Source: Chloroflexota bacterium
Lineage (GTDB): Bacteria > Chloroflexota > Limnocylindria > Limnocylindrales > CSP1-4
Length of the DNA stretch: 41,204 nt
Direction of reading: 5' to 3'
Assembly: GCA_003171065.1 (NCBI GenBank)
Contig: PMXQ01000116.1
Location: 1-41,204 of the forward strand
The notes beneath the pieces were generated by a model. That model searched no databases and was not told the DNA's origin. It saw nothing but the letters and a program-made list of their open reading frames with translations. The translations under genes were made by a program, and so were the position numbers. This document shows, one piece after another, positions 1 to 41,204 of the stretch; position 1 is the first letter of the stretch, and the number at the start of each line of letters is the position of its first letter.

Positions 1-1313
1 GCCATCAGCGGGTGGATTTCGCGCCACTTGCGCCCGACGATCTTGAGCAGCGCCCATACGATGAAACCGGCGCCAATTCCATCGGTGATGCTGTAGGTGA
101 GCGGCATGACGATGATCGTCATGAGGGCCGGAAGTCCGTCCTCGATGTCCGCGACGTTGATGTCCTTGACCAGCGTGAACATCAGATAGCCGACCAGGAC
201 CAACGCCGGGGCCGTGGCGACTCCGGCCACCAGACCGGCCAGAGGTGACAGCAGGATCGCGATGAGGAACAGCACGCCGGTCACGACGGCCGTGAAGCCG
301 GTCCGTCCACCCTCGGCGACGCCTGCCGCCGACTCGATATAGGTGGTGTTGGAGCTCACCCCGACGAAGCCGCCGACCGCCGCCGCGATGGAGTCGACCA
401 GCAGCACCCGCCCGATACCGGGTACGGACCCATCCTCGTCGGCCAGGCCGGCCTCCGCGGCGATGCCGGTGACGGTGCCCATGGTGTCGAAGAAGTCGCT
501 CAACATGATCGCGAAGATGGTGAGGATCGCCGTGATCAGAGCGACCTGGGTGAAGGTTCCGTTCAGGTCAGAGGCGCCGTAGAACAAGCCGTTGAAGCTC
601 GGGGTCACAGTCAATTGCGCCGGCGCCGAGGTGACTCCCGTGACGAAGGCCAGGATGGACGTGACAACGATGCTGATGATCAGCGCCGCCTTGATGCGCA
701 GCGCATACAGGACGAAGGTGATCAGCAGACCGACCAGGAAGATCCACTGCGATAGCTCGACGATCGGACGAAGGCCTAGCGGAGGCTGACTGCCGTAGGT
801 CGAATTGAAGCCCGCAATCATGCCGCCATTGGACAGCCCGATGAACAGGATGAAGAGTCCGATGCCAACGCCGATGGACCGCTTGAGCGCGAGCGGCACT
901 GCCCGCATGATGGCCTCCCGGAGACCCAGGATGACCAGGATCGTGATGATCACGCCCTCGACCACGATGACGCCCATCGCGGCCGCCGCCGTCATTCCAA
1001 GGCCGCCATTGGCCTTCGGCGCCGCCAGGGTGTAGGCGACGATGGCGTTGATGCCGAGGCCCGCGGCCAGAGCGAACGGATAGTTCGAGACGAGGCCCAT
1101 GGCGATCGTCAAGACACCTGCGCAGAGGCAGGTTCCCGCAGCAACGGCGATCGGGTCTAGATGAAGTGGCCCGGCGATGATGGACCCGTTCAGGAAGATG
1201 ATGTAAGCCATGACCATGAACGTGGTCAGGCCTGCCCGGGTCTCCGTGACTATATTTGTGCCGCGCTCCGCAAACTTGAAGTAGCGGGCTACCGGCGCCA
1301 GTACTGCATCCAA
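1..1313 (-). CDS. NCS2-family adenine/guanine/hypoxanthine permease, 3' end outside window
   Basis: An inner-membrane proton symporter for purine bases, of the AzgA/PbuG/GhxP branch of NCS2. About 437 residues are present and the C-terminus runs off the window. Seen directly: a highly hydrophobic protein with the family motif SDFFDTMGTVTGIAAEAG around the middle, and late helices reading APALVLVGYLMFTL and MPLTYSITDGIGAGF, which match the PbuG-type tail. The start is TTG at 1313. I chose it because AGGAGGA sits seven bases upstream and no in-frame ATG occurs before the first helix. Substrate choice among purines cannot be read from sequence. The upstream 173 bases form a leader with two hairpins, so control in the 5' region is possible. 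Confidence 0.9.
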   Translation of the reverse strand, partial: MDAVLAPVARYFKFAERGTNIVTETRAGLTTFMVMAYIIFLNGSIIAGPLHLDPIAVAAGTCLCAGVLTIAMGLVSNYPFALAAGLGINAIVAYTLAAPKANGGLGMTAAAAMGVIVVEGVIITILVILGLREAIMRAVPLALKRSIGVGIGLFILFIGLSNGGMIAGFNSTYGSQPPLGLRPIVELSQWIFLVGLLITFVLYALRIKAALIISIVVTSILAFVTGVTSAPAQLTVTPSFNGLFYGASDLNGTFTQVALITAILTIFAIMLSDFFDTMGTVTGIAAEAGLADEDGSVPGIGRVLLVDSIAAAVGGFVGVSSNTTYIESAAGVAEGGRTGFTAVVTGVLFLIAILLSPLAGLVAGVATAPALVLVGYLMFTLVKDINVADIEDGLPALMTIIVMPLTYSITDGIGAGFIVWALLKIVGRKWREIHPLM

Positions 1314-1486
1314 CGGGGTTTCCTCCTGGTGTCTGCCTGGTCGATCCCACCGATCGGCTGCCACCCGGGCTCCAGCCTCGGGCGGCGCCTCTCCTCCTGA
1401 CCGCGTCTCCACGCGGCCCACCACGCTCCTGACGGACCGATATCCATCTGTTCCAGCCGATCACGAAGCGGCGGGTCTGGGGTCCC
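1314..1486 (-). promoter_or_regulatory. structured leader of the purine permease gene
   Basis: On the minus strand two GC-rich hairpins lie between the preceding gene and the permease. One is a perfect 6-bp stem, CCGCGT-GGAG-ACGCGG, at 1401-1416. The other is at 1360-1386: about 11 pairs with one bulge, loop TGGA. The second ends about 46 bases before the TTG start and the strong AGGAGGA site at 1321-1327. I looked for guanine/adenine, xanthine, guanidine and THF riboswitch consensus blocks and recognised none. There is no U-tract, so these are not obvious intrinsic terminators. Confidence 0.4.
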
Positions 1487-1918
1487 CTACTCGTCCTCGG
1501 TGGCATCGGGGCCGAGCAACTCCATTTGGACGTAGCCCGACGTGTCGAACTCGAGCTGACGGGGCTCGGGCGGCCCGGCGACCACAACGCCGCCGGGCGC
1601 GAGATCGATCACGACGGCCTCGTCCCCCTGCACCAGTCGATACGTGAGCAGCTGGTCGGGACGGGTCTCGAACTCGAGGTGCTCGAACGAATCCACGTTC
1701 AGGCAGATCGAGAGCGGGGTGAAGAACGTCGAGGTCTCCGGCTCCTCCGCGACGATCCGCTCCACCCAGCCCATCCCGTGCTGAACCAGTTCGTGGCCGC
1801 GGTAGTAGCGGTAGGCCACGGTCTGCTTCTCAAGGGGATGGAGAACGTTGAGCAGGTCGGTCCGGCTAGAGACGATGCCGCGATTCACGAAGAATTTCGC
1901 AGACGGCACGGACGACAC
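1487..1918 (-). CDS. conserved-looking hypothetical protein
   Basis: A soluble acidic protein of about 143 residues that I do not recognise. It has no membrane segment or signal peptide. Visible landmarks are a basic N-terminus (SAKFFVNRGIVSSRTDLLNV), a Tyr/Arg-rich strand AYRYYRGHELVQHGMGWVE, and an acidic end DATEDE. Start choice: AGGAGGAG at 1921-1928 precedes in-frame GTG codons at 1918 and 1909, and a good promoter (TTGTCC, 17 bases, TACGAT at 1975-2003) lies about 50 bases upstream. The open frame continues upstream to an ATG at 2035, but that would put the promoter inside the gene and add a Pro/Ser-rich tail of unlikely composition. It lies on the same strand just upstream of the purine permease; a functional link is not evident. 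Confidence 0.6.
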   Translation of the reverse strand: MSSVPSAKFFVNRGIVSSRTDLLNVLHPLEKQTVAYRYYRGHELVQHGMGWVERIVAEEPETSTFFTPLSICLNVDSFEHLEFETRPDQLLTYRLVQGDEAVVIDLAPGGVVVAGPPEPRQLEFDTSGYVQMELLGPDATEDE

Positions 1919-1974
1919 CACTCCTCCTGGGGCAGCGGGGGTGACGGGTTGGGGCGCCGGTGACGGACCGGTGG

Positions 1975-2003
1975 ATCGTACCTCAGAGGGCCACTCCGGA
2001 CAA
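1975..2003 (-). promoter_or_regulatory. sigma-70-type promoter for the hypothetical gene
   Basis: On the minus strand TTGTCC (1998-2003) is followed by exactly 17 bases and then TACGAT (1975-1980). The predicted transcript start is about 40 bases before the AGGAGGAG ribosome binding site at 1921-1928. This is the best -35/-10 pair I see in the window, and it supports the short start of the downstream gene. Confidence 0.5.
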
Positions 2004-2127
2004 GACGATTGGGCAGCCTGGTGATTGGGCTCCATGAGGGCGCCCCACCGCTCAGCCGCAAGACGGGCGGCGCCGTTTCGTCGGGACCACAGCCGAGACT
2101 CAGGGGCTGACCCGCTCGGCGGGGCGG

Positions 2128-2133
2128 TATCAT
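2128..2133 (+). promoter_or_regulatory. -10 box of the coaX operon, probably leaderless
   Basis: TATCAT ends six bases before the coaX ATG at 2140, so transcription would start at or next to the A of the ATG. No Shine-Dalgarno sequence precedes the gene. The upstream CTGACC is only 15 bases away, so the -35 is poor. Confidence 0.5.
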
Positions 2134-2139
2134 CGGGGA

Positions 2140-3009
2140 ATGCTGCTCGTGCTCGACATCGGCAACACGAACATGACCCTCGGTCTGGTGGCCGGCGAGG
2201 CCATCGTGGCCAGCCGGCGGGCGGCAACGCGCCCCTCGGCGACACCGGACGAGCTCGAAATCCTCATCGACGGCCTGCTGCGCCTGGACGGCGCCTCCCT
2301 CGCCGACGTGACCGGGATCTCGTTGGCGTCTGTGGTGCCGACCCTGACCGGCGCCGCCGAGGCGATCGCCGAGCGACGCGGCCTGCAACTGCTCTCGGCG
2401 ACCGCCGCGATCATGCCGATCCCCGTCCGAACCGAACGGCCGGCCGAAGTCGGGGCGGACCGCCTGGTGAACGGCCTGGCTGTCGGACGGCTATACGGCG
2501 CGCCAGCGATCGTCGTGGATTTCGGGACCGCGACCAAGTTCGACTGCGTGGCCCGTGACGGCGGCTACGTCGGCGGCGCGATCGCCCCGGGCCTCGAGAT
2601 CGGGGTCGAGGCGCTGGAGTCGCGGACGGCTCGCCTGCCCCGGATCGAGCTGGTCGAGCCCACGAAGGCAATCGGCACCGACACCGTTTCGGCCATGCAG
2701 GCGGGCGTCGTCATCGGCTATCGGGCCCTGACGCTCGGTCTCCTGGAGCGCATTCGGGCCGAATTGGCCCATGCGGAGAAGGTCGAGGAGGAGGCCATCC
2801 AGGTCGTGCTGACCGGCGGCCTGTCCGGGGCGCCGTGGGTGCGCAACCTGCCCGGTGTCGACGCGGTCGACCCGGAGCTGACCCTCAAGGGCCTGGCCAT
2901 ACTCTGGGCCGTGGTCAGCGGCTCGCCTGCAGTGCCGGGCCAGACGATTGCCGGTTGGACCGGTAGTGCCGCCGGCTCGATCCACATCATCTCGGAGAAC
3001 ACCCCATGA
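2140..3009 (+). CDS. coaX: type III pantothenate kinase CoaX
   Basis: Phosphorylates pantothenate with ATP, the first step of CoA synthesis from the vitamin. Type III kinases belong to the ASKHA fold and are not feedback-inhibited by CoA. Seen: the phosphate-1 motif DIGNTN (residues 6-11), the dimer/pantothenate-site motif GADR (105-108), the phosphate-2 motif DFGTATKFD (127-135) and GGAIAPG (145-151). The length of 289 is slightly longer than the usual 250-265, with a C-terminal extension after about residue 258. It is the first gene of a four-gene operon; its stop overlaps the coaBC ATG by four bases (ATGA), implying coupled translation. It has no Shine-Dalgarno and a -10 box six bases upstream, so the transcript may be leaderless. 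Confidence 0.95.
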   Translation: MLLVLDIGNTNMTLGLVAGEAIVASRRAATRPSATPDELEILIDGLLRLDGASLADVTGISLASVVPTLTGAAEAIAERRGLQLLSATAAIMPIPVRTERPAEVGADRLVNGLAVGRLYGAPAIVVDFGTATKFDCVARDGGYVGGAIAPGLEIGVEALESRTARLPRIELVEPTKAIGTDTVSAMQAGVVIGYRALTLGLLERIRAELAHAEKVEEEAIQVVLTGGLSGAPWVRNLPGVDAVDPELTLKGLAILWAVVSGSPAVPGQTIAGWTGSAAGSIHIISENTP

Positions 3010-4547
3010 CCGAGAGCGGCCGCCTGGCAGGGCGTCGGATTGCCCTGGGCATCACCGGTTCGATCGCCGCCTACAAGGCGGTAGAACTGCTGCGCCTGCT
3101 CCAGACCGAAGGCGCCGACGTGCGAGTCCTGATGACCGCATCCGCGACCGCCTTCATCGGGCCACTCACCCTCGAGACGCTGAGCCGCCACCCGGTCGAC
3201 ATCGACGTGCTGGCGCTCCAGGACGACGGGCGGATCGGCCACATAGGCGTCGCGAACGATGTCGAGGCGATCGTCGTCGCCCCGGCCACCGCGCACTGGC
3301 TCGCGGCCATGGCCAACGGCCTGGCCGGCGACTCGATCACAGCCGCGTGCCTGGCGACCTCCGTCCCGGTGGTCGTGGCGCCCGCGATGGACGGGGGTAT
3401 GTACGCCCACCCGGCGACACGGGCAAACGTGGCCCGGATGCGCGAGTTCGGGTACCAGGTCGTCGAGCCGGAGATGGGGCCGCTGGCGTCGGGCATAGTC
3501 GGTCGTGGCAGGCTCGCCGAGCTGTCGAGGATCGTAGATGCGACGGTCGGCGCGTTGAGCGGCGCCCCGGCAGCCGCGGCTGCCGCGATTCCGGACTTCG
3601 AATCGGCGCCCAAACCTGGGTCCGCGCCCGTGGCGGCGGAGCCCACACCCGAGCCAGAGCCCACACCCGAGGCCGAGTCGACGCCCCCGCCCGCCCCGGC
3701 TCCCACGGCAGTCCCGGCCCCCGAGCCCCCGGCTGCGCACGCGCCGCCCGCCGCGGCTCGCACCGACTTCGCCGGTCGGCACGTGGTCGTCACCGCCGGC
3801 GGCACCGAGGAGCCGATCGACCCGGTGCGCTTCGTCGGCAATCGGTCGACTGGCAAGATGGGGATCGCCATCGCCGAGGATGCCCTCGATCGCGGCGCGG
3901 CCGTGACGCTGATCCTGGGCCACGTCTCCGTCGACCCACCGGCGGGGGCCCACACAGCCCGTGTCGAGACCGCGGCCGAGATGCAGGCCGCACTCCGCGC
4001 GTTGACGCCGCCCGAGGGCCCCGTCTTCGACGTCCTAGTCATGGCCGCGGCCGTCGCCGACTTCCGGCCGAAGACCACATCGGACAAGAAGCTCAGCCGG
4101 GGGGAGAGCATAAAGCTCGAGCTCGACTCCACCCCGGACCTGCTGGCCGAGGCAGCCGAACGAGCGAGAACCGGCAGTCGGGCCTCGGGGGGGCCGCGAC
4201 CGATCCTCGTCGGCTTCGCGGCCGAGACCGGGTCGACCGATCGCGCCGCCGAGAAGGTCGGGGCCAAGGGCGTGGACATGCTCGTCGCCAACGACGTGAC
4301 CGAGCCGGGCTCAGGTTTCGGCACGGACACGAACCGGGTGATGATCTACTACTCGGAAGGTGCGCGGGAGCAGCTGCCGATGCTCTCCAAGCGAGAAGTC
4401 GCCGAGCTGCTCCTCGACCGCATCCTGATCCGCCTGGACTCCCGCGGAATCGCCCAGGAGCCCGCAGCCGAGCAGGCCGGCGAGCAGGCATCCGCACTCG
4501 ATAAGGCGACCGAGCTGGCCGCCGCCACACCGGAGACCGCCTCGTGA
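3006..4547 (+). CDS. coaBC: bifunctional phosphopantothenoylcysteine decarboxylase / phosphopantothenate-cysteine ligase CoaBC
   Basis: Joins cysteine to 4'-phosphopantothenate (CoaB) and decarboxylates the product to 4'-phosphopantetheine (CoaC, FMN enzyme). The CoaC half spans residues 10-185, with GITGSIAAYKA and the catalytic histidine in GHIGVAND (His79). The substrate loop PAMDGGMY (126-133) has Asp where E. coli has Asn. The redox Cys position of E. coli looks like Ser in LASGIVGRGRLAE (160-172). The CoaB half starts near residue 253 with VVVTAGGTEEPIDPVRFVGN, then NRSTGKMG and AAAVADFRPK. The halves are joined by an unusually long linker (about 188-252) of Ala, Pro and Glu; typical enzymes are about 400 residues and this one is 513. 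A C-terminal Glu/Ala tail is also extra. It overlaps both neighbours by four bases. Confidence 0.95.
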   Translation: MTESGRLAGRRIALGITGSIAAYKAVELLRLLQTEGADVRVLMTASATAFIGPLTLETLSRHPVDIDVLALQDDGRIGHIGVANDVEAIVVAPATAHWLAAMANGLAGDSITAACLATSVPVVVAPAMDGGMYAHPATRANVARMREFGYQVVEPEMGPLASGIVGRGRLAELSRIVDATVGALSGAPAAAAAAIPDFESAPKPGSAPVAAEPTPEPEPTPEAESTPPPAPAPTAVPAPEPPAAHAPPAAARTDFAGRHVVVTAGGTEEPIDPVRFVGNRSTGKMGIAIAEDALDRGAAVTLILGHVSVDPPAGAHTARVETAAEMQAALRALTPPEGPVFDVLVMAAAVADFRPKTTSDKKLSRGESIKLELDSTPDLLAEAAERARTGSRASGGPRPILVGFAAETGSTDRAAEKVGAKGVDMLVANDVTEPGSGFGTDTNRVMIYYSEGAREQLPMLSKREVAELLLDRILIRLDSRGIAQEPAAEQAGEQASALDKATELAAATPETAS

Positions 4548-5470
4548 GCCAGGCACCTTCGCCCGAGCACGCCGCCCGGATGACCATCGCCTCGATCGCC
4601 CGACTCTTCGCCGAAGGCGAGCGGATCGCCATGCTCACCGCCTACGACTATCCCACGGCGAGGATCCTCGACGAGGCCGGGATCCCGATGGTGCTGGTCG
4701 GCGACTCGCTGGGCCAGGTCATGCTTGGCTACGACAGCACAGTCCGCGTCACCATGGCGGAGATGCTGCACCACACCAAGGCCGTGGTTCGTGGCACCAA
4801 GAGAGCCCTGGTCGTGACCGACATGCCGTTCCTCTCCTACGGCGTGACTCCGGAGGCCAGCCTCGAGAACGCCGGCGTGATCATGCGCGAGGGAGGCGCC
4901 GGGGCGGTCAAGCTCGAAGGCGGTGAGCGCAGCGCGCGCACTATCGAATCGATCGTAAGGGCCGGCATCCCGGTAATGGGCCACATCGGCCTTACACCTC
5001 AATCGATCCACCAGCTGGGCGGTCATCGAGTCCAGGGCAAGACACGGGACGCCGGCCGCCAGCTCCTGGCCGACGCCCTGGCGGTCCAGCAGGCCGGCGC
5101 CTTCGCGGTTGTCCTCGAGCTGGTGCCCGAACAGCTGGCCACCGAGATCACGAAGCGACTGCACATCCCGACGATCGGCATCGGCGCGGGCGCCGGCTGC
5201 TCGGGCCAGGTCCAGGTGATCACGGATCTGCTCGGTCTCAGCGCCGACTTCACGCCCCGGCACGCCCGTCACTACGCCGACCTGCATGCGATCATCAAGT
5301 CCGCCGCCGAGGCATACGGCGAGGACGTCCGCGCCGGGGCCTTCCCCGGCCCGGAGCAGAGCACGCGGATGGACGACAGGACGCTCGACGAGATCCTAGG
5401 GCGGACGGCGCTCGACCGGGCGGACGGCATGGCAGCAGCGCATGGCATTCCGCTCGACCGGGACCTCTAG
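4544..5470 (+). CDS. panB: 3-methyl-2-oxobutanoate hydroxymethyltransferase PanB
   Basis: Transfers a hydroxymethyl group from methylene-tetrahydrofolate to alpha-ketoisovalerate, giving ketopantoate, the committed step of pantothenate synthesis. Seen: the TIM-barrel signature MLTAYDYPTARILDEAGIP, metal ligands Asp54 (GDSLG) and Asp93 (TDMPF) with Glu125 (VKLEGG), the conserved block GHIGLTPQSIHQLGG, the catalytic Glu192 in LELVP, and IGIGAGAGCSGQVQV near the C-terminus. At 308 residues it is somewhat longer than the usual 265-280, mainly through a tail after residue 265. The start is GTG at 4544, overlapping the coaBC stop by four bases. Ketopantoate reductase (panE), the next step, is not in the window. 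Confidence 0.95.
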   Translation: MSQAPSPEHAARMTIASIARLFAEGERIAMLTAYDYPTARILDEAGIPMVLVGDSLGQVMLGYDSTVRVTMAEMLHHTKAVVRGTKRALVVTDMPFLSYGVTPEASLENAGVIMREGGAGAVKLEGGERSARTIESIVRAGIPVMGHIGLTPQSIHQLGGHRVQGKTRDAGRQLLADALAVQQAGAFAVVLELVPEQLATEITKRLHIPTIGIGAGAGCSGQVQVITDLLGLSADFTPRHARHYADLHAIIKSAAEAYGEDVRAGAFPGPEQSTRMDDRTLDEILGRTALDRADGMAAAHGIPLDRDL

Positions 5471-5474
5471 CGTC

Positions 5475-6329
5475 GTGGCCAGACCGGTCGCGCTACCCCA
5501 GGTCGTTCGAACTCGGGCCGACCTGCGTGACGCGCTTGCCGGGGCCCGCCGGCCGGTGGGCCTCGTACCGACGATGGGCGCGCTTCACGAAGGTCACGCC
5601 TCGCTGATCCGGAGGGCGCACGAAGACAACGCGACGGTTCTGGTAACGATCTTCGTCAACCCGCGCCAGTTCAACGAGAGGTCGGACTTCGAGGCATATC
5701 CGCGCGATGAAGCAGCCGACGTCCGGACTTGCGGCGCGGCGGGGGCGGCGATGGTCTTCATCCCGCCTGTCGAAGAGGTCTATCCGGAGGGCTTCCAGAC
5801 GAGCGTCCGCGTGGGCGCGCTGACGGAGCCGCTCGAAGGAGGATCGCGGCCCGGGCACTTCGAGGGCGTGACGACGGTCGTGGCGATCCTCCTGACGCTG
5901 GCCGGAGCTGAGTGCGCCTATTTCGGCCAGAAGGATGCCCAGCAGCTGCTCGTGATCCGGCGCATGGCCGCTGACCTGGGGATGGCGACCGAAATCGTTG
6001 CCTGCCCGATAGTTCGCGAGCCGGACGGTCTGGCGATGAGCTCGCGCAACGTCCGGCTCACTCCCCAGCAGCGGGCGGCCGCCCCGGTTCTACGAAGGGC
6101 GTTGTCGGCCGCCCGCGCCCGGTACGACGCCGGCGATAGAAACGCGGAGATCCTCCGCGCAGCGATGCGGGTGACGCTCGCCGCCGAGCCCCTCGCCGCT
6201 CCCGAGTATGTGAGCTGCGCGGACCCGGCCACGCTCCGTGAGCTGGACCGGGTGACCGGCCCGGCGTTGCTCTCCACGGCGGTCCGCTTCGGCGCCGTCC
6301 GTCTCATCGACAACGAGCCGCTTCCCTAG
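5475..6329 (+). CDS. panC: pantoate--beta-alanine ligase PanC
   Basis: Condenses pantoate with beta-alanine using ATP, via pantoyl adenylate. Seen: the HIGH-type motif PTMGALHEGH (residues 32-41), FVNPRQFN, the pantoate-site segment GRPGHFEGVTTVV, FGQKDAQQL, and the KMSKS-like IVREPDGLAMSSRN. With GTG at 5475 the protein has 284 residues, close to the family norm, and begins four bases after the panB stop. An ATG at 5442 in the same frame would add 11 residues and overlap panB by 29 bases; neither start has a convincing Shine-Dalgarno. It is the last gene of the coaX-coaBC-panB-panC operon. The beta-alanine supplier panD is absent from the window. Confidence 0.95.
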   Translation: MARPVALPQVVRTRADLRDALAGARRPVGLVPTMGALHEGHASLIRRAHEDNATVLVTIFVNPRQFNERSDFEAYPRDEAADVRTCGAAGAAMVFIPPVEEVYPEGFQTSVRVGALTEPLEGGSRPGHFEGVTTVVAILLTLAGAECAYFGQKDAQQLLVIRRMAADLGMATEIVACPIVREPDGLAMSSRNVRLTPQQRAAAPVLRRALSAARARYDAGDRNAEILRAAMRVTLAAEPLAAPEYVSCADPATLRELDRVTGPALLSTAVRFGAVRLIDNEPLP

Positions 6330-6478
6330 AAAGCGCACGAACGGAGGCACCACGCGCCTGGGTGCGCTGCTCCACTGCCCGGTGCCACTCCCGGGAACCG
6401 CCGGTTTTGTACCGGCGTCCTCCCTCCGACAGCCGCCGACACGCGGCCCCCGTGAGTCGAGCACAAGAGGGCGCAGCG

Positions 6479-7585
6479 ATGATCACCGATACCGACGAAC
6501 CGCAGCCGACCGAGCGCCAGACCGCACCACCGGCGAGCGCAACGGAACCGCCTCATGGCAGCACAGTTGGCAGGGTCGCACGGCGAATCGCCCGCGCCCG
6601 TATCCGCCGCGTGCCCGTTGGCGGGCTCCTGGCTGCCGCCGCGATCGCGGGGCTTCTGGGCACGGCCTACAACATCGGTACCCCGACCGCGGGAGCCACC
6701 CTCGACGCCGGGCGGATGCCGATGGCCGCCGGCGCGCCCGTCAGCGGCGGGTTCAGCTCCGACACGGCCGGCGGCGGCTCGAACAACGGCACAGGAGAGG
6801 CCGCCAAGCTCAACGGCATGCAGCTCGCCCCCGACACCGGTACCACCACGAGCACGGAAATCGACCAGCTGACCGCGACCCTGGAGTCCAACCAGATCGT
6901 CAAGACCGGCTCGATGACGATCGAAGTCACGGATCTGGACAAGGCGGTTTCCCAGGCGCAGTCGACGATCGCGGGAATGGGCGGCTACGTCAGCCAGTCA
7001 TCCAGTTCGGGCGACAAGGATTCGGCCGTGGCGACGGTCGAGTATCGGGTGCCTGTGGCCAGGTGGGACGACGCTCTGGCCGCAATGCGCGCCCTCGCCA
7101 GCAAGGTCATCTCCAGCCAGACGAATTCATCGGACGTCACCGCCCAGGCGATCGACCTCAACGCCCGCCTCACCAACCTGCGGGCGACCCAGTCCGCTTT
7201 ACAGTCGATCATGGCCAGGGCCTCGGCGATTCCGGATGTTCTCGCCGTCGAGCAGCAGCTCAGCTCCACCGAGGGTCAGATCGAGGAGCTTTCGGCCCAG
7301 CAGGCCAATCTCAAGGATCAGGTAGCCATGAGCACGCTGACCGTGTCGTTCTCGACGCCCGGCCAGACCGACACGACCCAGGCTGCCCAGGGATGGGATC
7401 TCGGCTCCCAGATCGATCAGGCGGCGGCGACGCTCGTTCACATCGGCCAAGGGCTGGTCACGATCATCGTCTGGGCCGTGGTCGTCGGCCTTCCGGTCGG
7501 AATCGGGCTGGCGCTTGTGTGGGCGATGTGGTGGATCGTCCGGCGCATCGCCCGACGGCGGCGCGGCGCGGTCGCGGCGGCATGA
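6479..7585 (+). CDS. DUF4349 membrane protein (first of a tandem pair)
   Basis: An envelope protein of unknown function, 368 residues. Order of parts: a short acidic/Pro-rich cytoplasmic N-terminus, a basic patch RRIARARIRRV, a membrane helix at about residues 46-66, an extracytoplasmic Gly/Ser/Thr linker, the DUF4349 core (about 135-320), and a C-terminal membrane helix at about 325-352 followed by RRIARRRRG. The core begins QIVKTGSMTIEV and contains a long helical section with LNARLTNLRATQSALQSIM, predicted coiled coil. Both ends should be cytoplasmic, with the core outside. The ATG at 6479 follows a weak AGAGGGCG site; the frame is open further upstream without good starts. The next gene is a paralogue. 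The family has no assigned activity. Confidence 0.85.
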   Translation: MITDTDEPQPTERQTAPPASATEPPHGSTVGRVARRIARARIRRVPVGGLLAAAAIAGLLGTAYNIGTPTAGATLDAGRMPMAAGAPVSGGFSSDTAGGGSNNGTGEAAKLNGMQLAPDTGTTTSTEIDQLTATLESNQIVKTGSMTIEVTDLDKAVSQAQSTIAGMGGYVSQSSSSGDKDSAVATVEYRVPVARWDDALAAMRALASKVISSQTNSSDVTAQAIDLNARLTNLRATQSALQSIMARASAIPDVLAVEQQLSSTEGQIEELSAQQANLKDQVAMSTLTVSFSTPGQTDTTQAAQGWDLGSQIDQAAATLVHIGQGLVTIIVWAVVVGLPVGIGLALVWAMWWIVRRIARRRRGAVAAA

Positions 7586-7690
7586 CCGTCCGGGCCACGA
7601 AGACGTGAACCGCAACGGCGTCTGGAACGCATTACCCAGGGAGTTCGCCGGGCTGCTTCCGGCGACAGAGGGCAGAGAGAGGGGTCGCAC

Positions 7691-8782
7691 ATGCGCGCCA
7701 GAGGGCTCTTTTTCGTCGTGCTCGTCGCGGGGGCAACGGTTGCCGCGTGTTCGAGCTCGGCATCGACACCGGGCCACGACTACCAGAACACGGCCCCAAG
7801 TACGGCGCCCGCCGCCAGCGACTTCTACGGCGGGGGCGCCCCATACGCCATGCCGTCCGCCGCCGCCACGGCAGGCCCTGCGGACCAGAGTGGCGCGAGC
7901 CCTGCCGGCGGCGCGGCCGCTCCGAACTCCGGCGTGGTGCAGCCGGAGGACCAGATCATCAAGACCGGCTCGATCTCCATACAGGTCGGGGACCTCGACG
8001 AATCGATCGCCCAGGCCACCGACCAGATCCACGCCCTGGGCGGATGGTTGGCCGGCTCGGACCGCACGGTCACCACGGCATCGGACCTCGCATCGGTCAC
8101 GTACCGCCTCCCGGTCAATGAGTTCGAGAACGCACTCGCGGTCATGCGCAAGCTCGGCGCAAAGGTCCTGAGCGAGCACACCGAATCGACTGTCGTCGGC
8201 GGACAGATCGTCGACCTGCAAGCTCGCATCGCCAATCTGAGGGCCAGCGAGAAGGCGATCCAGGCCATCATGTCGAAGGCCAACACGATCGGCGACGTCC
8301 TCACGGTCCAGCAGCGACTCGCCGACGTCCAGGGCCAGATCGAAGAGCTCTCGGGTCAGCTGGCGGGCCTGTCCGATCAGGCGGCCTACAGCACGTTGAC
8401 GGTGATCTTCCAGGTGCCGATCGTTCCCACGCCCAGTCCGAGCCCCTCGCCCACGCCGTCGCCCGAGGCCACCGCAACGCCGATTCCGTGGAGCGCGGGC
8501 GATCAGGCCGGCCAGGCTGCCGGAACGCTCGGTGAAGTCGGCAAAGGCACCGCCACGGTCCTGATCTGGCTCGTCATCCTCATCCTGCCGATCGCTCTGG
8601 CGCTCGTCCTCCTGCTGGTCCTGCTGGGGGGCGCGGCGCGGATCCTCGACCCGATCCGCAGGCGGCTATTGCCGTTCACGCTGGCCCAGCCGGTGACTTT
8701 CACGCAGCCGGCAATGCCGTATCAAGGCCAGCCGACTCCAGGTGGTCCCGCCACGCCGCCCCAGACTCTGCCGAAGGCCTGA
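7691..8782 (+). CDS. DUF4349 lipoprotein (second of a tandem pair)
   Basis: A paralogue of the preceding protein, 363 residues, with a different anchor. It has a signal peptide ending in a lipobox, TVAAC, so Cys20 should be lipidated. A low-complexity Ala/Ser/Pro linker follows, then the DUF4349 core (about 90-250; QIIKTGSISIQVGDLDESI, then a coiled-coil-like stretch), a Pro/Ser/Thr spacer PTPSPSPSPTPSPEAT, a C-terminal membrane helix (about 290-318) and a cytoplasmic Pro/Gln-rich tail. Lipidation plus a C-terminal helix would tether the core at both ends. The start is ATG 7691, with AGAGGGG six bases upstream. It is probably co-transcribed with the first copy 105 bases upstream. Function unknown. 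Confidence 0.85.
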   Translation: MRARGLFFVVLVAGATVAACSSSASTPGHDYQNTAPSTAPAASDFYGGGAPYAMPSAAATAGPADQSGASPAGGAAAPNSGVVQPEDQIIKTGSISIQVGDLDESIAQATDQIHALGGWLAGSDRTVTTASDLASVTYRLPVNEFENALAVMRKLGAKVLSEHTESTVVGGQIVDLQARIANLRASEKAIQAIMSKANTIGDVLTVQQRLADVQGQIEELSGQLAGLSDQAAYSTLTVIFQVPIVPTPSPSPSPTPSPEATATPIPWSAGDQAGQAAGTLGEVGKGTATVLIWLVILILPIALALVLLLVLLGGAARILDPIRRRLLPFTLAQPVTFTQPAMPYQGQPTPGGPATPPQTLPKA

Positions 8783-8826
8783 TCGGTCGCCGGTAGCATC
8801 CGCCCAGCGCCTCTCCTGAACACAAA

Positions 8827-8845
8827 CCTGGCCCGTCTTGCCAGG
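8827..8845. terminator. weak hairpin between convergent genes
   Basis: The inverted repeat CCTGGC-N7-GCCAGG lies in the 95-base gap between two convergent genes. A second small stem, TGGTCC-CTTTC-GGACTA, at 8864-8880 covers the stop of the minus-strand gene. Neither has a T-run, so an intrinsic terminator is only possible. Confidence 0.3.
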
Positions 8846-8877
8846 CGCGGCGTGGTCTCGGGCTGGTCCCTTTCGGA

Positions 8878-9483
8878 CTAACCCCGGCTGGCTGTCTTGC
8901 GATCGACCAGTGCCACGACCTCGCGCAGCCTGCTGACCGTCTCTGCGTCGACGGCATCGGGCTCGAGGTAGGGACCGAGCCGCTCGAGGATGTCCACCAC
9001 CAGGCCAAAGAAGACGCTCGCGTCGGCCAGGAAGAACTGCGGCTCGTTGTTGTAGCGAACCAGCGTCAGTCGGCCCTGCAGCACTCGCCGCTCGTCCACG
9101 TGGGCGACCTGCGTGGAGAAGTTGTGACCCTGGATCCCATCGGGGTTGTTCAGGTAGTTGAGGGCGTTGTCGATCGCCAGGCCAAAGCGCGCGCGCCAGG
9201 CCACCAGGCGTTCCTGCACCTCGGGCGGGACCCGCACCTCGGCCGTCTCGTCGAAGACCTCGGGCGTCACCGTCAGCAGACCCACAAGAGTTGCGCCGGC
9301 GCGGGCGCCGAGCATGACCTGGAGCGAGCGCTCCAGGGTGAAAACCTCGGAGTCGAAACGCGGGCTGGTGATGACGTCCGTCAGGAGGTCCTCGACGTTG
9401 TCCAGAACGCCCGGCTCGGCGAGGGCGTTGGCCAGGTGGAGCGTTTCCTCCTTGAACAGGAACTTCTCTTCGTGGTCGAGCAT
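8878..9483 (-). CDS. hypothetical protein, unknown family
   Basis: A soluble acidic protein of 201 residues that I cannot assign. It looks all-alpha in its N-terminal half (LFKEETLHLANALAEPGVLD) and carries the segments NALNYLNNPDGIQGHNFSTQ and RYNNEPQFFLADASVFFGLV in the second half. It has no Cys, no membrane helix and no signal peptide. The ATG at 9483 is preceded by TAGGAG five bases upstream, a convincing start. It lies downstream of the glutamate dehydrogenase gene on the same strand but is separated from it by 238 bases with a strong hairpin, so it is probably transcribed on its own. Composition and codon use match the surroundings. Confidence 0.7.
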   Translation of the reverse strand: MLDHEEKFLFKEETLHLANALAEPGVLDNVEDLLTDVITSPRFDSEVFTLERSLQVMLGARAGATLVGLLTVTPEVFDETAEVRVPPEVQERLVAWRARFGLAIDNALNYLNNPDGIQGHNFSTQVAHVDERRVLQGRLTLVRYNNEPQFFLADASVFFGLVVDILERLGPYLEPDAVDAETVSRLREVVALVDRKTASRG

Positions 9484-9664
9484 GGATGCTCCTATCCCGA
9501 GCGGCGCCCGGTGGGCGATACGTCGCTGTTCGGCCGGCCCGCGCGGGTCGCCAGCCGTGGGATCGTAGCACCGCGAGGAGCGCAGGCGGCAGCGAAGGCA
9601 TCGGCCGGCTGCGTGCCGGCATGGGACATCCGCGACAAGGCATCGGCTGGCTGCCGGACGAGGA

Positions 9665-9698
9665 GCGGCCCCGACGCGAGGGGGAACGTCGGGGCCGC
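9665..9698 (-). terminator. hairpin downstream of glutamate dehydrogenase
   Basis: A perfect 11-bp stem, GCGGCCCCGAC / GTCGGGGCCGC, with a 12-base loop begins 24 bases after the stop codon of the minus-strand dehydrogenase gene. No U-tract follows, which is common for hairpin terminators in GC-rich genomes. The next 70 bases carry two imperfect copies of GCATCGGCYGGCTGC. Confidence 0.5.
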
Positions 9699-9721
9699 AA
9701 AGAGACTTTCCTGCCGGTAGT

Positions 9722-10987
9722 TTACGGATACAGGCCGCGGACGGAGGTCGCGTCTGCGACTCTCTGAACGGCGAGCATGTACGCCGCTGTCCGCATGTTC
9801 ACTCGCTCCTTGAGGCTCATGTCGAGCGTGCTGGCGAAGGCCTTGGCCATGATCGCCCGCAGCTTCTCGTTCACATGCTCGATGGTCCAGAAGTCGCGAT
9901 CGAGGTCCTGTACCCATTCGAAGTAGCTGACCGTGACACCGCCCGCGTTGCAGAGGATGTCCGGGATGACGAACTTGGCGTTCTTGTAGAGGATCTCGTC
10001 CGCCTCGGGGGTCGTGGGGCCGTTAGCGGCCTCGGCGATGATCCGGGCCTTGATCCTGCTCGCATTCGCGGCCGTGATCTGGTTCTCAAGTGCCGCCGGG
10101 ATCAGGATGTCGCAATCGAGCTCGAGCAGCTCGGCGTTGCTGATCTCCTTGGTGCCCGGGAAGCCGACCACCGTGTGGTGTTCCTGCTTCCAGGCCAGGA
10201 CCTTGTTGGGATCGAAGCCGTCGGCCTTGAAAATGGCGCCGGTCGAGTCGCTGACGGCGATGATCGTGGAGCCCTGGGCGGCCATGAGCTGGGCGCTGAT
10301 CGCACCAGCGTTGCCGAAGCCCTGGACGGCCACCCGGCACTTGGAGAGGTCCATGCCCAGGTGCTTGGCGGCATCCATGATGCAGTAGACGGCACCTTGA
10401 GCGGTCGCCTCGTTGCGGCCCTCGGACCCACCGAGCGGGATCGGCTTGCCGGTGACAACGGCCGGGGACGTGTACCCGACGTGCATCGAGTACGTGTCCA
10501 TGATCCAGGCCATCGTCTGGGAGTTGGTGTTAACGTCCGGCGCCGGGATGTCCTTCTCCGGGCCGATGATGATGCTGATCTCTGTCGCGTAGCGCCGGGT
10601 GAGACCCTCCAGCTCGCGCTGGCTGAGCTTCTTCGGATCGACGATGACGCCGCCTTTGCCACCGCCGAACGGAATGCCGACGACGGCGCATTTCCAGGTC
10701 ATCCACATGGCCAGGGCTTTGACCTCATCGAGCGTCACGTCCTGGTGGTAGCGGATGCCGCCCTTGGCCGGGCCGCGGCCGAGGTTGTGCTGGACCCGAT
10801 AGCCCGTGAAGACCTGGACCGAGCCGTCGTCCATCTTCACCGGGAAGTGGACGGTCAGCTCGCGCTTCGGCTCGCGCAGGACCTTCCTCAGGCCGGGGGA
10901 TAGGTTGAGATGCTCGGCGGCCAGGTCGAACTGGCGCTGCGCGACGTCCCACGCGTTGATCGCGGGAGCGATCTGTTGGGTCGCCAT
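9722..10987 (-). CDS. gdhA: glutamate dehydrogenase (Glu/Leu/Phe/Val dehydrogenase family)
   Basis: Catalyses reversible oxidative deamination of glutamate to 2-oxoglutarate and ammonia. The length is 421 residues, typical for the hexameric 45-48 kDa class. Seen: PAKGGIRYHQDV (residues 73-84), the lysines of the substrate pocket including K111 in IPFGGGKGGVIVDP, PAPDVNT (148-154) with the catalytic Asp, the nucleotide-binding VQGFGNAGA, and AEAANGPTTPEA. I cannot settle NAD versus NADP specificity. The start is ATG 10987, with AGGAGG ten bases upstream; the frame stays open upstream without another good signal. A TATACT -10 box at 11132-11137 implies a leader of about 135 bases, unusually long for this window. 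Confidence 0.92.
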   Translation of the reverse strand: MATQQIAPAINAWDVAQRQFDLAAEHLNLSPGLRKVLREPKRELTVHFPVKMDDGSVQVFTGYRVQHNLGRGPAKGGIRYHQDVTLDEVKALAMWMTWKCAVVGIPFGGGKGGVIVDPKKLSQRELEGLTRRYATEISIIIGPEKDIPAPDVNTNSQTMAWIMDTYSMHVGYTSPAVVTGKPIPLGGSEGRNEATAQGAVYCIMDAAKHLGMDLSKCRVAVQGFGNAGAISAQLMAAQGSTIIAVSDSTGAIFKADGFDPNKVLAWKQEHHTVVGFPGTKEISNAELLELDCDILIPAALENQITAANASRIKARIIAEAANGPTTPEADEILYKNAKFVIPDILCNAGGVTVSYFEWVQDLDRDFWTIEHVNEKLRAIMAKAFASTLDMSLKERVNMRTAAYMLAVQRVADATSVRGLYP

Positions 10988-11131
10988 GTTTTCGAAACCC
11001 TCCTGTGCCGGGGCGGCCAACGGAGGCGACCGATCGAGTGGTTCGGCCTGCTTCCTCGAACGTCCCCAACAACGTCGCGGCGGCCTTCCGCTTGGCCCGG
11101 AAAGCGGCACCGCAGGTTCCACTTGGGGCCG

Positions 11132-11137
11132 AGTATA
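11132..11137 (-). promoter_or_regulatory. -10 box of glutamate dehydrogenase gene
   Basis: TATACT on the minus strand, inside GGTCTATACTC, is identical to the 11 bases around the plus-strand box at 13752. With a 17-base spacer the -35 would be CTGGCG, a poor match. The transcript would have a leader of about 135 bases in which I recognise no riboswitch. Confidence 0.4.
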
Positions 11138-11333
11138 GACCTCGCTCAGAAAATCGCCAGTCCGAAGGGAGCGTCGGCTCGCGGGCCGAAAGTCCTAACG
11201 TTATGGTGCTCTCAGGCCGGTACCGCCGAACGATTCGAGGGTCGCCTGGGCAATCGCCCTTACGCATGCCTCAACCTTGCAGATCGCTTCCGGGGTCGCG
11301 GAAGCCACGTTGGGAACCGCCGGAGCCGCCCGC

Positions 11334-12179
11334 TCATTCCTCCAGAACGAGGACACCGCCGTACGCGCCGGGACCGACGTGCGAGCCGATCACGGGCCCG
11401 ATGATCTGCGCCGTGACCAGCCTGGGAGCCGGTCCCGGAAGGCGCGCCAGAATCTCGTCGCGGAAGGCGACCGGGTCGATCGGAGGCGCGTACAGCACGT
11501 GCAGCTCTGCCAATGGCCGCCCCGACATGAACTCGATGAGCCGCTCGCGAGCCTTGGCCCGGGTGCGCGGCTGGTCCACCGGGACGACCAGGGCGTTTTC
11601 GATCGTCATTATCGGTTTGATGGACAGCAGCCCGCCGATCGCCGCTTTGGTGCTGCTGATTCGGCCGCCTCTGCGAAGGTACTCGAGCGTCTCGAGGGCC
11701 ACGTAGAAAAGCGTCTGGTTACGCAGCCGGGACAGCACCTCGGCGATCCTTGTCGCGGTCGCCCCCTCCGCCGCCAGGGCCGCACCGCGCAGCACCAGGG
11801 CCCCGATTGCCATCGAAGCCGACCTGGAGTCGACGACTTCGATCTGGCGTCCGGGCAGCATCTCCTTGGCCATCCGGGCGCTCTGAACCGTGGCCGACAG
11901 GGTCTCACTTAGGCAGACGCAGACGATGCCGTCCGCGCCGGCGTCGAAGGCCTCCTCGAAGACCCGTTTGAACTGCCCTGCGCTCGGTGCGGAAGTGTGG
12001 GCAAACGGGCTGCCGGGGGCAGTCATCTCCTTCCAGAATTCCTCGGGTGCCAGCTCGTCCGGCGACAGGTAGCTGCGATCGCCGAACGACACGGTCAGCG
12101 GCACCTGGCGGATCTTGCCTTCGCTAAGCTGGGTCTGGGTGAGGTCGGATCCGGAATCGGTGACGATGGCGACGGTCAT
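11334..12179 (-). CDS. DegV family fatty-acid-binding protein
   Basis: A protein of the DegV/FakB fold that binds a fatty acid; FakB members present it to the kinase FakA for phosphorylation. It has 281 residues, family-typical. Seen: the N-terminal VTDSGSDLT, the HTSAPSAGQF lid motif (His and Ser of the head-group site), SETLSATVQSA, VDSRSASMAIGALV and the RRGGRIS motif. No FakA-like kinase is visible in the window, so whether it is a true FakB is open. Its ATG overlaps the stop of the upstream MFS gene by four bases (ATGA), so the two are co-translated. That suggests the transporter handles an amphipathic or lipid-like compound, which is inference only. Confidence 0.9.
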   Translation of the reverse strand: MTVAIVTDSGSDLTQTQLSEGKIRQVPLTVSFGDRSYLSPDELAPEEFWKEMTAPGSPFAHTSAPSAGQFKRVFEEAFDAGADGIVCVCLSETLSATVQSARMAKEMLPGRQIEVVDSRSASMAIGALVLRGAALAAEGATATRIAEVLSRLRNQTLFYVALETLEYLRRGGRISSTKAAIGGLLSIKPIMTIENALVVPVDQPRTRAKARERLIEFMSGRPLAELHVLYAPPIDPVAFRDEILARLPGPAPRLVTAQIIGPVIGSHVGPGAYGGVLVLEE

Positions 12180-13615
12180 CGGTCCTCCTTGGTTGCAGCG
12201 GCGGCTGCTCCATCCCTGCTGCCGGCGGCACCCGTCGACGTGTCGCGGAAGGCGTCCATCGGGGCCGCTGCCGCCCCATTGTGCAACGCCGCCTCCAACC
12301 CGACGACGTCGCTCCGGCGCAGGTTCGCCAGTGTCACGAGACCGATGGCCAGCAAGATGGCCGTTGCCACCAGCAACCCATCGATGCCTCGCCAGGAGGC
12401 GAAGAAGCCGCCCAGAACGGCGCCAATCACCTGGCCCAGGCCCAGGAAGACCGAGTAGAGGCCCATGATCGCGCTGCGGTCTTCCTCGAAGCCCTCGCTC
12501 ACGTCGGCCAGAAGCCCCAGAGCGGCCGGCGTGGCGCCCGACATCACGAAGAGAGCGACGACGGCCACGCCGCCGAGGGCGACGAGCAGGGCGGTGGACG
12601 TCCCGCCCAGATGGTTGATCGCCAGCACGTCGAGAGCCATCACCACGAAGGCGCCGACGCCCACGAGAAGCATCGTGGTCCGCCGGAAGCGGGCGTAGAC
12701 GGCGCCCCAGAAGAGCAGCCCGAGCCCGAAGACGATCGCCAGAACGGCCTCGCCGTCGCCGATGGAGGTCGCGGACATGCCCCTCATGAGGAACTGGCTC
12801 GGGTCATAGATATTGCCCTTGATCAGGAGCGGCGCCTGGAGAGCCCACAGGCCCAGGATGGCGTTGATGGCCAGCCAGGTGGGGGCGAACAGAAGCACGC
12901 TGCGGCTGGTGGCCAGCCGCCAGTACCGACCCAGCCCGAGCGTGGCGGCTTCACGGGGACGACCCCCCAGCTTGCCGGCACGTTCGTGCGACACCTCGGA
13001 TACCTCGGATACCTCGGATACCTCGGATACCTCGGATACCTCGGATACCTCGGATACCTCGGATACACCGTAGGCGTAGAGGGCGAGCGCCACGAGATAG
13101 AGCATGCAGTTGAGGAAGAACGCGCCCCGGCCGAAGGCGTCCCAGAGGTGGCCGGCCAGAAGCGGTCCGACGGCCAGCATTCCCCCGAGCGAGACGAGCT
13201 CGAAGAGCGAGACGACGCGGCCCCGCAGCTTCTCGTCGTGGGAGGTCTCGGCGGCGATGAAGCCGAGCGTGGACGGGACCGAGGCGGCCGTGGAACTGCC
13301 CTCCAGCAGGCGAGTGACGAAGAGCACAGGCAGGTGGGTGGTGAGGCCGGTCATGAAGACCGCGGCCGACCCGAAGAGCGGACCGAGGAGCATGATGACC
13401 TTGCGCCCATAGCGGTCCGCCAGGATCCCGAAGACGATCGCGCCCGTCAGCTCCGTGACGTAGAAACCGCCGGTCAGCAGCGAGAGGGCGCCCGGGCCGG
13501 TGCCCCTGTTCCTGGTCATGTCGTCCACCAGGTAGACGAGCATCCCACCCGTGATCGCGGTGCTGACCCGCAGCACGAAGGTGGCTAGGAGCATCGAGGC
13601 GATCGATCGATTCAT
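12176..13615 (-). CDS. MFS transporter with an octuple Ser-Glu-Val repeat in the central loop
   Basis: A 12-helix major facilitator, 479 residues. The motif A-like loop ADRYGRKVIM (residues 66-75) follows helix 2. Six helices are visible before residue 182 and six after about 235. The central cytoplasmic loop carries eight perfect SEV tripeptides (185-208), encoded by a 9-bp tandem repeat, followed by SHERAG. The substrate is unknown; the layout is that of drug or metabolite exporters. The ATG at 13615 has TAGGCT eight bases upstream and no Shine-Dalgarno, so its transcript may be leaderless. It is translationally coupled to the DegV gene downstream. Confidence 0.88.
   Translation of the reverse strand: MNRSIASMLLATFVLRVSTAITGGMLVYLVDDMTRNRGTGPGALSLLTGGFYVTELTGAIVFGILADRYGRKVIMLLGPLFGSAAVFMTGLTTHLPVLFVTRLLEGSSTAASVPSTLGFIAAETSHDEKLRGRVVSLFELVSLGGMLAVGPLLAGHLWDAFGRGAFFLNCMLYLVALALYAYGVSEVSEVSEVSEVSEVSEVSEVSEVSHERAGKLGGRPREAATLGLGRYWRLATSRSVLLFAPTWLAINAILGLWALQAPLLIKGNIYDPSQFLMRGMSATSIGDGEAVLAIVFGLGLLFWGAVYARFRRTTMLLVGVGAFVVMALDVLAINHLGGTSTALLVALGGVAVVALFVMSGATPAALGLLADVSEGFEEDRSAIMGLYSVFLGLGQVIGAVLGGFFASWRGIDGLLVATAILLAIGLVTLANLRRSDVVGLEAALHNGAAAAPMDAFRDTSTGAAGSRDGAAAAATKEDR
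12994..13065 (-). repeat. 8 x 9-bp perfect tandem repeat (minisatellite) within the MFS gene
   Basis: The plus-strand unit CCTCGGATA is repeated eight times without a mismatch. The minus-strand frame reads Ser-Glu-Val. Because the unit is a multiple of three, gain or loss of copies keeps the frame. The array sits in the inter-lobe loop, where length changes are usually tolerated. Confidence 0.97.
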
Positions 13616-13945
13616 GGGGCGCTAGCCTAGCGGCCACGGCGAGAGCGTGTGGCCTTAGAACGGACCGGAGCCCCGCCGCGACTCCACTTTGGGCGGGCAC
13701 GGCCCGCCCTTTCGGGCATGGCTCAGACTCGGGCTCGGGGAGGGGCAGGTCTATACTCAGCCCGCCGGTGGCTCGTCGCGCTCACAATCGCCCTTGCCAC
13801 CGGTTTGGCTAGACGGCTCAGATCGGCGCCGGGTTTCCCAGGCTGGCGTGCCCGGCACAACGAGCGGCGCGGGACGCGGCCGGCCACCTCTTGCGTCAAC
13901 GCGCACAGGCCTGCATCATCGAGCCACGCATCTGGAGGAGGCGTC
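13616..13945. promoter_or_regulatory. 330-base divergent region: MFS promoter, GC hairpin, TATACT box
   Basis: It contains the MFS -10 box TAGGCT (13624-13629, minus strand), a perfect 8-bp GC stem GGGCGGGC-ACG-GCCCGCCC (13691-13709), and a plus-strand TATACT box (13752-13757) within GGTCTATACTC. If that box is used, the GT87 gene or its mini-ORF has a leader of about 185 bases. I see no tRNA, riboswitch or credible protein gene here; the frames open in this stretch have shadow-like composition. Confidence 0.45.
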
Positions 13946-14053
13946 TTGGAGCCATCCGCTGTAGCGCCGTCCCTCGCCACGTCTGGTGTGGCCACGGGGA
14001 TCGCAGCGCACAGCCAGGAGAACCGGCCTCTTGTGTCCGTGGCGCAGCTGTGA
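13946..14053 (+). CDS. possible 35-residue mini-ORF coupled to the glycosyltransferase gene
   Basis: A short frame starting TTG 13946 behind a strong GGAGGAGGCGTC ribosome binding site. It encodes an Ala/Ser/Val-rich peptide ending ENRPLVSVAQL. Its TGA stop overlaps a GTG (GTGA) that begins the GT87 frame, the same overlap geometry used by real operon genes in this window. The downstream GTG has no Shine-Dalgarno of its own, so the mini-ORF could deliver ribosomes to it. It has no recognisable domain. Alternatively the strong site is coincidental, or this is the 5' remnant of a lost gene. Confidence 0.35.
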   Translation: MEPSAVAPSLATSGVATGIAAHSQENRPLVSVAQL

Positions 14054-15090
14054 GCGGCCGCGCCTCGAGCCGCCGCGCGGCGAGCGAACCGGCCGACGAG
14101 GTTCCGAGAAGGGACCATTCGACCCTCTCCGAGCGAGTGTTCACGCTGCCGGGCAAGGGCAGCCTGATCGACACACCGACACGCCGCCGGGCCGGAGTCT
14201 TCCGCCGAGCCGTGCGCCGGGAGATCACCCGCCTGCGGGATCCGCGCCGGCTGGCGCTTGTGATCCTGCTCGGGATCACCTGCGGCCTGGTGCTAGCGGG
14301 CCTGATCGCGCGCGGCGAAGCGGCAGGCGCGGACGCCCGCGCCTACTGGGCCGCGGGCCGATTGTGGGTCAGCGGCGGCGACCCCTATCACCCGACCGGG
14401 CCGTTCATGCCCTACGTGTACACGCCGTGGATGCTGCCCATCTTCGTGCCGTGGTCGTTCCTGCCCTGGGATGTGGCCTGGTTCTTCTGGCGCGGCACGA
14501 CCGTGGTCGCCCTGCTCTGGTCGGCGCACTGGGCCTACAGGCGCCGGCCGATGACGACGGCGATCCTGCTCATCCTGCTCGCCTTCCCGATCGCCGCGAA
14601 CCTGGACACGGGCAACATCAACCTGCCGCTGGCGCTGCTCCTCTTCGGCGCCCAGTTCGCCGGGCCCAAGCTCGCCGGTTTGCTGTGGATGGTCGCCACG
14701 ACCCTGAAGTGGCTACCGGCGATCTTCTGGCCGATTCTCAGCCCCCGAGGCCGGCTTTGGGGCATCGTCTGGCTCGTGCTGGCGGTTGTGCTCACGGTCC
14801 TGACGCTGCCCGCCACATTGGTCCAACTGCAGGTTCTCTTCGGGTTCCCGCGGCCGGCCAGAGTCGACTACTTCGTCTTCGCCTGGGCCATCGTGCCGTG
14901 GGCCTACTTGCACCCCGAAGGCTTCCGCTGGCTGATGCCGTCGGAGTGGCCCGGTATCGCCCGGACCGTCGCGTCGGCGTTGGCCGTCTGGCGGCTCCAC
15001 TGGCGACGCAGCCCGGAGCGAACGGCCGAGACCCTGCGACGGGTGATGCGCTCCCGCGTCCGAATCTTCCTGGGCCTCGGCGGCGCATAG
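14050..15090 (+). CDS. GT87-like polyprenol-phosphate-mannose-dependent mannosyltransferase
   Basis: An integral membrane GT-C glycosyltransferase of the DUF2029/GT87 type; known relatives (PimE and other mannosyltransferases) use polyprenyl-phosphate mannose outside the membrane. Seen: after the first helix (LALVILLGITCGLVLAGLIA) comes ADARAYWAAGRLWVSGGDPY, which holds the catalytic acidic residue typical of the family. A YVYTPWMLPIFVPWSFLPWD segment and at least seven further helices follow, then a basic tail. It has about 346 residues from GTG 14050. The start is uncertain: GTG 14137 also fits, the frame is open upstream to 13891, and no Shine-Dalgarno is seen at either GTG. The acceptor is unknown. 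Confidence 0.75.
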   Translation: MSGRASSRRAASEPADEVPRRDHSTLSERVFTLPGKGSLIDTPTRRRAGVFRRAVRREITRLRDPRRLALVILLGITCGLVLAGLIARGEAAGADARAYWAAGRLWVSGGDPYHPTGPFMPYVYTPWMLPIFVPWSFLPWDVAWFFWRGTTVVALLWSAHWAYRRRPMTTAILLILLAFPIAANLDTGNINLPLALLLFGAQFAGPKLAGLLWMVATTLKWLPAIFWPILSPRGRLWGIVWLVLAVVLTVLTLPATLVQLQVLFGFPRPARVDYFVFAWAIVPWAYLHPEGFRWLMPSEWPGIARTVASALAVWRLHWRRSPERTAETLRRVMRSRVRIFLGLGGA

Positions 15091-15205
15091 CGGATCGGGC
15101 CGAGCAGGCCCGGATAGTGTCGCCGCCATTCGTTGCGCCTGGTTCAACGCGCCATTCCAAGGCGAGTTCCGGCCTACCCGGACCCGTGCCCCTTTCGATC
15201 AGCTG

Positions 15206-15484
15206 CTTGCGAGCTGGCCGGCGACGATCCTCGTTGCCGACGACGAGTTGGCCGAGCGCCCAACGCTCGGATGTGCCCATGAGGCAGCCGGATACCGCGG
15301 CATCGAGGCCGCCGCTGGGGCCCGAGCGTTAGCCCCCGAGGAGCGTGAACGCCCCGACCTCTTCATCCTCGACATCTCCATGCCCGACGCCGCCGGGGTG
15401 GAGATCTGTCGCGCCATCAAGAACGACCCGCTCACTCACCTGACTTCAGTCATCCAAATCAGCGGAGGGGCTGTAGCCGCCTGA
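15206..15484 (+). pseudogene. remnant of a response-regulator receiver domain
   Basis: In one frame the sequence reads TILVADDE, then AAGYRGIEAAAGARAL, then RPDLFILDISMPDAAGVEI, and ends ...TSVIQISGGAVAA before a stop. These are the acidic pair, helix 1/strand 2 and the phospho-acceptor Asp (FILD) with the MPD turn of CheY-like domains. Helix 1 is garbled between DDE and AAGY. The domain stops right after strand 4, lacking the conserved Thr/Ser-Ala, Lys and helix 5. It has no ATG/GTG start with a ribosome binding site; the first in-frame start is TTG 15248, already past the acidic pair. No histidine kinase is nearby. I read it as a decayed, truncated gene; a functional mini-receiver is unlikely. 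Confidence 0.65.
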
Positions 15485-15485
15485 G

Positions 15486-15764
15486 CTACCGGCGGCGGAT
15501 CTCACGCTCGAACTCGGGAAAGTATCGGGCGATCACCGACAGGCCGAACGAGCTCAGGATCGACTCCTTGGGCTCACGCGCCAGCAGGAACTCGAAGGAG
15601 CGCCTGACCAGATCCGCCGGATCGGCCGCCCCGGGGGCGAAGCGGGCCAGCTCGGCCTTCGTCACGCCGACTTCGAACTCGCGGCTCGCGCCGTGGTCGG
15701 TGACCGTAACGCGGGCGACCCAGCCGCCATCGACCGGCGAGCTTTCGACCGCGATCGCGCTCAT
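15486..15764 (-). CDS. small hypothetical protein coupled to nei
   Basis: 92 residues, start ATG 15764 with GGAGGAG eight bases upstream and overlapping the nei stop by four bases. It looks like a beta-rich N-terminal half (GGWVARVTVTDHGASREFEV) and a helical C-terminal half (FLLAREPKESILSSFGLSVI) ending in basic EREIRRR. It has no Cys, signal peptide or membrane helix. I do not recognise a named family. Its position as third gene of an lhr-nei operon suggests an accessory role in DNA repair, but this is context only. Confidence 0.75.
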   Translation of the reverse strand: MSAIAVESSPVDGGWVARVTVTDHGASREFEVGVTKAELARFAPGAADPADLVRRSFEFLLAREPKESILSSFGLSVIARYFPEFEREIRRR

Positions 15765-16606
15765 CGTGGCGTCTCCTCCGAAGCCGGCTGGCAGCGCGGG
15801 CACCAGAACGTCCGCCGGTTCAGTCGACCGTGTCTTCGATCGAGAATGACCGAGTCGCAACGGCGGCAGGGCCTGCCGGCCCGACCATACACCCACAGCC
15901 TGCTCTCGCGGCCGCGCTCGGTGCCAGACGGTTCCGTGGTGACACGCGCGCCACCCTCGCGATTCGCGAGGAGCATCCGCCGCGACGACAGGATGAGGGC
16001 CCGAAGGACGTTGTCGCCGCGATCGGCAACGAGATCGGCGACGCGGGCGAAGGGATGGACCCGCTCTACGAACAGGACTTCGCTCTTGTAGACGTTGCCC
16101 ACTCCCGCCACGGCGTCCTGATCGAGCAGCGCTTCGGCGATGGTCAGCGAAGCGCGTTCAGGGGCGCGGAGGCGGTGGGCAGCTTCGGCGATCTCCTCCT
16201 CGCCGAACTGCCCGGCCATCAAGTCCGGGCCCATGGCGGCGAGCACGGGATGAACGGCCTCGGCACGGGCGTCGAACAGCTCGACCGTGGGGGCGTCGAA
16301 GCATACGGCCACGGTGCCTTCGACATCGAGGACGATGCGGGCGCGGGCTGCGGGTCGATGCCAGCGTTCGCCGGGCGCGTATCGATGCCACGACCCATGC
16401 ATGCCCAGATGAGTGCGGAGCTCCAGCCCAGAATCGAAGCGGATGAGGAGCTGCTTGCCGCGCGACTCGACCGAGTCCACGGTCGCGCCGACCAGCCGGT
16501 CCGCCCGGGGTCCGGGCTGGCGCGCGGAGGCGGCCACGATCCTGCGGCCGACAAGGTGCGGCCGGAGTGCCGCCGCTGTCCGGTCGAGAGTGTCGCCCTC
16601 GGGCAT
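15761..16606 (-). CDS. nei: Fpg/Nei family DNA glycosylase/AP lyase (endonuclease VIII-like)
   Basis: Removes oxidised bases and cleaves the abasic site. 281 residues. Seen: the N-terminal MPEGDT, where Pro2 is the catalytic nucleophile and Glu3 the proton donor (the GDT form is typical of Nei rather than Fpg), Lys51 in SRGKQLL, the void-filling loop THLGMHGSW, the helix-two-turn-helix DQDAVAGVGNVYKSE (residues 163-176), and the C-terminal zinc finger CRRC (247-250) with CPRC (269-272). It begins 15 bases after the lhr stop and ends overlapping the next gene by four, so it is the middle gene of a repair operon. Confidence 0.93.
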   Translation of the reverse strand: MPEGDTLDRTAAALRPHLVGRRIVAASARQPGPRADRLVGATVDSVESRGKQLLIRFDSGLELRTHLGMHGSWHRYAPGERWHRPAARARIVLDVEGTVAVCFDAPTVELFDARAEAVHPVLAAMGPDLMAGQFGEEEIAEAAHRLRAPERASLTIAEALLDQDAVAGVGNVYKSEVLFVERVHPFARVADLVADRGDNVLRALILSSRRMLLANREGGARVTTEPSGTERGRESRLWVYGRAGRPCRRCDSVILDRRHGRLNRRTFWCPRCQPASEETPR

Positions 16607-16621
16607 GAGCCTGGCGCCCGG

Positions 16622-19600
16622 CTACCGGCGCGGTCCGGAGCTGCGCTGTCCGGAGCCGCGAGGTCCGGGCGAGCGACGCCAGTAGTTGTCGGCGAGGGCC
16701 GTGTCCGGAGACAGGCCCCTTCCCGCCACAACCACCCGGCGGCTGGAGGGTCGAAGGACGAAGCCGCGGTACCCGGCCGCGAAGCCGCACTCTTCGAGGA
16801 GCGGCCGCCACGGCGACGAAGCGACAGGCTCCCCGTCCACGCGAGTGACCACGAGCTCCCGGAAGCGCCCGCCCTCGACAAGCTCGCGCAGGGCCGCCAG
16901 GGCCGCCCTCGCCATCGCACCATCGTCGGCTGCCGGCAGCGTCTGCAGGGAGTGCCCGCCGCGTTCCAGGTACAGGGCCGCGGCCCCGTCCACGAGGACC
17001 ACGTACGCGCCGGCCGCCCGCGCCAGGGGCCGCCGATCCGCCTCGCCGCGACGTGGCCAGGCGAGCGCAGCGCCGTACGGGTTCGCCGGATCGGCCGCGG
17101 CCAGCAGGTGGACCGTCGGACCGGCAGTGCCGTCCTCGGGAGCCTCGCGCAGCGAACGCAACCGGTCCACCGCCCCAGCCAGGGCAAACTGCGCCGCGCC
17201 GAGCCCGTCGACGAAGTAGCCGCGCCGGATCCGCCCCGACTCCTCCATCGCCCGCAGGATCGGGTAGACAGCGCTGAAGCCGCCCGCGACCTCTTCGGCG
17301 GCGACCGCCTCTCGAGTGAGGACACCGTGGCGCTCAAGCAGGACCGTGGCGAGGGAATGCAGCCGCGCGGTTGCCGCGCTGCCGCTCGCCGCGCCGCTGC
17401 CGCTCGCCGCGCCGCCGCCGCTCGCCGCCGCGGCCCCGCCGCCCCGCTCGACCAGCGACCACCGTCCTGCCGCCTCGGGCGGACCCATCAGCAGCCGCCC
17501 GGCCCGCGGCCGCCGCTCGCCGGAAGGGCGGCGCCAGCGCAATGCCCGGAGCGGGGCGAATGTGTCGTTCGTCAGTTCGCCGGCCCAGACCAGGTCCCAC
17601 AGCGCGTCGAGGACCTCGCGCTCCGGGGCCGCCCCTGCGGCCGGAGCCAGCTCGCGGTAGAACGAGGCACCGCGCCGGCGCAGGCAGTCGCGCAGCCGCT
17701 CGTGGATATCGTGACGCGGCGCCTCTGCCTCGCCGGCCGCAAGATCGCGCAGCGCCTCTCGACCGGGGCGGTACAGGACGATCCGCCCATCGTCGCGGCC
17801 GAGGCCGCCTCGCCCCAGCCATGCCACTTCGCCGAGAGCGCCCAGCTCGTCCAGCAGGCGCGCCTGGTAGCCGGGGATTCGGGCGGGCAGAACGTCGCGC
17901 TCCAGGACGGAGGCCGGGATCGGTACGCCCGCCAGCTGGTCGACAACTTCCGCCAGCCGTTCCAGGGCCGCGCCTGGTCGGAGCGGGGCCGGGCTGCCCG
18001 CGGCCTCGCCCGCCGTGACCGGCCGGACCCCCTGCCAGGCCGGCAGGAAGCGCGCCAGGACGACCTGCTCGACCGGCTCGACCTCGCGCCGCAGGCGCGC
18101 CAGCGAGCGGCGCCGCAGCTGGCGCAGAACCTCTGGATCGCACCACTCTCGCTCCGTGCCGCCCGGCCGGAATTCGCCGCGCAGAATCGTGCCCGCTTCC
18201 AGCAGCCGCTCGAGCGCCTCCTCGACCCGTGCCACCGACACCGCCCATCGCCGCGCCGGCTCCGGGGCGTGGAACGGTCCGTGCCCGCGAGCCCAGCGCG
18301 CGACGAGGCCGCCGAGAGCGTCCGCCGCCGGCGCCAGGAACGCCGCCGGAACGCCCACCGGCAACGCAACTCCCAGGGCATCGCGGTATCGGGCCGCATC
18401 CTCGATGGCGATCCAGCGATCCTCGCCGCCGATGCGCAGGGCGATGGCACGGCGCGAGCCCTCCAGAGCGTGGAGCCACTCTCCGGCGGCCGGCGGCTCC
18501 ACGATCCGCGCCGCAACCTCCTCAGCCGATAGATCGCCCAACCGGCGCAGCAGATCGTGCAACGCGTCCACGGAACGAGCGGCCCGCGCCGGGATGAGCG
18601 CCTGCAGGGCCAGCTCCAGGTCCGCCAGCGCGGCGGGATCGATCAGATCGCGCAGCTCCTCCTGGCCGAGCAGCTCGCGCAGCAAATCGCGATCCAGCGC
18701 AAGCGCGCCCGCCCGCCTCTCCGCCAGCGGGGCATCGCCCTCGTACATGTAGGCGGCCAGGTAGTCGAAGAGCAGCGAGCCGGCAAACGGCGACGCCGCG
18801 ACCGTCTCCACGTCGCGGACTTCGATCTCGCGCCGCGCCACTCCCCCGAGGATCTCGCGCAGGGCCGGCAGGTCGAACAGGTCCGCCAGGCATTCGCGGT
18901 ACGTCTCGACGATGATCGGGAACGAGCCGTACCGACTGGCGACGGCCAGCAGCCCCGCCGAGCGCTGCCGCTGCTGCCACAACGGTGTGCGCGATCCGGG
19001 TCGGCGCCGCGGCAGCAACAGCGCTCGCGCCGCGTTCTCCCGGAAGCGCGCCGCAAACATCGCCGAGCTGCCCAGCCGGCCGACCACCAGGTCCTCGACC
19101 TCCTCGGCCGAGGGAAAGAGGAGATCGAGAATCGAGCCATCGCGGCCGCCCACCGTCCCGGCGCCATCCGAGCCGTCGCCCCAGCGGCCGCCGGCCACCT
19201 CGCCCTCCGGCAGCCGGATGGCGATGCCGTCGTCTGACCAGATCGTCTGGGCGCCCTGGCCCAACCGCTCCTCCAGCCGCGACTCGATCGCCAGCGCCCA
19301 GGGGGCGTGCGCTCGCCCGCCGAACGGCGTCAGCACGACGATCCGCCAGTCGCCCAGCTCGTCCCGGAACCGCTCGACGACGATGCGGCGGTCGGTCGGC
19401 AGGTGGCCCGCGACCTCGCGTTCCTCGGCGAGGTAGCCCAGGACGTTCTCGGCCGCCAGCTCGTCCAGGTCGTGGTGCTCGAGAAGTCGCCGCCGGGCTC
19501 GCTCCCGACCTCGCTCGCCGCCGCCCAGATCACCTTCGAGCTCACGAATGAACTCGCCCAGTGCCCGCCCCAGCTCGATCGGCCGGCCGAGGCCGTCGCC

Positions 19601-21424
19601 GTGCCAGAAGGGGATCTTGCCGGGGACGCCCGGCGCCGGCGACACGACCACCCGATCGGGCCGGATCTCCTCCACACGCCAGCTCGTCGCCCCGAGCGCG
19701 ATCACCTCGCCGACGCGGCTCTCGTACACCATCTCCTCATCGAGCTCGCCGACCCGCCGCCCGGGAGTGCCCGCCTCGCCGACCAGGAAGACCGGATAAA
19801 GACCGCGGTCCGGAATGGTCCCGCCGCTGGTGATCGCCACCGTCCGGGCATCGCGCCGGCCCTCGACGCGCCCCGTCTCGCGGTCCCACACGACCCGCGC
19901 CTTCAGCTCCGCGAACTCGTCGGACGGATACGCGCCGGCCAGCATGCCAAGGACAGCCTCGAACGCGTCGCGGGTCAGGCTCTCGTACGGAGCCGCCCGG
20001 CGCACCGTCTCGAACAGCTCGTCTGCCGTCCACGCCTCGCGCACCGTCATCGCCACGATCTGCTGGGCGAGCACGTCGAGCGGGTTGCGCGGCAGCTTCG
20101 TCTCCTCGATCGCGCCCTCGTGCATGCGCGCGGTCACGACCGCGCACTCGAGAAGGTCGCCGCGGTACTTCGGGAAGAAGATGCCGCGGCTGGGCTCGCC
20201 GAACTGATGTCCGGCGCGACCGACGCGCTGCAGCCCGCTGGCCACGCTGGCGGGGCTCTCGACCTGGATCACCAGATCCACGGCGCCCATGTCGATGCCG
20301 AGCTCGAGGGAGCTGGTGGCGACGATCGCGGGCAGGCGGCCGGCCTTGAGCGCCTCCTCGATCCCGACGCGCTGCTCGCGGGCCAGCGAGCCGTGGTGGG
20401 CTCGTACCAGCTCTTCGCCAGCCAGCTCATTGAGCTTGTTGGCCAGCCGCTCGGCCAGCCGGCGAGAGTTGCAGAAGACGATCGTGGAGCGGTGCTCGCG
20501 GATCAGCTCGAGGATCCGCGGGTGGATCGCCGGCCAGATGCTGCGCCGCGCTTCCGGAGCGGTGACCGGGCCGCCGGGCTGCTCCTCCGGCGGCAGCAGC
20601 TCGCCGAGCCTGCTCATGTCCTCCACGGGTACGCGCACCGACAGCTCGAGGGCCTTGCGCGATCCGGCATCGACGATCGAGACCTCGCGGGACTCTCCTG
20701 CCCGGCCCGGCCCGACGCCACCCAGGAATCGGGCGATCGTCTCGACCGGGCGCTGGGTCGCCGACAGGCCGATCCGCCGGGGCGGCCGCGCGGTCAGCTT
20801 CTCCAGCCGCTCCAGGCTCAGGGCCAGGTGGGCGCCCCGCTTGGTCCCCGCCAGAGCATGGACCTCGTCCACGATGACGTGCTCGACTCCACGCAGGATC
20901 TCGGCCGCCTGGCTGGTCAGGATCAGGTACAGCGACTCGGGAGTCGTGATGAGGATGTCCGGCGGGTTTCGGACGAGGTGGCGCCCTTCCTCGGCCGGCG
21001 TGTCGCCGGTCCGCACGCCGACCTCGATCTGGGGCGCCGGCTCGCCCAGCCGTTCGGCCGCAAGGCGGATGCCGACCAGCGGAGCCCGGAGGTTGCGCTC
21101 GACGTCGTAGATCAGTGCCTTGAGCGGCGAGATGTACAGGACGCGGACGGATCTGGGGGCGGCGGTCGTCCTCGGCCGGGGCTCGCGAGCCAGCCGGTCG
21201 AGGGTCCACAGGAACGCGGCCAGGGTCTTGCCGCTTCCGGTCGGGGCGTGAATCAGCGTGTGGCGCCCGGCCGCGATGCTCGCCCAGCCCCCGGCCTGGG
21301 CCGGGGTTGGCGCCGCGAATGCCGAGCGGAACCACTCGGCGACCGCCGGGCTGAATGGCGCGAGCGGATCGTCGCCAGCGGCAATCGGCGTCTTCGGTGC
21401 GGGCGAGTCGGATGCGGCAGCCAC
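16622..21424 (-). CDS. lhr: Lhr-type long helicase-related ATPase
   Basis: A superfamily 2 DNA helicase of about 1600 residues, the full-length Lhr class. Helicase core, residues about 20-420: Walker A APTGSGKT (60-67), TPESL, DEVH (186-189), SAT (221-223), IVFCNSRRLAERL, TSSLELGIDMG, QRVGRAGHQ. A winged-helix/beta-barrel segment follows (Lhr core), then a long C-terminal region like that of bacterial Lhr, a multi-winged-helix module reported to resemble AlkZ-type glycosylases. An Ala/Gly/Ser low-complexity insert lies near residue 1340 (DNA about 17380-17445). Start: GTG 21424 with TATACT nine bases upstream, suggesting a leaderless transcript; ATG 21463 is an alternative adding 13 residues. 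It is followed by nei and a small gene. Confidence 0.92.
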   Translation of the reverse strand: MAAASDSPAPKTPIAAGDDPLAPFSPAVAEWFRSAFAAPTPAQAGGWASIAAGRHTLIHAPTGSGKTLAAFLWTLDRLAREPRPRTTAAPRSVRVLYISPLKALIYDVERNLRAPLVGIRLAAERLGEPAPQIEVGVRTGDTPAEEGRHLVRNPPDILITTPESLYLILTSQAAEILRGVEHVIVDEVHALAGTKRGAHLALSLERLEKLTARPPRRIGLSATQRPVETIARFLGGVGPGRAGESREVSIVDAGSRKALELSVRVPVEDMSRLGELLPPEEQPGGPVTAPEARRSIWPAIHPRILELIREHRSTIVFCNSRRLAERLANKLNELAGEELVRAHHGSLAREQRVGIEEALKAGRLPAIVATSSLELGIDMGAVDLVIQVESPASVASGLQRVGRAGHQFGEPSRGIFFPKYRGDLLECAVVTARMHEGAIEETKLPRNPLDVLAQQIVAMTVREAWTADELFETVRRAAPYESLTRDAFEAVLGMLAGAYPSDEFAELKARVVWDRETGRVEGRRDARTVAITSGGTIPDRGLYPVFLVGEAGTPGRRVGELDEEMVYESRVGEVIALGATSWRVEEIRPDRVVVSPAPGVPGKIPFWHGDGLGRPIELGRALGEFIRELEGDLGGGERGRERARRRLLEHHDLDELAAENVLGYLAEEREVAGHLPTDRRIVVERFRDELGDWRIVVLTPFGGRAHAPWALAIESRLEERLGQGAQTIWSDDGIAIRLPEGEVAGGRWGDGSDGAGTVGGRDGSILDLLFPSAEEVEDLVVGRLGSSAMFAARFRENAARALLLPRRRPGSRTPLWQQRQRSAGLLAVASRYGSFPIIVETYRECLADLFDLPALREILGGVARREIEVRDVETVAASPFAGSLLFDYLAAYMYEGDAPLAERRAGALALDRDLLRELLGQEELRDLIDPAALADLELALQALIPARAARSVDALHDLLRRLGDLSAEEVAARIVEPPAAGEWLHALEGSRRAIALRIGGEDRWIAIEDAARYRDALGVALPVGVPAAFLAPAADALGGLVARWARGHGPFHAPEPARRWAVSVARVEEALERLLEAGTILRGEFRPGGTEREWCDPEVLRQLRRRSLARLRREVEPVEQVVLARFLPAWQGVRPVTAGEAAGSPAPLRPGAALERLAEVVDQLAGVPIPASVLERDVLPARIPGYQARLLDELGALGEVAWLGRGGLGRDDGRIVLYRPGREALRDLAAGEAEAPRHDIHERLRDCLRRRGASFYRELAPAAGAAPEREVLDALWDLVWAGELTNDTFAPLRALRWRRPSGERRPRAGRLLMGPPEAAGRWSLVERGGGAAAASGGGAASGSGAASGSAATARLHSLATVLLERHGVLTREAVAAEEVAGGFSAVYPILRAMEESGRIRRGYFVDGLGAAQFALAGAVDRLRSLREAPEDGTAGPTVHLLAAADPANPYGAALAWPRRGEADRRPLARAAGAYVVLVDGAAALYLERGGHSLQTLPAADDGAMARAALAALRELVEGGRFRELVVTRVDGEPVASSPWRPLLEECGFAAGYRGFVLRPSSRRVVVAGRGLSPDTALADNYWRRSPGPRGSGQRSSGPRR

Positions 21425-21433
21425 GAGACGGCC

Positions 21434-21439
21434 AGTATA
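21434..21439 (-). promoter_or_regulatory. -10 box of the lhr-nei operon
   Basis: TATACT on the minus strand lies nine bases before GTG 21424. If used, it rules out the longer ATG 21463 start, which would place the box inside the gene. No clear -35. Confidence 0.4.
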
Positions 21440-21500
21440 GGCGTCAGCCGAGCAATAGACCATCCGTTCTCATAGCCCGAGACGGGCCGCCTGTGCCCGC

Positions 21501-23141
21501 TCAGCAGCTGAGACCGCCCCCGCCATTCTCGGTGGTGATTCCGGCCGGCACGCTGCTCAGGCCGTTGGCCACGATGCTGTGAATCTTGTTCAGCGAGGTC
21601 TGGTTCAGCATGTCGTACGCGGCACCGGTCGTGGTCGGGTCGAGACTGAAGTCGGCGGTGTTGCTCGTGCCAACCTTCGCCGCCATGGCGGCTATCGTCG
21701 GCGCGTCAGATTCGGGCAGGTTGGTCCAGACCGACCCGCCGAGAGCGTTCAAGATCGCGGGGACCTGCGGGAGCAGAGCGCACGGGTCGACCTGATCCCG
21801 GATCGCCCTCAGGACCAGCTGCTGGCGCGTCATGCGGTAGTAGTCGGAGTCGTAGCCGACGACGTGGCGCAGCCGCGCGTACTCGAGCGCCACGGTGCCG
21901 TTCATGACCTGCGGCCCCGCCTTGATGTCGATGCTGTAGACGTCCTTACCGCCGGTGGCCGGTTCGTAGCCGAAGCCTTTCTCCTGCTTGACTTCATACG
22001 GGACGTCGATGTTCAGACCGTTCGGGGCCAGGGCATTGATGAGCGCGACGAAACCGGGCAAGTTGATCACGACCGAACCGTCGACCTGGACGTTGGCCAA
22101 CTCGCTCACCGCGCCCTGGAGAGCTCCCAGCCCGCGCAGGAACTTGGCCGTGGTGCTGCTGCCAGTGCCGTACTGCGCGTACCAGGAAGGATGGACGTTC
22201 GCCGCCTCATTCCACAAGTAATCGATCAGGAAGTTGGCGTTGAGCTGGCCCGGTCCGGCGCCGAAGCAGTGGCAGGCATAGTGCTTCGCCGACTCCGGCG
22301 GCAGCGGGACGTTGATCATGTTGCGCGGAATGCCGTACATGGCCGCCCGCCCGGTCGCCATGTCGACCTGGAGCAGAATCATCGAGTCGGGCCGGAGGCC
22401 GGAGTAGCGGCTGCCGCCCGGGCCGGCGTCGATGCCGATCAGCAGAACGTTGAGCTGGCCGTCGGCGGCCCAGTCCGTGGCGGTCCCGGTGAAGTTGGGC
22501 AGGTCCCCCAGCGCGTAGACCACGGGCGCCTTGGTCGGGAACGGCGAGCCAGACGCGCCGATCGAGCCGGAGGCGGTCGGATCGGGCGGAAGCGTGTCGA
22601 TGGCGTCGTCGGACAGCGGCATCGAGGAGCTGGGCTCGGGAGTGCCGTTGTCCCCGATGAAGATCGGCGCAGGCCCGAAGATGTTCGAAAGCGCGTTGAC
22701 GCCCGAATACGTCACGGAGGCCGCCCCGGCGTACACGACGCTCGTCGCCAGGACGATCGCGATCATCACCGGAACGGCCAAACGGACGCTACGTGGAGCC
22801 GTGGCGATGCCGCGCAGCGACCCACCGGCGAGCCTGAAAGCGTCGACGACCACGAATCCGTGACATACGAGCAGGCCGAGCAGCACGATGGTCAGGCTGG
22901 TAAGCCATGCGGTCGAGCCGGTGGCCGCGAACAGGAGGTCGTGGTGATCGAAGATGACAACCACGAGCGCCGCCGCAATGACGGCGACCCAGGGAATCGC
23001 CACGATCAGGCCTCGTCTCGGCCGCCCGACGTAGGCGTGGCCGAGGCCCGGGATCAGGCTCAGGATCGCTGCTACGGCCGGTGAATAGGACCGCTCGGGC
23101 GACCCGGACTTCTCCTCTTGGTCCTTCTTCTCGCCGATCAT
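21501..23141 (-). CDS. LytR-CpsA-Psr (LCP) family cell-wall ligase with multi-helix N-terminus
   Basis: LCP proteins transfer undecaprenyl-linked polymers to the cell wall. 546 residues from ATG 23141 (GGAG about eight bases upstream). Parts in order: a cytoplasmic charged N-terminus; a hydrophobic block including SLIPGLGHAYVGRPRRG (residues 28-44) as in small multi-helix membrane proteins; helices at about 44-64, 78-99 and 121-140; a Pro/Ser/Thr/Asp-rich linker (160-205); then the LCP domain with LNVLLIGIDAG (230-240), the conserved Arg/Asp of SGLRPDSMILLQVD (247-260) and YGIPRNM (269-275). Typical LCP proteins have one helix, so the extra N-terminal helices are unusual. The protein ends in Cys. 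It has an unusual palindrome in its promoter. Confidence 0.88.
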   Translation of the reverse strand: MIGEKKDQEEKSGSPERSYSPAVAAILSLIPGLGHAYVGRPRRGLIVAIPWVAVIAAALVVVIFDHHDLLFAATGSTAWLTSLTIVLLGLLVCHGFVVVDAFRLAGGSLRGIATAPRSVRLAVPVMIAIVLATSVVYAGAASVTYSGVNALSNIFGPAPIFIGDNGTPEPSSSMPLSDDAIDTLPPDPTASGSIGASGSPFPTKAPVVYALGDLPNFTGTATDWAADGQLNVLLIGIDAGPGGSRYSGLRPDSMILLQVDMATGRAAMYGIPRNMINVPLPPESAKHYACHCFGAGPGQLNANFLIDYLWNEAANVHPSWYAQYGTGSSTTAKFLRGLGALQGAVSELANVQVDGSVVINLPGFVALINALAPNGLNIDVPYEVKQEKGFGYEPATGGKDVYSIDIKAGPQVMNGTVALEYARLRHVVGYDSDYYRMTRQQLVLRAIRDQVDPCALLPQVPAILNALGGSVWTNLPESDAPTIAAMAAKVGTSNTADFSLDPTTTGAAYDMLNQTSLNKIHSIVANGLSSVPAGITTENGGGGLSC

Positions 23142-23545
23142 CTGGGGTCTCCGGGTCACAGCGTAGGCCCTCCGTGCATGTCGATCATGCACGATTCCGT
23201 CGAAGTAGGTCGGCCGGCCTGAGACGGCCGCGCTCAGGGAGCTGTTACAGAGCGCAGCCATCGTCTCGTAAACACGCGGCGCGCCCACGGCAGTGACCCC
23301 GGTCGCCAGCCCCGCCCTGCCGGCCGGGCTGGCGGCGGCATTCGGGATGCCACGGGGGCCGCGCCGTTTGCAGGCGCACGGCCGCGTTTGCCCGGCCGGC
23401 TTCTTGCACTGCCCTGTGTGTGCGCTTGCAGACCGCCACGACGCTCACCGCGTGGCTCGGGAACTGAGATCGAGAAGGGGCCCGGGCCGAAAGGGCGCGA
23501 GGTCGGGCGCCCTCCGGTCCGAGGCTGCCCGACCTGGGCAAACAG
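23142..23545 (-). promoter_or_regulatory. upstream region of the LCP gene with an operator-like palindrome
   Basis: A 404-base non-coding stretch. On the minus strand a TACGCT -10 candidate lies at 23160-23165 and a perfect 8-bp inverted repeat, CGTGCATG-N5-CATGCACG, at 23173-23193, overlapping where the -35 would be. Farther upstream a 9-bp stem, AGGTCGGGC / GCCCGACCT (23500-23535), follows the DoxX terminator. I see no gene in the remaining 300 bases; frames that are open there have no start signals. Confidence 0.5.
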
Positions 23546-23573
23546 AAACGGCGGGCCGTGGGGCCCGCCGTTT
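23546..23573 (-). terminator. strong hairpin terminator of the DoxX gene
   Basis: A perfect 12-bp stem, AAACGGCGGGCC / GGCCCGCCGTTT, with loop GTGG lies 76 bases after the DoxX stop. On the minus strand it is followed by TTTCTGTTT, so it fits an intrinsic terminator, possibly bidirectional. Confidence 0.75.
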
Positions 23574-23648
23574 CCAAGTGCAGGGAGGGGAGTGGGACTG
23601 GGTGCTCCCTGCGCTGGGCTTATCGGTGGAGCAGTCCTCGCGGGTCGA

Positions 23649-24161
23649 TTACCCGAGGGCGTACTTGACGACCGGGATCCGCTGCGTGATGGCAAGCTTC
23701 TCGACCACGGAGTCGAGAGCGTAGGCACCCGCGCCAACGTAGGCGATCGTGCCGGCGATGAGGCCGTACATGAACTGCTCGTTGAAGGGACCGGTCGCGA
23801 AGCTCCAGTTGGCGACGTAGAGGAGGGCCATCAGGAGCAGGCCGCACGCCCCGGCGAAGCGGGTCGCCAGGCCGAGGATCAGGGCCGCGCCGATTGCGCA
23901 CTCGCCGAAGACCACGAGGGTGTCAATTACCGTCATGAGGCTGGCGTTGCCGGCGAGCGAGACCCAGAAGGGGTGCGTCGGGTTGACGATCGTCGTCGCG
24001 CTGCTGCCGAGCCAGGCACCGCCCGTCGCGTGGGCGAGGAAGCCGGCCGAAGTGAACGGCGTCCCGCTCGACCACATGAGGAACTTGTCCAGGCCGGCGA
24101 AGAGGAAGCCGCCCCCCAGAACTGCCCGAAGGACGAATATCCCACGACTCGTGCGATCCAT
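23649..24161 (-). CDS. DoxX-like integral membrane protein
   Basis: 170 residues with about four membrane helices. The N-terminus RGIFVLRAVLGGGFLFAGLDKF is the typical DoxX/DUF opening. An extracytoplasmic loop carries TPFTSAGFLAHATGGAW. The following helices read VVFGECAIGAALILGLATRFA and LLMALLYVANWSF. DoxX-type proteins were named from the thiosulfate:quinone oxidoreductase subunit; most bacterial members have no proven function and there is no TQO partner here. ATG 24161 was preferred over GTG 24176, five codons upstream; AGGGAATAGAG precedes it. It is monocistronic, with its own promoter candidate and a strong terminator. Confidence 0.82.
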   Translation of the reverse strand: MDRTSRGIFVLRAVLGGGFLFAGLDKFLMWSSGTPFTSAGFLAHATGGAWLGSSATTIVNPTHPFWVSLAGNASLMTVIDTLVVFGECAIGAALILGLATRFAGACGLLLMALLYVANWSFATGPFNEQFMYGLIAGTIAYVGAGAYALDSVVEKLAITQRIPVVKYALG

Positions 24162-24176
24162 CTCTATTCCCTGCAC

Positions 24177-24467
24177 CTTTCCATGATGTCGGCCGGCCGC
24201 TCCTGCTGGGCTGCCGGCCCGTTTGTTCGATGGATCTAATGTAGAGGCGCTTACTGTTTGGTCAGGGTGCCAAATGTCCCGAAGGGCCGGGCCGGTCGGC
24301 CTTTTCGAATACTAAGACCGTCGGTATTGATCCGTGCCTGAAACAAGTAGTGCGTCACTTATCATTGACGAACGCGGCTTTGACATACATATAAGAGCGC
24401 GGCAGTCATAATTACCGTCGCTCCGGCCGCTCGGGTCACGGGGCGGGCGCCTGCGAGGGGGGCTGCC
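24177..24467. promoter_or_regulatory. AT-richer intergenic region with DoxX promoter candidate
   Basis: 291 bases, clearly less GC-rich than the rest between about 24300 and 24420. On the minus strand CTGACC (24260-24265), 16 bases, then TACATT (24238-24243) is a plausible DoxX promoter with a leader of about 70 bases. A plus-strand GC stem followed by TTTT (24282-24303) is weak. No gene or known RNA is recognised. Confidence 0.4.
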
Positions 24468-26243
24468 TCAGCGGACAGCCGCGGGGCGCTCGACGGCGGC
24501 GAGGAGTCCAGACGCCGCGCGCGGTGGGACATGGCCGTGCTGGACGCTGGACGGATCCGCAGAAGCCAGCGCGGACGGCACGGGCAGTGGTCGAAAGCCG
24601 GCGGCGCGGAAGAGGCGATCCGCCACGGATCGACGCACCTCCCGGGGAAGCGGATCGAATGGATCGCGCTCGGCGACCGTGTGCAGCGCGACGAGCGCCC
24701 GGCCACGGCGGTCCTGGTGCTCCACCATCGCCCGCAGCAGCGAGCCGGCCAGGCCCTGCCGGCGCCACTCCGGCGCCACGCCCAGGGCCAGCAGCTGTTC
24801 CACGCCGTCCATCGGCGCGGGCGCCGCCAGCGCGACGCCGACCAGCCACTCCCCGGCGACGGCGCCCGCCGCGACGGCCCCGTCGCCAAGCGCCGCACGT
24901 AGCAGCGCCAGCCCCTCGCCGGGGTCGGCGGGCGCGATCGATCGGCCGGCCAGTCGCAGCCGGTCGAGCATCTCGAGCGTCAGCGGCGCGACCACCGCCG
25001 GCGCCCCTCCGGTCCCGCCCGACCCAGCGGCCCCGACCGCACCGGAGGAGAGGCTCGAACCTTCGGCCGTCCACCAGCCTCGTTCTTCGGCGACTCGCAG
25101 CAGCGCCGGTACCGTCAGCGTTCGGACCAGCCCGACCGTTCGGCCGGCAGCGGAGGCCGCCGCCGGGTTGACCGCTCGTTCGAATAGAACGCCGGGCTCG
25201 TCCTCGAAGCCGAGCGGCAGAGGACCATCGCCCCAGCGCGCGGCTTCGCCCATCCAGCGCTCCCGCCACTCTTGCGGGAGCAGCCGCGGCGCCTCCCGGT
25301 GCGCACCCGCCAGCCACGTCAGCGCCCACGCCCGCGGCACAACGCGGTAAATGGCATACCCCCCGCCGCCGGTCGCGAGCCATCGTCCGCCGGCGTGTCG
25401 ATGCGCCAGCCGATCGACCAGCCGGGCCGCCTCGCCCATCGCCGTCGTCGACAGGGAGAGGTGCGCCAGCGGATCCCAGACGTGGCCGTCGGCGCCGTGC
25501 TGGCTGACGATCACATCCGGCCCGAACGCCGCAGCCACCGCGGGCACGACGCCACGCACCGCCGCCATCCAGGCATCGGGTCCGCACATCGGCTCGAGCG
25601 GAACGTTGACGCAGGTTCCGGCCGCCCTCCCCTCCCCCAGCTCATCCACGAAACCTGTTCCGGGGAACAGCGAGCGACCGGTCTCGTGGAAGGAGATCGT
25701 CAGCACGTCGGGGTCGCCAGCATGGAGGGCCTGGACACCGTCGCCGTGGTGGACGTCCAGGTCGACGTAGAGCACGCGCAGGCCGTCTCTTCGGGCCCGG
25801 GCAATCGCCAGGGCGACGTCGTTGTAGATGCAGAAGCCGCTCGCCCGCCTCCGCATGGCATGGTGCAGCCCGCCGCCGGGGTGGTAGGCGTGCTCGACGT
25901 GGCCGCGCAGGATCGTTTCCATCGCCCGGATCGACCCGCCGGCAACCGTCGCCGCCGTATCGTGCATTCCGGCGAAGGCCGGATCGTCGCCCGGCCCGAT
26001 GCCAGCCTCCGGCGGTCCGGCCGGATCGGCCGAGAAACGCCGGACCGCAGCCAGGTAATCGGCCGAATGCAGCCACTCGAGCTCTTCGTCGCTCGCCGGT
26101 TCGGGCGCCAGCCCCGGCTCGGCCCCGACCAGGCGCAACAGCTCGATGCCCGGCCCAAAGCGCCTCGGGCTGAGCGGGTGGCGCGGCCCGAAGTCGTACG
26201 CAAGCGAGCGCGGTCCGAAGACCAGGAGCGGCCCGTCAACCAT
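24468..26243 (-). CDS. AcuC-type deacetylase fused to a GNAT acetyltransferase domain
   Basis: Residues 1-370 form a class I HDAC/AcuC-like domain: DFGPRHPL, catalytic His pair in GGGLHHA (127-128), zinc ligands Asp163 and His165 in DLDVHHGDG and Asp257 in WDPLAHL, and the transition-state Tyr296 in GGGGY. A Gly/Ala/Ser linker (about 396-420) joins it to a C-terminal GNAT domain (about 430-555) with the acetyl-CoA motif LGVAPEWRRQGLAGSLLRAM. In Bacillus, AcuC deacetylates and AcuA (a GNAT) acetylates acetyl-CoA synthetase; here related folds with opposite chemistry are in one chain. The target is unknown and no acs gene is in the window. The start is uncertain: ATG 26243 fits the domain, while ATG 26264 and GTG 26300 are also in frame. 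No Shine-Dalgarno seen. Confidence 0.88.
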   Translation of the reverse strand: MVDGPLLVFGPRSLAYDFGPRHPLSPRRFGPGIELLRLVGAEPGLAPEPASDEELEWLHSADYLAAVRRFSADPAGPPEAGIGPGDDPAFAGMHDTAATVAGGSIRAMETILRGHVEHAYHPGGGLHHAMRRRASGFCIYNDVALAIARARRDGLRVLYVDLDVHHGDGVQALHAGDPDVLTISFHETGRSLFPGTGFVDELGEGRAAGTCVNVPLEPMCGPDAWMAAVRGVVPAVAAAFGPDVIVSQHGADGHVWDPLAHLSLSTTAMGEAARLVDRLAHRHAGGRWLATGGGGYAIYRVVPRAWALTWLAGAHREAPRLLPQEWRERWMGEAARWGDGPLPLGFEDEPGVLFERAVNPAAASAAGRTVGLVRTLTVPALLRVAEERGWWTAEGSSLSSGAVGAAGSGGTGGAPAVVAPLTLEMLDRLRLAGRSIAPADPGEGLALLRAALGDGAVAAGAVAGEWLVGVALAAPAPMDGVEQLLALGVAPEWRRQGLAGSLLRAMVEHQDRRGRALVALHTVAERDPFDPLPREVRRSVADRLFRAAGFRPLPVPSALASADPSSVQHGHVPPRAASGLLAAVERPAAVR

Positions 26244-26581
26244 GGCCAGCCATTGCCCAATCATCGCGCAGAGGGCGTGCGGCGTCTCCGCGCGGAACAC
26301 TTTCGCTCATGGTCGCCGGGGCTGGCACTAGCCTGCGAAACCGGCCCGACTTCTGCTCATCGTCGGCCGGGGTGACGTTGCGCGAGGCGGCACGCGTGGG
26401 GAGGCCTGGGTCCGGCGTCGACGGCGGCCCTTGAGCGTGAATGAGCCCGCGTCGAGGCCGAAATCTCCAAACGGCCGGCCCCGGCGCCCAGTTTGTGCCA
26501 TCGGGGGCGACATTGGGCAATTCCGTGAGTCGACCGACCGGAGAGCGCCTCGGAGTCCGGCAGCCGGGGCACCCGAGGGGT

Positions 26582-26587
26582 TACGCT
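26582..26587 (+). promoter_or_regulatory. -10 box of GNAT gene, probably leaderless
   Basis: TACGCT ends six bases before GTG 26594, with no Shine-Dalgarno between. It lies in the 350-base region divergent from the deacetylase fusion, which otherwise shows no feature I can name. Confidence 0.45.
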
Positions 26588-26593
26588 GCCGTC

Positions 26594-27124
26594 GTGAACG
26601 AGACCCGAACCACATTCCTGATCCGCCCCGTTCGCGCCGATGAGTACGCCGCGCTCGGCGAGCTGACCGTGGCGGCGTACCGCGCCATTCCGTTCGAGAT
26701 GCCACACCAGGACGCCTACGACGTCCAGCTCCGAGACGTGGCCCGCCGCGCCGGGACCTCCTGCGTAGTCGTGGCGACGACCCCCGCCGGAGAGCTGCTC
26801 GGCGGCGTGACCTACGTCTCCGGTCCGGACGACCCCTACTCCGAGGAGCTGCGCGAGGGCGAAGCCGGAATGCGGATGCTCGCCGTCGATCCGGCGCACC
26901 AGGGCCGGGGCGTCGGCCGTGCCCTGACTGAGTGGTGCCTGACCCGCGCCCGCTCCGACGGCCGCGAGCGGCTGGCCCTGCACACCGGCACGTGGATGCC
27001 CGATGCGGTTCGGCTGTACGAGCGCATGGGCTTCGTCCGGCGGCCCGAGCTCGATTTCGCCCCCGCACCCGGCGTCGACCTAATCGCCTACGCGTTCGAG
27101 CTGGCGCCGGCCGCCGGCTCCTGA
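26594..27124 (+). CDS. GNAT family N-acetyltransferase
   Basis: 176 residues, a single GNAT domain: FLIRPVRADEYAALGELTV at the N-terminus, the beta-4 strand GMRMLAVDP and the acetyl-CoA pyrophosphate loop HQGRGVGRALTEWCL, then LHTGTWMPDAVRLYERMGF, the usual C-terminal strand-helix. The substrate is not predictable. Start GTG 26594: the frame is open upstream, but the -10 box six bases before this GTG and family alignment support it. The last 37 bases overlap the 3' end of the convergent MFS gene. It is divergent from the deacetylase-GNAT fusion. Confidence 0.88.
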   Translation: MNETRTTFLIRPVRADEYAALGELTVAAYRAIPFEMPHQDAYDVQLRDVARRAGTSCVVVATTPAGELLGGVTYVSGPDDPYSEELREGEAGMRMLAVDPAHQGRGVGRALTEWCLTRARSDGRERLALHTGTWMPDAVRLYERMGFVRRPELDFAPAPGVDLIAYAFELAPAAGS

Positions 27125-28455
27125 TCGACCGAGGGCACTCCGGCGCCGCGGCCGGTCCTCGCCGGCAGAGGCTCCGTCTGGCCGCCCCTTCGGCCCGGGC
27201 CGACCCCCGCAACGGCCCCGCGCAGCACCGCGACGGCCGCAACGGCCTCCGCGCCGAGGGCTATCGCCCCGTTCATCACGAGCGCCGCCGGCGTCCCCCA
27301 CAGCCCGCCTACGCCGCCCGTCAGCCCATTCCCGATCGGCGTCGAGCCCGAGAAGACGGTCGTGTAGACGCTCATGACCCGACCCCGAAGCGGACCGGGG
27401 ACGGTGATCTGGATCAGCGAGTTGGCGCTGACTGACGTCGCGATGGCCCCGACGCCGCAGAAGAAGACGGCTGCCATGGCGACCGGGAACGAACTCGTGC
27501 CGGCCAGCACGAATTCGGCCGCTCCGAGGACCATCCCGCCACCGATGAGAACCCGGAGGCGCGGCCTCTCCAGCATCGCGGACGACACCGCGGCCACGAG
27601 CGCCCCAGCTCCCATGGAGGCGTACAGGTATCCGAATCCGTTTGGCCCCACGTTCAGGACGCTGGCGGCCATGACCGGCAGGATCACGTTGAAGTTCATG
27701 CCGAAGGTGGAGACGAACCCGATCACGCCGATGGCCAGCAGCACTACCGGCGTGTGCCAGACGTAGCGAAGCCCCTCGCCCAGGTTCGCGCGGACCGCCG
27801 AGACGCTCCTGGGCATCGCCAATCGAGGGGCCGGCTTCAGCTCGCTCTCCCGCATGGCCAGCAGGCCGATCACGACGGCGCCATAGCTGAGCCCGTTCAG
27901 GATGAAGCAAAGCGAAGTTCCAAGGACGGCGATCAGGATCCCGCCAATGGCCGGCCCGATGATGCGCGCGCCGTTGAAGACCGCCGAGTTGAGCGCGACC
28001 GCGTTGGCGACGTCGTCGCCGCCGACCATCTCGACCACGAACGACTGGCGCGTGGGATTGTCGACGGCGTTGACCAGGCCCAGGAGAAACGCCAGCACGA
28101 AGACGTGCCAGACCGCGACGACGTGGAAGAAGCCGAGCCCGCCCAGGGTCAGGGCCAGCAAGCCAGCCGCAGTCTGGGTTCCGATCACCGTCCTTCGCTT
28201 CGGCCAGATGTCGGCGATGATCCCGCCGAAGAGGCCGAGCACCAGGACTGGCAGGAACTGGACCACGCCCAACAGGCCGATGTAGACGACGGCCTGGTTC
28301 CAGCCGACGAGCGTCCCCAGGAGCCAGCCCTGGGCCAGGGTCTGCATCCACGTCCCGGTGACGGAGATCAGCTGGCCGAAGAAGAAGAACCGGAAGTTGC
28401 GGTGCCGCAGGGCGCGGCCCGTCGCCGTGAACCGGACCCGCCCGCCGAGGATCAC
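27088..28455 (-). CDS. MFS transporter, enterobactin-exporter-like (MFS_3)
   Basis: 455 residues, 12 membrane helices. The N-terminal FRFFFFGQLISVTGTWMQTLAQGWL is the hallmark of the MFS_3/EntS-like group (TMs 1-2), with the motif A-like loop GGIIADIWPKRR, DNPTRQSFVVEMV after helix 4, and GLRYVWHTP in the central loop. The C-terminal tail after about residue 410 is hydrophilic, rich in Gly/Arg/Pro, and overlaps the convergent GNAT gene. The ATG start overlaps the stop of the upstream DHA2 transporter by four bases. It is the third gene of a merR-MFS-MFS operon, likely efflux. Confidence 0.9.
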   Translation of the reverse strand: MILGGRVRFTATGRALRHRNFRFFFFGQLISVTGTWMQTLAQGWLLGTLVGWNQAVVYIGLLGVVQFLPVLVLGLFGGIIADIWPKRRTVIGTQTAAGLLALTLGGLGFFHVVAVWHVFVLAFLLGLVNAVDNPTRQSFVVEMVGGDDVANAVALNSAVFNGARIIGPAIGGILIAVLGTSLCFILNGLSYGAVVIGLLAMRESELKPAPRLAMPRSVSAVRANLGEGLRYVWHTPVVLLAIGVIGFVSTFGMNFNVILPVMAASVLNVGPNGFGYLYASMGAGALVAAVSSAMLERPRLRVLIGGGMVLGAAEFVLAGTSSFPVAMAAVFFCGVGAIATSVSANSLIQITVPGPLRGRVMSVYTTVFSGSTPIGNGLTGGVGGLWGTPAALVMNGAIALGAEAVAAVAVLRGAVAGVGPGRRGGQTEPLPARTGRGAGVPSVDQEPAAGASSNA

Positions 28456-29945
28456 CGGACCGCCTCGCGCTCGAGCGCCGGCCGGCCCTCCAATCCTTCA
28501 TAGGAGCGATGCTCGCCGCGCATGAGCGAAGCCACGGCACCGAGGGCGCTGGCGACCACGCCGGCCAGGAATGCCAGGTGCAGGGCGTTGATGAACGGCC
28601 CGAGACTGATCCCCTGGCCGCCGACCTGGGCGCCGGAGAAGACCGCCAGCAGAACTTTCGGGTCCATCGAGGCCGACACGAGACCGATCGCCAGCGCGAT
28701 CGACACCACGAACCCGCTCTGGGTCAGCATCATCCGCGTGCCCGCCCCGACGCCCCGCTTGTCCGGCGGCACCACGCCCATGACGGCGCTCGTGTTGGGC
28801 GAGTTGAAGATGCCCGACCCCGCTCCCACGACCAGCTGCCAGAAGGCCAGCTGCCAGTAGGGCGTGTCGACCTGGAGCGTCATCAGCCCGGCCAGGCCCA
28901 GGCCCGTGATCACCATGCCCGCCGTCGCCAGCTCTCGCGAGCCGTACCGGTCGGCCAGGACGCCGCTGATCGGCGAGAGCACGATCAGCCCGATCGCCAG
29001 CGGCGCGAGCATGAGCCCGGCCGTGACCGGATCCTCGCCCCGGGCGCCCTGGAGGTAGAAGACCAGCAGGAACAACACGCCATTGCGAGCGATCGAGTTC
29101 AGGAAGCCTGTCGCGTTGCCCATGGTGTAGAGCCGGTCGCGGAAGAGAGAGAGGTCCAGCAGCGGAGCGTGATGGTGCGCCTCTACCCAGAGGAAGACCG
29201 GCGTCGCCACCACAAAGGCGAGGAACCCGCCGACGACCCACCAGGTCGTCCAGCCATACACGCCTCCGAACGCCAGGGCCATCATCAGCCCCATCAGGCC
29301 GACGAAATACAGCACCGAGCCGAGCCAGTCGATCTCGACGCGTCGAGCGCGCTGGACCTGCTCGACCAGGATCAGCCCGGCGGCGGCGACGCCGACGAGA
29401 CCGATCGGCACGTTGAACCAGAAGATCGTCCGCCAGCCGTAGCCGGTCAGCCAGCCACCGAGGATCGGGCCCATGATGGCGCCCGCACCGATGACCACGC
29501 CGTTGATGCCCAGGGCTTTGCCGAGCTCCGGACGCGGGAAAGCGTCGGTCACCAGGGCGATGGAGTTAGCCATCAGCAGCGCCCCGCCGACGCCCTGGAC
29601 CAGGCGCCACAGGATCAGCTGGTTCGCATCCGGCGCGAGGGCGCACAGGACCGAGGCCGCTGTGAAGATGACGAAGCCGAGCGTATACGAGCGCGCCCGG
29701 CCGACCATGTCGGCGATGCGTCCCGCGTTCAGCACCAGGACCGTCGCCACGAGCGTGTAGCCGACGACGATCCAGAGCAGGCTGAAGATGTCCGTGTGCA
29801 GGTCGTGCAGGATCTCGGGCAGGGCGATGATGAGCGTGCCCGAGGTCAACGACGCCATCAGCGCGCCGACGCTGGTAACCGCCAGCACCCACCAGCGATA
29901 GTTCGCGGCGGCGGGGTCGATCGGGTGGCGCACGGACCTCAACAC
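28452..29945 (-). CDS. DHA2-family drug efflux MFS transporter (EmrB/QacA type)
   Basis: About 497 residues with 14 predicted helices. Helix 1 is YRWWVLAVTSVGALMASLTSGTLIIALPEI, with the Asp-less variant of motif D1. The motif A-like loop GRIADMVGRARSYTLG, WRLVQGVGGALLMANSIALV, and motif C in GAGAIMGPILGGWLTGYGWR mark proton-driven exporters. Start GTG 29945 overlaps the merR stop by seven bases; GTG 29933, five bases after the merR stop, is equally in frame. It sits between merR and a second MFS transporter, overlapping the latter by four bases. Confidence 0.92.
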   Translation of the reverse strand: MLRSVRHPIDPAAANYRWWVLAVTSVGALMASLTSGTLIIALPEILHDLHTDIFSLLWIVVGYTLVATVLVLNAGRIADMVGRARSYTLGFVIFTAASVLCALAPDANQLILWRLVQGVGGALLMANSIALVTDAFPRPELGKALGINGVVIGAGAIMGPILGGWLTGYGWRTIFWFNVPIGLVGVAAAGLILVEQVQRARRVEIDWLGSVLYFVGLMGLMMALAFGGVYGWTTWWVVGGFLAFVVATPVFLWVEAHHHAPLLDLSLFRDRLYTMGNATGFLNSIARNGVLFLLVFYLQGARGEDPVTAGLMLAPLAIGLIVLSPISGVLADRYGSRELATAGMVITGLGLAGLMTLQVDTPYWQLAFWQLVVGAGSGIFNSPNTSAVMGVVPPDKRGVGAGTRMMLTQSGFVVSIALAIGLVSASMDPKVLLAVFSGAQVGGQGISLGPFINALHLAFLAGVVASALGAVASLMRGEHRSYEGLEGRPALEREAVR

Positions 29946-30409
29946 GTTTCGCCCGCCCCGAGTTCGGCGATCCTCGCCACGGTCCGGGCGCGTCGGGCTT
30001 CGGTTTCGTCGACCATCGTCTGCAGGCGGCCGATCTTCCGCTTCAGCGTCTCGATCTGGCCGTCGAAGCTGGCCAGTCGCTCGCACAGGATTCGCCTGCG
30101 CTCGTCCGGATCGGTCGTGGCGTGGAAGGCCGCATGGCCGCGCTCGCGGGCCGCCTCGTCCTCGAGCAATTGGGCGATCTCCGCCAGAGAGAAGCCGGCG
30201 TCGTCGCGCAGGCCCTTTATGAAGCGCAGGCGTTCGAGGTCCGTCTCGTCGTACAGACGGTAGTCGCCCTCGGATCGGGCGGCCGGCTTGAGCAGCCCGA
30301 CCTCTTCGTAGTAGCGCACCGAACGCGGGGTCAGTCCCACGTCCAGCGCCGCCTCGTGAATGCGCAGCAATCGGGCCGACTCAGGCGGCCGCTCGGTGGT
30401 GTCGGTCAT
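29939..30409 (-). CDS. MerR-family transcriptional regulator
   Basis: 156 residues. The N-terminal winged helix-turn-helix reads RIHEAALDVGLTPRSVRYYEEVGLL (residues about 16-40), then DYRLYDETDLERLRFIKGLRDDAGFSLAEI, and a long dimerisation helix (about 100-150, heptad-like) ends the protein. There is no large ligand domain and no conserved metal-binding Cys set; the only notable Cys residues are in the helix (RILCERL) and at the last position. It is the first gene of the operon with two MFS pumps, so it likely controls them and itself. ATG 30409 has TAGGAT six bases upstream and no Shine-Dalgarno: probable leaderless start. The inducer is unknown. Confidence 0.9.
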   Translation of the reverse strand: MTDTTERPPESARLLRIHEAALDVGLTPRSVRYYEEVGLLKPAARSEGDYRLYDETDLERLRFIKGLRDDAGFSLAEIAQLLEDEAARERGHAAFHATTDPDERRRILCERLASFDGQIETLKRKIGRLQTMVDETEARRARTVARIAELGAGETC

Positions 30410-30415
30410 GGCTGC

Positions 30416-30440
30416 ATCCTACCGCAACCTTGCCGCACAC
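30416..30440 (-). promoter_or_regulatory. merR promoter with GCAA-GG-TTGC dyad
   Basis: On the minus strand TAGGAT (30416-30421) ends six bases before the merR ATG. Immediately upstream lies an imperfect dyad containing GCAAGGTTGC, in the spacer where MerR proteins normally bind. A -35 with the 19-base spacer usual for MerR promoters would be TCTCAC, a poor match, as expected for promoters that need MerR activation. Confidence 0.4.
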
Positions 30441-30499
30441 GTGAGAGTTGAGTCAGGAGAACCGCCGGCCGGGGCAGGCCTGGTCGAGGCCGCGCCGGC

Positions 30500-33043
30500 C
30501 TACGGGTTCGTGATGATGGACGGCGCCCGCAGGACGACCTGCCACGTCAGGCCGCCGTCGGTGGTCTCCATCAGCGCGTCCGGCGAGTCCGAGTAACCGG
30601 GAGCCCGGACGAGCCAGCCGGTATTGGCATCGACGAACGCGAAGTCGTGAACTTCCACCGGCGTGTAGCCGAGCTTCTTCCACGTCTCCCCGAAGTTGGA
30701 GCTCACCCAGAAGCTGGTGCCCGAGATCCCGATCAGGTTGGCGCCGGCGACGCGCACGGTGTCCACCGGGACGGTCGAGCCCGCTGCCTGCCAGGCCAGA
30801 TGCCAGCTGGCTCCACCGTCGCTGGTCTCGTAGCGACCCACGGCGGTATTGCCCGCCGCCCCGATACTGAAGCGGACGAGCAGTCGCCCGCTTCCGCCGG
30901 GCGTCAGCTCCATGGCCAGCGGCGGCGACCACGCGGAAGCTCCCGATGGCGCCTCGAGCGTCTGGGACGTCCACGTCCGGCCACCGTCGAAGGTCAGCTT
31001 CAGAAGCGGCGGACCAGATTGCTGGTCGGCGCCGGCCGCCATCGTGTAGGCGATGCCGTAGCCGATGGTCGAACTGATCCATGTGATCGGTGTCGCATAC
31101 GTCTGCGTGACCGGGCCCTGGAACGTCAGCCCGCCGTCGTCGGTCGTGAACGTCGCGCAGCCCACCTCTTCCTGCCCGGCGATGAGCTGCGGGCAGCGTG
31201 CGACGACGCCGTGGCTCGCGTCCACGAAGTGGGCCCAGGTCCAGTTCGGGTCGGTGGCATTGGTCGGCAGGTCGGTCGAGGTCCATGTCTTGCCCCCGTC
31301 CGACGTGCGGTACACCGGAGTCCGGGCGTAGACGGTCGCCCCCGGATCCGACGAATCTGACGAGACCAGCCAGCCGTGCTGGGCGTCGACGAACTGGATC
31401 GTGCCCGAGGCCGGGAGCGGGCTGCCCGAGTCCCAGGTCTGGCCGCCGTCGGCCGTCCAGAACAGGCTCGTGCCGACGACAGCCCAGCCGTGAGTGGCAT
31501 CGAGCCAGTCCGTGAGCGGCTCGCGCGCCCGCTGTGCTTCCGAGACAGGGTTCATGGTGCAGCAGGGCGGGGCCGCGGGAACTACCGGCGTCGGTGTCGG
31601 GCCGCCATTGGAAGGCTGCCAGAGCATGGGCCGCCAGGTCTTCCCGCCGTCCGAGGTGGCGAGGAGGCGGTAGCAGGCAAGGATGATGCCGCTCATCATG
31701 CCCGACGGCGCGCAGGCGTCGATCGTCACCCACGCGTCCGTGGCGGAGAGCGTGCGTGCTGAGGCCACCAGACTCATGCTCCCGGTGGGGACGAGCGCCT
31801 GGATGCTGGAAAAGGCGAACGTGGACGTCTGCCCGCCGGGCGCCTCAAGGACGAGGCCGTCGGGCGCGGAGCCCGTGTTCGAGGAAACGATCTTCTGGTA
31901 TCCCGCAAGATCGCCGGCCTCGTCCCGAATCTCGCTGACCGCCCCCACGGTCTCGAAGCTGTCGACCGTCCAGCTGCTCCCGGCATCCCCGCTTGTCCAG
32001 GTAACCCAGGCAGCCGATTGGGTTCCGGTCTGATAGGCGAGGCCGTGGAGCACGAGCTTCCCGGGGGAACTGAGAGGCGCGGCCTCCTGGCTGTAGCTTG
32101 AATACCCTGCCGGGAGCGGCAACGCAACCGCCGCCCATGTCTTCCCGCCGTCGAGGGTGTGCACCATGGCGCCACTCTTTGAGTATCCCCAGCCTTCCTT
32201 TGCGGAGACAAAGTGGACGCCTCTCGGCGCGGTGGAGAGGTTCGCGGTGTCGACGAGCGGCGACCAGGTGGCGCCGCCGTCGGTTGTCCCGTACAGCCAA
32301 AAGACGCCTGGGAGGTTGACCAGCAGCAGCCAGCCGTGCTCGGCGTCGACCACGTCGAGTTGGTAGGTGTTGAACCCAGACTGGTCGATGACAACCGCCC
32401 TGGTCCAGGTGAGGCCGCCGTCGCTCGTTCGCAGGACAGTGTTGGTGTATCCCCGGACTTCCGCGGTGGTACTCACGGCCACGAAGGCATGGAGCCGGTC
32501 CACGAACTCGATTCCTGAATGGTCACCGTTGTCCGTGTACGGCACCTGTCGCTGGTCCCAGGTCAGGCCGTCGTCGTCGGTGATGTAGAGAGCCTCGGGC
32601 TGGCCGGTCGCACTTCCGGTGGCCCAACCGAAGCTGGCGTCGAGTGCGCCGTAGGACGCGACGTTGACGGGCAACTCCGCCCAGGTGACTGAAGGCGCCG
32701 GGGTCTCCGACGATGTGACGGCGGGCGACGCGCTGACCAAGGGACCGACCGACGCGCTGGCCGACGGGCCGGCCGAGGACGTCGCGGCAATGGGACCGTG
32801 GTTGGTTCGCCAGAACAGGCCGGCGACGACGATGGCCGCGATGCCCGCGGCAGCGGCCAGGCCGCCCAGGAGGCCAATGCGCCGGCGGAGGCGGGGCGCT
32901 CGCCTGGGCGTCGCGAGCGTCCGGGCCGACTCGTCGAGGCCCAGGCGCGCAACGTGCCCGAATAGCCGATCGGGAGCGTCGCCGGGGACGATCCGCCGGC
33001 GGAGCTCATCGTGAAGTCTCAGCTTGAGTTCCTCGTCGTTCAT
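30500..33043 (-). CDS. membrane-anchored Asp-box (BNR/YCF48-like) beta-propeller protein, candidate anti-sigma factor
   Basis: 847 residues. A cytoplasmic N-terminus of about 55 residues (MNDEELKLRLHDELRRR...), one membrane helix (about 56-78), a Ser/Ala/Pro-rich spacer (85-120), then an extracytoplasmic region with about 12 Asp-box motifs of the form S/T-x-D-G-G-x-T-W (for example TSDGGLTW at 206-213, TTDGGATW at 253-260, TLDGGKTW at 296-303, TADGGQTW, TFDGGRTW, TTDGGLTW near the end). This number suggests two propellers or one large one. The ATG overlaps the stop of the ECF sigma gene by four bases, the place and topology of a transmembrane anti-sigma factor. No HxxxCxxC zinc motif is present, so the anti-sigma role is inference. 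Confidence 0.82.
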   Translation of the reverse strand: MNDEELKLRLHDELRRRIVPGDAPDRLFGHVARLGLDESARTLATPRRAPRLRRRIGLLGGLAAAAGIAAIVVAGLFWRTNHGPIAATSSAGPSASASVGPLVSASPAVTSSETPAPSVTWAELPVNVASYGALDASFGWATGSATGQPEALYITDDDGLTWDQRQVPYTDNGDHSGIEFVDRLHAFVAVSTTAEVRGYTNTVLRTSDGGLTWTRAVVIDQSGFNTYQLDVVDAEHGWLLLVNLPGVFWLYGTTDGGATWSPLVDTANLSTAPRGVHFVSAKEGWGYSKSGAMVHTLDGGKTWAAVALPLPAGYSSYSQEAAPLSSPGKLVLHGLAYQTGTQSAAWVTWTSGDAGSSWTVDSFETVGAVSEIRDEAGDLAGYQKIVSSNTGSAPDGLVLEAPGGQTSTFAFSSIQALVPTGSMSLVASARTLSATDAWVTIDACAPSGMMSGIILACYRLLATSDGGKTWRPMLWQPSNGGPTPTPVVPAAPPCCTMNPVSEAQRAREPLTDWLDATHGWAVVGTSLFWTADGGQTWDSGSPLPASGTIQFVDAQHGWLVSSDSSDPGATVYARTPVYRTSDGGKTWTSTDLPTNATDPNWTWAHFVDASHGVVARCPQLIAGQEEVGCATFTTDDGGLTFQGPVTQTYATPITWISSTIGYGIAYTMAAGADQQSGPPLLKLTFDGGRTWTSQTLEAPSGASAWSPPLAMELTPGGSGRLLVRFSIGAAGNTAVGRYETSDGGASWHLAWQAAGSTVPVDTVRVAGANLIGISGTSFWVSSNFGETWKKLGYTPVEVHDFAFVDANTGWLVRAPGYSDSPDALMETTDGGLTWQVVLRAPSIITNP

Positions 33044-33579
33044 CCCAGTGCCTCCAGGGCAGCACGCAGCTGCCGCATCGAGCTGTGGAGCCTCGATTTC
33101 ACGGTCCCGGCCGGTATCGCCAGCCGCTCGGCTATGTCGTCAACGGACAGATCGATCCAGAAGCGCAGGATGACGACGATCCGAAAGTCGGGATCGAGGG
33201 CGGCCAGGGCACGGCCGAGCACGTCGCGGTCGAGCGTCGCCTGCGCCGGATCGACGTGCCGCTCCTCTTCCATGGTGGCGGGGAGGCGCCGGATCCGGGC
33301 GCGTTTGCGGAGCCGGTCGCGGCAAACGTTGACGAGGATCCGTGCGAACCAGGCCTCGAACCGATCCGGGTCCCGAAGCGCCGCCCGTTGCCGCCACGCG
33401 GAAGTGAACGCGTCCTGGGCCGCGTCCTCGGCCTCCAGGTCATCGCCGAGAATGGCGAAGGCGAGCCGGTACGCGGATTGGACCTGACGTGCGGAGAGCC
33501 GCCGGAAGGCCTCCCCAGTGTCCTGCGCTACCGTTCCCGCGTCTGGCTCCGTTCGAATCCCCTCCGTAAGGCCGTTCAT
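33040..33579 (-). CDS. ECF-type RNA polymerase sigma factor
   Basis: 179 residues with sigma region 2 (about 24-92: AYRLAFAILGDDLEAEDAAQDAFTSAW, then FEAWFARILVNVCRDRLRKR) and region 4 (about 115-172: LDPDFRIVVILRFWIDLSVDDIAERLAIPAGTVKSRLHSSMRQL). Regions 1 and 3 are absent, as in all ECF factors. It is translationally coupled to the downstream membrane propeller protein (ATGA overlap), which probably holds it inactive. Its own promoter region has GAAC-N17-CGTC ending nine bases before the ATG, an ECF-type promoter, so it likely activates itself. The regulon is unknown. Confidence 0.92.
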   Translation of the reverse strand: MNGLTEGIRTEPDAGTVAQDTGEAFRRLSARQVQSAYRLAFAILGDDLEAEDAAQDAFTSAWRQRAALRDPDRFEAWFARILVNVCRDRLRKRARIRRLPATMEEERHVDPAQATLDRDVLGRALAALDPDFRIVVILRFWIDLSVDDIAERLAIPAGTVKSRLHSSMRQLRAALEALG

Positions 33580-33588
33580 GCCCGATAT

Positions 33589-33613
33589 GACGCCGGGTCA
33601 CTCTGTTTCGTTC
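33589..33613 (-). promoter_or_regulatory. ECF-type promoter of the sigma-propeller operon
   Basis: On the minus strand GAAC (33610-33613), exactly 17 bases, then CGTC (33589-33592). GGAAC/TGAAAC with a 16-17 base spacer and CGTC is the general form of ECF-dependent promoters. The start codon follows nine bases after CGTC, so the message would be leaderless or nearly so. It supports autoregulation. Confidence 0.55.
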
Positions 33614-33653
33614 GCGAAGTGGCCGGCCGCCCGGTCGGGCCCAATTGTCGGTC

Positions 33654-33688
33654 GGCGCGCCGTGACAGGCTAGGTGTCACACCGCGCC
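33654..33688. promoter_or_regulatory. 35-bp interrupted dyad between the sigma and nuclease genes
   Basis: GGCGCG-N2-GTGACA-N7-TGTCAC-N2-CGCGCC: two pairs of perfect 6-bp arms around one centre (33671). The right end is 15 bases before the nuclease ATG at 33704. It may be an operator for a dimeric regulator serving the divergent genes, or a hairpin in the nuclease leader. Confidence 0.7.
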
Positions 33689-33703
33689 GCCAGAGTTCGC
33701 GCC

Positions 33704-34969
33704 ATGGAAACCGCCAGGCTGGTCCCACTTCCGTCGCTGCCGGGTCGGCCGGCTTCAGTCAGGGTCGAGTCGGATCGACTCGTCGTCGAGCATCTCGTGC
33801 TGGACGATCAGCCTTTGGCGGCCTTCGTGGCGGATCGTCCGGCGGATGAACGGGCGCTCCTGGTCGAGCGTGCCCTGCGGGTCGGCCTCACGGCGATCCA
33901 GAGCGTCGGCGTAACGGTCAACGTGGACGCGGTTCGGGCCGAGTTCCAGGGGTTGCTGCGCCAGACGGAGGCCGCGAACGAGAAGGCGGCCACTGCCCTG
34001 GACATGATGCTGCGCCAGAACTTCGCGGACGGAGAAGGCCGGCTGCCTCGGACTCTGGAGCGGTTCCTCGGCGACAAGGGCCAGCTGCGAAGCTTCGTTG
34101 ACGAGCTGTTCGACGAGGGCAAGCGCGACAGCGCCATCGGCCGGATCAAGGTGCTGCTCGGCTCGTATTTCGACGGTGACGCCTCGCGGCTCGCCCAGCT
34201 GCTGGACCCAACGCGGCTGGGCTCGCCCCTGCACCAGTTCCGCGTCGAGATGTCCGACGGTTTCGCGAAGCTGAATGAACGCCTCGCGGCACTCGAGGCG
34301 GCGGGGGCGGCCCGCGCTTCCGAGCGGGCGAAGTCGACGGCCAAGGGCGCGGACTTCGAAGACGTGGTCGGGGCCGTGCTCGGCGACATCAGCCGCGGCT
34401 CGGGCGACATCCTCGAACGGACCGGGACGGAGGCCGGCTCGGCCATCGGTTCCAAGAAGGGCGACTTCGTCCTGACGCTGAGCGCCGAGGCGACAGCCGG
34501 GGCGGAGCTGCGGGTCGTGGTCGAGTGCAAGGACCGCTACGTGTCCGGCCGCAATATGCGAGATGAGCTGCGCGACGCCAAGTCGAACCGCGACGCGGCC
34601 GTGGCCCTCGTGGTCTTCAGCCCCGCCCATGCCCCCGCGGGCATTGCCCCGTTCGACCTTCGGGCCGGCGACGTCTACTGCGTGGTGGACCCGGCCGCGC
34701 CGGACGCGGCCACGCTGGAGGCCGCGGTCCGGCTGGCCCGACTGCTGGCCCTGCAGACGCTCCGCGAACGCGACGTCGAGGTCGACGCGGCCGCGATCGC
34801 CAAGGCCCTGAACGGCGTGCGCGAGCAGCTGGAGACCTTGCGCTCGCTCAAGCTGACTCTGACGTCGATCGGGACGAGCGCCAGGGACGTCTACGCGGGG
34901 CTGGACAAGCTCCGCGACGGCATCCTTGCCCGCCTGACGGAGGCCGAGGCGGAGCTCCGGACCCGTTAG
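33704..34969 (+). CDS. coiled-coil protein with PD-(D/E)XK nuclease-like C-terminal domain
   Basis: 421 residues. The N-terminal 200 are helical and charged, with heptad-like stretches (LLRQTEAANEKAATALDMML; FAKLNERLAALEA). The second half contains KGADFEDVVGAVLGDI (residues 214-229), KKGDFVLTL (251-259) and RVVVECKDR (270-278). Together these give E219, D254, E274 and K276, the acidic/ExK set of restriction-endonuclease-like folds. YVSGRNMRDELRDAKSNRDA (279-298) follows, then a helical C-terminus. It has no known full-length family name to me; organisation resembles DUF2130-like proteins. ATG 33704 is preferred; 33674 in the same frame falls inside the dyad. Ku follows 122 bases downstream on the same strand. 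A DNA-end-processing role is inference. Confidence 0.72.
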   Translation: METARLVPLPSLPGRPASVRVESDRLVVEHLVLDDQPLAAFVADRPADERALLVERALRVGLTAIQSVGVTVNVDAVRAEFQGLLRQTEAANEKAATALDMMLRQNFADGEGRLPRTLERFLGDKGQLRSFVDELFDEGKRDSAIGRIKVLLGSYFDGDASRLAQLLDPTRLGSPLHQFRVEMSDGFAKLNERLAALEAAGAARASERAKSTAKGADFEDVVGAVLGDISRGSGDILERTGTEAGSAIGSKKGDFVLTLSAEATAGAELRVVVECKDRYVSGRNMRDELRDAKSNRDAAVALVVFSPAHAPAGIAPFDLRAGDVYCVVDPAAPDAATLEAAVRLARLLALQTLRERDVEVDAAAIAKALNGVREQLETLRSLKLTLTSIGTSARDVYAGLDKLRDGILARLTEAEAELRTR

Positions 34970-34987
34970 CGCCGCCGCCGGGCGGCG
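34970..34987 (+). terminator. short GC hairpin after the nuclease gene
   Basis: CGCCGCC-GCCG-GGCGGCG begins right after the nuclease stop codon. There is no T-run. It separates the nuclease from ku, which has its own -10 candidate (TATGCT, 35035-35040) and a GAGGTG ribosome binding site. Confidence 0.35.
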
Positions 34988-35034
34988 TGGTGAAACTCCC
35001 CGGCCTTATCCCCCAACGACCAGCGGTCGCGCGC

Positions 35035-35040
35035 TATGCT
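35035..35040 (+). promoter_or_regulatory. -10 box candidate of ku
   Basis: TATGCT lies 51 bases before the ku ATG, with a GAGGTG site eight bases before the start. No good -35 at 16-18 bases. If real, ku can be transcribed separately from the nuclease gene. Confidence 0.3.
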
Positions 35041-35091
35041 CGCGCTTGACGGGCCCACCGAGAAGGGCTCGCGCGTGCGAGGTGCAGTCGA

Positions 35092-36009
35092 ATGCCGCGT
35101 TCAATGTGGAAAGGTGCCATCCAGTTCGGGCTGGTCACGATCCCCGTCAAGATGTACCTGGCCACTGAGTCGAAGGGCGTCAGCTTCAACATGCTCCACA
35201 CCGCGTGCCGCGGCAGGATCCAGATGAAGACCTATTGCCCGACCGACGACGAGATCATCGAACGCAGCGATACGGTGCGCGGGTACGAGGTCGCGCCGGA
35301 CCGGTACGTCGTCATCACGGACGAGGACCTGGCGTCAGTCCCGCTCAAGACGGTCCGCGCCATCGAGATCGAGCAGTTCGTGCCGGTCGACTCAAGCGGC
35401 GAAGCCACCCGCTTCGTCAAGCAGGCCTACTACCTGGAGCCGGAGCCGGTCGCCCGCAAGGCGTTCTTCCTGCTCAAACAGGTCCTGGCCAAACAGCGTC
35501 TTCGGGCCGTCTGCAAGATCGTCCTGCGCGATCGCGAGCAGCTCGCCGCCCTCGACCCGTTCGCCAGCACGATCATGCTCTCGACGCTCTACTGGCCCGA
35601 CGAGGTCCGCTCGGTGGGAGACCTGGCGATTCCCGAGGATGACGCCGAGGTCAGGCCCGCCGAGCTGGCGATGGCCGAGCAGCTGGTCGCGATGATGACC
35701 GGCCAGTTCGACCCAAAGGCCTATCGAGACGAATACCGCGACGCGCTCATGGGGATGATCGAGGCCAAGTCCGCCGGCGAGGAGATCGCCGAACCGGCCG
35801 CCGCGCCGGCCGCAAAGCTGACGGATCTCGTCGCAGCTCTGGAGGCGAGCGTGGCCGCCGCGAAAGCCGCCCGCCAGGCGGCGCCGGAAGCAATCGCTGC
35901 GGCGTCGACATCCAGGAAGACGCGCAAGCCCACGCCCGTCGCCGTCCCGGTCATGGCCGAGGAGCCCGAAGCCGAGGCCGTTCCGGCCCGCCGCCGCAAG
36001 TCCGCCTGA
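35092..36009 (+). CDS. ku: non-homologous end-joining protein Ku
   Basis: Homodimeric ring that binds double-strand DNA ends. 305 residues. Seen: the standard opening MWKGAIQFGLVTIPVKMY, then SFNMLHTACRGRIQMKTYCP, RGYEVAPDRYVVITDEDL, IEIEQFVPVD, AYYLEPEP, and LSTLYWPDEVR, all along the bacterial Ku core (about 1-255). The C-terminal 50 residues are low complexity, Ala/Pro/Lys/Arg-rich (SRKTRKPTPV, PARRRKSA), like the basic tails that aid DNA binding in bacterial Ku. LigD, the usual partner, is not in the window. Upstream is a PD-(D/E)XK-like protein on the same strand. Confidence 0.95.
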   Translation: MPRSMWKGAIQFGLVTIPVKMYLATESKGVSFNMLHTACRGRIQMKTYCPTDDEIIERSDTVRGYEVAPDRYVVITDEDLASVPLKTVRAIEIEQFVPVDSSGEATRFVKQAYYLEPEPVARKAFFLLKQVLAKQRLRAVCKIVLRDREQLAALDPFASTIMLSTLYWPDEVRSVGDLAIPEDDAEVRPAELAMAEQLVAMMTGQFDPKAYRDEYRDALMGMIEAKSAGEEIAEPAAAPAAKLTDLVAALEASVAAAKAARQAAPEAIAAASTSRKTRKPTPVAVPVMAEEPEAEAVPARRRKSA

Positions 36010-36057
36010 GACTGCGCCCGCCGTCCGCGCCGCGCCGCGTCGACCCGCGCCGCCCGC

Positions 36058-36063
36058 TAATCT
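36058..36063 (+). promoter_or_regulatory. -10 box of GNAT gene, probably leaderless
   Basis: TAATCT ends exactly six bases before ATG 36070, in a 60-base gap after ku, with no Shine-Dalgarno. Same geometry as at coaX, merR and the GNAT at 26594. Confidence 0.45.
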
Positions 36064-36069
36064 CTGCGG

Positions 36070-36741
36070 ATGAGCGGACACCCCTGGCCCCTGTTCGAGC
36101 TGCGGCTGCGCACCCCGCGTCTCGAGCTGCGCCTACCCACCGACGACGACCTGCTGGAGCTGATGCGTGTCGCCCGCGAAGGCGTCGTCGAAGAGGGCCG
36201 GACGTTCTTCGCGGTGCCCTGGCACGAGCTCTCCTCCCCCGCCTTCGAGCGCCAGTTTCTGCAGCACTGGTGGGCTGCGCGCGGCAGCTGGAGCCCGACC
36301 AACTGGACGCTCGGCCTGGCGGTGGTCGCCGGCAGTCAGCCGATCGGTATCCAGGACGTGATGGGCCGCAACTTCGCCGTCCGCAAGACGGTGGTGACGG
36401 CCAGCTGGCTGGGTCGGGCATATCAAGGCCGCGGCTACGGGACGGAGATGCGCGCCGCCGTTCTCACGCTCGCCCTGGAAGGGTTGGGCGCGGAGCGTGC
36501 GGAGTCGGGCTTCTTCGAGGGCAACGCCCAGTCGGCCGGGGTCTCGGCCAAGCTCGGATACGTCGACAACGGCGAGGAAGTCTGGGCGGTGAGTCGCGAA
36601 CGCGTGGTCGAGCATCGCCTCCGAATCGGCCGCGAAACATGGAAGCGCGACCTCGTGCCGGTCACGATCGAAGGCCTGGAGCCGTGCCTGAAGCTTTTCG
36701 GCGTGGGCGACCTGGACCCGACGGAGTGGCAGCCCCTCTAG
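36070..36741 (+). CDS. GNAT acetyltransferase, RimJ/RimL-like
   Basis: 223 residues. LFELRLRTPRLELRLPTDDDLLEL is the opening of the Acetyltransf_3 (RimJ/RimL) group. WTLGLAVVAGSQPIGIQDV forms the central strands. The acetyl-CoA loop is YQGRGYGTEMRAAVLTLAL. Then SGFFEGNAQSAGVSAKLGY, where RimL-like enzymes usually have N-x-x-S-x-x-V. The C-terminal 45 residues (ETWKRDLVPVTIEGLEPCL) extend beyond the domain. The substrate, a protein N-terminus or small amine, is unknown. It is transcribed alone from a probable leaderless promoter and ends at the first copy of a 79-bp repeat. Confidence 0.88.
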   Translation: MSGHPWPLFELRLRTPRLELRLPTDDDLLELMRVAREGVVEEGRTFFAVPWHELSSPAFERQFLQHWWAARGSWSPTNWTLGLAVVAGSQPIGIQDVMGRNFAVRKTVVTASWLGRAYQGRGYGTEMRAAVLTLALEGLGAERAESGFFEGNAQSAGVSAKLGYVDNGEEVWAVSRERVVEHRLRIGRETWKRDLVPVTIEGLEPCLKLFGVGDLDPTEWQPL

Positions 36742-36937
36742 CTGAGGACCGGAGCGAGCGCACTCAAAGGTGCGTGAGCGAGGACCGCAGGCGACAACTA
36801 AGGACTGGACCGCCCGCGATCCAACCGTCGCCGAGCCGGCGGTTCAGGCCGAGGCGGAGCTGAGGACCGGAGCGAGCGCACTCAAAGGTGCGTGAGCGAG
36901 GACCGCAGGCGACAACGAAGGACTGGACCGCCCGCGA
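36741..36937. repeat. 79-bp direct repeat, two copies, between convergent genes
   Basis: Copies at 36741-36819 and 36859-36937 differ at one base (T versus G in GACAACKAAGG) and are separated by 39 bases. Each begins GCTGAGGACCGGAGCGAGCG, has a small internal stem around CGCAC-TCAAAG-GTGCG, and ends ACTGGACCGCCCGCGA. The first copy starts at the last base of the GNAT stop codon and the second ends five bases before the bioY stop. It contains no open frame of note. Confidence 0.95.
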
Positions 36938-36942
36938 GGCGA

Positions 36943-37608
36943 CTAGCGGTCGTCGGCGCGACGGCCGACCAGCCACCATGCCGACGGGAACAGCACCGCG
37001 GCGATTGCGAGCTTGAAGGCATCACCGAGAACGAACGGCAGCAGCCCCTTCTGGATCGCCAGCTCGGGGGAGAAATGGGCGGCGACGGCCAGCCACGGCA
37101 CGCCGACAAGGTAGATCACGATCTCGCCGATGACCATCGCTCCGATGGCACCGGGGATATGGCGATCCCAGCCAAGCTCGGCCAGCCTGCCGACGAGGGC
37201 GGCGGCAAGCAGGAAACCCACCAGGTAGCCGCCCGGCGCGCCGAGGACGAGCCCGCCATGTCCCAACGCCACGATCGTCGCGATGCCGTGAGCGTGACCC
37301 GCGTAGACGGGCAGCCAGAATCCGAGCGCCAGGTAGAGCGCAACCGAGAGCGCGCCTCGCCGGAGTCCGAGCGCGCCGCCGACCAGGAGGACTGCCAGCG
37401 TCTGGCCCGTGATCGGGATGGGATTGTTGGGCAGCCAGACCGCGACGTTCGCGGTCAGGGCGATGAAGGCGGCGCCCGCGCAGATCAGAGCGATGTGGCG
37501 AAGCCGAGCGCTCATGCGCTCGCCGACGCGGATCGGGACCAGGAAATCGCCGATCGTGATGCCGCGCTCGGCGGCGGGGAGTCGATTCAGCGAAGGGGTC
37601 GCGAGCAT
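36943..37608 (-). CDS. bioY: biotin transporter substrate-binding subunit BioY
   Basis: S component of an ECF-type vitamin transporter. 221 residues, six helices. Seen: VWLPNNPIPITGQTLAVLLVGGALG, the BioY signature with the PIT motif, LGFWLPVYAGHAHG, GPGGYLVGF-like LGAPGGYLVGFLLAAALVG, and the C-terminal LLPFVLGDAFKLAIAAVLF with the biotin-contact Asp. No EcfA/EcfT genes are adjacent, so it must use a shared energising module or act alone, as reported for some solitary BioY proteins. ATG 37608 has GGAAG about nine bases upstream; the frame is open upstream but hydrophilic. No BirA-type operator recognised. Confidence 0.93.
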   Translation of the reverse strand: MLATPSLNRLPAAERGITIGDFLVPIRVGERMSARLRHIALICAGAAFIALTANVAVWLPNNPIPITGQTLAVLLVGGALGLRRGALSVALYLALGFWLPVYAGHAHGIATIVALGHGGLVLGAPGGYLVGFLLAAALVGRLAELGWDRHIPGAIGAMVIGEIVIYLVGVPWLAVAAHFSPELAIQKGLLPFVLGDAFKLAIAAVLFPSAWWLVGRRADDR

Positions 37609-37684
37609 TCTTGGGTCTTCCCTGCGGTGGGAGCGCGGCCGATGGTCGGACTCTTCCTCCCTGTCCGAGGGGCCGAGTGTACCA

Positions 37685-37719
37685 GGCCGGCCGGTCGGGC
37701 GGCGCACAGGCGGCCGGCC
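37685..37719 (-). terminator. GC hairpin after the ABC exporter operon
   Basis: Two GGCCGGCC blocks 19 bases apart, ten bases beyond the stop of the minus-strand permease gene, can pair into a strong stem. There is no U-run. It also lies 76-110 bases upstream of the bioY start. Confidence 0.35.
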
Positions 37720-37729
37720 CGTACGGCCC

Positions 37730-40306
37730 CTACTCGTGCTGGAGGGCCCGCACGATCGATTGTCGGCTGGCCACTCCCGCCGGGTAGATGGAGGCGGTGA
37801 CGCTGATCAGTACGCCGAAGACAACGGCCAGAGCGATCGAGGTCCACGGCGGATCGAAGGCCAGGCCGAATCCCCCGCTCGACCAGGCCACCAGAAGCCA
37901 TCCCACCAGCAGGCCGACGGCCGCACCAATCAGGGACCCGGCAAAGCCCAGGATCCCCGCCTCGATCACGACCATGCCCCAGACCTGGCGACTGGACATG
38001 CCCGTCGCCCGAAGCACGCCTATCTCGCGGACGCGCTCGAAGACGCTCATCGAGAGTGTGTTCACCATGCCCAGTCCTGCCACGAGGACCGCGATCAGCG
38101 CCAGCGCGTCGAGCAGCCGAAAGACCCGGTCGAGAGCGTCGCCGACCGTGCCCTGCACGTTCCCCAGATCCGCCGACTGCAGCGCGTACTGCGACGCCGT
38201 CACATCGACCGAGGCACGAGCGCTCGACTCCATGCCAGGCTTGTAGCGAACGGCGAAGACATCCGCGCCCGTTGCTCCGAACGGCCCCAGGGCATCGGAC
38301 CAGCCCATGAGCATCGCCTCCTGAGAGTCGCCCGGGATCGAATGGGCCACGATCCCGACGACCACCAGCCGGGTGGGCGTTTCGCTCGTGGCGAAGCTGA
38401 GCGTATCGCCGAGCCGGATGTCCGACTCGTTCGCCAGTGACTGCGGCACGATGACCGCCCCGCCCGCGTCCAGCGCCGCGAAAGCGGTGGCCGGATCGCC
38501 GCCGCCCTGGACGAAGACCAGACGTCCATCCGCGGCGAAGTCCTTGCCGGAGATCGCGGCCGCCTGCTGGCGCACGCCTCCAAAGGGCACCCCGAAGAGC
38601 CCGATCGGCGAAACGGACTTCACCCCCGGCAGCCCCGATATGTCGTCGATGGCGGGGTCGGTCGGCGAGATCGGGTGGATCGAGGTCAGAAGCTCGCTGC
38701 CGGGGATCGTCTCGATCAGCCAGCGTTCGCCGATCTGCCGGATGTTCTGGGCGGCCGTGCCCAGCGCCACGACCATCGCCAGGCCCATGACCAGGGCCCC
38801 GGCCGTGAGCGTGGTGCGGCTGATGTCACGGGCCAACGAGCTGCGGGCCAGCCGTTCCTCGTTGCGGAAGATCCGGAAGGGAATGCCCGCCAGCCGCAGC
38901 AGCGGGCCGAGAACGCGGGGCATGATCAGGACGGCCACGAGCATCAGGCCGTACACGACCAGCGGTCCCAGGATTCCGAAGTCGAGCGTCGGGCCGCCCG
39001 AACCGGGGGTCGATCCAGTCCCCCCGGACGAGCTGCTCGGCCAGACGGCCAGCGCCGCCACGGCCAGGACGCCGAAGACGAGGGCCAGCCAGCGCAGCCG
39101 AGCGCCTCCGGCCACCGCGCCCCTGGGGCCACGCCTGAGCGCCTCGACCGGCGGGATACGTCCAGCCCGCCAGGCCGGCTCCAGCGAGGCGGCGAGCGTG
39201 ATCAGGACGCCGATGACCAGGGCCAGCACGATTGACCCGAGCGAGATGTCGGGCGCTTCCAGGGTGATGGGGCCCGTGGCGCTCACCCATGAGAGCGCGA
39301 GCGAGGCCAGGCCAATGCCGGCGGCCACTCCGACGATGGACCCTATCGCTCCCAGGGCGAACGCCTGCAGCATGACGAGGCCCATGACCTGCGAGCGTGT
39401 TGTCCCGGCAGCGCGCAGCAGCCCCACGTCGCGCGACCGTTCGGTCACCGTCATCGAAAGCGTGTTGAAGATCAGGAACGCCCCCGCGAAGAGGACTACC
39501 GCCGCGACGAGCAACAGCGTCCCACCAAAGTCGGCCGTCTCGGCGCGGAGCGAGTCGGCCGTGTCGGAGGTCGTGGCCAGCAGGTACGGCTCGGTCGTGA
39601 TCGTGTTCTCGAGACTGCCGATCAGGTCGTTGGCGGTCACCCCGGGCTGCGTGGCCAGATCCACCCGCGTCACGCCCGTCATGTCGAAGAGGGCCTGGGC
39701 CGAGGCGAGCGGCACGATCACCAGCCGGCCCGCAGCGTCGGGCACCGAGCCATCGCCCGACACGATGCCGACGATCGCGAAAGCTGTGGGTCCTGCGCTG
39801 GCAGCGCCGTCGAGGGTGATCGAATCGCCGATTCGTAGACGCTCCTGGCTCGCCAGCGTCTCGGTGATGACGGCGCTCCCGGAGTCGCCCGCGTTCAGCA
39901 GCCGCCCGCCGGAGAGTGGCAGGTCGTGCAGCTTCGGCTCCGCAACTGCGTCTATCCCCAGCACGGTCACGGGCGCCGGTAGCTCCGCCGACGGGGACTG
40001 GGACAGGGTCGCGGCCAGGTACGTCTTGCGTTCCAGGGCGGGAGCGGCGACCTCGACGCCGGCCGTCCTCGTGATTGCCGCCACGGTCTCCGGGCTGAGG
40101 CCGCGCTCCTCAAGAGCTTCTACGCGCACGGCCGAGTGCCCCATCTCGTCGGCAGCGGCGCGGGCAACGGCGGCATCCATCGCGGCGCCAGCGGAGAGCG
40201 ACGCGAAGAGCACCGCCACACCCAGGGCGACGCCGGCCATCGTGAACACGCTCCGAAGCGGCCGCGCCCGCAGGTTCCGCCAGGCAAGCGACGAGAGGCG
40301 CCGCAC
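37730..40306 (-). CDS. ABC transporter permease with two FtsX domains (MacB/LolC-like)
   Basis: 858 residues. Order: an N-terminal helix (RSVFTMAGVALGVAVLFASL, about 18-40), a large extracytoplasmic MacB-type periplasmic-core domain, an FtsX domain with three helices (about 255-385; FNTLSMTVTERSRDVGLLRAAGTTR), a linker helix pair, a second extracytoplasmic domain, and a second FtsX domain (about 725-850; NTLSMSVFERVREIGVLRATGMSSRQ). This ten-helix layout is the type fused from two permease halves, common in Gram-positive and Chloroflexota antimicrobial-peptide, lipoprotein or mechanotransmission exporters. GTG 40306 follows the ATPase stop by three bases. Substrate unknown. Confidence 0.92.
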   Translation of the reverse strand: MRRLSSLAWRNLRARPLRSVFTMAGVALGVAVLFASLSAGAAMDAAVARAAADEMGHSAVRVEALEERGLSPETVAAITRTAGVEVAAPALERKTYLAATLSQSPSAELPAPVTVLGIDAVAEPKLHDLPLSGGRLLNAGDSGSAVITETLASQERLRIGDSITLDGAASAGPTAFAIVGIVSGDGSVPDAAGRLVIVPLASAQALFDMTGVTRVDLATQPGVTANDLIGSLENTITTEPYLLATTSDTADSLRAETADFGGTLLLVAAVVLFAGAFLIFNTLSMTVTERSRDVGLLRAAGTTRSQVMGLVMLQAFALGAIGSIVGVAAGIGLASLALSWVSATGPITLEAPDISLGSIVLALVIGVLITLAASLEPAWRAGRIPPVEALRRGPRGAVAGGARLRWLALVFGVLAVAALAVWPSSSSGGTGSTPGSGGPTLDFGILGPLVVYGLMLVAVLIMPRVLGPLLRLAGIPFRIFRNEERLARSSLARDISRTTLTAGALVMGLAMVVALGTAAQNIRQIGERWLIETIPGSELLTSIHPISPTDPAIDDISGLPGVKSVSPIGLFGVPFGGVRQQAAAISGKDFAADGRLVFVQGGGDPATAFAALDAGGAVIVPQSLANESDIRLGDTLSFATSETPTRLVVVGIVAHSIPGDSQEAMLMGWSDALGPFGATGADVFAVRYKPGMESSARASVDVTASQYALQSADLGNVQGTVGDALDRVFRLLDALALIAVLVAGLGMVNTLSMSVFERVREIGVLRATGMSSRQVWGMVVIEAGILGFAGSLIGAAVGLLVGWLLVAWSSGGFGLAFDPPWTSIALAVVFGVLISVTASIYPAGVASRQSIVRALQHE

Positions 40307-40309
40307 GGG

Positions 40310-41188
40310 CTAGAGACCCAGCTGGGCGAGACGCGCGATCAACGGACCCGCATCGCTGTCCTTGCGGCGGCCGAGCTGGATCTCGTCGCGGATCTTGCCG
40401 TCGCCCAGAACGAGGACGCGGTCGGCGTGCGCCGCCGCTCGCGCGTCGTGCGTGACCAGGACGATCGTCTGGCCGCGCTCGTCGCAGGATCGCCACAGCT
40501 CGCCGAGGATCTCGCCGCCAGTGGCGTAGTCCAGGTTGCCGGTTGGCTCGTCGGCGAGCAACAGCGCCGGGCTCCCGACCAGGGCTCGGGCCAACGCCAC
40601 TCGTTGCTGCTCTCCGGCGGAGAGCTGGTCGGGACGGTTCCGTTCACACCCCACGAGGTTGACCATTTCGAGGACGTCCTTGATCCGGGCCGCCGCCTCG
40701 CCGTGACGCGGGTCCACGCCCGCGATCGTGAACGGCAGGGCCACATTCTCGTAGACGTCCAGCAACGGGATCAGATTGAAGAACTGGAAGACGAAGCCGG
40801 TCTTCTCACGCCGCAAACGTGTCGCTTCCCTGTCGCTCAGCTGGCTGACGATCTCGCCGTCGAGGACGACGTCTCCTCCGGTCGGTCGGTCGAGTCCGCC
40901 CAACAGCTGCAGGAGCGTGCTCTTGCCGGAGCCGGACGGTCCCATCACTGCAACGAACTCGCCCCGCCGAACTTTGAGGGAAATGCCGCGCAGGACCTGG
41001 ACATCGCGGCTGCCGATCCGGAATTCCTTGGTCAGGTCGCGGGCCTCGAGGATCGCCCCTTCGTACGCGTGTCGACCCGGGGCGGTCCCGGATGACCGGC
41101 CCTCGGACGGCGACGAGACGGACGGCGTAGTCGGCACCACGGAAGTGTATTCGGTTGAGCCGACCATAAGGCGTAGCCCGTCGGTCAC
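40310..41188 (-). CDS. ABC transporter ATP-binding protein (LolD/MacB type)
   Basis: 292 residues. Seen: Walker A GPSGSGKS (83-90), Q-loop [10 protein letters not shown], signature [15 protein letters not shown] (189-203), Walker [14 protein letters not shown] (208-220), and the switch His in [15 protein letters not shown]. All are of the MacB/LolD (3.A.1.122/125-like) class. It has an unusual N-terminal extension of about 45 Ser/Thr/Pro/Gly residues before the domain. The start is GTG 41188, or ATG 41167 seven codons later; neither has a Shine-Dalgarno and only 16 bases of upstream sequence remain. It is paired with the two-FtsX permease downstream. Confidence 0.92.
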
Positions 41189-41204
41189 ATTCGGGCGAGC
41201 GCCG

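Follow-up and report, generated by a model that had tools for sequence, protein, structure and literature searches.

A conserved ECF sigma factor gene overlapping the gene for a predicted membrane anti-sigma factor with an Asp-box outer region in a Chloroflexota bacterium

The window (the whole stretch of DNA analysed, 41,204 nucleotides of contig PMXQ01000116.1 from a Chloroflexota bacterium) carries on its reverse strand an ECF sigma factor gene, preceded by its own predicted promoter and overlapping the gene for a large partner protein. The features are as follows.

33605–33613 (−): GAACGAAAC, -35 element of the promoter predicted for the sigma gene itself (GAACGAA conserved upstream)
33589–33592 (−): -10 element CGTC, 17 nt after GAAC and 9 nt before the ATG
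33040–33579 (−): ECF sigma factor gene, 179 aa, regions 2 and 4 (Pfam PF04542 and PF04545; NCBIfam TIGR02937 above cut-off)
33040–33043 (−): ATGA, shared by the sigma stop and the partner start (overlap of 4 nt in all 21 closest sigma relatives, window included)
30500–33043 (−): gene for an 847-aa protein, a predicted anti-sigma factor whose outer region carries Asp-boxes (Pfam, hydropathy, AlphaFold2, Asp-box count)
32879–33043 (−): residues 1–55, predicted two-helix cytoplasmic anti-sigma domain, no Cys (AlphaFold2 and comparison)
32822–32878 (−): residues 56–74, membrane helix (hydropathy; AlphaFold2 helix 51–81)
32669–32800 (−): residues 82–125, disordered extracytoplasmic linker, 30 of 44 residues S, T, P or A (composition; pLDDT < 50 at 81–124)
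31619–32668 (−): residues 126–475, first of two beta-rich blocks, probably a single propeller with 6 strict Asp-boxes (AlphaFold2 and box count)
30524–31516 (−): residues 510–840, second beta-rich block, probably also a single propeller, with 7 strict Asp-boxes (AlphaFold2 and box count; Foldseek)

The first gene encodes a short protein with only sigma-70 regions 2 and 4 and is an ECF (group IV) sigma factor. Sigma70_r2 (residues 35–95, E = 2.9e-14) and Sigma70_r4 (residues 124–173, E = 5.5e-12) exceed the Pfam cut-offs, as does an overlapping Sigma70_r4_2, and three more Pfam families fall below theirs; in NCBIfam, TIGR02937 reaches 84.8 bits (cut-off 42.9), and SigE-fam_strep (TIGR02983) stays below its threshold (117.1 versus 141.55 bits). 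The ATGA overlap with the propeller gene, reported in the original prediction for this locus, was found at 33043–33040.

The partner is an Asp-box beta-propeller protein, with repeated S-x-D-x-G-x-T-W boxes, a beta-rich model and Pfam matches, all above cut-off, to Ycf48/PSII_BNR (4.8e-19), Sortilin-Vps10 (4.6e-16), BNR (1.1e-13) and BNR_2 (2.7e-11). The short N-terminus, one membrane helix and about 12 Asp-boxes expected from the original prediction correspond to 55 residues, a single hydrophobic segment (residues 56–74, Kyte-Doolittle) and 13 strict boxes, split over two halves that are probably tandem propellers in the model. The structure was predicted by an AlphaFold2 run with 21 sequences (mean pLDDT 69.0), for which a first run with six sequences (mean pLDDT 56.8) was set aside. 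The predicted layout (cytoplasmic N-terminus, membrane helix, outer domain) fits a membrane-bound anti-sigma factor.

Within the N-terminus, AlphaFold2 places helices at residues 4–17 and 25–36 with low confidence, and pLDDT is below 50 at residues 18–24 and 34–58. Residues 1–55 of the window partner contain no Cys, and the HxxxCxxC motif of zinc anti-sigma factors (class I ZAS) is absent from the first 110 residues of all 72 partners compared, window included. For class II (CnrY-like) factors, CnrY being without zinc, the comparison yields the two low-confidence predicted helices and no sequence match: a search of the N-terminus for a related solved anti-sigma factor gave 11 matches, all unrelated (best E 0.1), and no Pfam or NCBIfam family was found on it at E 0.1.

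Relatives of the locus were ordered by sigma score alone; the first 73 places were taken and 72 parsed, window included, by a partner-finding script biased to long ORFs and to starts near the overlap. In all 72 loci an ORF follows downstream, with its first hydrophobic segment beginning at residue 30–105, and the overlap is 4 nt in 62 and 1–14 nt in 70. At sigma ranks 1–21 (window included) every partner is an Asp-box protein, with 5–14 boxes, the same 4-nt overlap and an ATG start (20 loci) or GTG start (one locus); by this sequence comparison, Asp-box partners are common in the genus. At lower ranks, none of the 51 partners has four or more Asp-boxes; these keep the early membrane segment, which in the window's own genome is found in 31 of 37 partners, and their outer parts vary (Kelch, NfeD, mostly unnamed). 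In a quickly built tree of 113 sigma rows, 7 changes suffice to explain the Asp-box label, against 30.2 when shuffled (0 of 500 as low, a result helped by near-copies), and a clade of 23 Asp-box sigma rows has an SH-aLRT of 85. Any of eight genes neighbouring the pair in the window was found at 1 of 22 loci, and none accompanies the pair outside G013; the two genes remain together as their surroundings change. The search for homologous sigma/propeller pairs across genomes, suggested at the outset, therefore finds the pairing conserved, and the overlapping partner in all 21 close relatives supports the anti-sigma position assigned to the propeller gene.

An N-terminal pattern is common to 17 partners of the Asp-box clade and 14 others, two of these Kelch proteins, and all 20 matches to an N-terminal profile (5 in the profile alignment, 15 outside it) adjoin an ECF sigma gene. 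Similar N-termini carry different outer domains, a comparison that supports the proposed role of the propeller as an input module. Among the best 80 matches to the propeller in other genomes, 77 are without an adjacent ECF sigma gene, some of these loci ending at contig edges, and three Asp-box proteins of the same genus and class are also without one. The original prediction was to be given up if homologues of the propeller regularly occurred with no sigma gene; such homologues are indeed the rule, and we do not count them as refuting it, because the search matched the generic Asp-box fold and it is the N-terminal domain, not the propeller, that goes with the sigma. Distances between sigma factors and between N-termini are correlated (Spearman 0.28, 110 pairs, 0 of 500 permutations as high), which shared descent alone could yield, and in APC-corrected mutual information over 97 sigma/N-terminus pairs 1 of 6,804 column pairs exceeds the maximum of 100 permutations, a signal too slight to use. 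A candidate natural fusion of sigma and partner (an 882-residue frame, G017:C135, L272), considered for modelling their contact, was rejected: the frame merely runs on upstream of the sigma from stop to stop, and the partner lies in another frame.

The GAAC-N17-CGTC site predicted in front of the sigma gene is present at 33613–33589 (−), and its kind is more frequent in relatives than chance would give: of 21 related sigma genes, 18 have GAAC-N13-18-C[GA]TC in the 150 nt upstream, whereas 200 dinucleotide shuffles averaged 0.9 and never exceeded 4; the counts are 4 of 19 in control segments at -450 to -300 and 1 of 21 inside the sigma genes. All 21 related sigma genes have a -35 GAACG[AT][AT] and a -10 NNTC, and GAACGAA lies within 150 nt upstream at 19 of 21 related loci versus 2 of 51 in other sigma clades; the triplet after GAAC is GAA in 17 of 19 instances from the Asp-box clade and CTT or GTT in 22 of 28 from other clades. 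The first in-frame ATG follows the -10 element by 9 nt in 16 of the 21 related loci and by 12 nt in four; under a strict rule (first in-frame start an ATG at 9 nt) the counts are 13 of 18 in the Asp-box clade versus 1 of 27 elsewhere. Since both elements are conserved in 21 sigma genes, with the ATG at 9 or 12 nt in 20, self-activation, as the original prediction had it, is probable, from near-leaderless messages whose predicted start coincides with, or lies close to, the A of the sigma ATG (33579).

A genome search with the bare GAAC-N17-CGTC motif, which had been recommended, proved unspecific (294 exact matches in the window's own genome versus 99 for the reversed pattern). The sole match to a stringent promoter pattern there is the sigma gene's own promoter, and a looser pattern gives six sites versus none in the reversed control; two of the six precede sigma genes of the Asp-box clade, and four lie inside stop-to-stop frames, one of them closely preceding another ECF sigma gene on C93. 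In GC-rich DNA such a location says little, since the C147 promoter also lies in a frame. Neither pattern gave a convincing further target of the sigma in this genome, and a scan of 30300–33800 for sigma-70 promoters and terminators found none.

The analysis establishes the anatomy of the genes, the conservation of the pairing, the variety of outer domains among related partners and the promoter footprint; that the partner is a membrane anti-sigma factor which holds the sigma inactive and has the Asp-box propeller as its input module we put at a probability of about 0.8. The two genes would then form a self-contained signalling unit. The sigma would drive its own transcription at the GAACGAAAC-N12-CGTC promoter, as conservation suggests, the partner would be translated off the same message via the ATGA overlap, and the two-helix N-terminal domain would keep the sigma at the membrane. 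A ligand or protein may bind the outer Asp-box region, which is probably a tandem of two propellers, and binding would alter the partner, most likely by exposing the linker or membrane helix to stepwise proteolysis ending with a site-2 (M50) protease and release of the sigma; M50 proteases are present. Freed sigma would raise expression of its own operon and perhaps of a small set of targets.

The propeller protein could instead be an output of the sigma, binding at the surface or acting like an enzyme within a self-activated operon whose true regulator lies elsewhere. The sigma-less Asp-box proteins of the genus, the class and the best-matching loci in other genomes are what this would lead one to expect, and the clearest promoter matches in the own genome precede the two sigma/Asp-box operons of the clade. 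Against it, the N-terminal pattern extends to partners with different outer domains, the profile matches occur only beside ECF sigma genes, and none of the eight tested neighbours is kept with the pair outside G013; we consider such an output role improbable.

If the partner is an anti-sigma factor, the nearest folds of its outer region bear on how it would work. By single sequence, all six matches among solved relatives are Ycf48/HCF136 proteins, and the Asp-box has been described as structural and highly unlikely to bind a ligand (PMC2716378), which would suit a scaffold attached to a protein or the envelope, by analogy with Ycf48 on D1, with loss of that interaction as the signal and neither ligand sensing nor proteolysis. 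This variant seems to us unlikely, though worth keeping in view: a profile from six relatives matches sialidases (best E 5.7e-10) on a level with Ycf48, and Foldseek ranks GH74 and sortilin structures above Ycf48. The outer region might also be an active GH74- or sialidase-type hydrolase as well as a sensor, like the weakly active GH10 of RsgI6, in keeping with those sialidase matches, with a match of the same profile, over part of its length, to a GH74 xyloglucan hydrolase (1.3e-7), and with the top 15 matches of a Foldseek search with the complete model, all GH74 (tandem propellers) or xyloglucan-degrading enzymes (E 7.3e-15 to 7.7e-12). However, TM-scores by query length in those 15 rows are just 0.21–0.32 (query model mean pLDDT 69), and no GH74 family model in Pfam or NCBIfam matches the partner at E 0.1. 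GH74 glycoside hydrolases have two catalytic acidic residues. An active hydrolase is the least credible of these proposals, and a very improbable one.

Because related pairs in the same genome have similar N-termini and other outer domains, the lineage seems, on sequence comparison, to have expanded and re-fitted one scaffold. A more far-reaching and tentative reading, to which we give slightly less than even odds, is a plug-and-play receptor array in the genus: one short zinc-free anti-sigma domain in some thirty copies per genome, with exchangeable outer domains and clade-specific promoters forming insulated channels. The outer domains would comprise single or tandem Asp-box propellers, Kelch propellers, NfeD and many unnamed ones, and the promoter variants GAACGAA with near-leaderless starts in the Asp-box clade and GAACCTT or GAACGTT elsewhere. 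Against the single-domain part of this reading, the N-terminal profile finds only 7 places in the own genome versus the 31 (of 37) partners in which a membrane segment comes early, so the N-termini may not all share one origin.

TolB domains, like WD40 repeats, form propellers. The closest known arrangement is that of Tt-RpoE1 and Tt-TolB in Thermoanaerobacter tengcongensis, where Tt-TolB, with an outer domain annotated as TolB, was shown experimentally to be an ECF anti-sigma factor (PMC3397946). Its gene follows the ECF sigma gene after 2 bp and encodes a protein with one membrane segment (39–61), an N-terminus (1–39) that binds Tt-RpoE1 and a large outer region, a layout like that of the window partner; the protein inhibits Tt-RpoE1, which also shares a CGTC -10 element (there at -13 to -10) and autoregulation (PMC3397946). 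In contrast to the window pair, Tt-TolB has TolB-type and not Asp-box repeats, 645 aa and a -35 tGTTAC, and it belongs to one studied pair; the word "propeller" is absent from the available text of that report (PMC3397946). The original prediction regarded a large propeller sensor as an unusual input; it is less unusual than that, given the Tt-TolB precedent and the frequency of Asp-box partners in this genus.

ECF57 sigma factors likewise tie an ECF sigma to propeller-type repeats, but as WD40-like C-terminal extensions of the sigma itself and not in a separate protein (PMC8999054). CnrY, which acts on CnrH, is a short two-helix class II anti-sigma factor that wraps its sigma (PMC8103513, PMC7406223); no sequence relation of the window N-terminus to it was detected. 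The SigI/RsgI systems of Clostridium thermocellum resemble the pairs described here in being paralogous within one genome, with a common inner domain, a membrane segment, exchangeable outer sensors (there CBM3, PA14 and GH10), mostly overlapping genes and autoregulation (PMC4711584, PMC12203970). They differ in that SigI-type factors are treated there as distinct from ECF sigma factors and that RsgI has an N-terminal segment of ~165 residues and an autocleaving periplasmic domain, compared with ~55 residues in the window partner (PMC4711584, PMC12203970); many outer domains in the window's lineage are propellers or unnamed.

Both a TolB-type outer domain on an ECF anti-sigma factor (Tt-TolB) and sensors that can be exchanged (RsgI) thus have precedents. 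Among the literature matches listed, as titles and abstract openings in which subscription journals are mostly uncovered (a weak search), none describes Asp-box, BNR or Kelch outer domains on ECF anti-sigma factors. If the anti-sigma reading is correct, Asp-box propellers, familiar from glycosidases and sorting receptors, join the inputs of ECF signalling, and related inner domains carry different outer domains within one genus. Such natural swaps, with promoter variants that follow the clades, would allow one to ask how anti-sigma specificity survives a change of sensor, and would point to sigma/anti-sigma channels that may be separate, in a lineage that has been little studied.

The sigma gene and its partner, a predicted anti-sigma factor, lie on the minus strand of the window:

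33579-33040, minus strand: ECF sigma gene, 179 amino acids (aa), regions 2 and 4 present
33043-30500, minus strand: partner gene, 847 codons, with an ATGA overlap with the sigma gene

The partner has an N-terminus of 55 residues (no cysteine), a hydrophobic segment (residues 56-74), a 44-residue linker rich in S, T, P, and A (30 residues together), and 13 strict Asp-boxes, of which six fall within residues 155-470 and seven within 530-834. This confirms the anatomy in the original prediction, a sigma gene overlapped through ATGA by a membrane propeller protein, with 13 strict Asp-boxes against the "about 12" proposed. An AlphaFold2 model built with 21 aligned relatives (mean pLDDT 69, pTM 0.46) contains short helices at 4-17 and 25-36, a long helix at 51-81, disorder up to 124, and then two blocks rich in beta structure, spanning roughly 126-475 and 510-840; prediction confidence for the N-terminal helices is low. 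When the model was compared with the PDB using Foldseek, ranks 1-15 were all GH74 tandem propellers (E 7.3e-15 to 7.7e-12), followed by sortilin and, further down, Ycf48; TM-scores by query length were 0.21-0.32 across the 15 top rows, so that the fold class is supported and the fold detail is not. The solved relatives found by a single-sequence search are Ycf48/HCF136 proteins; a six-relative profile also reaches sialidases (best E 5.7e-10) and gives a partial match to a GH74 enzyme (E 1.3e-7). The GH74- and sialidase-like fold of the outer region hints at a glycan ligand, and its relation to Ycf48 hints at a protein ligand.

Propeller searches gave matches in 21 of 61 genomes, the window's own included, with an ECF sigma ORF within 25 of the 31 loci. 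Among the other six, one is at a contig edge (L010), one has a sigma gene nearby once a longer stretch is inspected (L022), and three proteins have no sigma gene alongside in the longer stretches inspected (L020, L031, and L019/L030, which are one gene). A second set comprised the first 73 places in a ranking on sigma score alone; 72 could be parsed, and the remaining one has an in-frame TAG. Downstream of the sigma at all 72 loci is an ORF with its first hydrophobic segment beginning between residues 30 and 105; none of the 72 partners has a zinc motif, and a number of lower-ranked partners have extra hydrophobic segments. The two genes overlap by 4 nt at 62/72 loci and by 1-14 nt at 70/72, counts biased toward overlaps by a partner-calling script that picks the longest among the downstream ORFs and, among start codons, the one closest to the overlap. 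At ranks 1-21, which include the window, every partner has 5-14 strict Asp-boxes and a 4-nt overlap (start codon ATG in 20, GTG in 1); four or more Asp-boxes occur in none of the 51 lower-ranked partners, and that at rank 49 (L250) has three, with a Sortilin family match above the cut-off. Searches begun from the propeller and from the sigma agree; the pair is therefore real, and conserved in relatives.

Two Asp-box clade loci lie on named contigs labelled Chloroflexi (PMBG01000054.1 and PLOC01000050.1) and show the clade to be in that phylum; they are not independent, since in the tree their sigmas equal those of two compared genomes (G012 and G019). In a wider genome collection, an adjacent ECF sigma was found at 3 of the 80 best propeller-based matches, some of these loci being interrupted by contig ends. 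The three are the two Chloroflexi contigs just named and a locus labelled Actinobacteria (L037); a fourth locus has a distant ECF sigma. In L037 (1-2614; VAYX01000195.1), a sigma ORF truncated by the contig end overlaps a partner that has 11 Asp-boxes and a membrane segment early in its sequence, which makes this a candidate pair in another phylum.

On the sequence evidence, the sigma association travels with the partner N-terminus, not with the propeller. When 31 N-termini were aligned, 17 of them belonging to ranks 1-21 and 14 to lower ranks (Kelch outer domains in two of the 14), the shared pattern was a charged helix 1 (ELExRLRxxL), a nearly invariant proline, and helix 2. Across 151 genomes drawn from the phylum, the profile of this alignment gave at least 20 matches in 7 genomes of one class; up to 41 candidates were scored per genome, so misses are likely. 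An ECF sigma lies directly upstream at 20/20 matched loci, and at 15/15 when the five from the profile's own alignment are set aside, although some of these 15 are own-genome genes already known as sigma partners; set against the 3/80 propeller-based matches, this ties the N-terminus to the sigma. Comparison of the profile with solved structures gave no credible match. Sigma and N-terminus distances show a modest correlation (Spearman 0.28, 110 pairs; 0/500 permutations as high) that could come from shared descent. The proposal of an anti-sigma factor with a propeller input is largely supported by comparison: the pairing is conserved and the N-terminus profile matches genes beside ECF sigma genes. 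Contact between sigma and N-terminus is a prediction, for which residue covariation gave no usable signal.

In a quick maximum-likelihood sigma tree of 113 rows (72 sigma-first, 27 further own-genome, and 14 other loci), 35 partners have four or more Asp-boxes. This label requires 7 changes, compared with a shuffled mean of 30.2 (0/500 shuffles as low), a statistic in which near-copies by themselves already cluster a label; 23 rows make up the main Asp-box clade, whose SH-aLRT is 85. Five changes at the least are needed to satisfy the well supported branches, and the propeller has therefore been gained, lost, or swapped several times. Partners at ranks 1-21 are either 471-507 aa with 5-7 boxes, probably one propeller, or 847-930 aa with 13-14 boxes, probably two, and both classes alternate among close sigma relatives. 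Partner length differs between sister sigmas, 475 against 915 aa at ranks 5 and 6 and 923 against 486 aa at ranks 10 and 18, suggesting that a whole propeller was recently gained or lost. Beside an own-genome ECF sigma (L174:1229-2812, contig C104), a similar-looking N-terminus and membrane helix are carried by an NfeD1b/NfeD membrane protein. NfeD-type partners are also predicted at ranks 32, 46, 50, 53, 56, 64, 65, 68, 70, and 72, assigned by length, hydrophobic pattern, and sigma clade (the Pfam scan covered L174), and the likeness of NfeD partners' N-termini to the pattern was judged by eye only. Kelch-repeat outer domains are found on three ECF partners (L188, L238, and L258); in L258 (817 aa), Kelch matches extend over much of the length, and it may hold two propellers.

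In the own genome (3.0 Mb, 88% complete), Sigma70_r2 is matched by 37 genes, three of them treated as non-ECF (L177, L191, and L205). A hydrophobic segment starts at residue 30-105 in 31 of the 37 downstream ORFs (29 of these overlapping), four or more Asp-boxes are present in six, the window's counted, and a zinc motif in three. A Pfam scan of the partners of the 34 sigma genes treated as ECF identified six Asp-box, one Kelch, and one NfeD protein, one zinc finger just below the cut-off, and two weak matches; 23 have no listed match. Two ECF sigma/Asp-box pairs lie near each other on one contig (L194, C30:17400-26000). An in-frame TAG interrupts one ECF sigma gene of the group (L184/L309, C3:3613-4277), and its partner N-terminus is a profile match free of stop codons. 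A genus-wide array with one anti-sigma domain, exchangeable outer domains, clade-specific promoters, and insulated channels is a tentative proposal, given somewhat under even odds because the profile recognises, among the candidates scored, only 7 own-genome places and not all partners.

The promoter site proposed ahead of the sigma gene recurs across the clade, in support of probable self-activation. GAAC-N13-18-C[GA]TC occurs within 150 nt upstream of the aligned sigma start at 18/21 Asp-box clade loci, compared with a mean of 0.9 and a maximum of 4 in shuffled regions (200 runs), 4/19 at -450 to -300, and 1/21 inside the sigma gene; for other clades the figure is 28/51 (shuffled mean 2.1; controls 1/50 and 0/51). 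GAAC is followed by GAA in 17/19 clade instances and by CTT or GTT in 22/28 elsewhere. With the -10 relaxed to NNTC, GAACG[AT][AT] is present at 21/21 clade loci, NNTC lies 17-18 nt past GAAC, and the first in-frame ATG follows NNTC by 9 nt (16 loci), 12 nt (4), or 2 nt (1). When one stricter rule is used for the clade and the others alike, an ATG at 9 nt is the first in-frame start at 13/18 clade loci versus 1/27 others. CGTC is described at -13 to -10 in Thermoanaerobacter (PMC3397946); by this spacing the A of the sigma ATG would be +1 and the message probably leaderless. As in the window, where the promoter stretch is 33580-33613, most clade sigma ATGs come 9 or 12 nt past the -10, a spacing that is rare in the other clades examined and suggests leaderless messages.

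The pattern GAACGAAAC-N11-14-CGTC is matched once in the own genome, at the promoter of the window sigma gene, and has 19 matches over 21 genomes, eight of them upstream of clade sigma genes (reversed control 6). A looser pattern gave six own-genome sites (reversed control 0), two preceding clade sigma members (C46 and C147); the other four are unconvincing as regulon targets, and no target is claimed beyond the operon itself. Several of eight window neighbour genes are also in one compared genome (G013); none is shared with any of the other 21 loci examined (4-9 kb spans), so they are probably bystanders. A divergent 431-aa gene (33674-34969, plus strand; no Pfam match above cut-off), part of which also adjoins the pair in G013, is followed by a Ku gene (35092-36009).

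Most likely, by analogy with Tt-TolB and RsgI, the partner N-terminus would hold the sigma, the outer Asp-box region would take in a signal, and release of the sigma would raise expression of the operon. M50 proteases, candidates for the membrane cut, are encoded in the own genome and in 14/14 control genomes, so their presence is permissive only. Taken together, the similar inner domains, the numerous outer domains, and the promoter variants tracking the sigma clades are of more interest than the single pair. In Tt-TolB, a short N-terminus is described as binding and inhibiting the sigma (PMC3397946); for RsgI, exchangeable outer sensors and proteolytic release are described (PMC4711584, PMC12203970).
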